Shown: piece after piece, positions 1 to 64,000 of the stretch
Numbering within the stretch: position 1 is the stretch's first letter
How the letters are laid out: each line of letters begins with the position of its first letter
Assembly (NCBI RefSeq): GCF_900184685.1
Contig: NZ_FXXL01000007.1
Span: forward strand, 806,001-870,000
Direction: 5' to 3'
Origin: Butyricimonas sp. Marseille-P3923
GTDB taxonomy: Bacteria; Bacteroidota; Bacteroidia; Bacteroidales; Marinifilaceae
Length of the DNA: 64,000 nt
Made by a program: the position numbers and the translations under genes
Notes under the pieces: model-generated
Told to the model about the DNA's origin: nothing
Database searches by the model: none
What the model saw: only the letters and a program-made list of their open reading frames with translations

Positions 1-197
1 GCTGCTCTAAAACCAAGATCACTACAAGTTTGGTATTCCGTGGTTCTATGGGACGCTCTAACTCCGGTCATTTCCATGAACTTTTCTACTTCCTCATCAC
101 CAAAAAGAGTTTTATATGATTCGGTTTTTACTTCATTGACAGGCACAGCACAAGCAATCCCCGCCACTTTAATATTTTTAAATTGGAAAAACGCCAT
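1..197 (-). CDS. 3-oxoacyl-ACP synthase III (KAS III/FabH-like), 5' part only
   Basis: The reverse strand is open from an ATG at 197 to the window edge, giving about 65 residues without a stop. The N-terminus reads MAFFQFKNIKVAGIACAVP and continues with FGDEEVEKFMEMTGVRAS, then QTCSDLGFRAA. This pattern (a GxxxxVP strand, an E-F/I-x-x-TGV segment and a SDLxxxAA helix) is typical of the FabH-like condensing enzymes found in polysaccharide loci. The active-site Cys-His-Asn lies beyond the edge. The gene starts 11 bases after the acyltransferase stop at 209, so it continues the capsule operon. The family condenses an acyl-CoA with malonyl-ACP. Here it may make a short acyl group for sugar decoration, which is inference. 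Confidence 0.72.
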   Translation of the reverse strand, partial: MAFFQFKNIKVAGIACAVPVNEVKTESYKTLFGDEEVEKFMEMTGVRASHRTTEYQTCSDLGFRA

Positions 198-208
198 ACA
201 TCGAAATT

Positions 209-847
209 TTATAGATCAACTTTTTTAGCAGGATTCCCCAACACTTTGTATCCAGCCTTAACATTCGTCATTACCATACTCCCCATACAAATATATGCAT
301 CATCACCAACCTTTTTGGAAGGTGCTATTACAGCACTTGTGCTCACGAATACTCGTTTACCTAACCTCACATGACCATTCACCGCACAATTTCCACAAAG
401 CGTAGAAAAATCACCTATCTCCGCATCATGACCTACCCCACAACCAAGAACGGTTACAAAATCACCCATTCTCACATTAGGTGAAATCTTTGCACGAGGT
501 GTTACCACAAGTCCTTCTCCTATTTCACAAAATTCCCCTATTAACGAGGTCGGGTGCACCACTCTTGCAAATCGGGCTCCCTTGGCTTTTAATTCTGTGG
601 CGATTCTCTCTTTCACTTTTGGAGAAGCTATAGCGAATACAAATTCTTCATTTTCGGAAGGCTCCCAATCACTAATTGTTCCTAAAATCTTTTTGTCACA
701 AGCATATCCATCCAGTGCATTTAAATTATCGTCAAGAAAACCCTTTATATGCCACGTTTCTTCAACTTTATTAATATCCTTGATCCACTGTAACACCTCT
801 CTTCCAAAGCCATTAGCTCCAAGTATTATAATATCTTTCATCTGCAT
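209..847 (-). CDS. PglD/NeuD-like sugar O/N-acyltransferase (left-handed beta-helix)
   Basis: 212 aa. Residues 4-25 (KDIIILGANGFGREVLQWIK) form the Rossmann-like PglD N-terminal domain that binds the sugar nucleotide. From about residue 100 the protein consists of hexapeptide repeats of a left-handed beta-helix, including GEGLVVTPRAKISPNVRMGDFVTV and VGHDAEIGDFSTLCGN, whose His is the likely general base. It ends with YKVLGNPAKKV, the usual end of this family. It should transfer an acyl group from a CoA or ACP carrier to an amino or hydroxyl group of a nucleotide sugar in the cytoplasm. The start may be M1 or M3. It follows the initiating sugar transferase by three bases and precedes a KAS III gene, so the acyl group may not be acetyl. 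Confidence 0.85.
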   Translation of the reverse strand: MQMKDIIILGANGFGREVLQWIKDINKVEETWHIKGFLDDNLNALDGYACDKKILGTISDWEPSENEEFVFAIASPKVKERIATELKAKGARFARVVHPTSLIGEFCEIGEGLVVTPRAKISPNVRMGDFVTVLGCGVGHDAEIGDFSTLCGNCAVNGHVRLGKRVFVSTSAVIAPSKKVGDDAYICMGSMVMTNVKAGYKVLGNPAKKVDL

Positions 848-850
848 TCA

Positions 851-1474
851 TTAATTATTTCCTGTAAACGTGGGCATCGTTGCCGATTGTCCCGATATAT
901 TATTAATATCTACTCTGCAAATCACTTTTTTTAGGGTGATAAAAACAACTTTGATGTCAGTCCACAACGTGCAATGGTCCACGTACCAAACATCTAATTC
1001 AAATTTTTCAGTCCAACTTATCGTATTTCTCCCGTGTACCTGAGCCCATCCGGTAATTCCGGGTCTTATTTCATGCCTACGGGCTTGTTCTTTACTATAC
1101 AAGGGTAAATATTGAACCAATAATGGCCTCGGCCCAATCAGAGCCATATCTCCTTTTAACACGTTAAGCAACTGGGGTAATTCATCCAACGAGGAGGATC
1201 TGATAAACCTCCCGACCCGTGTTAAACGTTTTGCATCCGGTAATAAACATCCTTGTTCATCCTTCTCATCTGTCATTGATTTAAATTTAATCACTTTAAA
1301 GATTTTCCCGTCTTTTCCTGGACGCTCCTGAGTGAAAAATGCCCCCGCACCTTTATTAGCAAAGTGAAGCCAGATAGTAAGAATAGCTAAGAACCACCAA
1401 ATACAAATCAACACGATCAACACAATTGTGAAATCAATCACTCTTTTAAAAAAAAATTTATACATTCGGATCAA
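851..1474 (-). CDS. Initiating sugar-phosphate transferase (bacterial sugar transferase, PglC/WcaJ C-terminal type)
   Basis: 207 aa. One N-terminal membrane segment (about residues 10-32, VIDFTIVLIVLICIWWFLAIL) is followed by the short catalytic domain of the PF02397 family. Visible motifs are FFTQERPGKDGKIFKVIKFKSM, the SSLDELPQLLNVLKGDMALIGPRP core and the RPGITGWAQVHGRN block. It is the minimal, one-membrane-segment form, not the large WbaP/WcaJ form. The family moves a sugar-1-phosphate onto undecaprenyl phosphate on the inner membrane face, which starts repeat-unit synthesis. The start codon overlaps the upstream glycosyltransferase stop by 4 bases (ATGA), which supports the MIRM start and translational coupling. 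Confidence 0.93.
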   Translation of the reverse strand: MIRMYKFFFKRVIDFTIVLIVLICIWWFLAILTIWLHFANKGAGAFFTQERPGKDGKIFKVIKFKSMTDEKDEQGCLLPDAKRLTRVGRFIRSSSLDELPQLLNVLKGDMALIGPRPLLVQYLPLYSKEQARRHEIRPGITGWAQVHGRNTISWTEKFELDVWYVDHCTLWTDIKVVFITLKKVICRVDINNISGQSATMPTFTGNN

Positions 1475-2607
1475 GTTTTATACAACTCATTCATTCCCGC
1501 CCAAATAATCTCGCTTTTAAAATTTTGTCCCCATATTGGTCCATTAGCTGCAAATCTTTCCCGCAATTCCCTATCATCTTTCATTTTAATCATTGCATCA
1601 TAAAGAGCCAAACTATTTTTAGGTTCAACATTAACACCGTTAAAACCGTCACATACAGCATCACAAACACCAGTACCCTTAGAGCCAATAACAGGAAGTC
1701 CCATATCAGCAGCTTGTACAACCACATTACCAAAACCTTCCCACCAAGCAGGAAGAACAAACACATCCATTGCCGTAAGATGTAAAGGAACATCGTCCGT
1801 TCTGCCTGGTATTATTATCCCCTCATGTGCCAACATTTTGTCATAAAGAGTTTTATCCGTAATTTGAGAAAATTCCCAAGGCCCGACAATCAACAATCTA
1901 CAATTTTTATCTTGTTCATAAACTTTGCCAAAAGCCTCATAGAGTTCTCGAATTCCTTTTCGATCAACAATACGTCCCAAAAAACCATAAACAAACCGTC
2001 CCTCCAAACCTAATTTTTTACGAAGTATTTCTGTATCTCTTGATTCTACATTTTTCCTGTTAAAATAATTTGGATCAATCCCATTACTACTACCTTTATG
2101 GATAACCACACATTTTTTCTCCTTAAAGACACCATCTTTCACTCCTAGAGTTTTCACAGACGGGCTGATACAAATAATTTTTTGAGCACAAAATCCCGCT
2201 AGCCATTCGCAAAATTTAAGAATATATTTCAACGAACCTCTTTCATGTTCATAACGAAACCCTCTACAAGTATATATTCTATTAGGAACCCGACACCACC
2301 ATGCCGCCATCATTCCCAACATTCCCATTTTAGGCGTCCCAACATTAACAATATCTGGTTTTTCCTTTTTAAAAATTTTGATAAGAGCTAATAACGTTTT
2401 AATATCGTCTTTCAAGGAAATGTTTCGCATAATACTAACATTCAAACATTTACACTCTTCACGACGGCAATAATTCAAAGATCTTTCATCATGTTGAGTC
2501 AATAGATATGTATCGTATCCCTGCTCCTTGAAATATTTAAGTTGTCCCTTAAGCAATCCGACACTTCCGGGAATAGTTATTCCCACGATAAGTTTCTTAT
2601 TACTCAT
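1471..2607 (-). CDS. Glycosyltransferase family 4 (GT-B)
   Basis: 378 aa with the two-domain GT-B layout. The N-terminal half has the glycine-rich GSVGLLKGQLKYFKEQGYDTYL loop. The C-terminal half has YGFLGRIVDRKGIRELYEAF and RLLIVGP, then the donor-binding segment WWEGFGNVVVQAADMGLPVIGSKGTGVCDAV. The E-x7-E motif of GT4 enzymes reads E-x7-Q here, because the second Glu codon is CAA instead of GAA. The stop overlaps the start of the sugar transferase, and the start is immediately next to the ugd stop. It probably adds one sugar of the capsule repeat in the cytoplasm. Donor and acceptor cannot be read from the sequence. Confidence 0.9.
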   Translation of the reverse strand: MSNKKLIVGITIPGSVGLLKGQLKYFKEQGYDTYLLTQHDERSLNYCRREECKCLNVSIMRNISLKDDIKTLLALIKIFKKEKPDIVNVGTPKMGMLGMMAAWWCRVPNRIYTCRGFRYEHERGSLKYILKFCEWLAGFCAQKIICISPSVKTLGVKDGVFKEKKCVVIHKGSSNGIDPNYFNRKNVESRDTEILRKKLGLEGRFVYGFLGRIVDRKGIRELYEAFGKVYEQDKNCRLLIVGPWEFSQITDKTLYDKMLAHEGIIIPGRTDDVPLHLTAMDVFVLPAWWEGFGNVVVQAADMGLPVIGSKGTGVCDAVCDGFNGVNVEPKNSLALYDAMIKMKDDRELRERFAANGPIWGQNFKSEIIWAGMNELYKT

Positions 2608-3920
2608 TATCTACCTATTGCAAAATATTTAAAACCTAATTCCGTTATTTCACCGATATCATAAATATTTCTTCCATCAAAAACAACGGCTTGATTCATC
2701 GATTTTCTTATAACTCCCCAACTCGGGAGACGGAACTGTTTCCACTCAGTGAGCAACACCAAAGCATCCGCATTAAGCACGGCATCATACATATCATTGG
2801 CATATTCTACCAAATCTCCTACACGACGTTGACACTCCTTCATTGCAACCGGATCAAACACTTTTACTTTACATCCTGCTTTGGTCAATAAATCAATCAT
2901 GATCAACGCCGTGGCTTCACGCATATCGTCAGTTTCTGGTTTAAAAGCCAATCCCCATAAAGCTATTGTTTTACCTTGCAAATCCCCATTATAATAACAT
3001 TTCAATTTTTCAAATAAAATACGCTTTTGTTGTTCATTTACTTCTTCCACAGCTTTCAGAACACGCATATCATAGCCTTCTTTTTCTGCCGTCTTTATCA
3101 AAGCTTTCACATCTTTGGGGAAACAAGAGCCACCATAACCGCAGCCGGAATATAAAAATTTACTACCAATACGGCCATCCGCCCCTATTCCTTTACGCAC
3201 CATATTCACATCTGCACCAACCAACTCACACAAATTTGCAATGTCATTCATAAAACTGATACGAGTTGCCAACATGGAGTTTGCCGCATACTTGATCATT
3301 TCGGCTGAAGGTATATCTGTAAATATGACCCTAAAATTATTCAACAGGAAAGGACGATACAACTTTGTCATCAATTCCTTTGCCTTTTCACTTTCAACCC
3401 CAACCACAACACGATCAGGAGACATAAAATCTTTTATCGCAGCTCCTTCTTTCAGAAATTCCGGATTACTTGCCACATCAAATGGAATATCCACTCCACG
3501 TTTACACAACTCTTCCTGAATTGTAGCTTTAACTTTCTTCGCGGTACCAACAGGAACCGTCGATTTTGTTACTAAAATCGTATATTTATTTATATTTTGC
3601 CCGAACTCTTGAGCAACAGCCAAAACATATTGTAAATCAGCACTTCCGTCTTCATCCGGCGGAGTACCCACCGCACTAAATACAATATCAACATCACTCA
3701 AACAAGCCTTCAAATTTGTTGCAAATTTAAGACGCCCTTCCCGACAATTACGAAGTACCATCTCTTCTAACCCGGGCTCATAAATAGGGATCTGACCATT
3801 TAACAACGAATTGATTTTCTTTTCATTGATATCAACACAAGTAACATTAATCCCCATTTCCGCAAAGCAAGTGCCTGAAACTAATCCTACATAGCCTGTG
3901 CCTACAATTGCTATATTCAT
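2607..3920 (-). CDS. ugd: UDP-glucose 6-dehydrogenase
   Basis: 437 aa, the usual length of Ugd. It oxidises UDP-glucose to UDP-glucuronate with two NAD+. The N-terminal Rossmann motif is MNIAIVGTGYVGLVSGTCFAEMG. ASNPEFLKEGAAIKDFMSPDRVVVG lies in the middle, and the catalytic Cys lies in SGCGYGGSCFPKDVKALI. The C-terminal UDP-binding domain has LWGLAFKPETDDMREATA and a late FDGRNIYD. The stop codon touches the start of the downstream glycosyltransferase, which indicates one operon. Together with the TviB-type enzyme at 13826 it gives the capsule two separate uronic-acid precursors. Confidence 0.95.
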   Translation of the reverse strand: MNIAIVGTGYVGLVSGTCFAEMGINVTCVDINEKKINSLLNGQIPIYEPGLEEMVLRNCREGRLKFATNLKACLSDVDIVFSAVGTPPDEDGSADLQYVLAVAQEFGQNINKYTILVTKSTVPVGTAKKVKATIQEELCKRGVDIPFDVASNPEFLKEGAAIKDFMSPDRVVVGVESEKAKELMTKLYRPFLLNNFRVIFTDIPSAEMIKYAANSMLATRISFMNDIANLCELVGADVNMVRKGIGADGRIGSKFLYSGCGYGGSCFPKDVKALIKTAEKEGYDMRVLKAVEEVNEQQKRILFEKLKCYYNGDLQGKTIALWGLAFKPETDDMREATALIMIDLLTKAGCKVKVFDPVAMKECQRRVGDLVEYANDMYDAVLNADALVLLTEWKQFRLPSWGVIRKSMNQAVVFDGRNIYDIGEITELGFKYFAIGR

Positions 3921-3951
3921 ATCTTATAAATTTAAACGTATTTTCGTCAAA

Positions 3952-4638
3952 CTATTCTAACTTTTCTCTAGACCAACTAATTCCCGTCTTAACTATTTTA
4001 GCCGGTACCCCAGCAATAACGATATGTTCATCCAAAAACTTTTTTGTAACAACCGCATGAGCTCCCACGACACAATCATTTGCAATATTTACATCCTTTT
4101 CGATATCAACGCCCGTTCCTATCCAAACATGATCCCCAATAGCGACACTAGCAGCCCTGTTTATTCTATTCCCATTATTAATATCAATGATTGAATGAAA
4201 ATCTGTTGTTGATAATGACACTCTTCTTCCTAACATACAATCTTTACCAATTGTAATCTCAGTATCACTTTCCTCTAAAAATAAAGAAGCACTTCCTACA
4301 GTTGTTTGACATCCTAACCGACATTTACAATTATTCCCCTTTATTGAAATGTATCCTTTTTCATAAAACAATACCCTTTCATCTAAAAAAAGCTCATTAT
4401 CATTCCCGTATATTTCAACTACTAAATTACGAAAACGACATCTGTGACCAATTCTGATTTTATTATTATCTCCTTTTACAAGAATTAAACTCTTACGAAA
4501 TAGAACTCCAGAATTTATTTCAAGAACATTTCTTGCGCCTCTTATCTTCCTTTTTAATCCTAATAACCTATACATCTTAGTAATAATAGGATAAATTGAA
4601 GAATTAAGCATTTTTATTTTTAATGACTTCCTTTTCAT
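3952..4638 (-). CDS. Hexapeptide-repeat acyltransferase (colanic-acid/WcaF-like)
   Basis: 228 aa. Residues 35-190 are a run of left-handed beta-helix repeats. The catalytic region reads STTDFHSIIDINNGNRINRAASVAIGDHVWIGTGVDIEKDVNIANDCVVGAHAVVTK, with the His of FHSI and the conserved DHVWIG segment. It closes with HIVIAGVPAKIVKTGISWSREK. The family acetylates sugar hydroxyls of surface polysaccharides using acetyl-CoA. The N-terminus is long and basic (MKRKSLKIKMLNSSIYPIITKMYRLLGLKRKIRG), perhaps a membrane-contacting helix. Its ATG overlaps, as ATGA, the stop of a short orphan reading frame at 4635-4787. This suggests it was once coupled to a now-deleted gene. Confidence 0.88.
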   Translation of the reverse strand: MKRKSLKIKMLNSSIYPIITKMYRLLGLKRKIRGARNVLEINSGVLFRKSLILVKGDNNKIRIGHRCRFRNLVVEIYGNDNELFLDERVLFYEKGYISIKGNNCKCRLGCQTTVGSASLFLEESDTEITIGKDCMLGRRVSLSTTDFHSIIDINNGNRINRAASVAIGDHVWIGTGVDIEKDVNIANDCVVGAHAVVTKKFLDEHIVIAGVPAKIVKTGISWSREKLE

Positions 4639-4787
4639 TTCTCTATTCTTGATTTTATCAATTCAGCAGGATGCCCACCAATGTTTGCAACACCAACTCT
4701 CATTTTTTCGATACTCTCCCGACAAGTAGAAATGTTGAACTTGGAAAAAACTGAAAACAACAATACCACATGATACCAAAAATTCTT
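4635..4787 (-). pseudogene. Orphan 3' end of a deleted capsule gene
   Basis: Between two capsule genes one minus-strand frame stays open for about 50 codons and ends in ...MRVGVANIGGHPAELIKSRIEK. Its TGA overlaps the ATG of the next acyltransferase in the ATGA form seen elsewhere in this operon. It begins directly after the TAA of the glycosyltransferase at 4791, has no proper start or ribosome-binding site, and looks like the C-terminus of a longer protein. The closing NIGGHPAELIKSR resembles ends of hexapeptide transferases, but this is too short to assign. The simplest reading is a remnant left when gene content was exchanged in the serotype-specific block. Confidence 0.4.
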
Positions 4788-4790
4788 TCA

Positions 4791-5702
4791 TTATTCAAAT
4801 TTTAAATAATTCTTTACTGCATCTATTTGCTTATCATTCCCTCCTACCAATACATTTTGCTGAACGAGTTTCACTCGCTGCGTCTTTCCTACACTGATTT
4901 CATCTTTATTATAAAAATTGTTGGTTATCACTTTTATTTCCTTTTTACGAGCTTGAAAATTTAACCACACATCATCAGCAAAAAAACAGATATCTTTAAA
5001 TACTTCTTTATTAAATGTATCTTGTGGCATTATCCCCACCGGAATTAACGTTCCAGCCCCGGAAGTAAAGAACAAATCACTTGAATTTCCTCTCCATTTA
5101 TTGAAATTATGATACCATCGTTTATAAGAATTAAGCTTCCCGCAAGTATATGTCATTTTATGTACTCGTGTTGCACAAATACACTCCGGATTCTTTTTGG
5201 CCATTTTCACTAGATTTTCAAGTAAACGATCCGGATAATAAAGGTCATCATCCAATAGAACAACATCTGCATCCAAGTTCTCTTGAAGTACATAAAAATA
5301 TTTCTTATGAGAACGCAAATCTTCATCACACCAACGAATCGTCAATCCTCTTTTTTGCAATTCATGTATAGATTCCGGTAATTTGTGGTCGGGAAATTGA
5401 GGAGTAGCTAACCAAAGTATCACCTCATCCGCTTTATAACTCTGTCGAAAAATAGTTTCTATACTTTTCCAAATCTCATCTATCCGAGCAGGAAAGGACG
5501 TCAATGAACATACCAATTTTCTATCTCTTACTTCATCCTTATTTATCCCAAAATCAACCGGATGCTTAACACAATGAATAGGAAAACTTTTTTCCAGTCT
5601 TTTTTTCACTAATCTTGCTACCATTCGATTAATCGCTTTGCCGATAATTCCCAAAGCATGATCATCCGGTAAGGCAAAATAGAATTTATACCAACGATTC
5701 AT
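4791..5702 (-). CDS. Glycosyltransferase, GT-A fold
   Basis: 303 aa. KLVCSLTSFPARIDEIWKSIETIFRQSYKADEVILWLA opens the nucleotide-binding domain. The metal-binding aspartates are in LDADVVLLDDDLYYPDRLLENLVKMA (D-D-D). A typical acceptor-side segment follows, SDLFFTSGAGTLIPVGIMPQDTFNKEVFKDICFFADDVWLNFQARKKEIKV, with the ADDVW acid pair that often acts as the base. This is the inverting-type capsule transferase commonly annotated as a glycosyltransferase in Bacteroidales loci. Its start adjoins the stop of the GT4 gene at 5702. Sugar specificity is unknown. Confidence 0.82.
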   Translation of the reverse strand: MNRWYKFYFALPDDHALGIIGKAINRMVARLVKKRLEKSFPIHCVKHPVDFGINKDEVRDRKLVCSLTSFPARIDEIWKSIETIFRQSYKADEVILWLATPQFPDHKLPESIHELQKRGLTIRWCDEDLRSHKKYFYVLQENLDADVVLLDDDLYYPDRLLENLVKMAKKNPECICATRVHKMTYTCGKLNSYKRWYHNFNKWRGNSSDLFFTSGAGTLIPVGIMPQDTFNKEVFKDICFFADDVWLNFQARKKEIKVITNNFYNKDEISVGKTQRVKLVQQNVLVGGNDKQIDAVKNYLKFE

Positions 5703-6784
5703 TACAATTTACTTTCCAATATAAATTTTAAAAACATATCCCCAACCTTATCCTTGTTCAAATGCTCTCTAATAACATAAGCATTTTGAGCATATTTATT
5801 TCTCAATTCCTCATCTTCCATCAAAATAACAATCTCCCGAGCAAGAGCCTCTATATCCCCATCCGGAAGCACCACACCACTAACTCTATTTTCTATTATA
5901 TCAGAGGCGGCAATACTGTCAAAAGATATACACGACAATGGCGAAGCCATTGCTTCACAAAGAGCATTAGGGAAACCCTCGCAACGGGAAGGAATAACAA
6001 AAATTTTACTCTCTGCCAATAACCGATCAACATCTTTCCTCAACCCTAAAAAAACAACTCGATCTGCTATTGATAAATCTGCAGCTAAAATTTTCAAACG
6101 TTCTCTTTCCGGTCCATCTCCCACCAACACCAAACTCCATTCTTTATGTCCTTCAATTTTTGCAAACGCTTGTAACAAACGATCAAATCCCTTTTCAAAA
6201 GAAAGTCGTCCAACACCTATAACCCAATTTTTCTTCTCCACAGCATACACCCCTATATCACGTAACGAATTAGGTATAATCACCATATTCAGATGATCAC
6301 CAAAAACCTTCTTCTTGTATTCTGCTGCTTGACATGTTTGAGCTATAACACCCGTTGCTCTAGGATAAGTCAAACGTTTAAATAGTCTTTTAAACAGACT
6401 TAATCGTTGTTTAGGACTAATTCGATCCGAAATATAAATGGGATTATTCAATCCCCAATTTGCCAATAAAGCTACAGGATTAATAATATCTCCGAATGAT
6501 AAAATTGTATCAGGACAATACTTTTTCAATTGTTTACGAACAAAAGCTATCGTATTCCAATAACTAAATAATTTACGAACAAATGAAGTTGTATGTAAAA
6601 AATTTGGTTCTTCAAATATCACTTCCGGGTCCAATTCATAAAAATGTTGTCCTTTCCGACAAGCGATATAAATCACTTTATGTCCTTTCTTCACAAAATG
6701 AGACGATAAAATAGATAATGCACGCTCAATTCCTCCGCTTTGCAAAGATGGGGCCACGATACAAATAGTTTTTTGCTTTTCCAT
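5702..6784 (-). CDS. Glycosyltransferase family 4
   Basis: 360 aa GT-B enzyme. The N-terminal APSLQSGGIERALSILSSHFVKKGHKV is the usual acceptor-domain loop. The C-terminal half carries VIGVGRLSFEKGFDRLLQAFAKI, LVLVGDGPERERLKILA and the intact E-x7-E donor motif in PSRCEGFPNALCEAMASPLSCISFD. It should transfer one sugar with retention of configuration during repeat-unit assembly. The stop abuts the next glycosyltransferase, and the start abuts the stop of the NodB-like gene at 6784. The tight packing shows one transcription unit. Confidence 0.92.
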   Translation of the reverse strand: MEKQKTICIVAPSLQSGGIERALSILSSHFVKKGHKVIYIACRKGQHFYELDPEVIFEEPNFLHTTSFVRKLFSYWNTIAFVRKQLKKYCPDTILSFGDIINPVALLANWGLNNPIYISDRISPKQRLSLFKRLFKRLTYPRATGVIAQTCQAAEYKKKVFGDHLNMVIIPNSLRDIGVYAVEKKNWVIGVGRLSFEKGFDRLLQAFAKIEGHKEWSLVLVGDGPERERLKILAADLSIADRVVFLGLRKDVDRLLAESKIFVIPSRCEGFPNALCEAMASPLSCISFDSIAASDIIENRVSGVVLPDGDIEALAREIVILMEDEELRNKYAQNAYVIREHLNKDKVGDMFLKFILESKL

Positions 6785-7911
6785 TACAATTTTGATGCAA
6801 TCAAATCACCTAATTGATCACTTGTCAAGAATTCAACATCAGGCCATTTTTGAATAATCTTCTTTAACAACTCCTTCAATAAACCAAGATTTTTATCCCG
6901 ATGTCTTTCATCCAATGTCCCAATGAAATTAACCCGATGACTACTTATTATAGCTGGCTTATGACACTGAAATGCAATATTTATTCGGTTTAAACACTCC
7001 CCGACATAATCTACCGAACCTCCTTTATATGGTTCAAAAAAAGCATTACGAACTATATAATATTGTCCGAATCTATTTTTCTCCCCCACATAGTGATAAC
7101 AACTCTTAAATTTCAATGGCTCCTCTTGTACCGGAATTTGCTGAAAAGCAAGACCTTGTAAATATTTCAAGCCGTTATATGCCAATATGGATTCTATCTC
7201 TTTACGCCAAGTATAACAAGGAGCTATAAAAGATTTTGATTTATATCCATATAACTTCTCGAACAATCGAGTTCCTTCTTCTATGCTTCTCCCTTCTTCT
7301 TTCAATGAGTCTTTTCCAACATTCCCCAAAGCATCCATATACCGTACTTTTAGTTTCGGTGTTACTTTATCAGATAATCCGAAATGTTGCTGATTAAAAG
7401 ACAACATCGTCACATCATCTTTTTGTTGCAAAGCTTTCATCCAGCGAATAACATTCAAATGCTCTCTTCCATGAAATTGAGGATGCCATACCTTTGAGTT
7501 TATTCCCTGTTTTAACATCCCAAAACTATTCTCACACCCTTTATATTTTTTGAATGTATTCGTCACTTCCTCGTAATAATATTCCGTAAAACCACTATTT
7601 TTTATGCGCTCAAAATCAGGATTAGCCACAACACTATTAGCCGTCACAACGGCAGGCTTTCCATTTTTATCCCGTACAGAAAGTAACACGTCAAATAATG
7701 CGGATAAATCTTCACTCCTTTCCAAAGAATCATACATCGAAAAAGGACAACGATCAACATGAAAACCATCATCTAAAAGTTTTTTATATATTTCTTTAGA
7801 TGGCATACGGATGCTACCCCAATCATCACTTTCAATGATAACAATTTTTCGTCTAGTCCTCCACCCCAATAATTGAATCAGATAATGTATTATTTGTTGT
7901 TTTACTGACAT
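6784..7911 (-). CDS. NodB-like polysaccharide deacetylase family protein (copy 1)
   Basis: 375 aa. The motif KIVIIESDDWGSIRMPS (about residues 22-38) corresponds to NodB motif 1, with the two adjacent Asp residues. WHPQFHGREHLNVIRWMKAL supplies the H-x3-H metal ligands of motif 2. Later conserved blocks are SFIAPCYTWRKEIESILAYNGLKYLQG and PAIISSHRVNFIGTLDERHRDKNL. This divergent deacetylase-like family is seen in polysaccharide loci; the real substrate is not known. No signal peptide is visible, so it probably acts in the cytoplasm on a precursor. It is a paralogue of the same length as the protein at 8871, with a TupA-like gene between them. Confidence 0.72.
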   Translation of the reverse strand: MSVKQQIIHYLIQLLGWRTRRKIVIIESDDWGSIRMPSKEIYKKLLDDGFHVDRCPFSMYDSLERSEDLSALFDVLLSVRDKNGKPAVVTANSVVANPDFERIKNSGFTEYYYEEVTNTFKKYKGCENSFGMLKQGINSKVWHPQFHGREHLNVIRWMKALQQKDDVTMLSFNQQHFGLSDKVTPKLKVRYMDALGNVGKDSLKEEGRSIEEGTRLFEKLYGYKSKSFIAPCYTWRKEIESILAYNGLKYLQGLAFQQIPVQEEPLKFKSCYHYVGEKNRFGQYYIVRNAFFEPYKGGSVDYVGECLNRINIAFQCHKPAIISSHRVNFIGTLDERHRDKNLGLLKELLKKIIQKWPDVEFLTSDQLGDLIASKL

Positions 7912-7915
7912 TTCC

Positions 7916-8863
7916 TTACAATTTCAACATTTTACCCCACTTCAAATCCCATTCTTCGGGTTCGATAACATCATTTCCTCCTCCATCATGCAACGTTATC
8001 TCTCCAAAATAAGGCTTCCCATCCACATCATAAAAATCTACACGTACATATCTAAAATTTTGAGCAACTCCTTCCGCAATCTCGATCATCCTAGAAAGAG
8101 ATTGAGGGAACTCTATTTCTTCCCCTCGTAATTCTGCCACATTTACATTTTTACCATCCCAAGCAAACATCAATGGCTCCCACTTAGGACTATACATAAG
8201 TCGATGCTTACACCCTAGCTTCTGACGTTGTGCCGCAACATAGATAAATTGAACTTTACCATTGATACAATGTAATTTATAATCGTTTGGAATTTCGCCT
8301 TTAGAAGTAAGTAATAGTTTTTCTACAATAATTCTACGCTGTATATTCTTATATTGCCATTCTTTATCAAACCAATAATAATTAACATCTAACCATTTAC
8401 GGCACATTAATTGTATCTTTCTCCAATCCTTCACATCACGTTTATCTTTCACTATATAATACTGCCCCGAAGCATGATTGGATTTGATTATAAAGGGAAT
8501 ATCCGGCATATTTTCAAAACAAATATCCTTACAATTATCTGTTGAAAAAAGTATGGGGACAATACAATCTTGACCGAATTTTTCCCCAATATATCGAGGG
8601 GCTAAATATTTGTCTGCACACAACGTATTAAAATCACGTCTATCATGCAATTTTAGCCATTGAATTTTCTCACACAATGTTTGCGGATTATTCAAATCTA
8701 ACTTATATCCATGCGATTTATAAAAATTTCTTTTTACATAAAACTCATCCGACCATAAATGATATTTAAAAAAACGATAAATCTTCTTTAATTTCATCGA
8801 ACAAAAACAAACAATATTCGAATCTCGCTGCATATCATCCAATCTTTTATAAATAAATATCAA
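7916..8863 (-). CDS. TupA-like ATP-grasp protein
   Basis: 315 aa. The pattern LKLHDRRDFNTLCADKYLAPRYI, IPFIIKSNHASGQYYIV, IVEKLL, PNDYKLHCINGKVQFIYV and FRYVRVDFYDVDGKPYFGEITLHDGGG is the TupA-like ATP-grasp family (PF14305). The two Lys residues and the late D/E cluster fit ATP and Mg binding. The founding member acts in teichuronopeptide synthesis in alkaliphilic Bacillus, where amino acids are joined to a uronic-acid polymer. The first start gives MIFIYKRLDDM. A start at 8797 (MKLKKIYRFFKYHLW) also fits the family's usual N-terminus. It sits between two NodB-like paralogues. Confidence 0.85.
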   Translation of the reverse strand: MIFIYKRLDDMQRDSNIVCFCSMKLKKIYRFFKYHLWSDEFYVKRNFYKSHGYKLDLNNPQTLCEKIQWLKLHDRRDFNTLCADKYLAPRYIGEKFGQDCIVPILFSTDNCKDICFENMPDIPFIIKSNHASGQYYIVKDKRDVKDWRKIQLMCRKWLDVNYYWFDKEWQYKNIQRRIIVEKLLLTSKGEIPNDYKLHCINGKVQFIYVAAQRQKLGCKHRLMYSPKWEPLMFAWDGKNVNVAELRGEEIEFPQSLSRMIEIAEGVAQNFRYVRVDFYDVDGKPYFGEITLHDGGGNDVIEPEEWDLKWGKMLKL

Positions 8864-8870
8864 ATTACAA

Positions 8871-9998
8871 TTATCTACTCCCAGAAATTATATATCCTAA
8901 TTGCTCGCTATTTACGAACTCAACATCCGGCCAATGTTTCAATATTTCTTGCAACAAATATTTTAACTTTTTCAAACTTTTATCTCTGTTTTCCGGAAAT
9001 ATACCACCTATAAAATTCACCCGATGAGAATTTATTGCAGCAGGTTTTCCCCAACGAAAAGCAATTTTTATCTCAGTCAAACACAGATCCACCCAATCAA
9101 AACTTTGATTCCGGGAAGGCTCAAATGTACAATTACGACGCCAATAAAGTTGTCCCCAAGGATTACGATACCCCCAAAAATGATTTTGAAGTTTCAAACG
9201 ACCACCACCTTGTGGTAAAAATTGCTGACCACACTGCAAAAAATCTACTCCTTGTTTCGCAAGTTCTTCACTCAATTCATTTCCGCAAATTCCACAACAA
9301 GGAACAAATGAAACGGACTGAAAACCAAACAACTTTTCAAACTGTTGTAATCCATCTTGCACAATAACATTCAACTCTCTTTGATGCTCTTCACTATCAT
9401 AATCAAAAGCGGCAAAATAATTTAAAGGATAAACTTTCATCGAATTTTTCATTTCAGAACTTATCACAGCTCTTTTCTCGAAAGCCATTTGTTCTTTCTC
9501 TATTGAAACATTAATTGCCTTCATCCATCTTCTCACGTTTATATGTTCTCGACCATGAAATTGTGGATAAAAAATTCGATTTTCTATTCCTTCTCTCCAT
9601 AAAGACATCATATTATCTTGATAAGAATAACGCTTATAAGTGTCACTTATCAATTCATAGTGATAAACTTGTCTATCTGATGCCTCTATTTTATCAAAAT
9701 CCGGATTTGCCACAACAGTACAGGGAGTGATTACAGCCGAATGCCCATTACGATCTTTCACGGAAGATAATACATCAAATAATGCCGTAAAATCTTCTGC
9801 ACTTTCCAAAGAATCATATTTGTCAAAATATGAATTATCAACTTCCAATCCTTCCTTTAACAAGCACTCATATACCTTTCGAGAGGGCATCCGGATACTC
9901 CCCCAGTCATCACTCTCTATAACAACAAGCTTTCTCTTGGAACTCCACCCTCTAGCATTCACATAATTTTTAGCTAACTTCCGCTTTAGTGTCAGCAT
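8871..9998 (-). CDS. NodB-like polysaccharide deacetylase family protein (copy 2)
   Basis: 375 aa, the same length as the copy at 6784. It shares KLVVIESDDWGSIRMPS, DKYDSLESAEDFTALFDVLSSV, FYPQFHGREHINVRRWMKA and PAAINSHRVNFIGGIFPENRDKSLKKLKYLL with that copy. The paired Asp and the H-x3-H are kept, so both copies look catalytically competent. The middle region differs: VSFVPCCGICGNELSEELAKQGVDFLQCG, with four Cys, replaces a Cys-poor stretch in copy 1. The two may therefore act on different sugars. It follows the EpsG-type polymerase gene by 7 bases. No signal peptide is seen. Confidence 0.72.
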   Translation of the reverse strand: MLTLKRKLAKNYVNARGWSSKRKLVVIESDDWGSIRMPSRKVYECLLKEGLEVDNSYFDKYDSLESAEDFTALFDVLSSVKDRNGHSAVITPCTVVANPDFDKIEASDRQVYHYELISDTYKRYSYQDNMMSLWREGIENRIFYPQFHGREHINVRRWMKAINVSIEKEQMAFEKRAVISSEMKNSMKVYPLNYFAAFDYDSEEHQRELNVIVQDGLQQFEKLFGFQSVSFVPCCGICGNELSEELAKQGVDFLQCGQQFLPQGGGRLKLQNHFWGYRNPWGQLYWRRNCTFEPSRNQSFDWVDLCLTEIKIAFRWGKPAAINSHRVNFIGGIFPENRDKSLKKLKYLLQEILKHWPDVEFVNSEQLGYIISGSR

Positions 9999-10005
9999 AA
10001 TTCAC

Positions 10006-11250
10006 TTACATTAATAAATCAATATATTTTATAATAGGATAATTATCATTCATGAAGAAAACGGTAAAAAAATTTCCACACAACAAATTAAATATTCCGA
10101 TAGCATAAAATCCTTCTCTTATTTGAAACAAAATAACATACAATAAAAAAGGAATACTATACTTTATCCAATACCTCGTTCTACTATTTATAATCTGATC
10201 CGATAATAACAGACAAAACAATGCATATAAACAAAAATTTCCTAGATCTAAAAAACGAACACCCCAAGGAGCCATATTAATAATTAAACACAAAGAAGCT
10301 AACAGAAGTGACACTACAAAAAAACGCCTTAAAAAAGCAGAACTTTCAATCCGTTGTTTTCCTTTTATATAAAACAGTAAAACAAAAAAAACATTCAATC
10401 CCATTGTTACATATTTACCAGAATCAGCAAACCAATTACGAGATGCTTTATATTCAAATGTCAAATAACCAATCGTATTTTCAGCATAATTTTCTGGCAA
10501 TATTTTTGCTAGAAACCTTTCCAAGATAGTAAGATCAAAATTGTTAAGTAAATTTATCCCCAAGAATAATATAAGATAAGGTAAAATTTTGCGAGATGGC
10601 AAAAACAAACCTAAAAAGGCGACAAATATAGGATACAAAAAAGTATAATGAATTAAAAAACTGCAAAAACAATATATCAAATAATACCATTTTCGACAAT
10701 AGATATAAGATAATACTCCATATAAAAAAATATATAACGCCGTCCACCAACGTACTCCGTTTATTTTCCAAATCGGAGCTATTAATATTAAAAATACAAT
10801 TAGAATTTTCACGTAAAAATCATTCGTTTTACAGAGTCTTATAATTAACCAAGCTACCTTAGCATAAAAAAAACCCATCACAGTCGCCACAACACAAAAA
10901 AATATTTGAGGATTTCCTGTAAAACGAGATACAACATATAGTAAAAATGAAGCATAATAATCAAAACGCTCTCCTCTAAGAGCTAAATAATCACTCAAAG
11001 AAATATGAGGCATATCATAAGCCTGCATCAAATAAAGAGCATAACGTTCAGAGTCGGCACCATCTCCTAATAAACCACCTCCTTCTGAGAAATAAATAAA
11101 TGCTAAACCAAAATAAATACAGAAAAGAAAGAACAATTTTTCTGATTTGTCCCAATTCAAATGTTTTATAGAATACACTACCCCTCCCAATGGATATAAC
11201 AATGTTAATAAAACACTCGCAATATATCGTTTTGTCAAAATCTCAGACAT
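10006..11250 (-). CDS. EpsG/Wzy-type polysaccharide polymerase
   Basis: 414 aa and very hydrophobic, with about ten predicted membrane segments. The first periplasmic part reads YFSEGGGLLGDGADSERYALYLMQAYDMPHISLSDYLALRGERFDYYASFLLYVVSRFTGNPQIFF. This is the D-x-x-R-Y and E-x-x-Y/F-x-x-L arrangement of the EpsG family. These proteins polymerise lipid-linked repeat units on the periplasmic side in Wzx/Wzy pathways. It is the only polymerase candidate in the window and adjoins the flippase gene, whose stop it touches at 11250. Very AT-rich, as expected for serotype-specific genes. Confidence 0.87.
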   Translation of the reverse strand: MSEILTKRYIASVLLTLLYPLGGVVYSIKHLNWDKSEKLFFLFCIYFGLAFIYFSEGGGLLGDGADSERYALYLMQAYDMPHISLSDYLALRGERFDYYASFLLYVVSRFTGNPQIFFCVVATVMGFFYAKVAWLIIRLCKTNDFYVKILIVFLILIAPIWKINGVRWWTALYIFLYGVLSYIYCRKWYYLIYCFCSFLIHYTFLYPIFVAFLGLFLPSRKILPYLILFLGINLLNNFDLTILERFLAKILPENYAENTIGYLTFEYKASRNWFADSGKYVTMGLNVFFVLLFYIKGKQRIESSAFLRRFFVVSLLLASLCLIINMAPWGVRFLDLGNFCLYALFCLLLSDQIINSRTRYWIKYSIPFLLYVILFQIREGFYAIGIFNLLCGNFFTVFFMNDNYPIIKYIDLLM

Positions 11251-12728
11251 TACCTTTGAATTAACTGCTTTAATGAGTTTAGATAACTTATTCTCAAAAT
11301 GATTCCACTTCCTACAAGTAAAACATAGAACAAAATTCCAGATATTATCAATCGCAAAAATGTTGTGGATATATTATCATAAAATCTACTACACCAAAAA
11401 ACAAAGATAATTACAACAAAAACGTGTAGTACAATTCTCAAAAGGCCTACTATAGCAGATTTTGAAATAATAATCACCCTTTCTTTATAACGTAAATAGA
11501 TATATGGACAAATGTTACGTAAAAATACTTGCATCATCACAAAAACAAAGGCAATCATTACAGGAGAACTTACATTTAAATAAAATAGCAAAGCATTTAT
11601 GAACAGTAATAACAAAGTACATATAAAATCAAATATGAACAATACCTTTGTTTTACCTATACCAACTAACATCACTTGTAATGGTATTATTTCACTCAAG
11701 TTATAAATTAAATTAATTTGAAAAAATACATAAGAAGTTGTATATTGTTCACCATATAACAATAACATGATCTCTTTAGAAAAAGAAAAACAAAATATAC
11801 ATAGAGGTATAATAATCAATCCCATTTCATAAATCGCTTTGTTAAAAAACACAACACTTTCATCCAAACAATTTTCATTTTTGCTTTTAGAAAACAAGGG
11901 GATCAACATCTTCCGTACAGGAGTAACTATAATACCAATAAAAGGCAATGGTAAAAATCCATTAGCAAATTCAGCAAAAGCTTCTGTTCCAAAATTTCTA
12001 CTAATCAAAACCTGATTAATCGAATTATAAAAAAGTAATATACAACTAGAACCCAATATCGGCAAAGAATAGCTTAATACTTTTTTCATAATTCTCGGCA
12101 CTTTAATTAATTCATTCACATTACAATAAGGCCGATTCTTTAAATATAAGGCGACAAAAAATGCAATCACGGCTGCAAATCCCCAACCTACAATAGCAAC
12201 TTCATAGGAATTTCGATATAAAAGTACAGGTAGTACGATACAAACAAGCATTAAAATCCTTGTAATCGTATTATATATTGCTACATATTTTGTATTTTTA
12301 TTAACAATATAAATTCCTTCCAATCCCAATGTAGGCAACGTGAAAAAGGGGAAAGGTGAAAACAATTTCAATCCTTTTGCTAACTCCGGGTTATTTAAAA
12401 ATTGAGCTATAGGTTCTGCAGAAAAAAATAGTGTTATAGATAATAATCCTCCGGAAAAAAAAAGAATTTGATTAATTCTTTTTACGATATACTTACCCTC
12501 TGCTAAAGAATACCTAGGCAAAAAATAAGAAAATACACTTGGAAGACCTGCCTCAAATATAACTAACAATGTACTATAAACGAACATAATCTGTTTATAA
12601 GTTCCGTATTCTACCTTATCAAAAAATCGGGACAAAATGGCAGCACTTACAAGCGAAACAAATATACTTGAGATAGAACTAATACCTAACCAAAAGGCTT
12701 GATGTATATTACTCTTATTGTTTATCAT
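11250..12728 (-). CDS. wzx: Wzx-type oligosaccharide flippase
   Basis: 492 aa with roughly 12-14 hydrophobic segments along its whole length. The N-terminus NIHQAFWLGISSISSIFVSLVSAAILSRFFDKVEYGTYKQIMFVYSTLL matches the MOP-superfamily polysaccharide transporters (RfbX/PST type), including the L-S-R-x-x-x-x-x-x-Y/F-G pattern in the first helix pair. It should move undecaprenyl-linked repeat units across the inner membrane for the EpsG-type polymerase encoded next. The start lies 24 bases after the acyltransferase stop. No specificity can be read from the sequence. Confidence 0.92.
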   Translation of the reverse strand: MINNKSNIHQAFWLGISSISSIFVSLVSAAILSRFFDKVEYGTYKQIMFVYSTLLVIFEAGLPSVFSYFLPRYSLAEGKYIVKRINQILFFSGGLLSITLFFSAEPIAQFLNNPELAKGLKLFSPFPFFTLPTLGLEGIYIVNKNTKYVAIYNTITRILMLVCIVLPVLLYRNSYEVAIVGWGFAAVIAFFVALYLKNRPYCNVNELIKVPRIMKKVLSYSLPILGSSCILLFYNSINQVLISRNFGTEAFAEFANGFLPLPFIGIIVTPVRKMLIPLFSKSKNENCLDESVVFFNKAIYEMGLIIIPLCIFCFSFSKEIMLLLYGEQYTTSYVFFQINLIYNLSEIIPLQVMLVGIGKTKVLFIFDFICTLLLLFINALLFYLNVSSPVMIAFVFVMMQVFLRNICPYIYLRYKERVIIISKSAIVGLLRIVLHVFVVIIFVFWCSRFYDNISTTFLRLIISGILFYVLLVGSGIILRISYLNSLKQLIQR

Positions 12729-12752
12729 AAAACATTAAAAATGACATTAATC

Positions 12753-13724
12753 CTACCCAATTAAAAACTTACCCACTTTTGTCATTAGGAGTAGTTTACT
12801 ACATAAAAAAGATAGAGATATTGAAATAACAGCAATGACCCATGGAAGAAAATATGTACTACAATACAAGTATAATGGCGTATGATATAATATCAACATG
12901 ATAATTATTTGTTGAAAAATATAAGCACCATAACATTCATCGTTTAATTTGTTTACAAATTTAATTGGAGTATAATTTCTCGAAATTTTTAACGCTACTC
13001 CAAGCAAAGCAATTCCCGCCAAAAAAGAGGAAAAAGTTCCAATCAAAGGTATCGATACAATTCTGTTTACATCAAAAAGATAAACAATAAATACACAAAA
13101 CCATAAAAATAAAAGTAGTAATGAATACTTTTCAATAATATTAGTTTTTCCATAAAGAAGATATCCTAAAATGATAAAAGGAAGGTAATGAAACACAACA
13201 TTCAAAAATGTAATGTCTAATACTCGAACAACCACCAATAGAGCCAAACTACAAATAAAACTAGTTATCGGCAATCTATCTATCATTGGTTGGAATATTT
13301 TTAGCAAACAAAAGTTAGCGAATATCACCGGCAAAAACCACAAGTGACCAGTCCCTTTCAATAAATTTGCAATGACTGTTTTTACATCAACTAACAATTC
13401 TGGCTGTAAAATCACAATGTATAAAATACTAAAAATAAAACATGGAAAATAGATTCGTTTAAACTTCATAAAAATAAAATTCCATGTAGAAGACGCTAAA
13501 TATTTATCTTTTTTATATGCGAATAAATAACCCGAAACCATCACAAATGCTCCTAAATGAATAAAGAATGGATTCAAAAACTGATAAAAATAAACAGACT
13601 CTATTCCAATAGTATTTTCCCATGCGCCACTATAAATAGCAAAGCAATGGCCAATTATAACACCAACTATTAATACTGGACGCAGAAAAATGATTTCATT
13701 TAATTGCTTAGATTTAAATATCAT
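12753..13724 (-). CDS. Membrane O-acyltransferase (acyltransferase 3 family)
   Basis: 323 aa with about ten membrane helices. The first segment carries FLRPVLIVGVIIGHCFAIYSG, whose His after the helix is the family's catalytic residue. FFIHLGAFVMVSGYLFAYKKDKY and FKRIYFPCFIFSILY follow as in OafA-like acyltransferases. GTGHLWFLPVIFANFCLLK is the conserved H-L-W-F/Y block. The family carries acyl groups across the membrane to decorate surface sugars. It is the first gene of the AT-rich block, about 100 bases downstream of tviB, with no gene in that gap. A host-like start at ATG 13724 is the only reasonable one. Confidence 0.87.
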   Translation of the reverse strand: MIFKSKQLNEIIFLRPVLIVGVIIGHCFAIYSGAWENTIGIESVYFYQFLNPFFIHLGAFVMVSGYLFAYKKDKYLASSTWNFIFMKFKRIYFPCFIFSILYIVILQPELLVDVKTVIANLLKGTGHLWFLPVIFANFCLLKIFQPMIDRLPITSFICSLALLVVVRVLDITFLNVVFHYLPFIILGYLLYGKTNIIEKYSLLLLFLWFCVFIVYLFDVNRIVSIPLIGTFSSFLAGIALLGVALKISRNYTPIKFVNKLNDECYGAYIFQQIIIMLILYHTPLYLYCSTYFLPWVIAVISISLSFLCSKLLLMTKVGKFLIG

Positions 13725-13825
13725 ATAATATTATTAAAAAAAACATACTCTATTGGAAGTTTAAATAGAAGCAAGAACCTAGGCTATAATAATCTACAAT
13801 GACTCTGTGAATTTACATTCAAAAA

Positions 13826-15091
13826 TTATAATCTACTATCAATAATATCTTTTTCCAAAACTCCTTTCACATCAAAAACCACATGTTGCTCTTTCAATAA
13901 AGATAGAACATCCATCCCCTCGAATAGGGAATGAGCGACAGCCATAATGACCGCATCATATTTTTCAATGTGCAATTTATTCTCTATATCAACACCATAT
14001 TCATGTCGCACAATCTCCAGATTTGCCCACGGATCAAAAACCGTAATATCAAGATTATACTCCTTCAATGCCTTGTATATATCAATTACTTTGGTATTCC
14101 GAACATCCGGACAATTTTCCTTGAACGTGAATCCCATGATCAAAACCTTAGAACTCAATACTTGAATGCCTTTCTTTAACATTAACTTAATTACCTCATT
14201 CGCCACGTGTTCCCCCATCCCGTCGTTCATCCGACGTCCGGCCAAAATAATCTCGGGATTATACCCGTGCCGTTGGGCACATTGAGCCAGGTAATAAGGA
14301 TCCACACCTATACAATGTCCTCCGACTAATCCCGGTTTGAAGGGTAAAAAGTTCCACTTCGTGGAGGCAGCTTCAAGTACATCCTGCGTGTCAATTCCAA
14401 GTTTATTAAAGATCTTAGATAATTCGTTCACGAAAGCGATATTGATATCCCGTTGCGAGTTCTCGATCACCTTGGCAGCTTCCGCCACCTTGATACTCGG
14501 GGCAAGGTGTGTCCCTGCCAAAATAACGGAAGCATAAATCTCGTTTACTTTTTGGCCAATCTCGGGAGTCGAGCCGGAGGTTACTTTCTTGATTTTCTCC
14601 ACCGTGTGCAATTTATCTCCTGGGTTGATTCGTTCCGGGGAATAACCGGCAAAAAAGTCTTCGTTGAATTTCAACCCCGACACTTTTTCCACCACGGGTA
14701 TGCACTCCTCTTCCGTTACCCCGGGATAAACCGTTGACTCGTAAACAACGATATCTCCCTTGGAAATGACCTTCCCCACCGTGGTACTCGCCCCATACAA
14801 GGGTGTTAAATCCGGATTATTATTTTTATCCACGGGTGTCGGCACCGCCACCACGTAAAAATTGCAATCCCGAATATCCTCGATACTTGATGTGCAAACG
14901 AAACCGTTAGCGATTGCCGATTGCAACAATTCGTCACTCACTTCCAGGGTTGCGTCATGTCCCGCCATCAAGGCATCCACCCGCCTTTGGTTCATGTCAA
15001 AGCCTATCGTTTTATATCTTGTTGAAAACAACCGGGCAAGGGGTAAGCCCACGTATCCCAGTCCGATCACGCAAATTCTGACGTCTTGCAT
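13826..15091 (-). CDS. tviB: UDP-N-acetyl-hexosamine 6-dehydrogenase (TviB/WbpO type)
   Basis: 421 aa. RICVIGLGYVGLPLARLFSTRY is the NAD-binding motif. AVPTPVDKNNNPDLTPLYGAS, YESTVYPGVTEEECIPVVE and GYSPERINPGDK are family signatures, and the catalytic Cys is in GLVGGHCIGVDPYYLAQ. VLIMGFTFKENCPDVRNTKV opens the C-terminal domain. These features match the branch acting on UDP-GlcNAc or UDP-GalNAc, not the UDP-glucose branch. With the epimerase encoded just upstream it should make UDP-N-acetyl-galactosaminuronate. It is more GC-rich than the genes downstream and marks the end of the conserved part of the locus. Confidence 0.92.
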   Translation of the reverse strand: MQDVRICVIGLGYVGLPLARLFSTRYKTIGFDMNQRRVDALMAGHDATLEVSDELLQSAIANGFVCTSSIEDIRDCNFYVVAVPTPVDKNNNPDLTPLYGASTTVGKVISKGDIVVYESTVYPGVTEEECIPVVEKVSGLKFNEDFFAGYSPERINPGDKLHTVEKIKKVTSGSTPEIGQKVNEIYASVILAGTHLAPSIKVAEAAKVIENSQRDINIAFVNELSKIFNKLGIDTQDVLEAASTKWNFLPFKPGLVGGHCIGVDPYYLAQCAQRHGYNPEIILAGRRMNDGMGEHVANEVIKLMLKKGIQVLSSKVLIMGFTFKENCPDVRNTKVIDIYKALKEYNLDITVFDPWANLEIVRHEYGVDIENKLHIEKYDAVIMAVAHSLFEGMDVLSLLKEQHVVFDVKGVLEKDIIDSRL

Positions 15092-15105
15092 AGTAATTCG
15101 TTTTA

Positions 15106-16074
15106 TTATAGATTATTCCAGTACCATTTCACCGCTTCCTGCAACCCTTGCCTCATGCTGTATTGCGGGGTGTATCCCAATAACGATTTCGCTTTGTCAA
15201 TGCTTGCCAAAGAATGAGGGATATCTCCCACCCGGTTCGGCCCGTGTAATACCTTGATGTTTCTTATTTCTCCGTCAAATTCTCCCAAGAATTCTTTCAA
15301 GTAACCCACCAGCTGGTTCAACGTCGTCCGCTCCCCAAACGCCGTGTTGTAAATTTGATTCACCGCATCCGCATTTGCCGTGGTCAAGGCCAGTTCATTC
15401 ATCTGTATCACGTTATCAATATACGTGAAATCCCTGCTGTACTCCCCGTCCCCGTTGATCACCGGGCTTTCGTGTCGCATCAACTGCTTCACGAACAAGG
15501 GAATTACTGCCGCATAAGCCCCGAAAGGATCTTGTCTTCTCCCAAACACGTTAAAATAACGCAATCCAATATATTCCATACCATATGTCCGAGCGAAAAC
15601 GTCAGCGTAAAGCTCGTTCACGTATTTCGTTATAGCATAAGGAGAAAGTGGTCTACCTATTACATTTTCTACTTTGGGTAAAGATTGACTATCCCCGTAA
15701 GTGGAAGAGCTCGCTGCAAAAACGAAACGTTTCACCCCGGCATCCCGGGAAGCAACCAGCATGTTCAAGAAACCGCTTATATTAACTTCATTACTTGTAA
15801 TCGGATCTTTAATACTGCGAGGAACAGACCCCAATGCAGCTTCATGCAAAACATACTCCATTCCCTCCACCGCTTTTTGACAATCCTCCATTTGACGAAT
15901 ATCTCCCACGATCAACTTGAACATCATCGGGTAACGTTCTGTTAAAGGAAGTATATTTTCAATTTTTCCCGTCGCAAAATTATCCAGGCAACGAACTTCA
16001 TGGCCTGCTTGTAACAAATACTCACAAAGATTAGAACCGATAAACCCAGCTCCTCCAGTAACTAATATTTTCAT
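15106..16074 (-). CDS. tviC: UDP-N-acetylglucosamine 4-epimerase (TviC/WbpP-like SDR)
   Basis: 322 aa extended short-chain dehydrogenase. MKILVTGGAGFIGSNLCEYLL is the NAD-binding G-x-x-G-x-x-G. VLHEAALGSVPRSIKDP, VFAASSSTYGDS and the catalytic Y-x3-K in PLSPYAITKYVNELYADVF follow. The block GLRYFNVFGRRQDPFGAYAAVIPLFVKQL is characteristic of WbpP/TviC enzymes that interconvert UDP-GlcNAc and UDP-GalNAc or their uronic forms. The gene lies 14 bases upstream of tviB, the same pairing as in Vi-antigen type pathways. It follows the CpsB-like phosphatase by 7 bases. Confidence 0.92.
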   Translation of the reverse strand: MKILVTGGAGFIGSNLCEYLLQAGHEVRCLDNFATGKIENILPLTERYPMMFKLIVGDIRQMEDCQKAVEGMEYVLHEAALGSVPRSIKDPITSNEVNISGFLNMLVASRDAGVKRFVFAASSSTYGDSQSLPKVENVIGRPLSPYAITKYVNELYADVFARTYGMEYIGLRYFNVFGRRQDPFGAYAAVIPLFVKQLMRHESPVINGDGEYSRDFTYIDNVIQMNELALTTANADAVNQIYNTAFGERTTLNQLVGYLKEFLGEFDGEIRNIKVLHGPNRVGDIPHSLASIDKAKSLLGYTPQYSMRQGLQEAVKWYWNNL

Positions 16075-16081
16075 TTTTTAT

Positions 16082-16765
16082 CTATGAATTTGATATATAT
16101 TTTCTGATCACCTCCACGTGTCTCATCCCGTGTACATCCCCCGCATAATAATCGATCAATCCCGCCGCGTGCAATTTCTCCGCTCCCTGTTGAGCTTTCT
16201 TGCCGTAATACCCGGCAAACGAGAGGATATTTACCTGCAAATGGCAATTCCTGTTTTTTAATTCTTTTCCGTGGCGAACAATGTCATCCGCCAAAAAGGC
16301 GTAACGTTCCGGGTGAGCCAACACGACCTCGTACCCCTTAGTCTGTAACTCGAACACCACCCGATCAAAAAAAGGCGATGGGGATAAAAAGTTGTGTTCC
16401 ACCAGTACCCGATTTTCGTCCCCGGACAAGATCTCTCCCCGTTCAATCAAACCCAACATGTACTCGCCCACGCAATACTCGGCTCCCAGGTCCAACTCTA
16501 TCCCGATCCCTTCCTTTCGCAAACCAGCTCGAAGATTTTCCAACAGGGGATAAAGATTCTCACGTCCATTCATCAAGGAGGGAAAATAAACATGGGAAGT
16601 ACTCGTCACCCGTTTCACCCCCAGCCCGGCTAATCCCTTCAACACGACAAGTGCCTCATCATAAGTCCTAACCCCGTCATCCACACCCGGAAGGATGTGC
16701 GAATGAATGTCGCGCGTGTAATCAAAACGCACTTTATCCCGCTTTCGATACCACCACATGCTCAC
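16082..16765 (-). CDS. CpsB/YwqE-type tyrosine-protein phosphatase (PHP domain)
   Basis: 227 aa. YTRDIHSHILPGVDDGVRTYDEAL is the N-terminal metal-binding motif of the PHP-fold tyrosine phosphatases. The next ligands are in TSHVYFPSLMNGRENL, LDLGAEYCVGEYM, NRVLVEHNFLSPSP and VVLAHPERYAFLADD, with the final D-V-H in YYAGDVHGMRHVEVI. It should dephosphorylate the tyrosine tail of the Wzc kinase encoded 3 bases upstream, cycling the export machinery. Cytoplasmic, with no signal peptide. Length is a little below the usual 240-250 residues, but all motifs are present. Confidence 0.92.
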   Translation of the reverse strand: MSMWWYRKRDKVRFDYTRDIHSHILPGVDDGVRTYDEALVVLKGLAGLGVKRVTSTSHVYFPSLMNGRENLYPLLENLRAGLRKEGIGIELDLGAEYCVGEYMLGLIERGEILSGDENRVLVEHNFLSPSPFFDRVVFELQTKGYEVVLAHPERYAFLADDIVRHGKELKNRNCHLQVNILSFAGYYGKKAQQGAEKLHAAGLIDYYAGDVHGMRHVEVIRKYISNS

Positions 16766-16768
16766 TCT

Positions 16769-19075
16769 CTATCCCCTGTTTTGCTTGTTATAATAACCTC
16801 CATAACCGTATCCGTACTTGTAATAATGGATTCTCCGGGATACCCCGTTGACCACAATACCGCAATTCTTCACGTGATGCTCACTCTCCAAGGCTCGCAA
16901 GGAAGATAACATACCTCGCGGCAACACGTTCAAGCGAGTCACGCAGATACAAGCATCTGCCTGTTTTATCATCGTCAGAGCGTCTGCCAGAAGCCCTACT
17001 GGAGGTGTATCCAAAACAACACAGTCGTACTGTTTTCTTAGCTCCGCCAACAATTTTACAAACCTCTCGCCGGAAAGTAAAGCAATCGGGTTAGGAGGAA
17101 CATCTCCACCGAACAGGACATCCAAATGATCGCCGAGAGAATGTACCAAAGTTTTCCACTCCGGTTCCATCCCCGCCAGATAAGCGGATATACCACGGGA
17201 ATAATTCTTGTGGAGGTACGAGTGCAATTGCGGGTTACGCAAGTCACACCCGACCAGTAACGTCTTTTTACCTGCCTTGGCATAAGCTTGTGCCAAATGC
17301 GCGGCAACCAAGGTCTTTCCTTCACCCGGTACCCCGGAAGTCACCAAAAGCACCGAACCGGCTTTCTCGCCTAACATATAATTTAACTTTTCACGCACGA
17401 CCTGCATAGACTCCGACACGGAAAAATTCTCTCGTAACAAAGTCGTTTCCTCCTTGGTTAACTCGGGAATATCTCCCAGCACGGGAAACGGGAGAGCCCT
17501 TTTCACCTCCTCGACGGAACGAACTTTATCGTTCAACGTTTCCAAGAGGAATATACCCCCTGCCGGGAGCCCGATACCGAACATCAATCCCACGAGCATG
17601 ATCAAGGCTTTTTTAGGTTCCACTGGAGAATTGCCCGCCGACGGGTCCTCTATAATCTTCGCCGTCGCCACGTAAATCAATTTTGCGATCTCCGCCTCCT
17701 CCCGCTTCTGCATCAAGAAAAGGAAAAGGTTCTCTTTCAGTTCCTGTTGACGGGCGATAGCCCGGTATTGCTTCTCTTGCGTGGGAACGGAGGTCAACAT
17801 CTCGTTCACGGACACGTTTTCCTTTTCCACGCTCTTTAACTTAATCAACAAGCTGCTTTCCACGTTAGCGATCGTCTCCTGTATGTTCTTTTTCAACTCC
17901 CGCAACTGCGTGTTCAATCCCGTCACGATAGGGTTACTCTCGCTGGCACTTTGCAGTAACTTACCCCGCCGTAATACCATCTCGTTATAACGGGCGATAC
18001 CGGAATTTAAACCCTCGTCCGAGAGTCCCAGGTTTTCCGGCAACAAGGCGAATTCGTCCGCCCGTTTCTGCGTGATCGCGGCACGGATACTCCGTAATAC
18101 ATCCAACTCGGTCTGTAATTTCAACAATTCGGCTTCTGCCTGTTTCTTGCGTTCCATCACGAAAGCGGCATCAGAGGTAATATCCGTTAAACGGTTGGTC
18201 TTCTTGAAATCCTCCGCGCTACGCTCGATCGAGCCTAATTCTTTGTTAATCACGTCCAGACGCTCGTTAATGAACTCGACCGTGGCTTCCGAAACGATCC
18301 TTTTATTATCAATCCCGTTCTGGTTATAACGCTTGACCAAAGCGTTAATAACGGCAATACCCCTGTCCGGGACGGCATCCTTTAAAGACACCAGCACGGA
18401 ATTTGTATTCTTTACCAGAATCTGCACGTTCAGATTTTTTGAAAAACGATCTGTTGTTTCCCGGTAAGTGGACAAGTCCACCCGGATTTTCTCCCGGGAG
18501 AAAACTTTCCCGTTCTGTTCTATCGATATATGATAATCCCCCATGGGAACGCTTTCCGAGTAATGCCCGCTCCAGATTTTTTTCCCGTCAAGATCCAGCA
18601 GTATCACCAAATTTGTCGTGTCCAGCATGACATGAAAAGAAGTATCCCTGATCCCATCGGGATTATCCACTAACACTTTTACCGGCGAAGAGTCATAAAG
18701 TTCCCTGTCCCGCAAGAAACCTTCACGAACGTAACGGATATTCAAATCCAGTTCTTCTACCACTTCCCGCATCAGGTTCTTGGATTGCAATTCCACGATC
18801 TCGTTTTCCACGAACATGTCTGCGGCACCAAGTCCCAGTTCTTTCATCATCAGGTTCGTCCCCAACTCTCCTTTTTTGGAGTCACTGATCATCACTTTTC
18901 CCGTCACGTTATAAACGGGAACCCGGCTCTGGCAAACCAGAAAAGCGATTACCAGGCACAAGGGTATCGAGATGGCAAACCAACGCCAACGAGAAATGAA
19001 TTTCTCCGTTAGGATTTTTATATCCATACCCTCGGGAGCACTCCCGTTTTCTTTGTTCAAATCGTTCAATTCCAT
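16769..19075 (-). CDS. wzc: Wzc-type polysaccharide co-polymerase and BY-tyrosine kinase
   Basis: 768 aa. Two membrane segments (about 32-50 and 490-511) enclose a periplasmic Wzz domain with coiled coil at about 255-460. The cytoplasmic kinase has Walker A GVPGEGKT at 581-588, Walker A' LLVGCDLRNP at 606-615 and Walker B CVVLDTPP at 685-692. The C-terminal tyrosine cluster has seven Tyr in residues 751-762. The protein sets chain length and, through trans-phosphorylation of that tail, drives export through Wza. The Walker A' motif has GCD where IDAD is usual, though the Asp is kept. It sits between wza and the phosphatase gene in the usual order. Confidence 0.95.
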   Translation of the reverse strand: MELNDLNKENGSAPEGMDIKILTEKFISRWRWFAISIPLCLVIAFLVCQSRVPVYNVTGKVMISDSKKGELGTNLMMKELGLGAADMFVENEIVELQSKNLMREVVEELDLNIRYVREGFLRDRELYDSSPVKVLVDNPDGIRDTSFHVMLDTTNLVILLDLDGKKIWSGHYSESVPMGDYHISIEQNGKVFSREKIRVDLSTYRETTDRFSKNLNVQILVKNTNSVLVSLKDAVPDRGIAVINALVKRYNQNGIDNKRIVSEATVEFINERLDVINKELGSIERSAEDFKKTNRLTDITSDAAFVMERKKQAEAELLKLQTELDVLRSIRAAITQKRADEFALLPENLGLSDEGLNSGIARYNEMVLRRGKLLQSASESNPIVTGLNTQLRELKKNIQETIANVESSLLIKLKSVEKENVSVNEMLTSVPTQEKQYRAIARQQELKENLFLFLMQKREEAEIAKLIYVATAKIIEDPSAGNSPVEPKKALIMLVGLMFGIGLPAGGIFLLETLNDKVRSVEEVKRALPFPVLGDIPELTKEETTLLRENFSVSESMQVVREKLNYMLGEKAGSVLLVTSGVPGEGKTLVAAHLAQAYAKAGKKTLLVGCDLRNPQLHSYLHKNYSRGISAYLAGMEPEWKTLVHSLGDHLDVLFGGDVPPNPIALLSGERFVKLLAELRKQYDCVVLDTPPVGLLADALTMIKQADACICVTRLNVLPRGMLSSLRALESEHHVKNCGIVVNGVSRRIHYYKYGYGYGGYYNKQNRG

Positions 19076-19092
19076 GTTATTCCTGTTCTATA

Positions 19093-19863
19093 TTAGCGTA
19101 TCGCGATGGCCAAGATAGCTACCAACGTGGAGATACTCGACAAAACGTAAGGCAGGAACGCCCCGGCATTTCCCCCGATAATCCGGGCTCTATTGGGCTC
19201 CACGTAAACCACATCATTCTGTTGCAAGTAGAAAAAAGGCGAATGGATGATGTTCTCGGAGGTGAGATCCATTTGCGCGAAGACCTTCTCGTCCCCGTCT
19301 TCCCGCATCACCAGCACGTTTTTACGCTTCCCGTTAATCTGTAAATCGCCCGCCATGCCTAACGCGTCAAATATGGAAATCCGCTCGCTATTCACCTTGT
19401 AGCTACCGGGAGTCTTCACCTCACCCAGTACCGTTACCTTAAAATTCAAGTATTGTATCGTCACGATCGGGTTCTTCAAGTAACCGCTCAGTTTCTCTTT
19501 CAACTCGGCGGCAAGCTCGGTGCGGGACAACCCCTCGACCTTGATCTTACCCAGCACCGGGAAATCGATCGTCCCGTCCGTGTCCACCAGGTACCCGTAA
19601 AGTTGGTCTGTATTTGCTCTGGTATTACTCTGCCCCAAGCCGATCATCGGCGTGTTAAAAGGAAGTGCCGCCTCTATATCGTCGCAAGAAACCACGATCG
19701 ACAACAAGTCATCCACGTGGATTACCGTCCGGTACTGTAACTCCGCTTTCACTCTCGAGTTAATCTTCGCGTCCTGCAAGTACACCACGTCCCTGGGAGA
19801 AGCGCAAGCCCCCAACAGACAAAACAGCATACCGGTAAAAAACATCCTTATAGTTTCCATCAT
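19093..19863 (-). CDS. wza: Wza-type polysaccharide export lipoprotein
   Basis: 256 aa. The N-terminus is a lipoprotein signal ending in LLGAC (Cys20). YRTVIHVDDLLSIVVSCDDIEAALPFN and the later LYGYLVDTDGTIDFPVLGKIKVEGLSRTELAAELKEKLSGYLKNPIVTI are the polysaccharide-export (PES) domain. VTVLGEVKTPGSYKVNSERISIFDALGMAGDL is a SLBB domain. A C-terminal hydrophobic segment (FLPYVLSSISTLVAILAIAIR) is where the outer-membrane helix of Wza lies. The protein forms the outer-membrane exit pore. It is 17 bases upstream of wzc. Its 230-base leader holds competing hairpins that could control expression of the rest of the locus. Confidence 0.94.
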   Translation of the reverse strand: MMETIRMFFTGMLFCLLGACASPRDVVYLQDAKINSRVKAELQYRTVIHVDDLLSIVVSCDDIEAALPFNTPMIGLGQSNTRANTDQLYGYLVDTDGTIDFPVLGKIKVEGLSRTELAAELKEKLSGYLKNPIVTIQYLNFKVTVLGEVKTPGSYKVNSERISIFDALGMAGDLQINGKRKNVLVMREDGDEKVFAQMDLTSENIIHSPFFYLQQNDVVYVEPNRARIIGGNAGAFLPYVLSSISTLVAILAIAIR

Positions 19864-19888
19864 TACCTGTAAATTATTAAAATCATCG

Positions 19889-20005
19889 GCGAAAAGAAGC
19901 GTGACAAAGGCTCGCCCGAAAATTCACGTACTTCTTCTTTTCGCACAAATGATTATATAGTATGAATTGAGTTTTTTATTTTATATAATCACAGAAAAGA
20001 AGCGT
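19889..20005 (-). promoter_or_regulatory. Competing hairpins in the wza leader (candidate attenuator)
   Basis: On the + strand GCGAAAAGAAG (19889-19900) can pair with CTTCTTTTCGC (19933-19943), extended by CGTGA/TCACG. The same central arm also matches GAAAAGAAG at about 19993-20001, with a further perfect arm pair GATTATATA (19951-19959) and TATATAATC (19982-19990). The two structures share the central arm, so they exclude each other in the minus-strand RNA. The downstream hairpin ends about 26 bases before the wza ATG and is followed by a U/A-rich stretch. Function is inferred from layout only. Confidence 0.4.
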
Positions 20006-20062
20006 CCCCTCCGGTATTAATAGTTTGATCCGGCTATGAGGTACCGTCAAGGGAACGCTGTT

Positions 20063-20086
20063 TACCGGGAGTCGCGTAACCCGGTA
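20063..20086. other. Small hairpin after the upxZ-like gene
   Basis: TACCGGG (20063-20069) and CCCGGTA (20080-20086) form a perfect 7-bp stem with a 10-base loop, ten bases downstream of the stop of the gene at 20096. There is no T-run behind it on the minus strand, so it may stabilise or pause the capsule transcript and is unlikely to end it. Confidence 0.35.
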
Positions 20087-20095
20087 GTGAGATTT

Positions 20096-20848
20096 TTAGT
20101 GTGAATTAGAGATATGAAATATTTTTTCCATCTCCCGCTTTGCCAGTATCTTGAATATATCCCCAAGCAAACCAATATCACCCTCGCTTTCAGCGTGATG
20201 CAACTGCTTGATTTTTTCGTCTTCAAGTTGTTTCACGCGAACGTCCAAACGAACCCGTTCCTCGCCCAGTCGTTCCCGTTCACCTTCGGGTAACTCCATC
20301 GTGCCAACCACATCGCTGTACAGGCAAATGCTATCCCACCACGGCAACAACACGTCACTGCTACTGCCCCGGGTATATCCCAACGCCTCTGTCACCAACC
20401 GTCCGGCAAGTTCTCCACACTCATCATCTCCGGCGAAATAGTAACAATTGCACAACAAACGGCAAATATTCGGCGTACGACAAGGCAACGAGATCTTGCC
20501 GTTCCCCCGTGCCGAAAGAATCCGGTACGCCGCATCCAAACCGTTTTTCAAGTAACTCAAGTCCGAGTACACCTGATAGACATCCATCTTGTCCGCCGCG
20601 TAACCGGCGCGGGTATCAACAGAAACATCCCCGTTCAACTGCCCCGGGTACAAGTGAACGATCGATTTCGCTCGCTCGTGAATATCACCAGGGGTGCCGA
20701 AATCATTCTCCAACCACGGGTATACCCGTACCATAGAGTACACCGTCAGGTAACCGTGTAACAAACCCGACAATCGCGCCGGGGGATACGACCGGAGATC
20801 AAGCATGCCCAATCGCTTGTACAAATCGTGAAATAAACCTTTTTCCAT
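20096..20848 (-). CDS. Unrecognised capsule-leader protein in the upxZ position
   Basis: 250 aa, no signal peptide, mostly helical. It begins MEKGLFHDLYKRLGMLDLRSYPPARLSG and ends with a charged, likely coiled-coil region (ERERLGEERVRLDVRVKQLEDEKIKQLHHAES). It lies directly after upxY and before wza. In Bacteroides capsule loci that position belongs to upxZ, whose product inhibits UpxY proteins of other loci. A weak likeness to the UpxZ core is seen in SLPCRTPNICRLLCNCYYFAGDDECGELAGRLVTEALG, but this protein is about 90 residues longer than usual UpxZ. I therefore offer UpxZ-like as a positional guess. The composition is GC-rich like wza and wzc. Confidence 0.55.
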   Translation of the reverse strand: MEKGLFHDLYKRLGMLDLRSYPPARLSGLLHGYLTVYSMVRVYPWLENDFGTPGDIHERAKSIVHLYPGQLNGDVSVDTRAGYAADKMDVYQVYSDLSYLKNGLDAAYRILSARGNGKISLPCRTPNICRLLCNCYYFAGDDECGELAGRLVTEALGYTRGSSSDVLLPWWDSICLYSDVVGTMELPEGERERLGEERVRLDVRVKQLEDEKIKQLHHAESEGDIGLLGDIFKILAKREMEKIFHISNSH

Positions 20849-20941
20849 CTCTATTTCTTGATTTACGATTTTAGATTTATGATTTTAATTGTACTTCTTG
20901 ACTCTTTATTTAATCGTAAATCGTAATTCATAAATCTTAAA

Positions 20942-21472
20942 TTAATTGTTTCTCTCTATCTTTTCCAGAAAAGAACCCGGGATATAAGACGTAGCTATTG
21001 ATGCCACCCCCTCCAGGCGGATCACCACCCGCTTGTGACCTCGCAAACGCACCAATTCCCCCTCCAATCCTAGTAACGGTCCTTTGATCACTCGGACCCT
21101 ATCTCCCCGCTTGAGGTCTTTGTTCAATATCTCAATGCCGGCAGGCGAAAAATCCAACAGGAACATGAAGTCCTCCATTTGCTTGTCAGGAACGATCAAG
21201 GAACGACGCCCTTCTATATCTTTCAAGTAAACGATATTCAATGAATGTTCATTAATCAAGGAGAAACTCGTCACCTTGTCCGTACGGATAAAAATCATAC
21301 CGTGAATCAAAAGTACCCGAATGGTCCTCCGCCCAAGCGGTGTATCCCGTACTTGCTCCTCACGCGGGAGAAAGTTTTCGATCCCCAGTTCGTCCAGTTT
21401 TTTCTTAATAAATAATTCCTGGTTTACTCGCGTGTAAGCGACATACCAGTGTATTTTCTTTTCCCTAATCAT
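20942..21472 (-). CDS. upxY: UpxY-family NusG-like transcription antiterminator
   Basis: 176 aa. The N-terminal NGN domain reads IHWYVAYTRVNQELFIKKKLDELGIENFLPREEQVRD and includes VRVLLIHGMIFIRTDK. The C-terminal KOW domain is LKRGDRVRVIKGPLLGLEGELVRLRGHKRVVIRLEGVASIATSYIP. UpxY proteins load onto RNA polymerase in the leader of their own capsule operon and prevent premature termination. It is the first gene of the locus. Upstream is a 580-base region without genes that contains a promoter facing the other way, so how this gene is transcribed in the current arrangement is unclear. Confidence 0.94.
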   Translation of the reverse strand: MIREKKIHWYVAYTRVNQELFIKKKLDELGIENFLPREEQVRDTPLGRRTIRVLLIHGMIFIRTDKVTSFSLINEHSLNIVYLKDIEGRRSLIVPDKQMEDFMFLLDFSPAGIEILNKDLKRGDRVRVIKGPLLGLEGELVRLRGHKRVVIRLEGVASIATSYIPGSFLEKIERNN

Positions 21473-21673
21473 GTTATTGCTAATTCACCTTCCTTACAAA
21501 TATCGCCCCGACACATTGACATTTTTCCGAAAGGAAGCACCCGGATGCGCTTCGCGCACTAACCCTATTACCGGTCCTGATTTATTGCCATGTGTTTCAC
21601 GCACCCCACTTAAACAGTGCTATGTATTATAGACGCACGAAAGCTGTTTCACTAAACAATATTTTATATCAAA

Positions 21674-21693
21674 AAACCATCGATTAATAATAC
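21674..21693. repeat. Inverton-type 20-mer in the capsule leader
   Basis: AAACCATCGATTAATAATAC matches 18 of 20 positions of the perfect inverted repeat AAACCAACGATTAATAACAC that flanks the candidate invertible promoter at 35973-36137. The best inverted partner I can see nearby, at about 21818-21837, matches only 11 of 20. This copy may be half of a decayed or very divergent pair. Confidence 0.5.
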
Positions 21694-21771
21694 GACCAAA
21701 AAGAACGCTTGCGAATAATCGCCAAAAAACTAAATATCTAGTTGCGAGAATAAAAAAACCAATCAAAAAAG

Positions 21772-21801
21772 TTTGCGGAAAATAAAAATGATGTATATTT
21801 G
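21772..21801 (+). promoter_or_regulatory. Bacteroidetes-type promoter pointing away from the capsule locus
   Basis: TTTG at 21772-21775 and TATATTTG at 21794-21801 are separated by 18 bases and match the Bacteroidetes housekeeping -33/-7 elements. It reads rightward from about 21808, yet no plus-strand gene lies downstream, only the 3' end of the MATE gene on the other strand. It could make a short RNA ending near the palindrome at 21953, or it could be a capsule promoter in the OFF orientation. Confidence 0.6.
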
Positions 21802-21952
21802 CACTGCATTAAACGATCATTTATTAATTCATAAATCAATTAATGAAATAACAAATTATCAAATAGATACAACGACTTCTTGTAAACATTTGAATGATCA
21901 TTGCACAATCATTGCCTAACCACAAAAATCCTGCATATACACATCATAAATA

Positions 21953-21982
21953 TAGCATAAACGCAAATTTACGTCTATGCTA
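21953..21982 (-). other. 30-bp palindrome, perfect as minus-strand RNA with G-U pairs
   Basis: The 30 bases read as a 15-bp inverted repeat with two mismatched pairs. On the plus strand these would be A-C mismatches. In minus-strand RNA both become G-U pairs, so the stem is continuous (TAGCATAGACGT paired with GCGTTTATGCTA). That points to an RNA role on the minus strand, either a 3' end for the MATE transcript or a leader structure for upxY. No clean U-run follows it. Confidence 0.4.
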
Positions 21983-22052
21983 CGTTCATGATTCGTTCAT
22001 GATTCGAACTTGAGGTTAGGTATCGATAGACTTAGTATGGCGAAAAGATATA

Positions 22053-23369
22053 CTACGAGTCCTTCATCTTCTGCAAATACCCCTCCGAGAATATCCGGCG
22101 GCTCCATACGGTCTGCATGATTCCCCGTAAAGCCAGATAAACAAGAAACGAAAGCCATAACATGTGATTGTTCGTGGCCCCGGAACAGGTATAATATATA
22201 AGGAAGAAAGCCCCGGCAGCAACCAACATCGCCCACAACATGTATCGGGTAGCCGTGGCTCCTATCAAAATACCGTCCCATAGAAAAGCGGCAAATCCTG
22301 CCAAGGGAATTGCCAGAACCCAGTAAAAATAATGGCTTGCCGTTTGAATCACTTCCCCGTCATTCGTGAGCAAAGCAAGAAAACCTTCTCCCCCGACTAC
22401 GTATAAAATGGTAAATACCAAGGATAATCCCACGCCCCAGCCGAATAAAGCCCGTACAGCCTGTCGCAATCGGCGAAGATCACAAGCCCCCACGTAACGT
22501 CCGGCAAGAGCCTCTCCCGCGTAAGCAAAGCCATCCATGATATAGGAGAATAAGGTAAACAACTGCATTAACAAAGTATTGACAGCCAGAATCACATCCC
22601 CCTGTCTTGCTCCCGTGGAAGTGAAAAATGTAGTTACCCCGATCAGGCACAAGGTACGCAAGAAAATATCCCGGTTCACGGCAAAGAATCTGCGCATGGC
22701 AAACAACTGAAGACTCCCCTTGAATTTGATAAGAGGTCGTAACTCCTTAAAATTAAACCACCAAAGTCCGGCAGCCATAAATACCCCGCTGTACTGGGCT
22801 ATCACTGTTCCCAACGCCACCCCCTCGACTTTCATCCCGAACACGAAAACCAGACACGCGCTGCACAAGATATTGATCACGTTCATCACGATAGCGATAT
22901 ACATCGGGTAGCGGGAATTTTGCATCCCGATAAACCACCCCGTGAATCCGTATTGTGCCAGCACGGCAGGTGCCCCCCAAATGCATATCCGAAAATAAGT
23001 AACGGCGTATCGTTCTACTTCCGCACTCGTGTCCAATAACCTGAAAGCCAAGCGTTCTATGGGATATTGAAGAATCAGCATCAGCACGGCGGAAATCAGT
23101 CCCACGCTCACCGCCTGCACGAGAACCCGCGTTTCCGCGTCTTGGTCTTTTCGCCCGTATGCCTGTGAGGTCAGTCCACTGGTTCCCATCCGCAGAAAAC
23201 CGAAATTCCAGTACAAAATATTAAACAATAATCCCCCCACCGCGATAGCACCGATAAAGGCGGTAGCCCCCAAATGCCCCACGATCGTCACGTCCACCAA
23301 TCCCAACAAAGGAACGGTGATATTTGACACGATAGAAGGAATAGCAAGACGAAGTATTCTACGATTCAT
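22053..23369 (-). CDS. MATE family efflux transporter (DinF/NorM-like)
   Basis: 438 aa with 12 predicted membrane helices in two halves. The first reads ILRLAIPSIVSNITVPLLGLVDVTIVGHLGATAFIGAIAVGG, the standard MATE opening with the conserved P-x-x-x-x-x-x-P-L spacing and D. The second half repeats the fold (from about residue 235). It should export organic compounds in exchange for H+ or Na+ at the inner membrane. Its ATG overlaps the stop of the large AAA+ gene upstream (ATGA), so the two are co-translated. The pairing of this exporter with a triple-AAA+ protein is unusual and suggests a shared role, which is inference. Confidence 0.92.
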   Translation of the reverse strand: MNRRILRLAIPSIVSNITVPLLGLVDVTIVGHLGATAFIGAIAVGGLLFNILYWNFGFLRMGTSGLTSQAYGRKDQDAETRVLVQAVSVGLISAVLMLILQYPIERLAFRLLDTSAEVERYAVTYFRICIWGAPAVLAQYGFTGWFIGMQNSRYPMYIAIVMNVINILCSACLVFVFGMKVEGVALGTVIAQYSGVFMAAGLWWFNFKELRPLIKFKGSLQLFAMRRFFAVNRDIFLRTLCLIGVTTFFTSTGARQGDVILAVNTLLMQLFTLFSYIMDGFAYAGEALAGRYVGACDLRRLRQAVRALFGWGVGLSLVFTILYVVGGEGFLALLTNDGEVIQTASHYFYWVLAIPLAGFAAFLWDGILIGATATRYMLWAMLVAAGAFFLIYYTCSGATNNHMLWLSFLVYLALRGIMQTVWSRRIFSEGYLQKMKDS

Positions 23370-26300
23370 TGCTTGTACCCGATTGTCTGCCGTTCCGAAA
23401 TCATACTATCCAACATTTGCGGGGTGAACATCTCCACGTCCTGCTTTACAATTGAATAAGTATGCTCCGTACCATTAATCTTTCCATTCTTTGCCAAACG
23501 TTGTATCCGGTTACGAATCATCATTTCCGCGACCAGTTTTATCAAACGGGCACTCGCGTGACTTCGTTTCTTGTTGTTCACGATATAGGAAATAAACTGA
23601 GCCATATGCTGTTGTGCCGTCCGGGTCATACGGGTATTGTCCGTCGCCAGATCCCGTTTGAGTATTTCCATTAACTCCTCCTCCGTGTAGTCCTCGAAAA
23701 CAAGAATATTAATCATATCGGAAACCTTCTCCACCTCGTCGTTAATAATCTGACGGGGCGGGTCCTGTTTGGCGTAAATCACGTTATAAGCCCCCGGTTG
23801 AGTCGCCAACTGGTTCACGAGTATAGCCCTTACCCGATCCCGGAAACCGGAGATTTCATTCAGGCTACTGGAATCTTCGTCGAAGAAGAACAGTCCCCCT
23901 TTGGATTGCAACAAGGCAACACCGATACTCTGCACGGCATCCTCCTCCGTCAACCCGATCAAACGTTCCACCTTAAAGCTGGTCACCTCGCTCTTGTCTA
24001 TAATTCCCATGGCCTTATAAATACGGGCGATAATACGTGCAACCGTACCCTTTCCCATACCGGAATTACCGGTAAAACACCATTGCAGGGACAGACGGGT
24101 ATTTAGCTTGATCCCTTGTTGATTGTAATGACGAGCCAGATCCACGAAATCATGAATTTGTTTTTTAAGCTTCTCTTGTCCTATCATGTGATCCAAATCC
24201 TTCAAGGCCGCGGTGATTGACTTCTCGTCAAAAGTATCCTTGTAGGAATTGGGAAGCTCGGAAGTTGCAGTGGGTATATCCGCTGCCATCAACGTCGTGA
24301 TCTCTTTCCGGGTAAGTTCCCTCTCTTTTCTAATCTTCATGGTGCGGGCAGACAGGTTGTGAATGGCTTTATCCACCATCTTATCGACAAATAGAGCATT
24401 CCCGAAATATTTATCATGTTCTTTGCATACCTGTGTGACCAAAGCATGGAATGCCTCTTTCGCCTTCGGGTGCAAAGTGTAATTCTTCTCGGTTATCTTC
24501 TGGACGGCTATTTCCAGCAACTCTTCCGGCGTGTAATCGGCAAAATGGAAGTGATACGGGAAAAGCGTCTTCACTCTCGGGTTCCCGGCAAGCGCCTTGT
24601 CCATTTCATCCGGATCGCCACTCAATATCACGATGGTATCCCCGTTATCCGCGGGCGACAATTGCCCGAAAATAACGCTTAATGCCGAAGCTCCTGCGCT
24701 GTCTTGGAATAATGTATGAGCGTCTTCCAAGAAAAGGATACCACCCCTCGCCTGTTCAAACACGTACATGGCAATCTGTTGAGGCGGAATAGAACCGTCG
24801 CCGATAAGTTCCCCCCTGCTCCTGACCGTTACCATGGACGTTTGCAATATCCCCGCGGACTCGAATATCTCCCCGAGCATACGTGCCACGGTAGTTTTTC
24901 CCGTTCCCCGGTTCCCGGTAAACAACATGTGCAGAGGCGGAATCACATCGGCATAACCGTGTTTCTGTCTTTCCCGGATAAAATAAATATAATTGATATA
25001 GCTGATCAAGCTGTTTTTCAATTCCTTCGAGCCGATCATCTCGTTAAACGCGTCTACCGATTTATTCGGATCGGGCTGCTCGAGGGTTTCGATATCCTCT
25101 ACCTTGAGCAACATCATATCCTCTTTCGAGCGAGTACCCTTGTGATTCGACATCAAGCGCTTTGCCATCCGGTTCGCGGCATCGTTCAATCGTTCCTCTA
25201 TAAACCTGCCGTTATCGAATCCCGAATCTTTCACGGCACAACAATCCTTCAGCATATTAAAGAATTTGTTCTCCGCCTCCGGCGTAAACTTGAATTGCCT
25301 TTTCTCCAGCATCTGGCGGGTAATCTCCATCAATTCATCCGCCGAATAATCGTCAAAGATAAACTGGTAAGGGAAACATTTCTTCATACCCGGGATTCCA
25401 TCGGAAATAGCCTGCAAAGGCATCCCGTCACCCGCCATGACCACCACCAGAGGCGGTTGTTCCTGTTCCAGTATTCCCAACAACACGGTAAAAATACGCA
25501 TCGCCGGATCGTTCGGGTCATTCGTCGGGTACAATTCGTCAGCATCCTCTATGTAAAGGATTCCACCCGTACTCTTCGCGATGGCTTCCCGAATTAATTG
25601 TTCTTCCACCGCCATCCCCGGACGGGAAAAATCTTCCCGTTTATATTGATGTATTTTCCCGTTCGCCAAAACACCCGAATGGTAGAGAATCTCTCCCACG
25701 ATCCCGGCAACCGTGTGTTTACCGGTTCCCGGGTTACCCATAAAGATCATGTTCATCAGAGGAAGTTTATCACTGAAGCCGTTCTCCTGCCGCATCTTCA
25801 CGAACTCCGCCAACTCGTAAACACGGGTAATTTCTTCTTTTACCTTACGTAACCCGACCAGTTGGTACAAACGGGACAATGCCTCCTCCTTATCTTGGGG
25901 TGTTGACGACATACCCGCCGCCTCGTGCACCTGACCGTTCACCGCGGCTATTTCGTCGGCGAAATTATAGGGCACATCCTGTTCTCCGATGGCAAACTCC
26001 AGTTGAATCACGGGTTGATCGAAGCACGATACTTCTACCCAGTATTCTCCTTCCTCCCAGAAATTCTCCAGCCCGGCTCCCAGATCCAAGGCGAAACAAA
26101 GCAAACGCTTTCCCTCCCGGTTCGGGATATAGTAATTTCCTTTAGCTACCCGATTCGCTTTCAACATCCCGCTCGAGTCAAAAATATTTATCATGAATTC
26201 ATACGTCCATTCGTCGGACAAGAAATTCTCCGCCACGAGATAGAAACGCACGTCTGTCAACCCTTCCCCGGCAAAAGCCCGAAATGAATGAGGTCGTTGT

Positions 26301-26815
26301 ACATCGGGAGCCTCCTCCACGCATTTATCCAAACCGATATCCAATAATTGGAAATAATCACGATACAGATCGTGCGATTCCAACAGATGTATTTCATCGG
26401 ACAAGCCCGCCTGCCCGTTGATAATCATTTGCACCCGGTAAACACCCTCTTTAAGAGTAAAACCGGTGAAGTCTTCAGTAGAGAAATCGGTCGAAAACCG
26501 GAAAACAGGTTCCACCTCCGGAATGGTAACCTTTCCCCCCTTTTGCGCCACGAGCACAGGTTGCTCCCCGTTCATATACACGAGAGCGGCAACAATCTCC
26601 GCATCCCATGCCTTTTCATCAAATTGTTTATTTATTATTTCCGTATCCACGTACAACCTCTCCACCTCGTTCAACCGGAAAACCGTGCGATAACGCTTGT
26701 TCCCGGCGAAATCAATGCTCCCGCTACAACTCGTGCGAATACTTTTGAATTTAAAATTTATATCTGTAGCAGCTTGATCTCTCGACACTTTTGTGCTTTT
26801 TGCTTTCCCTGCCAT
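23366..26815 (-). CDS. Large protein with three CbxX/SpoVK-type AAA+ modules
   Basis: 1149 aa. Residues 1-300 are a beta-rich region of unknown function with no signal peptide. Three AAA+ modules follow, at about 305-570, 585-850 and 865-1140. Walker A motifs are GNPGTGKHT (360-368), GNRGTGKTT (634-642) and GNSGMGKGT (916-924). The matching Walker B regions are ILYIED (419-424), ILFLED (693-698) and LFFFDE (975-980). Modules 1 and 2 have Glu-Asp where Asp-Glu is normal; only module 3 has the usual order. CbxX-type ATPases remodel protein complexes, for example Rubisco activases and EccA of type VII secretion. The target here is unknown. The stop overlaps the MATE start. Confidence 0.85.
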   Translation of the reverse strand: MAGKAKSTKVSRDQAATDINFKFKSIRTSCSGSIDFAGNKRYRTVFRLNEVERLYVDTEIINKQFDEKAWDAEIVAALVYMNGEQPVLVAQKGGKVTIPEVEPVFRFSTDFSTEDFTGFTLKEGVYRVQMIINGQAGLSDEIHLLESHDLYRDYFQLLDIGLDKCVEEAPDVQRPHSFRAFAGEGLTDVRFYLVAENFLSDEWTYEFMINIFDSSGMLKANRVAKGNYYIPNREGKRLLCFALDLGAGLENFWEEGEYWVEVSCFDQPVIQLEFAIGEQDVPYNFADEIAAVNGQVHEAAGMSSTPQDKEEALSRLYQLVGLRKVKEEITRVYELAEFVKMRQENGFSDKLPLMNMIFMGNPGTGKHTVAGIVGEILYHSGVLANGKIHQYKREDFSRPGMAVEEQLIREAIAKSTGGILYIEDADELYPTNDPNDPAMRIFTVLLGILEQEQPPLVVVMAGDGMPLQAISDGIPGMKKCFPYQFIFDDYSADELMEITRQMLEKRQFKFTPEAENKFFNMLKDCCAVKDSGFDNGRFIEERLNDAANRMAKRLMSNHKGTRSKEDMMLLKVEDIETLEQPDPNKSVDAFNEMIGSKELKNSLISYINYIYFIRERQKHGYADVIPPLHMLFTGNRGTGKTTVARMLGEIFESAGILQTSMVTVRSRGELIGDGSIPPQQIAMYVFEQARGGILFLEDAHTLFQDSAGASALSVIFGQLSPADNGDTIVILSGDPDEMDKALAGNPRVKTLFPYHFHFADYTPEELLEIAVQKITEKNYTLHPKAKEAFHALVTQVCKEHDKYFGNALFVDKMVDKAIHNLSARTMKIRKERELTRKEITTLMAADIPTATSELPNSYKDTFDEKSITAALKDLDHMIGQEKLKKQIHDFVDLARHYNQQGIKLNTRLSLQWCFTGNSGMGKGTVARIIARIYKAMGIIDKSEVTSFKVERLIGLTEEDAVQSIGVALLQSKGGLFFFDEDSSSLNEISGFRDRVRAILVNQLATQPGAYNVIYAKQDPPRQIINDEVEKVSDMINILVFEDYTEEELMEILKRDLATDNTRMTRTAQQHMAQFISYIVNNKKRSHASARLIKLVAEMMIRNRIQRLAKNGKINGTEHTYSIVKQDVEMFTPQMLDSMISERQTIGYKQ

Positions 26816-26870
26816 AATCGTTTATTTACATTTTTATTACTCTGTCATCCCCTCCGCTTCTCTTCGCTTC

Positions 26871-26907
26871 CAAAATTAGCTTTATTTTTGACAAAAGACT
26901 ATTTTTG
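26871..26907. promoter_or_regulatory. Overlapping divergent promoters (Dabb gene / AAA+ gene)
   Basis: Plus strand: TATTTTTG at 26900-26907 with a weak TTAG 20 bases upstream (26876-26879), 27 bases before the Dabb ATG. Minus strand: TAATTTTG (26871-26878 read in reverse), about 56 bases before the AAA+ ATG, with no clear -33. The two overlap, so the divergent genes may compete for polymerase. Confidence 0.5.
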
Positions 26908-26933
26908 CATCGTTTTATTTAAAATCAAAAAGT

Positions 26934-27236
26934 ATGCTAAAACATATCGTCATGTGGAAACTCAAGGAGTTTGCCGAAGGAAAAACAAAAGTGGAAAACG
27001 CAATCATCATGAAAGAAAGTCTGGAAAGACTCGTAGGCATCGTTCCGGAAATCAAATCGCTGCAAGTCGGTATCAACGAGAAAAATTCCGATATGGCATA
27101 CGATGCCGTTCTTATCTCGACCTTTGAAGATGCTGATGCACTCGCCCGCTACAAAGTCCACCCGGAACACGTGAAAGTAAGCGATTATTGTAAAAAGATC
27201 CGTGAAAGCCGGGTTTTCGTGGATTTTACCGATTAA
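26934..27236 (+). CDS. Dabb family (stress-responsive A/B barrel) protein
   Basis: 100 aa. MLKHIVMWKLKEFAEGKTK at the start, with the conserved His after the first strand, and VLISTFEDADALARYKVHPEHVKVSDYCKKIRESRVFVDF at the end are the signature of the dimeric alpha-beta barrel (Dabb) family. The family includes stress proteins and some cyclases; no reaction can be assigned here. It is a single-gene unit. Its TAA overlaps the TAA of the convergent HipT-like gene by three bases, leaving no room for a terminator between them. Confidence 0.9.
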   Translation: MLKHIVMWKLKEFAEGKTKVENAIIMKESLERLVGIVPEIKSLQVGINEKNSDMAYDAVLISTFEDADALARYKVHPEHVKVSDYCKKIRESRVFVDFTD

Positions 27237-28237
27237 ATTACACTCTGCCTCAAGAACCTGCTCAGACGTTCCTGATAGGAACGTCTATACATCCGCTTGA
27301 TTTTATCGTCCAAAAACGAATGGTCTATCAACTTATCAACCAGTGGATTGTTATCCGAGAACATCTTGATAATTGCATCCCGTTTTTTAGGTAATACACC
27401 TGTCCGGTTGGCAAATGTGATAAAATCTTCTTTGCACGGGTGACCGCTATTGTGGTAAACCTCAGAATGTTCACTTTCCGGCATCAGACCACCTTGCAGT
27501 GCAAAATCCTCGTCCCGCACGTGAATGGATGTATTCATCAAGTCATAAGCGGGAGATAATAGGTAGTCACCGTTAGCAGATTGTTGCAATGAAAAGTTTT
27601 TCAAATGAGCATCGCCATTGGCAAACAGATAGTTAAATATAAGGAGCGTAAATAACTTGCTCATTTCCACCTGCCACGCCGACACGTTGGCTTTCAATAG
27701 TGTAGCTACATCCTCGTAGCTTCCCGTGTATTTGTAATCCTTGCCATGAGTGAAAGTTGTTTTTTGTGCCAATGATGAAAAATCTTCCTGCTTGATTTTA
27801 TTACCATTAATATCAAAGTCAAAACGCTTGGTAATATATGCCGCATCCCCGTTTGCAAAAAAGAGTAGTCCGTTTTCGGCAACATTTATCTTGTAGACTT
27901 GCTTGGCTATTTGCATGGTCAAGTGTTCATTGGCAGGAATAAAGTTACGAAAACGCAAATACTTGTAGTTCGGCATAGGCTTAATTATATATCGCCCCTG
28001 CTGTCCGGTCGGGGTAAGTATAATTTTCCCATTCTCCACAATAGCCGAAAGTTTCTCTTGCACTCCCGATACGGATATTTGATTAATGCTTTCGGCAACA
28101 TCCAAGCAATCCGCATCATAATTGAAATCCAGCACGGGTGAAACCTTTTTCCCGTTAAATAGATTTTTCCGACAAGCAGGGCTATACGTGTCGAACCCCG
28201 GAATCAAATTGCCGGGACAAACTTCAATATTTATCAT
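27233..28237 (-). CDS. HipT-like Ser/Thr kinase toxin (HipA core and C-terminal domains)
   Basis: 334 aa, shorter than full HipA because the N-terminal subdomain is a separate gene. The flexible ATP-loop reads INQISVSGVQEKLSA, with Ser55 and Ser57 in an S-V-S-G arrangement like the SIS autophosphorylation motif of HipT from enteropathogenic E. coli; classical HipA has S-I-A-G. The catalytic loop is NYLFANGDAHLKNFSL, and the metal-binding Asp is in SPAYDLMNTS. The family phosphorylates a tRNA synthetase and halts translation (GltX for HipA, TrpS for HipT); the target here is unknown. Its start overlaps the HipS-like stop by 4 bases. Confidence 0.85.
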   Translation of the reverse strand: MINIEVCPGNLIPGFDTYSPACRKNLFNGKKVSPVLDFNYDADCLDVAESINQISVSGVQEKLSAIVENGKIILTPTGQQGRYIIKPMPNYKYLRFRNFIPANEHLTMQIAKQVYKINVAENGLLFFANGDAAYITKRFDFDINGNKIKQEDFSSLAQKTTFTHGKDYKYTGSYEDVATLLKANVSAWQVEMSKLFTLLIFNYLFANGDAHLKNFSLQQSANGDYLLSPAYDLMNTSIHVRDEDFALQGGLMPESEHSEVYHNSGHPCKEDFITFANRTGVLPKKRDAIIKMFSDNNPLVDKLIDHSFLDDKIKRMYRRSYQERLSRFLRQSVI

Positions 28238-28554
28238 ATCTTTTTTACCGTTATGGCCCCTATCGTGTCAGTGTGAGCCGTTGCTAATAATAACCCGAAA
28301 GCATCGTTCTCGTCAATTTTCAGAGTCTGACATTGGATGGCTTTATTTGTCCCCTCCGAAAGCATATTATAAAAGAACGGAAAAAGTTCTTTCGACAAAA
28401 ATTCACGTTGGCTTTTCGGAAATGACAGACTGATTGCTGTTTGCTCCTTGTCAAGCAAGAACGCATCATCATAACGAAAAATATATACTCCATGCTCTGT
28501 TTCTGTCAACGTTCCGGCCAACACACCATTAGCGTAAACTTCCGCTTGTCTCAT
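28234..28554 (-). CDS. HipS-like protein (separate HipA N-terminal subdomain)
   Basis: 106 aa. The sequence RQAEVYANGVLAGTLTETEHGVYIFRYDDAFLLDKEQTAISLSFPKSQREFLSKELFPFFYNMLSEG corresponds to the N-subdomain 1 ('couple_hipA') of HipA proteins: V-Y-x-N/D-G-x-x-x-G-x-L, the Y/F-x-Y-x-x-x-W/F-L block and L-P-x-F-F-x-x-L-L-P/S-E-G. In HipBST systems the free subdomain (HipS) is the antitoxin, while HipB mainly regulates transcription and boosts HipS. The overlapping starts and stops on both sides (ATGA) keep the three proteins in fixed ratio. No other domain is present. Confidence 0.85.
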   Translation of the reverse strand: MRQAEVYANGVLAGTLTETEHGVYIFRYDDAFLLDKEQTAISLSFPKSQREFLSKELFPFFYNMLSEGTNKAIQCQTLKIDENDAFGLLLATAHTDTIGAITVKKI

Positions 28555-28754
28555 TTAATTACCTCCTTCACTTTCAGTAATAATTCCAACCCCAGTGTAT
28601 CCGCGATTTTAGTCAGCGTACGAACAGAAGGATTGCCTTTGCCTGTCTCTATACTTTTGATTATCCGCAGGCTTACTCCGGAATAATCTGCCAAATCTTG
28701 CTGAGTCAATCCCAACAAAGCCCGACGTTCTTTTATAATTGAATAAAAAATCAT
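28551..28754 (-). CDS. hipB: HipB-like helix-turn-helix regulator
   Basis: 67 aa from the chosen start. IIKERRALLGLTQQDLADYSGVSLRIIKSIETGKGNPSVRTLTKIADTLGLEL is a Cro/C1-type helix-turn-helix of the Xre family. The frame is open up to 28823, but the promoter elements at 28781-28811 place transcription start near 28774, inside that extension. The ATG at 28754 (MIFYSIIKE) is therefore the start. It should repress its own operon by binding near the promoter, and it is the first gene of the tripartite unit. The stop overlaps the HipS-like start. Confidence 0.85.
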   Translation of the reverse strand: MIFYSIIKERRALLGLTQQDLADYSGVSLRIIKSIETGKGNPSVRTLTKIADTLGLELLLKVKEVIK

Positions 28755-28780
28755 AGGTGCATTATTTTGCCTTTTACCAA

Positions 28781-28811
28781 CAAAAATAATATTTTTATTT
28801 GACAAAACAAA
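28781..28811 (-). promoter_or_regulatory. Promoter of the hipB-hipS-hipT operon
   Basis: Read on the minus strand: TTTG (28808-28811), 19 bases, then TATTTTTG (28781-28788). This fits the Bacteroidetes -33/-7 pattern exactly. The AT-rich spacer contains near-palindromic A/T runs that could hold the HipB operator. It sets the hipB start at 28754. Confidence 0.65.
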
Positions 28812-28867
28812 CGAATAGTGCATTATATTTCACCTGAACACGCTCCTGCACCCCGAAACAGAATAAA

Positions 28868-28906
28868 AAAAAAGAGAGATTCAAACTAATTTCGAATCTC
28901 TCTTTT
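28868..28906 (-). terminator. Terminator of the tRNA-Gly pair
   Basis: AAAGAGAGATTC (28871-28882) pairs with GAATCTCTCTTT (28894-28905). On the minus strand the hairpin is followed by nine or more T. It lies directly after tRNA-Gly(CCC) and ends the two-tRNA transcript. Confidence 0.8.
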
Positions 28907-28912
28907 CGGGGG

Positions 28913-28985
28913 AGCGAAAAACGGGGCTCGAACCCGCGACCCCGACCTTGGGAAGGTCGTGCTCTACCAACTGAGCTACTTTCGC
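28913..28985 (-). tRNA. tRNA-Gly (anticodon CCC)
   Basis: The reverse strand reads GCGAAAG, D-arm TAGCTCAGTTGGTAGAGC, anticodon arm CGACC-TTCCCAA-GGTCG, T-arm with GGTTCGAG, and the acceptor 3' strand ending in TTTTCGC plus discriminator T. The 7-base loop TTCCCAA gives anticodon CCC. CCA is not encoded. It is the second gene of a pair. Confidence 0.93.
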
Positions 28986-28994
28986 ATGAAAGTG

Positions 28995-29067
28995 AGCGAA
29001 AAACGGGACTCGAACCCGCGACCCTAACCTTGGCAAGGTTATGCTCTACCAACTGAGCTATTTTCGC
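28995..29067 (-). tRNA. tRNA-Gly (anticodon GCC)
   Basis: Same acceptor, D-arm and T-arm as the neighbour nine bases away. The anticodon arm is TAACC-TTGCCAA-GGTTA, anticodon GCC. The two genes differ mainly in the anticodon stem and loop, so they are a tandem duplication with specificity change. CCA is not encoded. Confidence 0.93.
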
Positions 29068-29141
29068 ATTCAAACTAACTTCAGAACTCTCGTGAGGTGT
29101 TCCTCGATTGCGATACAAAAGTAATACCTTTTTTCTAAAAG

Positions 29142-29180
29142 CAAAAAAAAATGACCGATTTTTTTTAGAGAAATCGGTCA
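29142..29180 (-). terminator. Terminator of the small heat-shock gene
   Basis: TGACCGATTT (29152-29161) pairs with AAATCGGTCA (29171-29180). On the minus strand a run of nine T follows (29142-29150). It lies 20 bases after the stop at 29201. Confidence 0.75.
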
Positions 29181-29200
29181 AAACTCCACGTACTAATTAT

Positions 29201-29632
29201 CTACTTAACCTGAATCGTTCTGCTTATTTTACTCTTCTCCTCGTTCTTCGGCATTGTAATTTCCAGAATACCATCCTTGTACGAAGCTTCAGCCTTCCCC
29301 ACGTTATACTTGTCTTCGGGCAGCTCTACCGTACGATGAAAAGAAACGGAAGAAAATTCTTTTCTCAGAAATTTTTGATCTTTATCCTTCTCCTCTTTCT
29401 CCTCCCTCTTCTCGCACGAAATCGTCAAATAACCGTCCTTGTACTCCAACTTAATGTCATCCTTGTTCATTCCCGGAACTTGAAGATCCAATGTCAAAGT
29501 TTTCTCGTTCTCCTTCACGTTAAGAGCCGGTAACCTCCTCTGCTCTGTCGTCTCCCCGTAAGGCCATATAAAATCATCCAGTAAAGATGAATAGAAAGGC
29601 CTTAAATCATTGTTTCTTTTTACGATACTCAT
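29201..29632 (-). CDS. Small heat-shock protein (Hsp20/alpha-crystallin family)
   Basis: 143 aa. The alpha-crystallin domain spans about 33-143: RLPALNVKENEKTLTLDLQVPGMNKDDIKLEYKDGYLTISCEKREEKEEKDKDQKFLRKEF, SVSFHRTVELPEDKYNVGKAEASYKDGILEITMPK. The A-x-Y-x-D-G-I-L signature is intact. The final residues ISRTIQVK stand where the I-x-I/V oligomerisation tail sits. It is a cytoplasmic ATP-independent holdase. It is a single-gene unit with its own terminator. I do not see a convincing HrcA (CIRCE) site upstream. Confidence 0.95.
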   Translation of the reverse strand: MSIVKRNNDLRPFYSSLLDDFIWPYGETTEQRRLPALNVKENEKTLTLDLQVPGMNKDDIKLEYKDGYLTISCEKREEKEEKDKDQKFLRKEFSSVSFHRTVELPEDKYNVGKAEASYKDGILEITMPKNEEKSKISRTIQVK

Positions 29633-29843
29633 AAATAATTCTCCTGTTATTTAGTTTAGAAATTATATGCCATTATACGTCTTCCCCGAGCATCCGGTTT
29701 CAAAAAGAATACGTAATAATCCGTCCGGTGACTTGTTTTCTGCCGTATATTTCGTAATTTCGACTCGTCAAAAAAGTTATGAACCGTAAAATTGAATATT
29801 GATATCATTTTCAATCTTCAGTTTTCAATTTTTCAATTAAATT

Positions 29844-30356
29844 ATGGCAATTATTAGAGAACTAAACGGACACACCCCGAAATTCGGGAAAAATTGTTTC
29901 TTGGCAGAAAATGCCGCCATTATCGGTGAAGTAGAAATGGGCGACGATTGCAGTGTATGGTACGGTGCTGTTTTAAGAGGCGATGTACACTATATAAAAA
30001 TAGGAAATAACGTCAATATTCAGGATAACGCGACAATACACGCTACTTACCAGAAATCCCCGACCAATATAGGGAATAACGTATCTATCGCCCATAACGC
30101 GGTTGTACACGGGTGCACGATCCACGATAACGTACTTATCGGAATGGGCGCCATCGTGCTGGACAACGCTATTATCGAAAGCAACTCAATCGTGGCAGCC
30201 GGAAGCGTGGTTACCAAAGGAACTGTAGTTGAATCCGGATGGGTATACGCGGGTGCTCCTGCCAAAAAACTCAAACAAATGGGACCGGAATTATTACATA
30301 ATGAAGTGGAGCGCATTGTCAACTCCTACGCTATGTATGCCAGCTGGTACAAATAA
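29844..30356 (+). CDS. Gamma-carbonic anhydrase family protein
   Basis: 170 aa left-handed beta-helix protein of the YrdA/CaiE/gamma-CA group. It begins REL-NGHTPKFGKNCFLAENAAIIGEVEMGDDCSVWYGAVLRGDVHYIKIGNNVNIQDNATIHATY. The zinc ligands are the His of ATIHATY and the H-x4-H of VSIAHNAVVHGCTIHD. The closing VYAGAPAKKLKQMGPE is typical. Members of this branch are often poor carbonic anhydrases and may be acyltransferases or metal-binding proteins, so the reaction is uncertain. It is the first gene of a run of three same-strand genes with short AT-rich gaps. Confidence 0.9.
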   Translation: MAIIRELNGHTPKFGKNCFLAENAAIIGEVEMGDDCSVWYGAVLRGDVHYIKIGNNVNIQDNATIHATYQKSPTNIGNNVSIAHNAVVHGCTIHDNVLIGMGAIVLDNAIIESNSIVAAGSVVTKGTVVESGWVYAGAPAKKLKQMGPELLHNEVERIVNSYAMYASWYK

Positions 30357-30424
30357 TAATTGAAAATGGAGAATTGAAAATGAAAGATTCTCCATTCTAA
30401 ATTTTAAATTCTAAATTTCAAAAA

Positions 30425-31084
<660 letters not shown>

Positions 31085-31145
31085 TTGCAGATTTTAGATT
31101 ACAAAATGCATCATAAATCGTAAATCATAAATCTAAAATTACAAC

Positions 31146-32021
31146 GTGGAAGCAATCATAAAACTTGAAAACGCGGTCATCCGCCAACAACAAAATACCA
31201 TATTGAAAGAAGTCTCGTTAGAGATTGCCGAAGGGGAATTCGTGTATCTGGTAGGTAGAGTAGGTAGTGGAAAAACGTCCTTACTAAAAACTCTGTATGC
31301 CGAACTCCCCTTGAAATACGGTAATGGTGAAATAGCGGGCTACAAATTGAATAAATTAAAAAAGTCACAGGTTGCTTATTTGCGCCGCAAATGCGGTATC
31401 GTATTTCAGGACTTCAAGTTACTGACCGACAGGAATGTTTACGCCAATTTGGAGTTTGTTCTAAAAGCCACGGGATGGAAAGATAGGAAAGCGATTCGCG
31501 AAAGAATTAATGAAGTGTTGGAAAAAGTCGGTTTGCCCGACAAACGGGATAAATTCCCTCACCAATTGTCCGGCGGGGAACAACAACGCGTAGTTCTTGC
31601 CCGGGCATTACTTAACGCCCCCCCCATCATTCTAGCCGACGAGCCGACAGGTAATATTGATCCGGAAACAGCCTATCAATTGGTAGAACTCTTGAAAGAC
31701 ATCTGTGATAGCGGAAAAACGGTAATCATCGCCACGCATCAATACGATTTAATCCATCACTTCCCCGGACGAGTCTTCCGGTGTGAAAACGGAACATTGC
31801 ACGAAGATTTTTCTTTTGCCCTTCCCCCTGTCATAATACCGGAAACAGAAGCAGAAACAGAAATCCTTACCGAAATCGAAGAAACGGAAACAGAAATGGA
31901 GATAAAAGTAGAAGTAAGTATTGATGCCGAGGTTATAAACGAACCGGAAAAGACCCCCGAAAAGGACAAGAAAAAAGATGATGATAACGATTCGGATATC
32001 GTTGGGTTTGAATTAATTTAA
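31146..32021 (+). CDS. FtsE-like ABC ATPase with an acidic tail
   Basis: 291 aa, GTG start. Walker A is [10 protein letters not shown], the Q-loop is [10 protein letters not shown], the signature is [18 protein letters not shown] and Walker B is [12 protein letters not shown]. The H-loop is in IATHQYDL. Among ABC ATPases the [24 protein letters not shown] segment is closest to FtsE, which with FtsX links the divisome to peptidoglycan hydrolases. The core ends at about residue 225. The remaining 65 residues are a low-complexity Glu/Thr tail ([21 protein letters not shown]) and a K/D-rich end that usual FtsE lacks. No FtsX is nearby. Confidence 0.85.
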
Positions 32022-32031
32022 TCTGTTAAAT

Positions 32032-35000
32032 ATGAATTTTATTAAACTTATTCTGATTTGGACAAGTTTGCTGTTATTTTCAAACTTGTCCGCGCAGGAA
32101 CATCCTCTATGGATGCGTTACCCGTCCATAGCGCCCGACGGAAAGACAATCGCTTTCTGCTACAAAGGAGATATTTTCCTTGTAGACGCTGCCGGAGGTA
32201 AAGCAACACAGTTGACAACCCATCCCGGCTATGATTACCATCCGATATGGTCGCCGGATAGCAAAACTATCGCGTTCACATCCGGACGTGACGGGGGGAT
32301 GGATCTTTACACGGTACCGGTAAATGGCGGAACCCCTACCCGTCTGACGACGTTTTCCGGCAGTGCTACCCCGGAATGCTTTACGAATGACGGGAAAAAT
32401 ATTCTTTTCCGCGGCTCCCTTTTACCGGATCAAAAATACGGGCAATTCCCATCGGGAGGACAAGTATATTCAGTACCCGTGACCGGAGGTCGTCCGAAAC
32501 AGGTATTGACTTTTGAAGCCTACGATATCTGTTTCTCGAAAGATGGTAATAAAATGTACTACCATGACTTGAAAGGATACGAGGACGAATGGAGAAAGCA
32601 CCATACTTCTTCCGTGTGCCGCGACATTTGGGAGTATGATTTGAAAAACGGAGAATTTAAAAACCTGACAAACAAACAGGTAGAAGACCGTAATCCCGTG
32701 TTGGCGACAAACGATAACACGCTGTATTTCCTAAGTGAACGTTACGGTAGTTTCAACGTGTGCAAAATGTCTTTAGACAACCCGCGAACGATTGAACAAG
32801 TAACGAAATTCACCAAACACCCGGTTCGTTTCCTTACCCGCTCGAATGAAGATGTATTGTGTTTCTTCTTTGACGGGGAAATCTATACCATGGCTCCCGG
32901 CAAACAACCCAAAAAAGTGAACATCAATATAGTGATGGACGACCCCGTCCCGGCTGTCAGTAAAATGAGTTGGTCCAACGGAGCGAGAGAAGTTGCCGTA
33001 TCCCCGAACGGGAAAGAATTTGCCGTTGTCATCCGCGGTGATATTTTTGTTGCCAACGCTGAATTCGGTACCACCAAACGCGTCACGAACACTGCCGCCC
33101 AAGAGCGCAACGTGAACTTCTCGCCGGACGGACGTTCCCTCGTGTACGCGTCCGAACGTGACGGACAATGGAATCTCTACATTTCCCGTATCAAAAACGC
33201 TGATGACCAATCTTTTGTTTACGCTCGTGAAATTGAAGAAGAACAACTCACGAAAGGCGGACAGGCTTGTTTTCAGCCTCAATTCTCCCCGGACGGGAAA
33301 GAAGTTGCCTATCTCGAAAACAGAACCGAAATCAAGGTACTTGATTTAAAAAGTAAAAAATCGAGAACCGTTTTACCGGCTAAATACAATTATTCTTACG
33401 CCGACGGGGATCAATCCTTTGAATGGTCACCGGACGGACGTTGGATTCTGGCACAATTCTTCGAGGAAGGCGGTTGGCAACACCCGGACATCGCCCTCGT
33501 GAAAGCGGATGGCAAAGGAGAAATACACAATCTGACGAATAGTGGTTACACCGATGCCAATCCCCGTTGGGTGATGGGTGGCAAAGCTATTATCTGGTAC
33601 ACGGACCGCCAAGGTTTACGCAGCCACGGCAGCTGGGGAGCACAAGGTGATATCTACGGACTTTTCTTGGATACCGATGCTTATGACCATTTCATCATGA
33701 GCAAGGAAGAACGGGCATTGGCTCAAGAACTGAAAGCCCAACAAGCTAAAAAAGAAAAGACCGATACCTTGAAGAAAAACGATAAACAAGGCAAAGACAC
33801 GAAGAAAAGCAAAGAATCCCCCGCCCTTCTTGAACTGAATTTCAACTTGCAAAACTTGGAAGACCGGATGATTCGTATGACAATTCACTCCTCCAACTTA
33901 GGGGATGCCATATTATCCAATGACGGAAACAAGCTGTATTATCTGGCTGCATTTGAAGGTGGTCACGATTTATGGGTGCACGATTTCGAGAATAACACGA
34001 CCCGCATCTTATCAAAAACGGGACGCCGCGGAGCGTTAGAACTGTCGAAAGACGGGCGTACCCTTTATTTATTATCCGGCGGACAGATTTTCACGGTAAA
34101 TCAAAGCAACGGGCAACTGAAACAATTGAATTACAAGGCTGATTTCGAGTGGAAACCGACAGAAGAACGTGCAAGTCTGTATAATCACGTGTGGCAGCAA
34201 GTGACAGATAAATTCTATGATAAAGACTTCAAAGGAGTTGATTGGCCATTTTATAAAAAAGCCTACGAACGTTTTCTGCCGCATATCAACAATGATTATG
34301 ATTTTGCCGAACTTTTGGGTGAGATGCTGGGAGAATTGAACGCCTCGCACACGGGTGCCCGGTATTACGCCCGCTCAAATCGTGCGGCTACGGCTAACTT
34401 CGGTGTATTCTTCGACCAGCAGTTCAACGGTGACGGTTTAAAAATCAGCGAAATTATTGAACGGGGACCGCTGGATTTATCCGGGGACAAGATTACGGCT
34501 GGCATGATCATCCGGAAGATTGACAATCAGGATATCAAGAAGGGTGAAGATTACTTCGCTTTACTGGAAGGCAAAGCAGGAAAACGCACGATGCTAACTA
34601 TCTACGACCCGATAAAGAAAAAAGAGTGGGAAGAATACGTGAAACCTATTTCCGCCGGCATGTTGAATCAATTATTATATCAACGGTGGGTGAAACAACG
34701 CCAACACATGGTAGACAGCCTGTCAAACGGGCAAATCGGTTACATTCACGTTGCCTCTATGGATAGTCGCAGTTTCCGGAAAACATATTCTGAATTATTA
34801 GGTCGCTACCGGAACCGGAAAGCGGTTATCATCGACACCCGGTATAACGGGGGCGGCTGGTTGCACGAGGATTTGCTGCATCTGTTAAGTGGTAAACAAT
34901 ATGCGGAATTTGTTCCCCGCGGACAATTTATCGGTATCGATCCGTTCGCGCAATGGACAAAACCTTCAGCCGTGCTGATTAGCGAAAGCAATTACAGTAA

Positions 35001-35280
35001 CGCACATGGATTCCCATGGGCTTACAAAGAACTGGGATTGGGTAAACTGATCGGTATGCCTGTCCCGGGAACAATGACTGCCGTGTGGTGGGAAACCATG
35101 ATCAATAATGTCACATTCGGTATTCCACAGGTGGGTATGAAAGATAACCAAGGTCGCATTCTCGAAAACATGCAACTGGAACCGGACATTAAAGTGTCTA
35201 ATGATCCTGCAAGTGCAATGCAAGGACGTGATTTACAAGTTGAAGCTGCCGTGAAAGATTTGTTGAAGCAAATTAAATGA
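32032..35280 (+). CDS. Tricorn-like S41 protease
   Basis: 1082 aa. The signal peptide spans 1-21 (ILIWTSLLLFSNLSAQ). Two beta-propeller regions rich in W/F-S-P-D-G-x-x-I-A/V repeats follow (about 25-300 and 310-700), interrupted by a Lys-rich linker at 565-598. Residues 705-780 hold the tricorn core helices with the catalytic His773 in NASHTGARY. A PDZ domain lies at about 785-860 and the S41 domain to the end, with IDTRYNGGGWLHEDL and the likely nucleophile Ser989 in SESNYSNAHGFP. It should degrade peptides in the periplasm. The gene is followed by a bidirectional terminator. Confidence 0.93.
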   Translation: MNFIKLILIWTSLLLFSNLSAQEHPLWMRYPSIAPDGKTIAFCYKGDIFLVDAAGGKATQLTTHPGYDYHPIWSPDSKTIAFTSGRDGGMDLYTVPVNGGTPTRLTTFSGSATPECFTNDGKNILFRGSLLPDQKYGQFPSGGQVYSVPVTGGRPKQVLTFEAYDICFSKDGNKMYYHDLKGYEDEWRKHHTSSVCRDIWEYDLKNGEFKNLTNKQVEDRNPVLATNDNTLYFLSERYGSFNVCKMSLDNPRTIEQVTKFTKHPVRFLTRSNEDVLCFFFDGEIYTMAPGKQPKKVNINIVMDDPVPAVSKMSWSNGAREVAVSPNGKEFAVVIRGDIFVANAEFGTTKRVTNTAAQERNVNFSPDGRSLVYASERDGQWNLYISRIKNADDQSFVYAREIEEEQLTKGGQACFQPQFSPDGKEVAYLENRTEIKVLDLKSKKSRTVLPAKYNYSYADGDQSFEWSPDGRWILAQFFEEGGWQHPDIALVKADGKGEIHNLTNSGYTDANPRWVMGGKAIIWYTDRQGLRSHGSWGAQGDIYGLFLDTDAYDHFIMSKEERALAQELKAQQAKKEKTDTLKKNDKQGKDTKKSKESPALLELNFNLQNLEDRMIRMTIHSSNLGDAILSNDGNKLYYLAAFEGGHDLWVHDFENNTTRILSKTGRRGALELSKDGRTLYLLSGGQIFTVNQSNGQLKQLNYKADFEWKPTEERASLYNHVWQQVTDKFYDKDFKGVDWPFYKKAYERFLPHINNDYDFAELLGEMLGELNASHTGARYYARSNRAATANFGVFFDQQFNGDGLKISEIIERGPLDLSGDKITAGMIIRKIDNQDIKKGEDYFALLEGKAGKRTMLTIYDPIKKKEWEEYVKPISAGMLNQLLYQRWVKQRQHMVDSLSNGQIGYIHVASMDSRSFRKTYSELLGRYRNRKAVIIDTRYNGGGWLHEDLLHLLSGKQYAEFVPRGQFIGIDPFAQWTKPSAVLISESNYSNAHGFPWAYKELGLGKLIGMPVPGTMTAVWWETMINNVTFGIPQVGMKDNQGRILENMQLEPDIKVSNDPASAMQGRDLQVEAAVKDLLKQIK

Positions 35281-35295
35281 CATGCTTATAAATAA

Positions 35296-35333
35296 AAAAA
35301 GTGGCGGGGAATCTTCTCCGCCACTCTTTTTAT
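35296..35333. terminator. Bidirectional terminator between the tricorn and SPOR genes
   Basis: AGTGGCGGGGA (35300-35310) pairs with TCTCCGCCACT (35315-35325) with one G-T pair. T-runs follow on both sides: CTTTTTAT on the plus strand and seven T on the minus strand. It serves both convergent genes. Confidence 0.85.
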
Positions 35334-35343
35334 AAGGGTATTA

Positions 35344-35808
35344 CTACTTTTTAGAAATCAACAACCAAGCATCTGCGAATTCCGGGTATTGCTCACGAAT
35401 CCGCAACAATTCAGCCCGAGCGGGAGCCTCCTCGTCAAATCCGGCGATACTCACCCGACTCATTCCGGCTTCGTTCCGCATAATGATACTGGTATATCCC
35501 ATTCCGTTCAGTTTATTCCGCAAATTGATAGCGTTATTTTGATCTCCAAAACTTCCCACTATCACGTTATAACGTTTCAAAACATCCCCGTGCGTCATGG
35601 TTACCTTCTCCTCTTTCGAAACAACCGGTTTCGTGTTCTCTTTCTTGGTGGTCGTAGTTTGGGTTGTGGCTTGCACATCCTCTTTCACAACAACATTTTC
35701 AGTTTCCTCCTCCTCGAAAGGTGGTGCGTACACACGTTTGTTCGTACCGCAACTGACAGTTATAAATGCCAGTAATATTACAGATACAATAATTTTCATT
35801 TTTCCCAA
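35344..35808 (-). CDS. SPOR-domain lipoprotein
   Basis: 154 aa. The lipoprotein signal ends in ITVSC (Cys20). A Glu/Thr-rich linker (EEEETENVVVKEDVQATTQTTTTKKENTKP) leads to a C-terminal SPOR domain, YNVIVGSFGDQNNAINLRNKLNGMGYTSIIMRNEAGMSRVSIAGFDEEAPARAELLRIREQYPEFADAWLL. SPOR domains bind peptidoglycan stripped of stem peptides, mainly at the division site. It is a single-gene unit with a -7 element TAATTTTG at 35847-35854. In the present orientation the invertible segment promoter upstream would also read toward it. Confidence 0.93.
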   Translation of the reverse strand: MGKMKIIVSVILLAFITVSCGTNKRVYAPPFEEEETENVVVKEDVQATTQTTTTKKENTKPVVSKEEKVTMTHGDVLKRYNVIVGSFGDQNNAINLRNKLNGMGYTSIIMRNEAGMSRVSIAGFDEEAPARAELLRIREQYPEFADAWLLISKK

Positions 35809-35972
35809 TTTTAAATGTTATCCAATTTTTTCTGTCTTTGAAAAAACAAAATTAATGATAATAACAACACTCCGATACATTTTTGAAATATTTTTCTATT
35901 CTCCGCCCTCAAACCTTCATGAGTATCGCTAATCAAATAAAGTATAATTTCTTTATACCCAAAAGTTTCAAA

Positions 35973-36137
35973 AAACCAACGATTAATAACACTACAAATA
36001 TAAAAGATATCTGGAAACTTTTACTTAAAATTATTTTTTATCTAATATTTTTATTCACAAGCAAGAACGCCTAAATATCTTAATGATTTTGTTATCATAA
36101 AAGAATCAAGAAGATAGGTGTTATTAATCGTTGGTTT
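35973..36137. repeat. Candidate invertible promoter segment (inverton)
   Basis: A perfect 20-bp inverted repeat: AAACCAACGATTAATAACAC at 35973-35992 and its exact reverse complement at 36118-36137. They enclose 125 bp. Inside, three bases from the left repeat, is TATATTTG on the minus strand (35995-36002), a full match to the -7 element, although no TTTG is seen at the -33 position. It points away from the sigma gene, whose ATG is 18 bases beyond the right repeat. Inversion would place the element just ahead of that gene, with transcription starting about 30 bases before the ATG. In this assembly the switch is therefore OFF for the sigma factor. Confidence 0.75.
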
Positions 36138-36154
36138 AAAGATACGGCATTTGT

Positions 36155-36703
36155 ATGAGAGAGGAGTTCAATATCAACACTTTAGATCTAAATAATGATA
36201 AAGTATTTCATTATTTATACACCAAATATGCCACTACTTTGCGCTATTTTGCTGCAAAATACATCGAAGATGATACGATTATTGAAGACGTAATTCAAGA
36301 TGCCTTTCTCAATCTCTGGGAAAAACGCCAAGAATTCAAAACAGAAAATACCATAAAAGCATACCTGTACAAAATCGTGCGTAGTTTCTCGGTTGACACC
36401 ATACGCCGCAGAAATATAGCCAACAGGTATGCAGAACGTATCATCCGTGAAGAAGAAGATTACGATTTCTTTCTAGAGAATATTATAGAATCCGAAGTTT
36501 TCCAGATGATTCAAACGGCATTCAATCAACTCTCCCCTGCTTGTCGTGAAGTCTATCAATTAAGCCTTCAAGGAAAATCACACGAGGAAATCTCCCATTT
36601 ACTCAATATCTCCACCAACACGATAAAAAAACACAAAAACAACGCCAACCATTACATGCGAGAACAACTGAAGCACATATTATCTATATTATTATACATT
36701 TGA
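36155..36703 (+). CDS. ECF sigma factor (Bacteroidetes FecI-like family)
   Basis: 182 aa. Sigma region 2 reads VFHYLYTKYATTLRYFAAKYIEDDTIIEDVIQDAFLNLWEKRQEFKTENTIKAYLYKIVRSFSVDTIRRR. Region 4 is IQTAFNQLSPACREVYQLSLQGKSHEEISHLLNISTNTIKKHKNNANHYMREQL. This group usually sits next to a fecR anti-sigma gene and a susC/susD pair, and fires when the TonB receptor senses its ligand. Here it stands alone on the plus strand at the far end of such a locus; FecR is 8.7 kb away. The 20-bp repeat of the candidate inverton ends 17 bases before its ATG, and no promoter faces it in the current arrangement. Confidence 0.93.
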   Translation: MREEFNINTLDLNNDKVFHYLYTKYATTLRYFAAKYIEDDTIIEDVIQDAFLNLWEKRQEFKTENTIKAYLYKIVRSFSVDTIRRRNIANRYAERIIREEEDYDFFLENIIESEVFQMIQTAFNQLSPACREVYQLSLQGKSHEEISHLLNISTNTIKKHKNNANHYMREQLKHILSILLYI

Positions 36704-36852
36704 ATTTCACGAATGCATGCAAAACATTTTTATCTTTATAAAAACACGAAAAAATGAATAACCAATTTCTCTGAATTTATTTCATTTTAGGGAGAGCCAT
36801 TAATTATAAAAAATTGATATTCATAATTTTCGTGTTTTCATTATTCATTTTA

Positions 36853-37572
36853 TTATATCTGTTTCACCAACATTTCAATCTCCTCCAAACTCGGGTTCTT
36901 TTCCAGCACCGCCCCATCCGGTGAAATCAAATACAATGTCGGGATAAATTCCACCTTATAATCGTCGCTCGTGTCGCTACCATTAATCTCTTTGTCAACG
37001 AGCAACTGCCGCCACAAGGGTTTATCCTCCTCAATGGCTTTCAGCCACTGGTCTTTCTTTTTATCACAAGAAATCCCGACCACTTCCACACCTAACTCTT
37101 GTAATCGAGGGTACTCCTTTTTCAACACTTTGGCTTTTGCCCGGCAGGGGGCACACCAAGAAGCCCAAAAGTCCACCAACAGGTATTTTCCCTTGTAGTC
37201 CGATAAAGCCACGATATTTCCTTTCACGTCCGGCAATTTAAAATCCGGGGCTTGCCCTGTCAATTGTTTACTTTCCAACTCCTTGTATTTTTTCATGATT
37301 TCTTCCTTATCCTCGGATTCAGGCACCGTCCCCATCACCTCGACAACTCGTTTAAACACTTTAAACTCCTGTTCAATCTTCCACATATTCTCCCGCACCA
37401 GCATCACGGCGATATTCGTTCCCTCGAACTCCTTAACAGCGTCTACAAACAAATCGTTTCCTTTCCGCCACAACAACTCGTTCTCTCTCATCACCAATTG
37501 CGTATCCTCTTCATTCTTAGCATCCCGATATTTTTGCTGCAAGAGTTGTATCTCCAGCATATTACTATCCAA
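36853..37572 (-). pseudogene. TlpA-like thioredoxin domain, 3' half of a frameshifted gene
   Basis: The frame runs 239 aa from a TTG with no ribosome-binding site. It carries helices 1-105 (LLQQKYRDAKNEEDTQLVMREN) and then a TlpA/ResA-type thioredoxin: QAPDFKLPDVKGNIVALSDYKGKYLLVDFWASWCAPCRAKAKVLKKEY, with active site W-C-A-P-C. Codons upstream of the TTG continue in the same frame as NPRTGQSRLSEHLLKLDSNM, which joins naturally to the DUF4369 half encoded at 37575. One lost base in an A/T run near 37623-37633 accounts for the break. The intact gene would encode a periplasmic lipoprotein disulfide reductase, as often found beside susC/susD pairs. Confidence 0.75.
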
Positions 37573-37574
37573 CT

Positions 37575-37931
37575 TTAATAAATGTTCAGACAGACGGGAC
37601 TGTCCCGTTCTTGGATTCTTTGAAAATATATTTCATGTTCTCCCCGCTGTTCCCAATAATATTCCCCGTTTTCGGGATAAAAAGGAATAGCTTGTCCCCG
37701 CTCTCCTATTTTCAGATACAATACCTGATCCGTATCCTCGCCTTCGATTTTGAAGCTCCGGTCTTCCGTCACTACACGACGGGCTAACGTGTCCGCTCCA
37801 CGCCCGTCACGGGTGAGAAGCAACACCTCTTTCCCGATACTTGCTTCGGGCAACTTTCCACTCAATGTATAATTCGGGGAAGTACAAGCTACCCCCAACA
37901 TGCTCAACAAGCCAAAACATATAATTCTCAT
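37575..37931 (-). pseudogene. DUF4369 lipoprotein domain, 5' half of the frameshifted gene
   Basis: From the ATG at 37931 the protein starts MRIICFGLLSMLGVAC, a lipoprotein signal. A DUF4369-type domain follows: YTLSGKLPEASIGKEVLLLTRDGRGADTLARRVVTEDRSFKIEGEDTDQVLYLKIG. After EHEIYF the frame changes into out-of-frame residues and stops 17 codons later. The other frame continues as SKNPRTGQSRLSEHLLKLDSN into the TlpA half. A -1 slip at the TTTT run (37623-37626) would also restore the frame, but no clear stimulatory structure is seen. A sequencing error, a real mutation and phase variation in the run all remain possible. Confidence 0.72.
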
Positions 37932-38015
37932 GGCACAATTATTAGAAATTAAAGGGGATATCACACGTTCCCATGAATATCCCCCACCAACATAGTTACT
38001 TACGAATTTATTTTA

Positions 38016-39623
38016 TCAAAAAGATCTCGGAAAATAGTTTAAAGTTTTATCGGACATTTTAGGAGAAACATATTGCATTTTCACTACCTTTCCATCCCCT
38101 TCAAAAACGTACTTCGGTTTCCCGTAGGCTTTTCCACCCAACACCTCGTAAAGATATACTTTATATTTGCCGGTTTTATGAGTAGCTATTACCAAATAAT
38201 CAAAATTATGCTCTTTATCGTCCGTCCACGTCCAATAACGATTACTTACATAAGTGATTTCTTCCCCTATCGCGAAATCCTGCAGTTGTAGTTCTTCTTC
38301 CGTGTTTAACTCTGTATCATACATGTATAACTTATTGCTATTAACAAAATAGATAACCTTCGCCGTTAATTCATTGGAAGCATACAACGTGGCAGTATTC
38401 AACTTGGAGTCCGAAGCTATTTCCGTTACTTTTTTAATCGGATTATAGGTGGTGGGATTATCGTCATAATCCAACGCCATACTATACAAATAATGTTTCC
38501 CGGCAACATCCGCATCTTCAAAGAGAGCGAACCCGGCATCGACATTCCCTACATAATTCCGGACAAAAGCTTTTAATTTATGCTTGATCCCGTTAGGAAC
38601 ATACTTTGCTTCCTCTTCGCTATCTTTTGGTTTATTCGCTAAAGCTTTCAAACCACCATTATAATCCAAGCAAAGAAATCTGTCTTTCAACTCATCAAAA
38701 TAGAAATAATAGGCTCCCGTAGACACACTGCCATTCTTATTCGGTTTCGAGTCTTCTTCATCCACCATAGCCGGAAACCCAAATTTCCCTGTACCTAATA
38801 ATTGCTGGGTAGCTAGCTGTGCCGAGAAATAGGCACCTTGATCAGATATATACCCGACGCCATTCACATTCCGCCACACGTAATAGGGTTTTTCTTCCGG
38901 GACCTCTCCATTATGAAACATCGTGTTATGCGTGTAAATCGTACTCATATCCTCTATATTCATTATCCGTACATCATTATCCGTACAAATCGTCAAAGCT
39001 TTGGTAATAACATATTCTCCGGTTGACTCGTCAAGAAAGCAATACACCGGATCAATGCCCAAACTAACCGGACTTGCAGGGAGAGCTTCCCCATCCTTTT
39101 TCTGTAAGATGTCGGTAATTTTACTATTGTCCCACGTGTGTAAATCAATGTCCGTCGAATTACCCATATCTTTAAGTAAATAAAAACCTTCCGAGAACGT
39201 GGTAATTACCGACAACGACATCACGTGATAGACATCCACCCCATTTCCCTTATTCGTGATCCGAAGAGTCAAGTCATAATAACCTTGCTTCAGGTTTACC
39301 GGAAAATCCAACACGCGTTCATAACCAATCGTATCCAACTTGAGCTCTATTATATCCGATGTTGTACCAGAACCTTTCGTCAGATTCAATGTCCACAAAT
39401 ACTCGAACTCATCACCGGCACGGTCAGAAGTAACGGTAGGTTCTATATGCAACACATCTTGAAAAGCAATCTTGGAATAGCTCTCTTCCAAACCGGTCGT
39501 CGTAACCTCACTAATTTCGACATAATCGTAATTCCCTTTATCCTCGTAACATGATGAAGCAAATACGACAAGTACCCAAAGGGTTAATATATAGCTGATT
39601 TTCTTTTTCATAACCGTATTCAT
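38016..39623 (-). CDS. PKD-like family lipoprotein of a SusC/SusD locus
   Basis: About 535 aa. The lipoprotein signal MKKKISYILTLWVLVVFASSC gives a surface or periplasmic lipoprotein. The start is M6 or M10 of the open frame; the first ATG would overlap the upstream gene. EISEVTTTGLEESYSKIAFQDVLHIEPTVTSDRAGDEFEYLWTL is the PKD-like N-terminal domain. The rest (from about 150) is a beta-rich region with repeated 'YLL..MALDYD' type strands that resembles a propeller. This family is found downstream of SusD and DUF4843 proteins in Bacteroidales and may bind ligand at the surface. No catalytic motif is visible. Confidence 0.82.
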   Translation of the reverse strand: MNTVMKKKISYILTLWVLVVFASSCYEDKGNYDYVEISEVTTTGLEESYSKIAFQDVLHIEPTVTSDRAGDEFEYLWTLNLTKGSGTTSDIIELKLDTIGYERVLDFPVNLKQGYYDLTLRITNKGNGVDVYHVMSLSVITTFSEGFYLLKDMGNSTDIDLHTWDNSKITDILQKKDGEALPASPVSLGIDPVYCFLDESTGEYVITKALTICTDNDVRIMNIEDMSTIYTHNTMFHNGEVPEEKPYYVWRNVNGVGYISDQGAYFSAQLATQQLLGTGKFGFPAMVDEEDSKPNKNGSVSTGAYYFYFDELKDRFLCLDYNGGLKALANKPKDSEEEAKYVPNGIKHKLKAFVRNYVGNVDAGFALFEDADVAGKHYLYSMALDYDDNPTTYNPIKKVTEIASDSKLNTATLYASNELTAKVIYFVNSNKLYMYDTELNTEEELQLQDFAIGEEITYVSNRYWTWTDDKEHNFDYLVIATHKTGKYKVYLYEVLGGKAYGKPKYVFEGDGKVVKMQYVSPKMSDKTLNYFPRSF

Positions 39624-39627
39624 TTTA

Positions 39628-40443
39628 TTACATTTCATATCGAGAGAATCTAACTAACGTTCCTTCCGTTTCTCCGGGTTTCGGGGCTTCACGCAACGGC
39701 CCCAAGCCATCCTCTGCCCGACGGGCATTCTCCTCCGCCAACTTTCTGGTAAAGAAATAGTACCAATAATCAGTCAACCCCATATCCACCTTACTGGGAT
39801 CCCCTACCAGCGAGTAAAAGAAATCGTCGTTCACCTTGATTCCCCTGTCGGCAGTGGCATCAATCATGAACTGATGTTTCACTTTTCCATATTTCCCGGC
39901 AAAGTAATAAGTTGCATAAAAATTCCAATATTGAGGTTGAGTCAATAAATCCGTGATGGTAATCACCTTCTCTTGCAATGTTGGATATCCCGGTTCAAAA
40001 TTCTCATTACTACCAATTTTGATTCTCAACGTCACCTCTTTATCTTTCAAGGAAGGATCGCGTTTCAGAATAACCGGAACACGAGCTTCGTTCTTCCCGG
40101 CAGGAATCACGTAAAGCCCTTCCACTAGTGAATTATCAAACGCTATGTAATGCACATCCGCTTCGGCTTGATTTTCCCCCGTGCTCACTTGTTCCAAAAC
40201 GAATTTACGCTCCTGATCCGCGATGTAGCCCATCGTCGTCACTTCCAGCCACACGGTATCAAACACTTTTGTTTCCGGGTCGTAAACAAAAGTACGGGGA
40301 ATCAATGTATCCGATTTCGTGTTTGCCGCGTACACGAAATTCAGTCGATTCGTGCTCTCCTTGTACACATCCACCTCGTCCTCGCAAGCGAACAAGACGA
40401 AGACAGGCAATAACAACATGGTATATTTCATCAATTTTTTCAT
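39628..40443 (-). CDS. DUF4843 lipoprotein
   Basis: 271 aa. The lipoprotein signal ends in LFACEDE (Cys20). NRLNFVYAANTKSDTLIPRTFVYDPETKVFDTVWLEVTTMGYIADQERKFVLEQ and the following AGKNEARVPVILKRDPSLKDKEVTLRIKIGSNENFEPG match the DUF4843 family, which always accompanies SusC/SusD pairs. Its function is unknown, but the acidic CEDE after the lipid Cys fits the Bacteroidetes surface-export signal. It overlaps no neighbour and lies 6 bases after susD, so it is co-transcribed. Confidence 0.88.
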   Translation of the reverse strand: MKKLMKYTMLLLPVFVLFACEDEVDVYKESTNRLNFVYAANTKSDTLIPRTFVYDPETKVFDTVWLEVTTMGYIADQERKFVLEQVSTGENQAEADVHYIAFDNSLVEGLYVIPAGKNEARVPVILKRDPSLKDKEVTLRIKIGSNENFEPGYPTLQEKVITITDLLTQPQYWNFYATYYFAGKYGKVKHQFMIDATADRGIKVNDDFFYSLVGDPSKVDMGLTDYWYYFFTRKLAEENARRAEDGLGPLREAPKPGETEGTLVRFSRYEM

Positions 40444-40449
40444 AACTCT

Positions 40450-41940
40450 CTATTTTTGATTAGCATTATATTCCGTGGTAGGAAGAGGCGCAACATAATC
40501 CTGTTCCCCGACTTCCCGATCGGTTTTCCACAACATATTCTTTGTTCCCAGACGTTTGTAAGTATAAAACATTTGTCCTTCGGCGAAAAACTCCCGGCGA
40601 TACTCGCGAACAATCTCTATCATCACCTGTTCCTCTGTCAACGGGTTAGCCGCTACGCCTCTCGCCCTCATGTACTCGGTGTAAAGGAGATTCGCATCGG
40701 ATAAAGAAGTTGCTGATTCTATGGCGATCAAATACATTTCCGACAAGCGAATCAAAGGAATAACTTGCTTTTGAGAAGCCAGCTCCCCGATATCCGTGTT
40801 ATCGTCAATCGTCGGTTGATTGTACTTCCGGGGAGTCGGTTTTATATTTCCTTGATTATCAGGAATCGTATTCCAAACTTCAGTTCTATTATTAATAGAA
40901 GTCGATTGACCGGCAAAAATATCTTGCGTGAACTGCTTGTCCGTCACATATAACCTTGAAGGATTGAAATCGCGAAATAATTCTGTAACATTCTCTTCCA
41001 ACTCGTAATTACTCAAAGCAAGAATACATTCGGAAGGCAATGCGTAATTTTTCTTATTGATATCCGCGGTACCCGCTAACGTCAACACCTTATTGCCCTT
41101 CTTATCCACTGCATTAATCACTTCCATGGCAGCCGCATAAGCCTTCCCCTTATCCCCCGTGTACATGTACAATCTCGCCTTCATCGCTTTCATGGCATAA
41201 TAATTAAAACGGAAACGCCTGTATCCTAAAAAGTCATCATCTAAAGTCACGTCATACTCTTTCGTGTTGGAAAAATTATCCAACTCCTCGTAAGTGTATT
41301 CAAACAACGGATCCCTATCCTTGAACAAAGCTTCCGCCGCATCTATATCCTGAACGATAAGATTCACGAAATCCGAAAACGCGTAATACGGAATCGCTTC
41401 CGTCGAAACGGTTTTAGCGTAAGGTAAAGAAACCTGTTTCGTCGCGTTTTGAGGTATTTGTCCGAACAAACGCAAAATCTCCATGTGGCAAAAAGCCCGT
41501 ATAGCCAACGCTTCCCCTTCCACCAAAGCACGTACATCCTCGTTCACGATAACCTCTTTCTTCTCCGGTATATTTTTCAATATAATATTTGCCTGCGCTA
41601 TAATATTATACAATTCCCCGTAAACAGCCGAGAAAAAATTTTTCGGGTAGTCTTCCTCGTAATTGAAATCCTTAAGTTTTCTTTCATTCCTGTAATTACT
41701 TTCACTCCATGTCCAATGCTGAGCCATAAACTCAATATCAGTCACCGTCAATCGTTTCCCGTACAAGTTCACGGAGTTCATCTTAATGTAACAAGCCGTC
41801 AGGGCATTCTTAAAACCGTTGGGGGAATCAAACATCTCTTCCTCGTCCCTCTCCATTTCCGGTTTCACATCCAGCCAATCATTGCACGAGGACAACGACC
41901 AAGCCAGAAAGAGCGTTACGTATATCAATATATTTCTCAT
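40450..41940 (-). CDS. SusD/RagB-type surface lipoprotein
   Basis: 496 aa. The signal ends in SLSSCNDWLDVKPE (Cys19). TPR-like helices follow as in SusD: VRALVEGEALAIRAFCHMEILRLFGQIPQNATKQVSLPYAKTVS, FNYYAMKAMKARLYMYTGDKGKAYAAAMEVINAV and the C-terminal QVIPLIRLSEMYLIAIESATSLSDANLLYTEYMRARG. The family forms the lid of the SusC barrel and delivers ligand. Without glycoside hydrolases nearby, the ligand is not obviously a glycan; peptides or an iron complex are possible. Confidence 0.95.
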   Translation of the reverse strand: MRNILIYVTLFLAWSLSSCNDWLDVKPEMERDEEEMFDSPNGFKNALTACYIKMNSVNLYGKRLTVTDIEFMAQHWTWSESNYRNERKLKDFNYEEDYPKNFFSAVYGELYNIIAQANIILKNIPEKKEVIVNEDVRALVEGEALAIRAFCHMEILRLFGQIPQNATKQVSLPYAKTVSTEAIPYYAFSDFVNLIVQDIDAAEALFKDRDPLFEYTYEELDNFSNTKEYDVTLDDDFLGYRRFRFNYYAMKAMKARLYMYTGDKGKAYAAAMEVINAVDKKGNKVLTLAGTADINKKNYALPSECILALSNYELEENVTELFRDFNPSRLYVTDKQFTQDIFAGQSTSINNRTEVWNTIPDNQGNIKPTPRKYNQPTIDDNTDIGELASQKQVIPLIRLSEMYLIAIESATSLSDANLLYTEYMRARGVAANPLTEEQVMIEIVREYRREFFAEGQMFYTYKRLGTKNMLWKTDREVGEQDYVAPLPTTEYNANQK

Positions 41941-41957
41941 GATAATAAAACTTTAAA

Positions 41958-44900
41958 TTAGAACATTAATGAAAGAGTCAGCGCCACCCGTCTCGCGAAC
42001 GGATAAGAAGTACCCCGTTCCCGTTTGATGGAAGATATGTAAAATATATCCGACATATTGGCACCGATATTTATAGTTTCAATACTCCATTTTTTTAGCA
42101 AATAATCCGAATGCCAACGATACTGCACGCTCGCACTCTGGAATTGGAACACTTTATCGTCCATCACGAATCTGGACGACGATCTGGTCTTGGATGAGCC
42201 GTATCCTTTAAACTCCTTGATATCACCGGCTTTTTGCCATCTGTTCTTGTAAACCCTCTTGTCCACGTTATTTCTATCTATCGTGGCATCGGTTACTTCC
42301 ACCTTGCTCAACAAAGTTTCATTATACTGTTGCCCACCCCATTGAAAAGCGAAAGAAAGGTTTACAGACAAATCTTTCCAAGAGAATAAAGAACTCAGGT
42401 TCCCGCGATACTTCGGCTCACTAACCCCGAAATAACGTTTATCGGAAGGATTCCATTTCCCCGTGATGTTTCCGTTTTTATCCAGAAATATCTCAGCTCC
42501 CGTGCTCGGGTCAATCCCCAAAGAAGGTACAGCCCAAATCGAATTTTTGGAATATCCCTCGTACAACAACTGATTCACATCCGTATCCTGTGCCTTGTAA
42601 AGCTCCGTTTGCTGTTTTATCGCGGCGGACAGTTTCGTGATTTCATCTTTATTATACGCTAATTTCGTTGTCACCGACCATATGATCTCCCGTTGGGTGT
42701 TCCTCATCAAATAACCGCTCAACATCACCTCGTAACCGACATTCTTCACCTCGCCCACGTTATCCACGTATGAACTGAACCCGTTCGCCAGAGGTAAATC
42801 CATCTGTGAAAGCAAGTTTGACGTCTTCTTGTTATACATGTCAAACGAAGCGGAAACCCTGTTATCGAAAAGCCCCACTTCAACACCCCCATTGATTTGC
42901 TTCGTTACCTGCCATTTCAATTTTTCGTTACCAAGTCCCATCAATTCCGCACCATTCCAAATAATATACCTTTTCCCGGTATAGTAATTAAACGTGGACA
43001 ACGCCTGATAAGACGAGAATTGTTGAGAACCGGTTTCCCCGTACGAGCCGCGCACCCTAAGGGTATTCACCACCCGATGATCCCGAAGGAATGATTCGTT
43101 ATGCACGTTCCACCCGATTCCGGCACTCCAGAAAGGAGCAAACTTATTTTTAGTACCAAACAAAGAAGAACCGTCCACACGATAAGAGAAATCGGCAAAA
43201 TAACGATTGTCATAAATATAATTCACGTTCCCGGTAAAACCAACACGCCGGGAAAGTTCTTCCGTTCCCTTCGGCACCCCATTCTTTTCATATTGTAGCG
43301 CGTTAGACAAGAAATCAAGTTTTTCATCAGAGAACCCTTCCACGGTAAACTTGTAGAAATGATTTTTCCGCTGTGAAATAGAATAGTCAAATCCGGCGTA
43401 CACTTGATGCTTTTCCGCGAAAACCTTAGAATAACTAAGCGTCGCGTTTCCATCTATATTTATATCCTCCCCGGTCCCGTAAACATATTCACCTTTCCGG
43501 AAATAGCTGTCACTACCGTTATACGTGTCAAAGCTAGTATGGTCAGCCGGAAGATAATAGTCCGAAGTATTCGTTTGCTTTTGTAATCCCAGTTGAGCCC
43601 TTAATTTTAACGCGTCGGCAATATTCCATTCGATCGAGAAATTATTCGTGATCGTGGTATACTTCTTCTCGTCAATGGTATTCAAATTAGCGTTATACAA
43701 CGGATTAGGTATATTAAACCCTTTCTCTTTATATCTTTTAATGTATTGCCCGTTTTCATCTTTCGTCCTGTAATAAGGATTCATGTTCACGTAATTGTAA
43801 AACGTTCCGTATTTACTTTCCACCCCTTTATTGATATCAACAATGGTCTGATTCTTGAAAATAACATTTTTCAAGGTATAAGAAAGCGTCACGCTACCGC
43901 TGAAAGTGTTTCTTTCGGAAGCCTTCATCGCTCCTTGAATCGTGTTATAGGATAAATTAGCCCCCCAGCGGAAAGCATCACCACCTCCTTCAAGCCGTAA
44001 ATTATATTTTTGACCGATTCCGGTTCTCACGGGTTCGCTCAACCAATAAGTATCCACGCCGCGTAACACATCCGAGTATAGCGTGTTGTACAACTCTTTC
44101 AGCTTCCTGTCACGCGTAACATCCTTCTCGTCGTCATACAATCCCACGATTCGTTCCAGTTCCAATTTATCCCGGGCATTCAGCATATCATAAGAAGACA
44201 AATCCGGTATCTCGATATTAATCCCCCCTTGGGCATAAATTTTTAATTTTCCCCCTTGAGGAGCTTTTGTCGTTACCACGATGACACCGTTTGCCCCTCT
44301 GGAGCCGTAAATCGCCGTGGCTGAGGCATCCTTCAGAATATTAATACTTTCTATTTCCTCGTCGTTGAAATCCATTAATTTCTCCAATGATATCTCGAAG
44401 CCATCCATTATAACTAAGGGGGCGTTCAACTGCTTGGATGCTTGTTGATTCAATTCCTTCACGCTCATCGGCAAAGACGAATTCCCCCGGATATTGATTT
44501 CAGGTACCACGTTCGGGTTACTTCCCAACGCGTTATTCATCACCACGTTAATCGACGGGTCTATATTCCTTAACGTAGCGAGAAGATTCTGTCCCTTGTA
44601 CATCTTCAATTCCTTGGCAGACACGGACGTCACGGCACCCGTGTAACTTTCCTTCGCCTTCGTGAAGATTCCCGTAACCACCACGTCATCCAAAGTTTCG
44701 GAATCCTCTTCCATTTTCACGTCAATCTTTGTCTTGTCGGCGACAGCAATCTCCCGTGTCTTCATACCCACGAACGAGAATGACAACACTTGCTCTCCCT
44801 CCGCCGGAACATTCAATTTATAATTCCCGTCCGCATCTGTTGCCGTTCCCAGAGCCGTTCCTTTAATCATGATCGTCACGCCGGGCAAAACCTCTCCTCT

Positions 44901-45284
44901 CTCATCCGTAACCTTTCCCGTGACGGTCTTCATTTTTTGATTCACTTCCTTGGGACTCTCTTTCCTGATAATGATCGTTTTCCCGTTAATCTCGTAAGTC
45001 AGTCCCGTGCCTCTCAAACAATCGGTCAGCACGGCATCAATAGCGGCATCTTTATAAGATACATCACGCCTTTTAAAAGCTTCCAGATTCACGTCCCGGT
45101 ACACAAAATCATAGTCGGAAAGTTTCCTGATTTCATTAATAATCTCTTTAAGTGTTGCGTTTTTCAGACTGAAAGTCAAACTTTTGTCCTGCGAATACGC
45201 GTTCAGACTAATTTGAGTGGTAAACACCAAGAAAAGGAGGAATAAAAACCGCCTCTTCCCTGCGACATTAAAAATTTTCTTCAT
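41958..45284 (-). CDS. SusC/RagA-type TonB-dependent transporter with signalling domain
   Basis: 1108 aa from the ATG at 45284, where MKKIFNVAGKRRFLFLLFLVFTTQISLNAYSQ is a clear signal peptide. An STN domain follows (SLTFSLKNATLKEIINEIRKLSDYDFVYRDV to GLTYEINGKTIIIRK). The carboxypeptidase-like domain is VTGKVTDERGEVLPGVTIMIKGTALGTATDADGNYKLNVP. The plug has ESINILKDASATAIYGSRGANGVIVVTTK, and the barrel ends in RVALTLSLMF. The STN domain is the part that contacts FecR, so this transporter also reports ligand binding. It lies between fecR and susD with hairpins in the 90-base gap to fecR. Confidence 0.96.
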   Translation of the reverse strand: MKKIFNVAGKRRFLFLLFLVFTTQISLNAYSQDKSLTFSLKNATLKEIINEIRKLSDYDFVYRDVNLEAFKRRDVSYKDAAIDAVLTDCLRGTGLTYEINGKTIIIRKESPKEVNQKMKTVTGKVTDERGEVLPGVTIMIKGTALGTATDADGNYKLNVPAEGEQVLSFSFVGMKTREIAVADKTKIDVKMEEDSETLDDVVVTGIFTKAKESYTGAVTSVSAKELKMYKGQNLLATLRNIDPSINVVMNNALGSNPNVVPEINIRGNSSLPMSVKELNQQASKQLNAPLVIMDGFEISLEKLMDFNDEEIESINILKDASATAIYGSRGANGVIVVTTKAPQGGKLKIYAQGGINIEIPDLSSYDMLNARDKLELERIVGLYDDEKDVTRDRKLKELYNTLYSDVLRGVDTYWLSEPVRTGIGQKYNLRLEGGGDAFRWGANLSYNTIQGAMKASERNTFSGSVTLSYTLKNVIFKNQTIVDINKGVESKYGTFYNYVNMNPYYRTKDENGQYIKRYKEKGFNIPNPLYNANLNTIDEKKYTTITNNFSIEWNIADALKLRAQLGLQKQTNTSDYYLPADHTSFDTYNGSDSYFRKGEYVYGTGEDINIDGNATLSYSKVFAEKHQVYAGFDYSISQRKNHFYKFTVEGFSDEKLDFLSNALQYEKNGVPKGTEELSRRVGFTGNVNYIYDNRYFADFSYRVDGSSLFGTKNKFAPFWSAGIGWNVHNESFLRDHRVVNTLRVRGSYGETGSQQFSSYQALSTFNYYTGKRYIIWNGAELMGLGNEKLKWQVTKQINGGVEVGLFDNRVSASFDMYNKKTSNLLSQMDLPLANGFSSYVDNVGEVKNVGYEVMLSGYLMRNTQREIIWSVTTKLAYNKDEITKLSAAIKQQTELYKAQDTDVNQLLYEGYSKNSIWAVPSLGIDPSTGAEIFLDKNGNITGKWNPSDKRYFGVSEPKYRGNLSSLFSWKDLSVNLSFAFQWGGQQYNETLLSKVEVTDATIDRNNVDKRVYKNRWQKAGDIKEFKGYGSSKTRSSSRFVMDDKVFQFQSASVQYRWHSDYLLKKWSIETINIGANMSDIFYISSIKRERGTSYPFARRVALTLSLMF

Positions 45285-45311
45285 AACTTTGTATTTAGAA
45301 TTCAACAATTC

Positions 45312-45368
45312 CTCACGCTCTGTCAGCAGCAGAGTGTGAACGTAAAAAGTAGCGTTAGCAGCGCTGCT
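45312..45368 (-). other. Hairpins between fecR and susC
   Basis: AGCAGCGCTGCT (45357-45368) is a perfect 12-bp palindrome just after the fecR stop. A second imperfect stem, CACGCTCTG with CAGAGTGTG, lies at about 45313-45338. Together they could lower or tune read-through from fecR into susC, whose product is needed in larger amounts. No clear T-run follows either one. Confidence 0.35.
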
Positions 45369-45372
45369 TTTT

Positions 45373-46557
45373 TTATTTTACAAGCACCGTTTTTCCTTTT
45401 ATTTCAAACTTTACATCCCCCGTTTTCTCTATCAACTCCAAAACCCGAGTAAACACCTCGTGTTTTTTCATGTTCACCGAGAATTGGTATGAACGTGCTT
45501 CCTCCCGACTATAAAAGACATCAAACGCGTACCATCTCCCCAAATCATTCAGAATCTTCTCTAGCGGGCAATTATCATACATCAATCGTCCGTCTTTCCA
45601 CGCCAGATACAGATCAATATCTACATCCTCCACCGATAGCACGGACTTCGACTTATCAAACCGGGCTTGTTCATTCGGGACTAGATTCACCTTATGTTCC
45701 CCGGCACTCACGAGTACCTTGCCACTTTCCAGCGTGGTTTGTATCTCTTTTTCATCCTCGTATGCCCTTACCCCGAAAGTAGTTCCCAACACGAGTACCT
45801 CCATTTGTTGTGCCTCCACGATAAATGGCTTTTTCTCATCTCTCTTTACTTGGAAATAAGCCTCTCCCGCCAACAATACCTTACGTTTATCTCCCTTGAA
45901 ATTTACCGGATAAGTCAACCGGGAATCTGCGTTCAGGTACACGACCGTGCTATCCGACAACGTAAGTACATACTCTCCCCCTCTCGGAATCACCAAAGTA
46001 TGATAAATCTCCGCGGTATCCCGTTCTAAAACATTCCCGTAAGTCAACGATTCATCGCTCACCGACAAAGATTCATTGGTCTTGACCAATTCATGGCGTG
46101 AATTTTCGTTTTCCAAATCTACCTTGCTGCCATCCGGCAATATCAGAATAGCCCGGGAACCCGGTTGTGTAAAGTCATTATTCGCCAATGTAACCTCGTT
46201 CCCCGAACCGGACTTATCCCCCGCGTAATATAAAGCAAGCCCTCCGACCGACAACAGCAATATAATGGCACATGCCACCCTGTAAAACCACTTCACCCGT
46301 TTTACAGGTTCCATCCCACGCCGTTTCTTCATTTCTTCTTGTAAAATCTGCCAATCACGTGCATTCTCTTCTTCCGTCTTCACGAAACGGGATAAACTCT
46401 TCTCGATATGTTCCCCCGACAACATACGTTGAAAAAGAGCCTCGCGCCGGGAGGATTCCGCCCTCCATTCGGTCAATTCTTTTTCCTGTATCTCATCCGC
46501 TAATCCTCGGATGTGCAGGAATATTAATCGTGCAATATGTTCTTCTCTCTTCAGCAT
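45373..46557 (-). CDS. FecR-type anti-sigma factor
   Basis: 394 aa. The N-terminal cytoplasmic part (ARLIFLHIRGLADEIQEKELTEWRAES) binds the sigma factor. A membrane helix spans about 91-112 (FYRVACAIILLLSVGGLALYYAG). The periplasmic FecR domain has TLVIPRGGEYVLTLSDSTVVYLNADSRLTYPVNFKGDKRKVLLAGEAYFQVKRDEKKPFIVEAQQMEVLVLGTTFGVRAYEDE. The C-terminal DUF4974-type domain is CPLEKILNDLGRWYAFDVFYS. It holds the ECF sigma inactive until the STN domain of SusC signals. It is the first gene of the minus-strand operon, but its sigma gene is not adjacent. Confidence 0.95.
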   Translation of the reverse strand: MLKREEHIARLIFLHIRGLADEIQEKELTEWRAESSRREALFQRMLSGEHIEKSLSRFVKTEEENARDWQILQEEMKKRRGMEPVKRVKWFYRVACAIILLLSVGGLALYYAGDKSGSGNEVTLANNDFTQPGSRAILILPDGSKVDLENENSRHELVKTNESLSVSDESLTYGNVLERDTAEIYHTLVIPRGGEYVLTLSDSTVVYLNADSRLTYPVNFKGDKRKVLLAGEAYFQVKRDEKKPFIVEAQQMEVLVLGTTFGVRAYEDEKEIQTTLESGKVLVSAGEHKVNLVPNEQARFDKSKSVLSVEDVDIDLYLAWKDGRLMYDNCPLEKILNDLGRWYAFDVFYSREEARSYQFSVNMKKHEVFTRVLELIEKTGDVKFEIKGKTVLVK

Positions 46558-46718
46558 ATTATTTTCGCTTTTATAACTAAAGCGATTTCATACGCGTTTG
46601 GTGTAATAAAAAAAGTGACTTTTTTCAAAGTTTTTTTATTAACCACAAATTATCAAGTGTTTATAAATCCCACTACTATCCTATTCCTACCTTCACGGGT
46701 GAGTTTTGCCAGACTTTT

Positions 46719-46754
46719 GGGCGACTATTAGGCGGCTTCGCCTACTTATAGCCC
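46719..46754. repeat. REP-like extragenic hairpin
   Basis: TAGGCG (46729-46734), loop GCTT, CGCCTA (46739-46744), with outer arms GGGC (46719-46722) and GCCC (46751-46754). It has the form of a small extragenic palindrome. AGCCCAC-like units follow it. Whether it recurs in the genome cannot be told here. Confidence 0.3.
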
Positions 46755-46985
46755 ACACTTAGCCCACTCATCGCCCACGTTTTAACGAAGTATAAGTAAA
46801 TTTAACCTCCATAATCCCCTTTTCTCCTGTACCTTTAAACAATCAATCGACAGTGAACACGGGAGCATAGGGATGTGTCCGTTGATAATCAAGGGATATT
46901 ATCGCCCATGTATCCTATTTTGATGATTCACGCGATGAAAATCATAAATCTGGAATCATAAATCTAATATTTAAAATCTATTCCA

Positions 46986-46993
46986 TACTTTTG
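46986..46993 (+). promoter_or_regulatory. -7 promoter element of the S9 peptidase gene
   Basis: TACTTTTG fits TAnnTTTG and is followed by GCACG, placing the transcript start near 47000, 28 bases before the ATG. The -33 region has no TTTG, so the promoter may be weak or need an activator. Confidence 0.5.
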
Positions 46994-47027
46994 CACGAAC
47001 GAGTTCAAAATAACCAAATACGATAAA

Positions 47028-49577
47028 ATGAGAAAATTAATCTTTTTGTTCATGATAGTCTGCTCGTTCCGTTTGCAGGCGCAGACTATCGGGGAATGGC
47101 TGGCTCTCCCGCCCGTTCCCGTGGAGATGCCTGCATTCGGGAGCGTGAAGAACGTGGAAGGCAAAACATTCACGTCGTCAAAATTATTGACATCATCCGT
47201 GTTTAATATCGAGAATTTCACGCCGGAAGCCGATTCCCGGGAATTGCAATTCCACTCGTTGGTATGGCAAGAAGCCGTGGTGAACGAAGGCGTGGTAACT
47301 TCCGGGTACACGGGCAATACCCCGGCAATCGTCGTAAGTGCTGTTTATGCCGCCAACACGCAATGGATGAGCGGGAAACTGGAATTCAATTTTCACGGGG
47401 ATGCCGAAGTGTATGTCGACGGGGTGAAAAAAATCACTTACACGGGACACAACGGCACGGAAGCCGCGAAACGGGATTGTTCCCTTGAATGGGTTCCGGG
47501 CAAGCACGTCATCATCGTGAAAAGCCTCGCTACCGGCAATAACGATAAACTCTTCTCTGCCAGCTACACCGCCGACGCCGCTTTCTCGGAAGCCCCGGTT
47601 CATTTTACCCTCTCCCCGAAAAGAGGTAAAAATATCTTGGACGTGCTGAACGGGAAACGGGTAGAGAGAATTCAAATTTCTCCCAGCGGGAAATATCTCC
47701 TGATGTCGGAAAACGATATCATCAACGGTAAAAACAGTCGCATGACGAACGTGTACCGCCTTGCCGACAAGGAAGTCGTGTACTCGTTCTACGGGAATGA
47801 CGCGTCCTCGCTGACTTGGATTCCCGGACAGGACAAACTCTCGTTCCTGTTGAAAGAAGGAAACGGTAATTCCCTCTATACCTACGATATCGAATCCCGT
47901 GAACAAAAACGCCTGTTCAAGGCGGACCGGAATATCAGTTCCTACAACTGGTCGCCCGACCGTAGCTATCTGGTATATTACAAAACCGAAAACTACACGG
48001 AAAAAGAGTGGGAATTGCGTAAATTAGACGGTATCGAGGATAGACAGGCATACTACCGTAACCGTTACTTCCTGTGCAAATATGACCTCGGTACGGGCAT
48101 ACACACCCGTATGACTTGGGGTAACCAAACGACCTCTATGATGGATATCAGCCACAACGGGGATTATATCCTGATTGGCACGAGCAGACCGGATTACAAC
48201 GAGTATCCCTACCGGAAACAATCCGTGTACATGCTGAATGCCCGCACTTTCGAGGTGGACACGCTTTGGGAAAACCGTTTGCAAGATATACAATGTTCAT
48301 TCTCGCCGGACGATTCCCGATTGTTAATCAGTGGTTCTGCCGACGCTTTCGGCAAACTCGGCGTGAATATCGCCAAAGGACAAATGGTCAACGGGTACGA
48401 TACCCAATTGTTCATTTACGACTTGAAGACCAAAGAGGTAACCCCTATCACGAGAGATTTCAACCCGAACGTGACGAATTACGTTTGGCACAAGGACGGT
48501 AATATTTACATCGTTGCCGAGGACACGGACTACGTCCACCTGTTCCGCCACGGGCAAGACGGCAAGATAACGAAAATAAATTGCCCGGGTGACCTCGTGC
48601 AAAGAATCAGTCTGGCAGAAGACGGCAATACCGGGGTATATACCGCTTCCGACGAGAGTTACCCGACACGGGTTTACACGCTGAACCTGACAGACCTGAA
48701 AGCACGGGAATGGGCTAACCCGCAAGGCGAGCAATACAAGAATATTGAATTCGGGCAAGTGAAAGACTGGGATTACGTCTACAAGAAAGGTACCACCATC
48801 GACGGTCGTTACTACCTGCCCGCCGATTTTGACCCGAACAAGAAATACCCGATGATTGTATATTATTACGGTGGTACATCCCCCGTGGAAAGAACTTTCG
48901 GCGGAAGATGGCCTTTCAACCTGTACGCAGCGAATGGCTATGTTGTTTACGTGATGCAACCCTCTGGTAGTACCGGATTCGGGCAAGAATTTTCCGCACG
49001 CCACCAGAACAACTGGGGTAAAATCACCGCCGACGAAATCATCGCCTGCACCAAAGCTTTCATGAAAGCACATCCTTTCGTGGACTCCAAGCGGGTGGGA
49101 TGCATGGGTGCTTCCTACGGTGGTTTCACGACCATGTATTTGCAGACCCGCACGGATATCTTCGCCTGTGCCATCTCTCACGCCGGCATTTCATCCGTGT
49201 CAAGTTACTGGGGGGAAGGATACTGGGGATACAGTTACAGCACAAATGCATCGGGACATTCCTTCCCGTGGAACCGCAAGGATATCTACGTGGACCAAAG
49301 CCCCTTGTTCAATGCGGACAAAGTAAATACCCCTATCCTGTTATTACACGGTACTGCCGACGTGAATGTACCCACGGGCGAAAGTATCCAGTTCTACACG
49401 GCATTGAAACTCTTGGGCAAAGATGCCGAGTTGGTGCTAATCAAAAACGCCGACCATGCCGTGGTTGACTACAACCAACGCATCATCTGGGGTAACACTA
49501 TCATGGCGTATTTCGCCAAATACCTGAAAGGCGAACCCGCGTGGTGGGAAAACATGTACAAGGACAAGAATTTATAA
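47028..49577 (+). CDS. S9 family prolyl oligopeptidase/dipeptidyl peptidase
   Basis: 849 aa with signal peptide MRKLIFLFMIVCSFRLQAQ. The middle (about 200-560) is a beta-propeller with repeats such as KYLLMSENDIINGKNSRMTNVY and IQCSFSPDDSRLLISGS. The C-terminal alpha/beta hydrolase holds the triad: Ser696 in GASYGGF, Asp778 in HGTADVNVP and His810 in NADHAVVDY. It should remove dipeptides or cleave after proline from oligopeptides in the periplasm. An N-terminal extension of about 200 residues includes a galactose-binding-like beta domain (KLEFNFHGDAEVYVDGVKKITYTG). It is a single gene with a strong terminator. Confidence 0.94.
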   Translation: MRKLIFLFMIVCSFRLQAQTIGEWLALPPVPVEMPAFGSVKNVEGKTFTSSKLLTSSVFNIENFTPEADSRELQFHSLVWQEAVVNEGVVTSGYTGNTPAIVVSAVYAANTQWMSGKLEFNFHGDAEVYVDGVKKITYTGHNGTEAAKRDCSLEWVPGKHVIIVKSLATGNNDKLFSASYTADAAFSEAPVHFTLSPKRGKNILDVLNGKRVERIQISPSGKYLLMSENDIINGKNSRMTNVYRLADKEVVYSFYGNDASSLTWIPGQDKLSFLLKEGNGNSLYTYDIESREQKRLFKADRNISSYNWSPDRSYLVYYKTENYTEKEWELRKLDGIEDRQAYYRNRYFLCKYDLGTGIHTRMTWGNQTTSMMDISHNGDYILIGTSRPDYNEYPYRKQSVYMLNARTFEVDTLWENRLQDIQCSFSPDDSRLLISGSADAFGKLGVNIAKGQMVNGYDTQLFIYDLKTKEVTPITRDFNPNVTNYVWHKDGNIYIVAEDTDYVHLFRHGQDGKITKINCPGDLVQRISLAEDGNTGVYTASDESYPTRVYTLNLTDLKAREWANPQGEQYKNIEFGQVKDWDYVYKKGTTIDGRYYLPADFDPNKKYPMIVYYYGGTSPVERTFGGRWPFNLYAANGYVVYVMQPSGSTGFGQEFSARHQNNWGKITADEIIACTKAFMKAHPFVDSKRVGCMGASYGGFTTMYLQTRTDIFACAISHAGISSVSSYWGEGYWGYSYSTNASGHSFPWNRKDIYVDQSPLFNADKVNTPILLLHGTADVNVPTGESIQFYTALKLLGKDAELVLIKNADHAVVDYNQRIIWGNTIMAYFAKYLKGEPAWWENMYKDKNL

Positions 49578-49584
49578 ATTCCGT

Positions 49585-49626
49585 GATTCGGTGATTGTCG
49601 ATTTGGCAATCACCGAATCTTTCTAT
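49585..49626 (+). terminator. Terminator of the S9 peptidase gene
   Basis: GATTCGGTGATTG (49585-49597) and CAATCACCGAATC (49607-49619) form a perfect 13-bp stem, followed by TTTCTATT. It ends 7 bases before the next start codon. Confidence 0.8.
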
Positions 49627-49641
49627 TAAATAATGAATAAA

Positions 49642-50124
49642 ATGGGATTAGAAATAGAACGCAAGTTTCTGGTAAAAGGAGATTACAAGACCGACGCGTC
49701 AAAATCTTCCCGAATCACGCAAGGGTATCTCTCCTCGGTTCCGGAGCGTACCGTACGTGTGAGGCTCAAGGGGGATAAAGGATACCTTACCGTCAAAGGC
49801 GCCGGAAATGAATCCGGAGCCAGCCGATACGAGTGGGAAAAGGAAATCCCCGCGGAAGAAGCAAAAGAATTATTGCAACTTTGTGAACCGGGAATCATCG
49901 ACAAAACCCGCTATCTCGTTCCCCACGGGAATCATCTTTTCGAAGTCGATGAATTTCACGGGGCAAATGCCGGATTGGTACTCGCGGAAATTGAACTGGC
50001 AAACGAAAGCGAGCATTTCGAACACCCCGCATGGTTAGGCGAAGAAGTTACCGGCGACGAAAGATATTACAATGCCATGTTGAGTAAAAATCCTTACACG
50101 AAGTGGAATACGTTAGGTTCATAA
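49642..50124 (+). CDS. CYTH domain protein (triphosphate tunnel metalloenzyme)
   Basis: 160 aa from the ATG at 49642; an ATG three codons earlier is also possible. It begins MGLEIERKFLVKGDY, the E-x-E-x-K signature of the CYTH family. The tunnel strands follow: RITQGYLSSVPERTVRVRLKGDKGYLTVKGAG, YEWEKEIPAEEAKELLQLCEPGIIDKTRYLVPHGNHLFEVDEFHGANAGLVLAEIEL. Family members hydrolyse tripolyphosphate or other triphosphates with Mg or Mn in the cytoplasm; inorganic triphosphatase activity is the most likely. The stop lies at the start of a GGTTCATAA-type repeat. Confidence 0.92.
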   Translation: MGLEIERKFLVKGDYKTDASKSSRITQGYLSSVPERTVRVRLKGDKGYLTVKGAGNESGASRYEWEKEIPAEEAKELLQLCEPGIIDKTRYLVPHGNHLFEVDEFHGANAGLVLAEIELANESEHFEHPAWLGEEVTGDERYYNAMLSKNPYTKWNTLGS

Positions 50125-50263
50125 AGTTTATAAGGTTCATAAGGTTCATAAAGTTATAAGAATTACGGGTGATTTTATCGGCAAAAAAAGCTGCCGTAGA
50201 CAAAGCGCCCTGCGGGGGTCTATAAACCTTTTAAACCTTACAAACCTTATGAACTTTATGAAC
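50117..50263. repeat. Intergenic inverted repeat of GGTTCATAA-like units
   Basis: The left arm (50117-50157) is a row of degenerate 9-mers such as GTTCATAAAG and GTTTATAAG. The right arm (50221-50263) is their reverse complement, ACCTTATGAACTTTATGAAC. The arms match over about 40 bases with scattered mismatches and enclose a GC-richer loop. It could fold as a large hairpin in the CYTH transcript. Confidence 0.5.
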
Positions 50264-50271
50264 TATAAGAC

Positions 50272-50302
50272 TTTGAATTCCCAAGTGAAAAACATACCTT
50301 TG
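50272..50302 (+). promoter_or_regulatory. Promoter of the transketolase gene
   Basis: TTTG (50272-50275), a 19-base spacer and TACCTTTG (50295-50302) match the Bacteroidetes consensus. The transcript should start near 50309, which rules out upstream start codons and fixes the tkt start at 50339. Confidence 0.75.
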
Positions 50303-50338
50303 CCGAAAATTAAAAATTATCATCAAAAAAATACAGGC

Positions 50339-52369
50339 ATGGAGAAAATCCTTAATCGAGCAGCGGACAATATCCGCGTTCTTTCAGCTTCTATGGTTGA
50401 AAAAGCTAAATCGGGTCACCCGGGCGGAGCCATGGGTGGTGCTGATTACATTAACGTGTTGTATTCTCAATTCTTAAACTTCGACCCGGATGATATGACA
50501 TGGGCAAACCGTGACAGGTTCTTCCTTGACCCGGGACATATGTCGCCAATGTTGTATTCCATGTTAAGCTTGATTGGCACGTACAGCATGGAAGATTTGA
50601 AAAACTTCCGTCAATGGGGCAGCGTGACTCCCGGTCACCCGGAAGTGGACCACAAACGAGGCGTGGAGAATACTTCCGGACCTCTCGGTCAAGGTCATGC
50701 CATGGCTGTAGGTGCCGCTATTGCAGAGCGTTTTCTGGTTGCCCGTTTCGGGGAATGGATGGCTCACAAGACTTACGCGTTTATCTCCGACGGGGGTATC
50801 CAAGAAGAGATATCTCAAGGTGCCGGACGTATTGCCGGAACGCTGGGATTGTCCAACTTAATCATGTTCTACGACGCCAACGAGGTACAATTATCCACCC
50901 GCGTGAACGAAGTGACTTGCGAGGATACTGCCGCCAAATACAAGGCTTGGGGCTGGAACGTGCTCACGATTAACGGGAACAACGCTGGGGAAATTATAGC
51001 CGCACTGAAAGCCGCTAATGAAGAAAAAGAGCGTCCCACGCTGATTATCGGTAAAACCTTGATGGGTAAAGGTGCCATGGGACCCAATGGGGAAGATTTC
51101 TCCGATAAAGTATCCACTCACGGGCAACCTTTAACGGGTGCGGGAGCTTCTATCGAAAAGACAATCGAGAACTTGGGCGGTGATCCTCAAAATCCATTCG
51201 TGATATTCCCGGAAGTAGCCGAGTTCTACGCTAAAGTACTTGACGAGAAACGGGCTTACGCGAAAGCAAAGAAAGCAGAACAAGCAGCATGGGAAAAAGC
51301 AAACCCGGAACTGGCAACTAAATTGCATAAATTCTTATCCGGTGCGGCTCCCGAGATTGATTACAAAGCTATTCAACACAAACCCAATATCGCCACTCGT
51401 GCCGCATCAGCAGATGTACTGGTAGCATTGGCTCAACAGGTGGAAAACATGATTGTATCATCCGCAGACTTGAGCAACTCGGACAAGACGGACGGGTTTA
51501 TCAAGGGTGGTGCACGTGACCTCGTGAAAGGCGATTTCAGCGGAGCCTTCTTACAAGCGGGTGTTGCCGAGTTGACGATGGCTGTTATTTGCAACGGTAT
51601 CGCTCTCCACGGCGGGATACACGTGGCTTGCGGAACTTTCTTCGTGTTCTCCGATTACATGAAACCGGCTGTACGTCTTGCCGCATTAATGGAATTACCG
51701 GTAAAATACGTATGGTCGCACGATGCCTTCCGCGTGGGAGAAGACGGACCGACACATCAACCGATAGAGCATGAAGCACAATTGCGCTTGATGGAGAAAA
51801 TGGATAACCATTCCGGTAAAATGAGTTTACTGGCATTACGTCCGGCTGACGCTGCCGAAACCTCTGTTGCATGGAAAATGGCCATGGAAAACACCTCCAC
51901 TCCTACCGCGTTGATTCTTTCCCGTCAGAATATTACCGATCTCCCGGGGAAAGACCGTTACGATGAGGCTTTACAAGCCGAGAAAGGTGCTTACGTGGTA
52001 TGTGCGACTGCCGAGAACCCCGACGTGGTACTAATCGCTTCCGGTTCTGAAGTTTCTACTTTGGTTGAGGGTGCAAAACTACTCCAAGAGCGCAAGGGTA
52101 TCACTTCACGTGTCGTATCCGTGATTTCGGAAGGATTGTTCCGTCATCAGGATAAATCATACCAAGAACAAGTAATCCCCGCTGACAAACCTAAATTCGG
52201 CTTGACAGCAGGATTATCCGTTACACTGGAAGGATTGGTCGGTTGCAACGGTCGTATCCACGGTGTAAATCACTTCGGGTATTCCGCACCCGCGAAAGTA
52301 CTCGACGAGAAATTCGGGTTCACGGGAGAATACGTGTTCAACGAGATTTGCGAAATGTTGGGCAAATAA
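50339..52369 (+). CDS. tkt: Transketolase
   Basis: 676 aa from the ATG at 50339, the usual length. An earlier in-frame ATG lies before the promoter and is rejected. RVLSASMVEKAKSGHPGGAMGGADYINVLY is the N-terminal signature. The thiamine diphosphate motif region reads FISDGGIQEEISQGAGRIAGTLGLSNLIMFYDANEVQLS, with SDG where GDG is commonest. The pyrimidine-domain block is FSDYMKPAVRLAALMELPVKYVWSHDAFRVGEDGPTHQPIEHEAQLR. It moves two-carbon units between sugar phosphates, together with Rpe encoded at 30425. It has its own terminator. Confidence 0.96.
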   Translation: MEKILNRAADNIRVLSASMVEKAKSGHPGGAMGGADYINVLYSQFLNFDPDDMTWANRDRFFLDPGHMSPMLYSMLSLIGTYSMEDLKNFRQWGSVTPGHPEVDHKRGVENTSGPLGQGHAMAVGAAIAERFLVARFGEWMAHKTYAFISDGGIQEEISQGAGRIAGTLGLSNLIMFYDANEVQLSTRVNEVTCEDTAAKYKAWGWNVLTINGNNAGEIIAALKAANEEKERPTLIIGKTLMGKGAMGPNGEDFSDKVSTHGQPLTGAGASIEKTIENLGGDPQNPFVIFPEVAEFYAKVLDEKRAYAKAKKAEQAAWEKANPELATKLHKFLSGAAPEIDYKAIQHKPNIATRAASADVLVALAQQVENMIVSSADLSNSDKTDGFIKGGARDLVKGDFSGAFLQAGVAELTMAVICNGIALHGGIHVACGTFFVFSDYMKPAVRLAALMELPVKYVWSHDAFRVGEDGPTHQPIEHEAQLRLMEKMDNHSGKMSLLALRPADAAETSVAWKMAMENTSTPTALILSRQNITDLPGKDRYDEALQAEKGAYVVCATAENPDVVLIASGSEVSTLVEGAKLLQERKGITSRVVSVISEGLFRHQDKSYQEQVIPADKPKFGLTAGLSVTLEGLVGCNGRIHGVNHFGYSAPAKVLDEKFGFTGEYVFNEICEMLGK

Positions 52370-52389
52370 CCCACAATCCTCTCAATATC

Positions 52390-52420
52390 AAAAGGAATAG
52401 TTTGAACTATTCCTTTTTTT
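52390..52420 (+). terminator. Terminator of the transketolase gene
   Basis: AAAGGAATAGTT pairs with AACTATTCCTTT (52391-52415), followed by a run of T through 52420. It is 21 bases after the stop. Confidence 0.85.
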
Positions 52421-52473
52421 ATACCTCATTCCTTCCTTTTAATTTTATTTATTCTAAAAAAAAGCAGAAACAC

Positions 52474-52504
52474 TTGCATGTCTAATAAAAACATACTATC
52501 TTTG
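52474..52504 (+). promoter_or_regulatory. Promoter of initiator tRNA copy 1
   Basis: TTG (52474-52476), 20 bases, TATCTTTG (52497-52504). The downstream sequence to the tRNA is nearly the same as that of the second copy at 62302, so promoter and tRNA were duplicated together. Confidence 0.7.
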
Positions 52505-52537
52505 CACACGCAAAACGGTAATAGTTTTGACTAACAT

Positions 52538-52610
<73 letters not shown>

Positions 52611-52617
52611 CAAAATA

Positions 52618-52645
52618 AAGGATCGAGAAATCGATCCTTTTTCTT
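52618..52645 (+). terminator. Terminator of initiator tRNA copy 1
   Basis: AAGGATCGA, loop GAAA, TCGATCCTT, followed by TTTCTTTT. It starts 8 bases after the tRNA. Confidence 0.8.
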
Positions 52646-52698
52646 TTATTCCTAATTCATTTTCCTTACTTTTACAAGATAACCTATAATGTATACTT

Positions 52699-53730
52699 AT
52701 GAGAGTTTTGTCCGCTTTTATAGTAGCTATTGTTATCTGTAATGGATGCCGGGATATTCCATCTCAAAAACAGATTTATCAAATTAATACTTCCCACGTA
52801 TCAATCAAGATAGACACATTAGAATTAGATATAAAAGGTCGCATAGAGTCTATTGTTAAATATGCTGGAAATTATTATTTTCTATCTGCAAAATACAATT
52901 ACAGAGCAAATGATGAACCCTACATTGTTATAACAGATTCAAATTTTAATATTATTCATCAATCAATAGCTCCCGAACATTTCACTCATAACGTCAAGTT
53001 ACACGTACAAAATGACAGCATTATAGCCATAAATGAATTCTATAAAACAATGTTATTATTTAACCAGAATAATTTTAAATGGGAGTTAGTAAAACCATTT
53101 ACATTCCCAATCTATGAAGATAAAGATTATCGGGTTACGACGAGTGTTAGTGGAGAATTCGGTGGTACTGTATTTTTTCGAGATAAAGCCACAGGATTGA
53201 GATATGAAGGCTGGACAAATTATACCACAATCGTCAACAAAATGAATGGCAAATATTACATAACTTATTTCATGCCACATGGCAATGGTGCCTCCGCTGT
53301 TATTGAAATACCGAATCCCCGAAAAATGTTATTATCTGATACAAATAGGAATGAACAAAGCTATAATATGAATGAAACGAACTCCCGACAAGGGATGAAC
53401 ACATTATTCTATTGGGATAATCCAGTACCTGTCGCTTCTTTCATCCATAAAAACAAACTCCTCCATATGTGCTTTTATCAAAACAGTACCTGCTTTACCG
53501 AATTTAGAGATAATAAACTCCATAAAATTCTCGCTCTTGGGATTCATATTTATCCGGAGCTTCAGCAACAAATAGCAAATAAATATCAACTATATCGTTT
53601 TTTTACGGTAAATTCGTTTGAATTATTCGGTTCTGATTATGAACACAATACCACCAATACCGAAGAACAATATGGTTTTATAGAAGTCGTTCCTAATGAA
53701 ATCTACATACACTTTATAAAAACAAATTAA
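52699..53730 (+). CDS. Unrecognised AT-rich lipoprotein
   Basis: 343 aa. MRVLSAFIVAIVICNGC is a lipoprotein signal (Cys17) followed by RDIP. The rest is mixed beta strands without a motif I recognise. Short repeats such as IVKYAGNYYFLSAKYNYR, NVKLHVQNDSIIAINEFYKTMLLFNQ and YTTIVNKMNGKYYITYFMPHG resemble a 6-bladed propeller of the kind seen in Bacteroidales proteins with a 6-bladed beta-propeller fold. It is clearly more AT-rich than the genes around it, and it lies right after an initiator tRNA gene. With its convergent neighbour it may have been acquired. Function unknown. Confidence 0.7.
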   Translation: MRVLSAFIVAIVICNGCRDIPSQKQIYQINTSHVSIKIDTLELDIKGRIESIVKYAGNYYFLSAKYNYRANDEPYIVITDSNFNIIHQSIAPEHFTHNVKLHVQNDSIIAINEFYKTMLLFNQNNFKWELVKPFTFPIYEDKDYRVTTSVSGEFGGTVFFRDKATGLRYEGWTNYTTIVNKMNGKYYITYFMPHGNGASAVIEIPNPRKMLLSDTNRNEQSYNMNETNSRQGMNTLFYWDNPVPVASFIHKNKLLHMCFYQNSTCFTEFRDNKLHKILALGIHIYPELQQQIANKYQLYRFFTVNSFELFGSDYEHNTTNTEEQYGFIEVVPNEIYIHFIKTN

Positions 53731-53769
53731 TCCTCTTCTTGAAATAAAAATACATTAATCCTCATCAAC

Positions 53770-54744
53770 TTAATTTATTATTCGCTTGATACTTTTATCT
53801 GATAAATTAAAAATATAGGCTCTCGCATCCTGAACAAACAAAATAGATTTCTCATCCCGCAACCAAATTTTCGGGGCTCCAAAAACGTCATATTCTTTTG
53901 TTTCCTTGGATTTATGATCGACTAAATAAGACTTCTTCAATAAAGTATATAAATACTTATCTTTAGATGGAGCCCATACACATCCCGATATGTAATCTGC
54001 ATCTTTTACAATAGTTTCACTAACTTGAGTAACTATATTATAAAGCACCAGCTCTATCTTAACGACATCATCATCCACGAAAGTTCCATGCGTATATATG
54101 AACTCTTCCGAGGACGGAGCCCAAGCAAGCACATTCGTATTTTTCACAGGCAGTTTTGATTTGATAATTTTATTGTCTTTCAAGGATACTAAAACCGTTT
54201 TCCCCAATGGCATCTCCTTGTACGTCAAATATTCTCCATTGGGAGATATAGAACTTAGAATACAATTAATATTACCTTTCGAAACTTTCATTTCTTTCTC
54301 GGCATTCATTTTTTTTCTAAACACAGCCGGTTGACTACCTCTACGTGATGAAATATAATACACCTCGTCATTCACCCCCGAATACTTCAACCAATACTCA
54401 TGAGAAGCCGATGAACCGTTTGTCTTTAATGTATTTGTTAAAATATCCAATATATACTGCTGTACCAAGCCGTTATGTTTTGATAAAAATAAAATCCGAT
54501 GATCATCTAGCCAATTCAACGATTTTTTATATTGTGCATCAAAATCCAAATTCGCCGAATGTGTTAATTGAATTAAAGTATCCCGCTGTAAACTATAAAG
54601 AAAAATATCTTGTTGCATTCCCATATAACATATAAAAGCTATCATTTTACCATCGGGAGATACTTTACAATCCCCAACTTTTGTTATTTGGGCACTTACA
54701 TGAATACACACTAAAAGAAAAACGAAGACAAGTACTCTTTTCAT
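53770..54744 (-). CDS. Secreted TolB-like beta-propeller protein of unknown role
   Basis: 324 aa. The signal peptide is MKRVLVFVFLLVCIHVSAQ. The mature part repeats the propeller pattern: KVSPDGKMIAFICYMGMQQDIFLYSLQRDTLIQLTHS, LNWLDDHRILFLSKHNG, SSISPNGEYLTYKEM, LAWAPSSEEFIYTHG and CVWAPSKDKYLYTLL. This resembles the WD40-like/TolB blades of the two large peptidases in this window, but no hydrolase domain follows. It may be a stand-alone binding propeller or a shortened relative of an S9 peptidase. AT-rich, convergent with the lipoprotein gene at 52699. Confidence 0.72.
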   Translation of the reverse strand: MKRVLVFVFLLVCIHVSAQITKVGDCKVSPDGKMIAFICYMGMQQDIFLYSLQRDTLIQLTHSANLDFDAQYKKSLNWLDDHRILFLSKHNGLVQQYILDILTNTLKTNGSSASHEYWLKYSGVNDEVYYISSRRGSQPAVFRKKMNAEKEMKVSKGNINCILSSISPNGEYLTYKEMPLGKTVLVSLKDNKIIKSKLPVKNTNVLAWAPSSEEFIYTHGTFVDDDVVKIELVLYNIVTQVSETIVKDADYISGCVWAPSKDKYLYTLLKKSYLVDHKSKETKEYDVFGAPKIWLRDEKSILFVQDARAYIFNLSDKSIKRIIN

Positions 54745-54844
54745 AATCCGACTATTAATTCATACTATTTCATTTTCATTTGATTATTAATGTAATAGCT
54801 ACAAATACTCTTTTAAACACCGTTTTACATCACCCTAACTAATA

Positions 54845-55378
54845 TCATCTATAATTGTCCCTATAAATCACCTGTTTTATCCGTTCGATAAATTCCTGCA
54901 AACGCTCTGTCCGGTGATTCCCCATAATCCATAAATTACCGGCATCACGCTCATCCCGGTATGACGGCTGTATATAAGATTTATCCAGTATCTCGTAACC
55001 ATTTCGCTCGTAATATTTCACCCGACGGGTGGTCATTTCATCCATGGTGGGTTCCACTTCAAGCAAACGTAAACCGCTCAAATGTTCCGCAATATAATCC
55101 AGCACCTGCTGTCCGACTTTCAGGTTACGCATTTGGCTAAACACGGCAAGATGCTCCATGTAATAAAAATCATGCAAGTCCCAATAAATAAACAATCCTG
55201 CCAGCGTATCGTCACACTCTATCGCGTTGAAATGCATCTCCGGTTTTTCAAGAATCAAGCATTGCAATTGCTTGATATCCCTTCTTTCATTTTCCGGGAA
55301 AGCCTCCTCGTAAAGCGGTATCAATCTTTGTAACCGGATATCCCCGGGTTCTGTTATTCTTATCAAGTTCATCATCAC
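54845..55378 (-). CDS. GNAT family N-acetyltransferase
   Basis: 177 aa. MMMNLIRITEPGDIRLQRLIPLYEEAFPENERRDIKQL opens the domain. FYYMEHLAVFSQMRNLKVGQQVLDYIAEHL is the acetyl-CoA binding motif A (here R-N-L-K-V-G-Q in place of the usual Q/R-x-x-G-x-G/A). RLLEVEPTMDEMTTRRVKYYERNGYEILDKSYIQPSYR is motif B with the E-P and Y-E-R-N-G-Y features. It acetylates an unknown amine in the cytoplasm. A promoter (TATATTTG reversed, 55399-55406, with TTTA 18 bases further) lies 20 bases upstream. Confidence 0.88.
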   Translation of the reverse strand: MMMNLIRITEPGDIRLQRLIPLYEEAFPENERRDIKQLQCLILEKPEMHFNAIECDDTLAGLFIYWDLHDFYYMEHLAVFSQMRNLKVGQQVLDYIAEHLSGLRLLEVEPTMDEMTTRRVKYYERNGYEILDKSYIQPSYRDERDAGNLWIMGNHRTERLQEFIERIKQVIYRDNYR

Positions 55379-55398
55379 GTTTCCATATAAAATATTTA

Positions 55399-55428
55399 CA
55401 AATATAATAATTCTCTATCAAGTTTAAA
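55399..55428 (-). promoter_or_regulatory. Promoter of the GNAT gene
   Basis: On the minus strand TTTA (55425-55428), 18 bases, TATATTTG (55399-55406). The transcript starts about 14 bases before the ATG. Confidence 0.55.
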
Positions 55429-55614
55429 TTTCCCGAACCCGATTTTATGTTATCACGTATCATCAATGTGTAAAAATATTTAACTGCCCTCTTCTGCAGG
55501 CCTTTTTCGCAAAAAGAGCAAAAAATAATTTTTTATCACATCAATTTGGTACGGCGTTTGCCTATTTAGCGCAAAATATATACAAGATTGAACACAATTA
55601 AATAAAGACAGTAT

Positions 55615-56805
55615 ATGAAAATGCAAAAGTCAATGATTACTTTATCTCAACGATTCTTTGGAATCGCATTGGGGATAACCCTTTTTGCTTGTGGAGGTCA
55701 ACAGCAAGGTCAACAAGCCGGAGCACCGGAATACGCCGTAATGACCATTGAAACAAGCGTGTCTAAGTTGAACAACGCTTATCCGGCAACAATCAAAGGA
55801 CGTCAAGACGTGGAAATTCGTCCGAACGTGAGTGGATTCATCACGAAATTATGCGTGGATGAAGGAGCGGTAGTGAAAAAAGGGCAAACCCTGTTTGTCA
55901 TTGACCCCGTTCAATACGAAGAAGCTGTCAATGTAGCTCGTGCGGCAGTGAACGTAGCCAAGGCAAACGTGGCAACCGCGGAATTAACAGCGAAAAACAA
56001 AGAGAAACTGGCAGAGAAAAATATTATCAGTTTGTACGAACTGCAAATGGCGAACAACACGCTCGCCTCACAAAAAGCTGCCCTAGCCCAAACGGAAGCT
56101 CAATTAATCAACGCGGAGAAAAACCTCTCTTACACGAACGTGACGAGTCCTTCTAACGGGGTTGTCGGGAAAATACCTTTCCGCGTGGGAAGTCTTGTAA
56201 GCCCGAGTTCTGTTACAGCCTTGACAACGGTTTCCGACAACTCGGAAATGTATGTCTACTTCTCCATGAATGAAAAAGATATCCTCAAATTGACGCGTGA
56301 AAGCAACGGGGCTACTCAAGGTGCCTTGAATCAAATGCCGGCAGTGGAACTTCAATTGGTCGACGGTTCTATTTACAATGAAAAAGGTAAAATCGAAACT
56401 TTAAGCGGAGTTATCGACCAGACAACCGGAGCAGCCAGCGTGCGAGCTACTTTCCCGAACCCGAACGGCATATTGCGTAGCGGAGGGTCTGGAGTAATTT
56501 TGTTACCCGAAGAAGATGACAAGGCCATTATTATTCCCCAAAAAGCAACCATGGAAATACAAGACAAGAAATTCGTGTTCGTGGTAAACGACAGTTCTAT
56601 CGTGAAAATGACAGAGATAAAAATCCTTCCCGTGAACGACGGAAAAACTTACGTGGTAACCTCGGGGCTTAACACGGGAGACCGTATCGTGGTAGAAGGA
56701 GTCGGAACAACCGTGAGAGACGGAATGACCGTAAAACCCATTACCGTGGCAGAGGCCACCGCTAAACGTCAGCAGGTTATCGCCCAACAAGGCTCCAAGC
56801 ACTAG
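55615..56805 (+). CDS. RND efflux periplasmic adaptor (AcrA/MexA family)
   Basis: 396 aa. The lipoprotein signal ends in ITLFAC (Cys26), then a Gln/Gly-rich stretch. YPATIKGRQDVEIRPNVSGFITKLCVDEGAVVKKGQTLFVIDPVQYEEAVNVARAAVNVAKANVATAELTAKNKEKLAEKNIISLYELQMANNTL is the lipoyl domain and helical hairpin. The beta-barrel (YTNVTSPSNGVVGKIPFRVGSLVSPSS) and membrane-proximal parts follow. It links the AcrB-like pump at 56834 to the outer-membrane channel at 60014; all three are one operon. No regulator gene is next to it. A CTTTTTCGCAAAAAG palindrome lies about 100 bases before the start and could be an operator. Confidence 0.95.
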   Translation: MKMQKSMITLSQRFFGIALGITLFACGGQQQGQQAGAPEYAVMTIETSVSKLNNAYPATIKGRQDVEIRPNVSGFITKLCVDEGAVVKKGQTLFVIDPVQYEEAVNVARAAVNVAKANVATAELTAKNKEKLAEKNIISLYELQMANNTLASQKAALAQTEAQLINAEKNLSYTNVTSPSNGVVGKIPFRVGSLVSPSSVTALTTVSDNSEMYVYFSMNEKDILKLTRESNGATQGALNQMPAVELQLVDGSIYNEKGKIETLSGVIDQTTGAASVRATFPNPNGILRSGGSGVILLPEEDDKAIIIPQKATMEIQDKKFVFVVNDSSIVKMTEIKILPVNDGKTYVVTSGLNTGDRIVVEGVGTTVRDGMTVKPITVAEATAKRQQVIAQQGSKH

Positions 56806-56833
56806 AACCACGCACTAAAATGAATGAGAAATT

Positions 56834-59800
56834 ATGAAATTAGATAGATTTATAAAACGTCCCGTACTCTCTACGGTTATATCCATTATCATCGTGATCT
56901 TGGGTATACTGGGGTTGGTATCCATTCCCGTAACCCAATACCCGGATATCGCTCCCCCCACGATACACGTGAGCACTACTTACACGGGCGCAAATGCCCA
57001 AACGGTACTGAACAGTGTCATAGCCCCGTTGGAAGAACAAATCAACGGTGTAGAAAACATGATGTACATGACATCCACCGCCACCAACACCGGAGAAGCT
57101 ACTATTGACGTGTATTTCAAACAAGGTACGGACTCCGATATGGCGGCAGTGAACGTGCAGAACCGCGTAGCGAAAGCACAGGGATTCCTGCCTGCCGAAG
57201 TTACTCAAGTCGGAGTTATCACGAGCAAGCGGCAAACGAGTATGTTGCTGGGATTTACTGTCTTTAGCTCGGATGATAAATTCGATGAAACCTTTCTACA
57301 AAACTACGTGAAGATTAATCTAATCCCCCAGATTCAACGTGTACCCGGTGTGGGTGACGCCATGGTGCTGGGAGCCGATTACTCCATGCGTATCTGGTTG
57401 AAGCCGGACGTGATGGCTCAATACAAACTGATGCCTTCGGATGTAACCGCCGTTCTGGCAGAACAGAACATCGAAGCAGCCCCGGGGCAGTTCGGAGAAA
57501 ATGGAGATCAATCTTTTCAATATATCATGAAATACAAAGGTCGTCTACAAACGACCGAAGAATTTGAAGATATCGTAATTCGTGCCACGTCCGACGGAGA
57601 AATCCTTCGACTGAAAGATATAGCCCGCATCGAACTGGGAGGTTTGAGTTATGGTTTTGCCACCCGTTCAAACGGGCACCCGGGAGTAACGGGTATGATT
57701 TTCCAAACTGCAGGTTCAAACGCCACGGAAATTATCAATAATATCGAGGCCTTACTGAAAGATGCCTCCAAGGATTTTCCCCCGGGTGTGGAATACAGTA
57801 TTCTGTTGAACGCAAATGATTTCCTGTTTGCCTCCATCCACGAAGTGCTGAAAACCTTGATCGAAGCATTCATCTTGGTATTCCTCGTTGTATTCATCTT
57901 CTTGCAGGACTTCCGTTCCACGTTAATCCCTGCCATAGCGATACCCGTGGCGTTAATCGGTACGTTCTTCGTGTTACAATTAATCGGGTTCAGTATGAAC
58001 TTGCTGACTCTTTGCGCGCTCGTGTTGGCCATCGCCATAGTCGTCGATGATGCTATCGTCGTCGTTGAAGCGGTACATGCCAAGCTCGACCAAGGGTATA
58101 AATCATCTCTTAAAGCTTCTATCGATGCCATGAGTGAAATCTCCGGTGCTATCGTATCCATTACCCTCGTGATGATGGCCGTGTTTATCCCGGTGAGTTT
58201 CATGACAGGTACTTCCGGAACTTTTTATCGTCAGTTCGGTCTGACCATGGCTGTTGCTATCGGTTTGTCGGCAATCAACGCACTGACATTGAGTCCTGCC
58301 TTGTGTGCCATATTTCTGAAACCGCATGATAAAAATAAACAAGGGCATAAAAAAGGATTGATCAATCGTTTCCATGCGGCATTCAATACCGCTTACGACG
58401 TAACTCTCGAGAAATACAAAAAAGGTGTCAATTTCTTTATCAACCACAAGGTTATCAGCTTTATAAGTGTTGCCGTAAGTATTGTTATATTGATTCTCTT
58501 GATGAGGTCTACCCCATCAGGTTTAGTACCTAACGAAGATACCGGAACCTTCTTTGCTATTGTAGACCTCCCTCCTGCCACTTCTTTGGAAAGAACACGG
58601 GCAGCACTGGCTCAAGTGGACAGTTTGATTGCAAGCAACCCGGCTGTCGACGGACGCACGGAAGTTGCCGGTTATAGTTTCATTGCCGGGCAAGGTAGTT
58701 CCTACGGAACATTTATATGCCGGTTGAAACCTTGGGACGAGCGCGGTAAAGGCGAAGATATTAATAGTATTATCGGACAACTCTACATGCAAACGCAAGG
58801 TTTGATAAAGGATGCACGGGTACTTCTATTCGCACCTCCCATGATTCCGGGTTACAGTATCACGAACGGTTTCGAGTTCAACCTGCAGGATAAAACCGGA
58901 GGTAGTCTGGACGACTTTTATAGTGTAGCACAAAACTTCCTCGAAAAATTGAATGAACGTCCGGAAATAGCCACCGCACGTACCTCTTTCAACCCGAACT
59001 ATCCCCAGTATATGGTAGACATCGACGTAGCCAAATGTAAAGAAGCGGGACTAACCCCGAATATGTTACTAACCACGTTACAAGGATACTACGGTGGTAT
59101 GTACGCCTCCAACTTCAACCGTTTCGGTAAACTATACCGGGTAATGATACAGGCTGATGCCAATTTTAGGGTCAATCCCGAAACACTTAACCAAATCATG
59201 GTCAGAAACGGAAACGAAATGGCTCCTATCACACAGTTTATTACCTTACGGAAAATATACGGCCCGGACAACATCAAGCGTTTCAACATGTTTACCGCCA
59301 TGAGCGTGAACGGCTCTCCTGCCGACGGATACAGTTCCGGACAAGCCATTCAAGCTATACAGGAAGTAGCCGCAGAAACCTTACCCACGGGATACGGTTT
59401 CGAGTATTCCGGTATGACACGTGAAGAACAAAGTTCCAGTGAAGGTACGACAGCCATGATCTTCCTGCTCTGTCTGGTATTCGTTTACCTGTTATTGAGT
59501 GCACAATATGAAAGTTACATATTACCTTGGGTAGTTATCCTGTCCATACCGTTCGGGTTGATGGGTAGCTTTATATTCGCTAAATTCATGGGTGTCGAAA
59601 ACAATATCTATTTGCAGATATCATTGATCATGTTGATCGGGTTGTTGGCAAAGAACGCCATTTTGATTACCGAGTTCGCCTTGGAACGCCGGCAATCCGG
59701 CATGAGTATCGTCTCCGCTGCCGTGTTGGGTGCTTCTGCCCGTCTTCGACCGATTTTGATGACCTCATTGGCTTTGGTTATCGGATTGTTGCCGTTGATG

Positions 59801-60007
59801 TTTGCCAGTGGCGTGGGAGCCAACGGTAACAGTACCTTAGGTACGGGAGCCATCGGTGGTATGTTTATCGGTATGATTTGTCAGATATTCGTGGTACCGG
59901 CATTATTCGTGGCATTCCAATACTTGCAGGAAAAGATCAAACCGATCGAATGGCATGACATGGATAACTCCGAACTGGAATCTGAAATTGAACAATACAC
60001 AAAATAA
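56834..60007 (+). CDS. RND efflux pump, HAE1 family (AcrB/MexB-like)
   Basis: 1057 aa, full length. It begins MKLDRFIKRPVLSTVISIIIVILGILGLVSIPVTQYPDIAPPTIHVSTTYTGANAQTV, the family start. The proton-relay helix has ALVLAIAIVVDDAIVVVEAVHA with the two Asp. GTFFAIVDLPPATSLERT opens the second porter half, and LIMLIGLLAKNAILITEFALERRQSG is the second-half helix with the conserved Lys. It exports drugs, detergents or bile acids from the periplasm by proton antiport. It lies 28 bases after the adaptor gene. Confidence 0.97.
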   Translation: MKLDRFIKRPVLSTVISIIIVILGILGLVSIPVTQYPDIAPPTIHVSTTYTGANAQTVLNSVIAPLEEQINGVENMMYMTSTATNTGEATIDVYFKQGTDSDMAAVNVQNRVAKAQGFLPAEVTQVGVITSKRQTSMLLGFTVFSSDDKFDETFLQNYVKINLIPQIQRVPGVGDAMVLGADYSMRIWLKPDVMAQYKLMPSDVTAVLAEQNIEAAPGQFGENGDQSFQYIMKYKGRLQTTEEFEDIVIRATSDGEILRLKDIARIELGGLSYGFATRSNGHPGVTGMIFQTAGSNATEIINNIEALLKDASKDFPPGVEYSILLNANDFLFASIHEVLKTLIEAFILVFLVVFIFLQDFRSTLIPAIAIPVALIGTFFVLQLIGFSMNLLTLCALVLAIAIVVDDAIVVVEAVHAKLDQGYKSSLKASIDAMSEISGAIVSITLVMMAVFIPVSFMTGTSGTFYRQFGLTMAVAIGLSAINALTLSPALCAIFLKPHDKNKQGHKKGLINRFHAAFNTAYDVTLEKYKKGVNFFINHKVISFISVAVSIVILILLMRSTPSGLVPNEDTGTFFAIVDLPPATSLERTRAALAQVDSLIASNPAVDGRTEVAGYSFIAGQGSSYGTFICRLKPWDERGKGEDINSIIGQLYMQTQGLIKDARVLLFAPPMIPGYSITNGFEFNLQDKTGGSLDDFYSVAQNFLEKLNERPEIATARTSFNPNYPQYMVDIDVAKCKEAGLTPNMLLTTLQGYYGGMYASNFNRFGKLYRVMIQADANFRVNPETLNQIMVRNGNEMAPITQFITLRKIYGPDNIKRFNMFTAMSVNGSPADGYSSGQAIQAIQEVAAETLPTGYGFEYSGMTREEQSSSEGTTAMIFLLCLVFVYLLLSAQYESYILPWVVILSIPFGLMGSFIFAKFMGVENNIYLQISLIMLIGLLAKNAILITEFALERRQSGMSIVSAAVLGASARLRPILMTSLALVIGLLPLMFASGVGANGNSTLGTGAIGGMFIGMICQIFVVPALFVAFQYLQEKIKPIEWHDMDNSELESEIEQYTK

Positions 60008-60013
60008 AGAATA

Positions 60014-61396
60014 ATGAAAAGAGTTACAATATACACCCTCAGTCTAGGGGCCTTGCTAAGTAGCTGTAACATCTACAAGCAATACAATCGCCCTGAAGTA
60101 GATGTTCAAGGCTTGTATCGTGATCCCGTTTCCGTGACGGACACCTTGACTACAGACACGACAAACATGGGTAATCTACCGTGGGAAGAAGTGTTCACGG
60201 ACCCTCAATTACAACAATTGATCCGGTTAGGTCTGGAACAAAACAGCGATCTCCAGACAGCCGTGCTGAAAGTGAAAGAAGCAGAGGCAGGCTTAATGTC
60301 CTCCCGTCTGGCATACTTACCTTCCTTGGGATTATCTCCCCAAGGAACGGTGAGCAGTTTTGATAAAGCGAAAGCCTCACAAACCTATACCCTACCGGTA
60401 GTTTCCAGTTGGGAAATAGACCTGTTCGGAAGATTATTAAATGCCAAACGAGGTGCTAAAGTCACGTTACTACAAAGTGAAGCGTATAAACAAGCGGTTC
60501 AGACACAAGTTATTTCCGCTATCGCTAATGCTTATTACACGTTGTTGATGCTGGATAAACAACTGGCTATCACAGAAGAAACCGCGTTACTCTGGCAAAA
60601 AAGCGTGGAAACCATGAAAGCCATGAAAGAAGCCGGCATGGTAAACGAAGCCGCGATAGCACAAAGCGAAGCAAACAGTTACATGATTGCCGCTTCTATC
60701 CCCGATTTAAAGCAAAGCATCCGGGAAACGGAAAACTCGTTGTCCCTCCTGTTGAAACAAGCCCCTCAAAGAATAGAAAGAGGCAAGTTGGAAGACCAAA
60801 ATCTGCCTACCTTGCTGAACGCGGGCGTTCCGGTTCAATTATTATCAAACCGCCCGGACGTGAAAGCGGCGGAAATGGCTCTCGCTTCCACTTTCTATAA
60901 CACGAATCAAGCTCGGGCGTCTTTCTACCCGCAATTAACGATCAACGGAACTCTGGGGTGGACAAACAATTCCGGAATGGGCATCGTTAATCCCGGTAAG
61001 ATGATCGCCACGGCAGTGGGGTCCCTCGCGCAACCGATTTTTAATAAAGGAGCCCTCACCGCACGGTTGAGGATTGCCAAAGCACAGCAGGAAGAGGCCA
61101 TGATCAATTTCGAACAAAGTCTGTTGAACGCCGGAAGCGAAGTTAGTAACGCCCTCACTCAATACCAGACGGCACAGGACAAAATCATCCAACGGGAAAA
61201 ACAAATATTTTCTTTGGAAAAATCTGTCGATTACACGCAAGAATTACTAACTTTAGGGACGTCCACTTACTTGGAAGTATTAACAGCTCAACAATCCCTG
61301 CTAAGCGCTCAACTATCGGGAATATCCGATGAATTCCAGCGCATGCAGGCTGTCGTGAATTTGTACCACGCGTTAGGTGGCGGACGAACAGAATAA
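60014..61396 (+). CDS. Outer-membrane efflux channel (NodT/OprM family)
   Basis: 460 aa. The lipoprotein signal is MKRVTIYTLSLGALLSSC (Cys18). NLPWEEVFTDPQLQQLIRLGLEQNSDLQTAVLKVKEAEAG and the repeated second half (LLSNRPDVKAAEMALASTFYNTNQARASFYPQLTINGTLGW) are the two OEP repeats that form the trimeric tunnel. It completes the tripartite pump and starts 7 bases after the pump gene. Its stop is 20 bases before the start of the lpxA gene. Confidence 0.95.
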   Translation: MKRVTIYTLSLGALLSSCNIYKQYNRPEVDVQGLYRDPVSVTDTLTTDTTNMGNLPWEEVFTDPQLQQLIRLGLEQNSDLQTAVLKVKEAEAGLMSSRLAYLPSLGLSPQGTVSSFDKAKASQTYTLPVVSSWEIDLFGRLLNAKRGAKVTLLQSEAYKQAVQTQVISAIANAYYTLLMLDKQLAITEETALLWQKSVETMKAMKEAGMVNEAAIAQSEANSYMIAASIPDLKQSIRETENSLSLLLKQAPQRIERGKLEDQNLPTLLNAGVPVQLLSNRPDVKAAEMALASTFYNTNQARASFYPQLTINGTLGWTNNSGMGIVNPGKMIATAVGSLAQPIFNKGALTARLRIAKAQQEEAMINFEQSLLNAGSEVSNALTQYQTAQDKIIQREKQIFSLEKSVDYTQELLTLGTSTYLEVLTAQQSLLSAQLSGISDEFQRMQAVVNLYHALGGGRTE

Positions 61397-61415
61397 ACCT
61401 CAAAAACATACAGAT

Positions 61416-62195
61416 ATGATTAGTCCATTAGCTTATGTTGATCCAAACGCGAAAATAGGAAAGAACGTGACCGTTCATCCTTTCGCCTACATTGATAATA
61501 ATGTAGAGATCGGTGACAATTGCACGATTATGCCTTATGCCAGCGTGCTAAGCGGCACCCGCATGGGTGAAAACAACACGATTTATCATGGAGCCATTAT
61601 CGGTGCCACTCCACAGGATTTCAAATTCAAGGGTGATGACACGATCCTGCGAATCGGTAACAACAATACCATCCGTGAAAAAGTTATCATCAACCGGGGA
61701 ACGAACACCACGGATTGCACCATCATTGGAGATGGCAATTTCCTTCTGGAAGGTGTCCATCTGGCACATGACACTCATCTGGGAAATACCTGTGTTATCG
61801 GCAACGGGGCAAAAACCGCCGGGAACTGTGTCATTGAAGATTGTGTCATTCTCGGTAGCGGCGTGATCGTGAAACACGGATGCCGTGTCGGGACATGGGC
61901 TTTCATCAAAGACGGTTGTCGGGCAAATAAAGATGTGCCCCCTTATATCGTGGCAGCACATAACCCGATCAGCTATTACGGGATAAATGCGACCATCCTG
62001 CGTAAAGAGGATGCGTTGAACGAAAATATCATCGACGACATCGCGAAAGCGTATCGCCAGATATACCAATGTAGTACCAGCCTTGAAAACGCGTTGATAA
62101 GAATCAAGGAAACCATATCCATTGGTCCGGAAATTCAGAAAATCATTGATTTTCTGGAAAGTTCCACGAAAGGAATCATTGGAGTCTCGATGTAA
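61416..62195 (+). CDS. lpxA: Acyl-ACP--UDP-N-acetylglucosamine O-acyltransferase
   Basis: 259 aa from the ATG at 61416, the normal LpxA length; an earlier start would overlap the efflux gene. It begins MISPLAYVDPNAKIGKNVTVHPFAYIDNNVEIGDNCTI, followed by hexapeptide repeats. The catalytic His is in LEGVHLAHDTHLGNTCVIGN, and TPQDFKFKGDDTILRIGNNNTIREKVIINRGT holds the substrate-binding block. A C-terminal helical domain starts at about 185. It puts the first acyl chain on UDP-GlcNAc for lipid A. It is separated from other lpx genes and sits at the end of an efflux operon, so it could be a second copy; this cannot be judged from the window. Confidence 0.9.
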   Translation: MISPLAYVDPNAKIGKNVTVHPFAYIDNNVEIGDNCTIMPYASVLSGTRMGENNTIYHGAIIGATPQDFKFKGDDTILRIGNNNTIREKVIINRGTNTTDCTIIGDGNFLLEGVHLAHDTHLGNTCVIGNGAKTAGNCVIEDCVILGSGVIVKHGCRVGTWAFIKDGCRANKDVPPYIVAAHNPISYYGINATILRKEDALNENIIDDIAKAYRQIYQCSTSLENALIRIKETISIGPEIQKIIDFLESSTKGIIGVSM

Positions 62196-62223
62196 CTACA
62201 TAGAAGCAAAATACAGTTCCGAG

Positions 62224-62253
62224 AATCTCCTCCTCTACAGGGGGAGATTTTTT
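62224..62253 (+). terminator. Terminator after lpxA
   Basis: AATCTCCTCC pairs with GGGGGAGATT with one T-G pair (62224-62249), followed by a T-run. It ends the efflux-lpxA operon. Confidence 0.8.
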
Positions 62254-62265
62254 ATTGAATACAAT

Positions 62266-62296
62266 AAAAAAAGAGATTGAACTTTCAATCTCTTTT
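62266..62296 (-). terminator. Terminator of initiator tRNA copy 2
   Basis: AAAAGAGATTGAA (62269-62281) pairs with TTCAATCTCTTTT (62284-62296). On the minus strand a T-run follows. It is six bases from the tRNA. Confidence 0.8.
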
Positions 62297-62301
62297 CCTT
62301 G

Positions 62302-62374
<73 letters not shown>

Positions 62375-62407
62375 ATGTTCATCAAAACATTTCCTGTTTT
62401 GCGAGTG

Positions 62408-62439
62408 CAAAGATAGTGTTTCTTATATTCACTTCCAAA
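62408..62439 (-). promoter_or_regulatory. Promoter of initiator tRNA copy 2
   Basis: On the minus strand TTTG (62436-62439), 20 bases, TATCTTTG (62408-62415). This is an exact consensus match. The region between it and the tRNA is closely similar to copy 1. Confidence 0.8.
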
Positions 62440-62500
62440 TAATGAAACAACAAATATCCCCCTTTTCCTCTAAAACGTCACAAAAAAGTAATAAAATTCC

Positions 62501-62531
62501 TTTGCTATTCTAAAATAAAATCTCAATTTTG
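62501..62531 (+). promoter_or_regulatory. Promoter of the DUF5723 gene
   Basis: TTTG (62501-62504), 19 bases, CAATTTTG (62524-62531; C in place of the first T). The transcript starts near 62538, after the first in-frame ATG at 62529, so translation starts at 62577. Confidence 0.6.
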
Positions 62532-62576
62532 CATAAGGAAATTATCAATATTGCATATTTAAAAGGACACTTATTT

Positions 62577-63977
62577 ATGAAAAAAAGTTTCAAATTGCTG
62601 AAAGCAGCTTGTGTGGTGGGCTTGCTGACAGTTTTAGGGGTCACGAACGGGTACGCTCAAGGGCTTCGTACTTCCTATTTTATGGACAACGTTCCGGCGA
62701 GATTAAAAATGAATCCGGCTTTACAACCCGCCAGAGGATATTTCAATATTCCGGCCATTGGAGCGTTAGGGTTATCCATTTCTTCCAACAAACTATCTAT
62801 CGATGATTTCGTGGATATCATCGAAAACAAAAACGGCTTCCTCGAAAGTGACAAGTTCATGAATCGTTTGGATAGCAAAAACACGATGAACATTGATTTC
62901 ACGACCGATATCCTTTCTTTCGGTTTTTATAGTGGTAAAGGATTTTGGACTGTCAATCTGGGAGCGAGAGCGATTGTCAGTGCTTCTATCCCGAAAACGA
63001 TGTTCGAATTTGCCCGTTACGCGGAAATAGATTTAGGACAAGAATACGATATCAGGAACATGGAACTCCATGCCGATGTCTTCTCTGAAATCGGCTTGGG
63101 ATATTCCCGTCCGGTGACAGACAAACTGAATATCGGGGGACGCTTCAAAGTATTAGTAGGTGTAGGTAACCTTGATGCCAAAATAGACAAAATCTACGTG
63201 AATGCAGGTTCCGACATGCAAAAATGGGAAGTTACCACGAAAGGAAAATTGGAAGCATCCATGAAAGGCTTGAAACTTGAGTATGATTCAGAACACGAGT
63301 ATATCAATGATATTGATATCGATTCACCGGGAATTTCCGGTTTCGGATTCGGCATTGACTTGGGTGCAAGCTACAAAATATTAAACAACCTGACCGTTTC
63401 AGCCGCTATTTTGGATTTAGGTTTTATCAATTGGTCTAAGTCACATACCACGATAGCCACGACCGAAGGTTCACATACTTATGGAGAAATCATAGGTTCC
63501 ATTAACCCGGACGATTATGATCCGAACGACTGGGAAAATATCAATCCCGATGATTACGAAAACTACATTAGTAACACGGACATCTTCGACCTTGATTTGA
63601 TCCAATTCCAAGAAGGTGAAGCCAAAAGCCGTAAAACGACACTTCGTTCTACCTTAAACATCGGTGCAGAGATCACGTTACTGAACAACAAACTCGGTTT
63701 CGGTGTCCTCTCCTCCACTCAATTCACCCTTCCGAGTTCTTATTCTGAATTAACAGTTTCGGCGAACTATCGTCCGAGAAACTGGTTCGGAGCCACGTTG
63801 AGTTATTCATTCCTGCATAGTGAATTCAAAACCGTGGGTATCGGTCTGAAATTAGGTCCCATCTTCATCGGTTCCGACTATTTAATGACGAAGGCCCCGG
63901 GCGATGCAAACCGTGCAAACGCTTATATCGGATGCAGCATCCCTCTCGGTAAAAAAAGACTTGATTATAGAAGATAA
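62577..63977 (+). CDS. DUF5723 family outer-membrane-type protein
   Basis: 466 aa from the ATG at 62577. MKKSFKLLKAACVVGLLTVLGVTNGYAQ is a signal peptide. The mature protein starts GLRTSYFMDNVPARLKMNPALQPARGYFNIPAIGALGLSISSNKLSIDDFV. This resembles the Bacteroidales DUF5723 family, with an N-x-A-x-x-P opening also found in PorV/FadL-like barrels. Alternating strands continue to the end (FGATLSYSFLHSEFKTVGIGLKLGPIFIGSDYLM). It is probably an outer-membrane beta-barrel of unknown cargo. An acidic stretch (NPDDYDPNDWENINPDDYENY, about residues 310-332) forms a likely surface loop. Complete within the window. Confidence 0.85.
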   Translation: MKKSFKLLKAACVVGLLTVLGVTNGYAQGLRTSYFMDNVPARLKMNPALQPARGYFNIPAIGALGLSISSNKLSIDDFVDIIENKNGFLESDKFMNRLDSKNTMNIDFTTDILSFGFYSGKGFWTVNLGARAIVSASIPKTMFEFARYAEIDLGQEYDIRNMELHADVFSEIGLGYSRPVTDKLNIGGRFKVLVGVGNLDAKIDKIYVNAGSDMQKWEVTTKGKLEASMKGLKLEYDSEHEYINDIDIDSPGISGFGFGIDLGASYKILNNLTVSAAILDLGFINWSKSHTTIATTEGSHTYGEIIGSINPDDYDPNDWENINPDDYENYISNTDIFDLDLIQFQEGEAKSRKTTLRSTLNIGAEITLLNNKLGFGVLSSTQFTLPSSYSELTVSANYRPRNWFGATLSYSFLHSEFKTVGIGLKLGPIFIGSDYLMTKAPGDANRANAYIGCSIPLGKKRLDYRR

Positions 63978-64000
63978 AAGAAAAAAGGCTAAAAAACACG

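Follow-up and report, generated by a model that had tools for sequence, protein, structure and literature searches.

A probably invertible promoter-like element before an ECF sigma factor gene of Butyricimonas and its proposed role in gating a FecR-SusC-SusD operon

The locus and its inverted repeat

We begin by considering the genes around the element. In the window (the whole stretch of 64,000 nucleotides analysed here), the gene of an ECF sigma factor, the window's only match to TIGR02985 (129.1 bits against a cut-off of 126.4), is convergent with a row of genes that runs leftward from 46557 to 36853 in the order FecR, SusC, SusD, DUF4843, PKD, DUF4369 and TlpA (Table 1). From their order and spacing we infer that these genes form one operon, and the sigma gene stands at its far end, not upstream of fecR. 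By domain matches, a FecR and a SusC with an STN domain are present near the ECF sigma gene. These, together with SusD, are the parts known from trans-envelope regulation by SusC, FecR and an ECF sigma factor, in which the usual order is the sigma gene and then fecR in the same direction. The same parts are found here, but the layout is unlike the usual one: the sigma gene is convergent with the operon and lies behind a putative invertible promoter.

Table 1. Coordinates of the genes and sequence elements of the locus in the window
Feature	Position	Strand	Basis or remark
SPOR-domain protein, other side of switch	35344..35808	-	own TAATTTTG box at 35847-35854
Left arm, candidate invertase site	35973..35992	+	4 other genomes have similar arms at this place
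Predicted strand-exchange stretch, arm positions 6-18	35978..35990	+	partner 36120-36132
Invertible inner segment, 125 bp	35993..36117	.	counterpart reversed in G003 and G005
TATATTTG, resembles Bacteroidetes primary-sigma -7 box	35995..36002	-	faces away from sigma gene (OFF)
Right arm of inverted repeat	36118..36137	-	sequence complementarity to left arm
ECF sigma factor, 182 aa, switched gene (proposed)	36155..36703	+	Sigma70_r2, r4_2; TIGR02985
TlpA/thioredoxin-like protein, last gene of operon	36853..37572	-	AhpC-TSA, Thioredoxin_8
DUF4369-like protein	37575..37964	-	match just below Pfam cut-off
PKD-like protein	38016..39638	-	PF16407
DUF4843 protein	39628..40443	-	domain match
SusD-type lipoprotein	40450..41940	-	domain match
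SusC-type TonB-dependent receptor, N-terminal STN domain	41958..45308	-	TIGR04056; STN PF07660
FecR anti-sigma/sensor, first gene of convergent operon	45373..46557	-	FecR, FecR_C
TATTACACCAAA, proximal element, candidate ECF target promoter of fecR-susCD	46597..46608	-	motif conservation
GAAAAAAGT, distal element of candidate fecR-susCD promoter	46618..46626	-	motif conservation

Between the SPOR gene and the sigma gene lies an inverted repeat, whose arms are complementary at 20 of 20 positions and enclose 125 bp, with 17 bases between the right arm and the sigma ATG; the sequence bears out the earlier note, which had described the repeat in these terms. The note had also placed the segment's only TAnnTTTG match on the strand facing away from the sigma gene, and a scan of both strands from 35973 to 36137 finds this one match, TATATTTG, and no other. 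According to the excerpted text of PMC7366714, the consensus for the primary sigma factor of the Bacteroidetes is TAnnTTTG at -7 and TTTG near -33. When the segment is flipped in silico, the box moves to 36108-36115, next to the right arm, and the gap from box to ATG becomes 39 bases. If transcription starts about 7 bases downstream of the box, the start would fall about 30 bases before the ATG, which is the geometry that had been proposed. The weakness of the -33 element, given at the time as a caution, is real: TTTG is absent from the 40 bases preceding the box in the flipped state, and for this reason the box is termed promoter-like rather than a proven promoter.

Sites of the same type and the recombinases

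What kind of site do the arms resemble? They fit an imperfect palindrome centred on AACGWWCGTT. The available portion of PMC8375218 gives ARACGTTCGTN as the Mpi consensus and GTTCGTTTAA as the repeat of B. intestinalis. Against the Mpi consensus the window's arms have 2 mismatches in 10 positions, whereas the left arm of one relative (G005) matches it exactly when read on the other strand. The window's 20-mer has a single match among genome contigs, in a Bacteroidetes MAG record, and none in IMG/VR, while each of the 135 plasmid records with a match is below 60% identity. A strict pattern for paired sites, which misses the window's own site, was run on 56 genomes of the family and has matches in six, five of them in the same genus. 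A single-arm pattern (up to 3 mismatches) fits 71 places and its reversed control 56; for a relaxed pattern the counts are 233 and 158. Since single-arm matches thus tell little, only opposed pairs are used.

Paired sites of the Mpi type recur in the window's own genome (G000), some before ECF sigma genes and some beside capsule regulators of the NusG/UpxY type. A second such pair in the window, at 21674-21822, adjoins an UpxY antiterminator gene (20942-21472, minus strand) and contains TATATTTG at 21794-21801 (plus strand); the box faces away from upxY, so this capsule-type locus looks OFF.

The next question is how often such a pair precedes an ECF sigma gene. Among 20 scanned proteins neighbouring paired sites, 11 are sigma factors, and a further size-picked neighbour (L113) is a histidine-kinase-type ATPase; these neighbours were picked by hand, many by size, and the tally is therefore taken over all the sigma genes of the genome instead. 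There are 135 of these in the 5.3 Mb of G000, counted as TIGR02985 matches at E <= 1e-6 (150 of the 157 first-look candidates were scored), and 84 of them exceed the family's cut-off. For two Bacteroides species, PMC12632263 gives 50 and 43 ECF sigma factors by another counting method. When the DNA upstream of each of the 135 genes is scanned for strict Mpi-type pairs, ten genes have one, as against 3 pairs in all from 20 shuffled sets of 135 (mean 0.15 per set); this strict test omits two sigma genes beside looser pairs (L107, L119). Seven of the ten sites contain a TAnnTTTG box 9-11 bases inside one arm's core, which faces away from the sigma gene in six (the window's included) and towards it in one. 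Among the other three, the box of two sites is further in and points away from the gene, and the third has no box.

An unbiased repeat scan upstream of the same 135 genes finds 18 genes with a repeat in which 15 or more of 18 positions match, and none in one shuffled set, several of the 18 being of other than Mpi type; at a threshold of 14, no repeat precedes 92 of the genes, compared with 114 when shuffled. Other classes are seen as well. At L153, L139 and L134 (G000), inverted repeats around GGTAATANTACC or a similar sequence precede ECF sigma genes; their arms, 86-95 bp apart, do not fit the Mpi type and are possibly the sites of another recombinase. A further class resembling TAAAGTYCATAA occurs at L125 and L187 (G000) and at L035:4416-4517 (G003), twice before ECF sigma genes. 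Separately, a Mpi-type pair at L100:9847-9997 (G000 C1:266946-267096) lies between a 350-aa gene, putatively FecR by its position only, and a SusC-type gene, so the SusC-type gene may itself have an invertible promoter.

We turn our attention to the enzyme. Two genes of G000, on C1 near 598 kb and 2011 kb, code for short serine recombinases (200 and 202 aa). In NCBIfam both match the Mpi family NF009949 best, with E-values of 3.8e-81 and 6.2e-78 and scores 0.4 and 10.9 bits below the cut-off of 272. Serine recombinases resembling this family are found in all six genomes of the genus (2-3 matches each at E <= 1e-20), with a score above the cut-off in one, G002. G000 also has 16 Phage_integrase matches, and the assignment to Mpi therefore rests on the form of the site. 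These matches leave some room for a tyrosine recombinase, rather than a serine invertase of the Mpi family, as the enzyme that flips the element, and a tyrosine recombinase does flip other promoters in B. fragilis (PMC4747536, in excerpt). We consider this alternative unlikely, because the arms form the AACGWWCGTT palindrome near the Mpi consensus (PMC8375218, likewise in excerpt) and because none of the 16 matches falls within the window, the nearest being at C1:910765.

Orientation of the segment across the genus

Searching 59 genomes, the window's own among them, with 901 bp of the locus gives the sigma gene and its surroundings at E < 1e-100 in G000, G001, G003, G004 and G005, all of one genus; the sigma gene with the repeat is present in five of the six genomes of that genus, the exception being G002. 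The inverted repeat is at the same place in all five, with perfect stretches of 13-21 bp (20 bp in the window, 21 in G003, 18 in G004 and 13 in G001 and G005). We compare the inner segments after orienting each locus by its sigma gene. The segment has the window's orientation (OFF) in G000, G001 and G004 and is reversed (ON) in G003 and G005, a comparison that rests on one assembly per species. The search of related genomes for a reversed inner segment, which the earlier note had suggested as a check, is thus positive in two of the five genomes that have the locus. In all ten pairwise comparisons the expected orientation scored higher than any of 200 shuffles; for G001 and G003 the unexpected orientation was above the shuffle maximum as well (28 against 21.5), with the expected one scoring 80. 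By flank identity these two genomes are the closest and G000 is the furthest. Their flanks are 96.4% identical on the sigma side and 97.2% on the left side, yet their segments are opposite. With flank identity as the guide to kinship, a parsimony count suggests that the orientation has changed at least two times.

Aligned in the ON direction, the segment keeps TATATTTG, and with it TAnnTTTG at -7, in four of the five genomes (G000, G001, G004, G005), while G003 reads TATATTTT. In G003 (L005/L030) the arms reach inward to the 21-bp perfect stretch, and it may be this lengthening that replaced the final base of the -7 box.

Where in the arms would the strands be exchanged? In the aligned sequences of G001, G003 and G005, arm base 5 is G on the left and C on the right in either orientation, and the bases from arm position 19 inward travel with the segment. 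Because base 5 stays with the flank and the bases from 19 onward move, the exchange should fall at arm positions 6-18. In addition, the two arms of each genome share one letter state (AACGATTAATAA in G000, G001 and G003; AACGTTTAATAA in G004 and G005), as expected if the arms recombine with each other.

It is conceivable that the segment inverted on a few occasions during evolution and is now fixed in each species, with the repeats as relics. The single assembly per species and the changed box of G003 would suit this explanation, as would the other loci, where none of four comparisons between species gives an opposite orientation. Two of these, scored without shuffle control, have the same orientation (the second sigma locus in G000 and G003, 36.0 against 16.0; L075 and L077, 63.0 against 21.0), and two, scored in the same way, are unreadable (G000 and G001, 20.5 against 17.0; G003 and G001, 28.0 against 29.5). 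Relic arms, however, would drift apart, whereas those of the window are identical at 20 of 20 positions and those of G003 and G004 remain perfect over 21 and 18 bp, if over 13 in G001 and G005. The explanation also needs the two or more changes of orientation counted by parsimony, and recombinases resembling the Mpi family persist in all six genomes. We give it a small chance.

A similarly small chance goes to the SPOR gene as the main output of the switch, or to both genes being switched reciprocally, in which case the state in the window would be ON for SPOR. In the window the box does face the SPOR gene, at a distance of about 190 bp. Against this, the SPOR gene has a TAATTTTG box of its own, and the gene and its upstream stretch are kept in G002 (79% over 96 bp), where the repeat switch was not found beside the SPOR gene. 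The other strict sites, too, precede ECF sigma genes, while their left neighbours differ at the sites inspected.

A chance repeat is ruled out, since no perfect inverted repeat in the window with arms 60-600 bp apart is longer than these 20 bp and the longest comparable one in 60 dinucleotide shuffles of it (500-bp blocks) is 15 bp, and a terminator or hairpin is ruled out by arms 125 bases apart and by the inversion of the segment between species.

A proposed switch of a nutrient-uptake system

The next question is "does the sigma factor act on the operon that it faces?" The two co-occur in five of the six genomes of the genus (G000, G001, G003, G004 and G005); in G001, G003 and G004 several kb lie between the sigma gene and the final gene of the operon. 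The operon of G004 is more diverged (SusC 43%, SusD 27%), and its search gave no match for the genes of the PKD and DUF4843 proteins. The SPOR gene of G002 directly adjoins a DPP4-like gene, the one located after the operon in G000, and neither the sigma gene nor the operon is found at the syntenic place (tblastn, 19 kb).

Upstream of fecR in the convergent operon lies the motif GAAAAAAGT-N9-TATTACACCAAA. The proximal element TATTACACCAAA stands before fecR in all nine aligned loci, which are five orthologues and four paralogous modules whose sigma genes are 54-57% identical to the window's sigma; the distal element varies, being GAAAAAAGG in the second G000 module and TAAAAAAAGT in G004. The exact TATTACACCAAA 12-mer occurs at 30 places in the six genomes, against 11 for the reversed control. 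Half of the 30 places are 36-42 bases before an ORF of 388-394 aa with a FecR-like start, and 14 of these 15 ORFs are FecR by Pfam or tblastn (L257 is judged by its start only); the remaining 15 places have other genes or none downstream. A distal element of the AAAAAAG type passed a scripted test at 11 of the 15 fecR places and failed at 4. One of the 15 is in G002, a genome without this sigma at the syntenic place, which indicates that the motif serves a wider class. From its sequence, GAAAAAAGT-N9-TATTACACCAAA is a candidate for the target promoter of this class of sigma factors. The earlier suggestion that the sigma factor could control the SusC/SusD locus through FecR draws support from the co-occurrence in five of six genomes and from this ECF-like motif before fecR.

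We hold with good confidence that the element is a Mpi-type invertible promoter, which would subject the ECF sigma factor to phase variation and gate a nutrient-uptake operon that has its own FecR sensor. The bacterium can very likely flip the segment and so switch its sigma regulator, and the neighbouring nutrient-uptake genes are probably switched along with it. In the proposed mechanism, a recombinase of the Mpi family, encoded in trans, would exchange strands within the 20-bp arms and flip the 125-bp segment. In the window's orientation the TATATTTG box is on the left, and the sigma gene would lack this promoter (OFF); with the box on the right, a primary-sigma promoter would transcribe the ECF sigma gene from a start in or next to the right arm (ON). 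FecR would then hold the sigma factor until ligand is signalled by the SusC receptor through its STN domain, and the released sigma would drive the fecR-susC-susD operon from the GAAAAAAGT-N9-TATTACACCAAA promoter. Because the flip would supply the sigma factor and the ligand would free it from FecR, expression would need both the ON phase and the ligand, an AND logic. As a step predicted from sequence, the flip by an invertase is strongly supported by the species comparison, and the steps after it are supported by the gene anatomy.

Several known systems can be set beside this one. The capsule promoters that Mpi controls in B. fragilis and those flanked by GTTCGTTTAA in B. intestinalis (PMC8375218, citing Coyne 2003) are, in the excerpts, like it in having a promoter segment below 200 bp between related inverted repeats, with serine invertase homologues encoded elsewhere and many sites per genome. 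Capsule-type sites exist in G000 too, such as the one at 21674-21822. They are unlike it in their target, since they stand at the start of polysaccharide loci and the element here would switch an ECF sigma gene. The excerpts of PMC4747536 describe the IVp-I and IVp-II promoters of B. fragilis, whose inversions govern polysaccharide and outer-membrane protein loci; their enzyme is the tyrosine recombinase BF2766/Tsr19. The same excerpts list an ECF sigma gene, BF3407, among 11 genes raised in ON/ON cells, and disruption of BF3407 left the expression of BF3397 unchanged. The SusC/SusD inversions of B. fragilis (Nakayama-Imaohji 2009, via the portions used of PMC4747536 and PMC12632263) likewise vary SusC/SusD systems, but they are described as multiple inversions of the shufflon type at the clusters and not at the promoter of a regulator. 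In the survey of PMC10939037, as far as its excerpts go, the neighbours of invertible regions in gut Bacteroidales span 'from regulatory genes' to surface molecules, so that inversions beside regulators are already listed; the word 'sigma' is absent from the main text in the version consulted. The flg and cmr switches of C. difficile are likewise inversions upstream of genes that include a regulator, and one flip changes a regulon (PMC5386303 and PMC6837544, in part); inversion of the flg switch is carried out by RecV, a tyrosine recombinase (PMC5903667, in part). These two differ in belonging to another phylum and in having no FecR or SusC. The flgB operon of C. difficile contains the sigma gene sigD.

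Invertible promoters, Mpi and the phase variation of SusC/SusD are already known, and the promoters of this kind known from gut Bacteroidales act mostly on surface polysaccharides and outer-membrane proteins. Within the portions of the open-licence literature that were available, we found no invertible promoter before any Bacteroidales ECF sigma factor, and no such switch on an ECF sigma gene that accompanies a FecR-SusCD operon. We lean, by a little, towards the view that this genus has extended phase variation to regulation, where one or two invertases of the Mpi family would invert the promoters before about ten ECF sigma genes, beside capsule switches with related sites, so that clonal subsets differ in which FecR-SusCD systems can respond. 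If the sigma factor is switched, this would be bet-hedging one level up: the flip would decide whether a nutrient is sensed and used, and FecR would decide when. If about ten sigma factors are so controlled (10 of 135 by the strict test), one assembly would show just one of many states, and cells of the same strain could differ in their use of nutrients without mutation.
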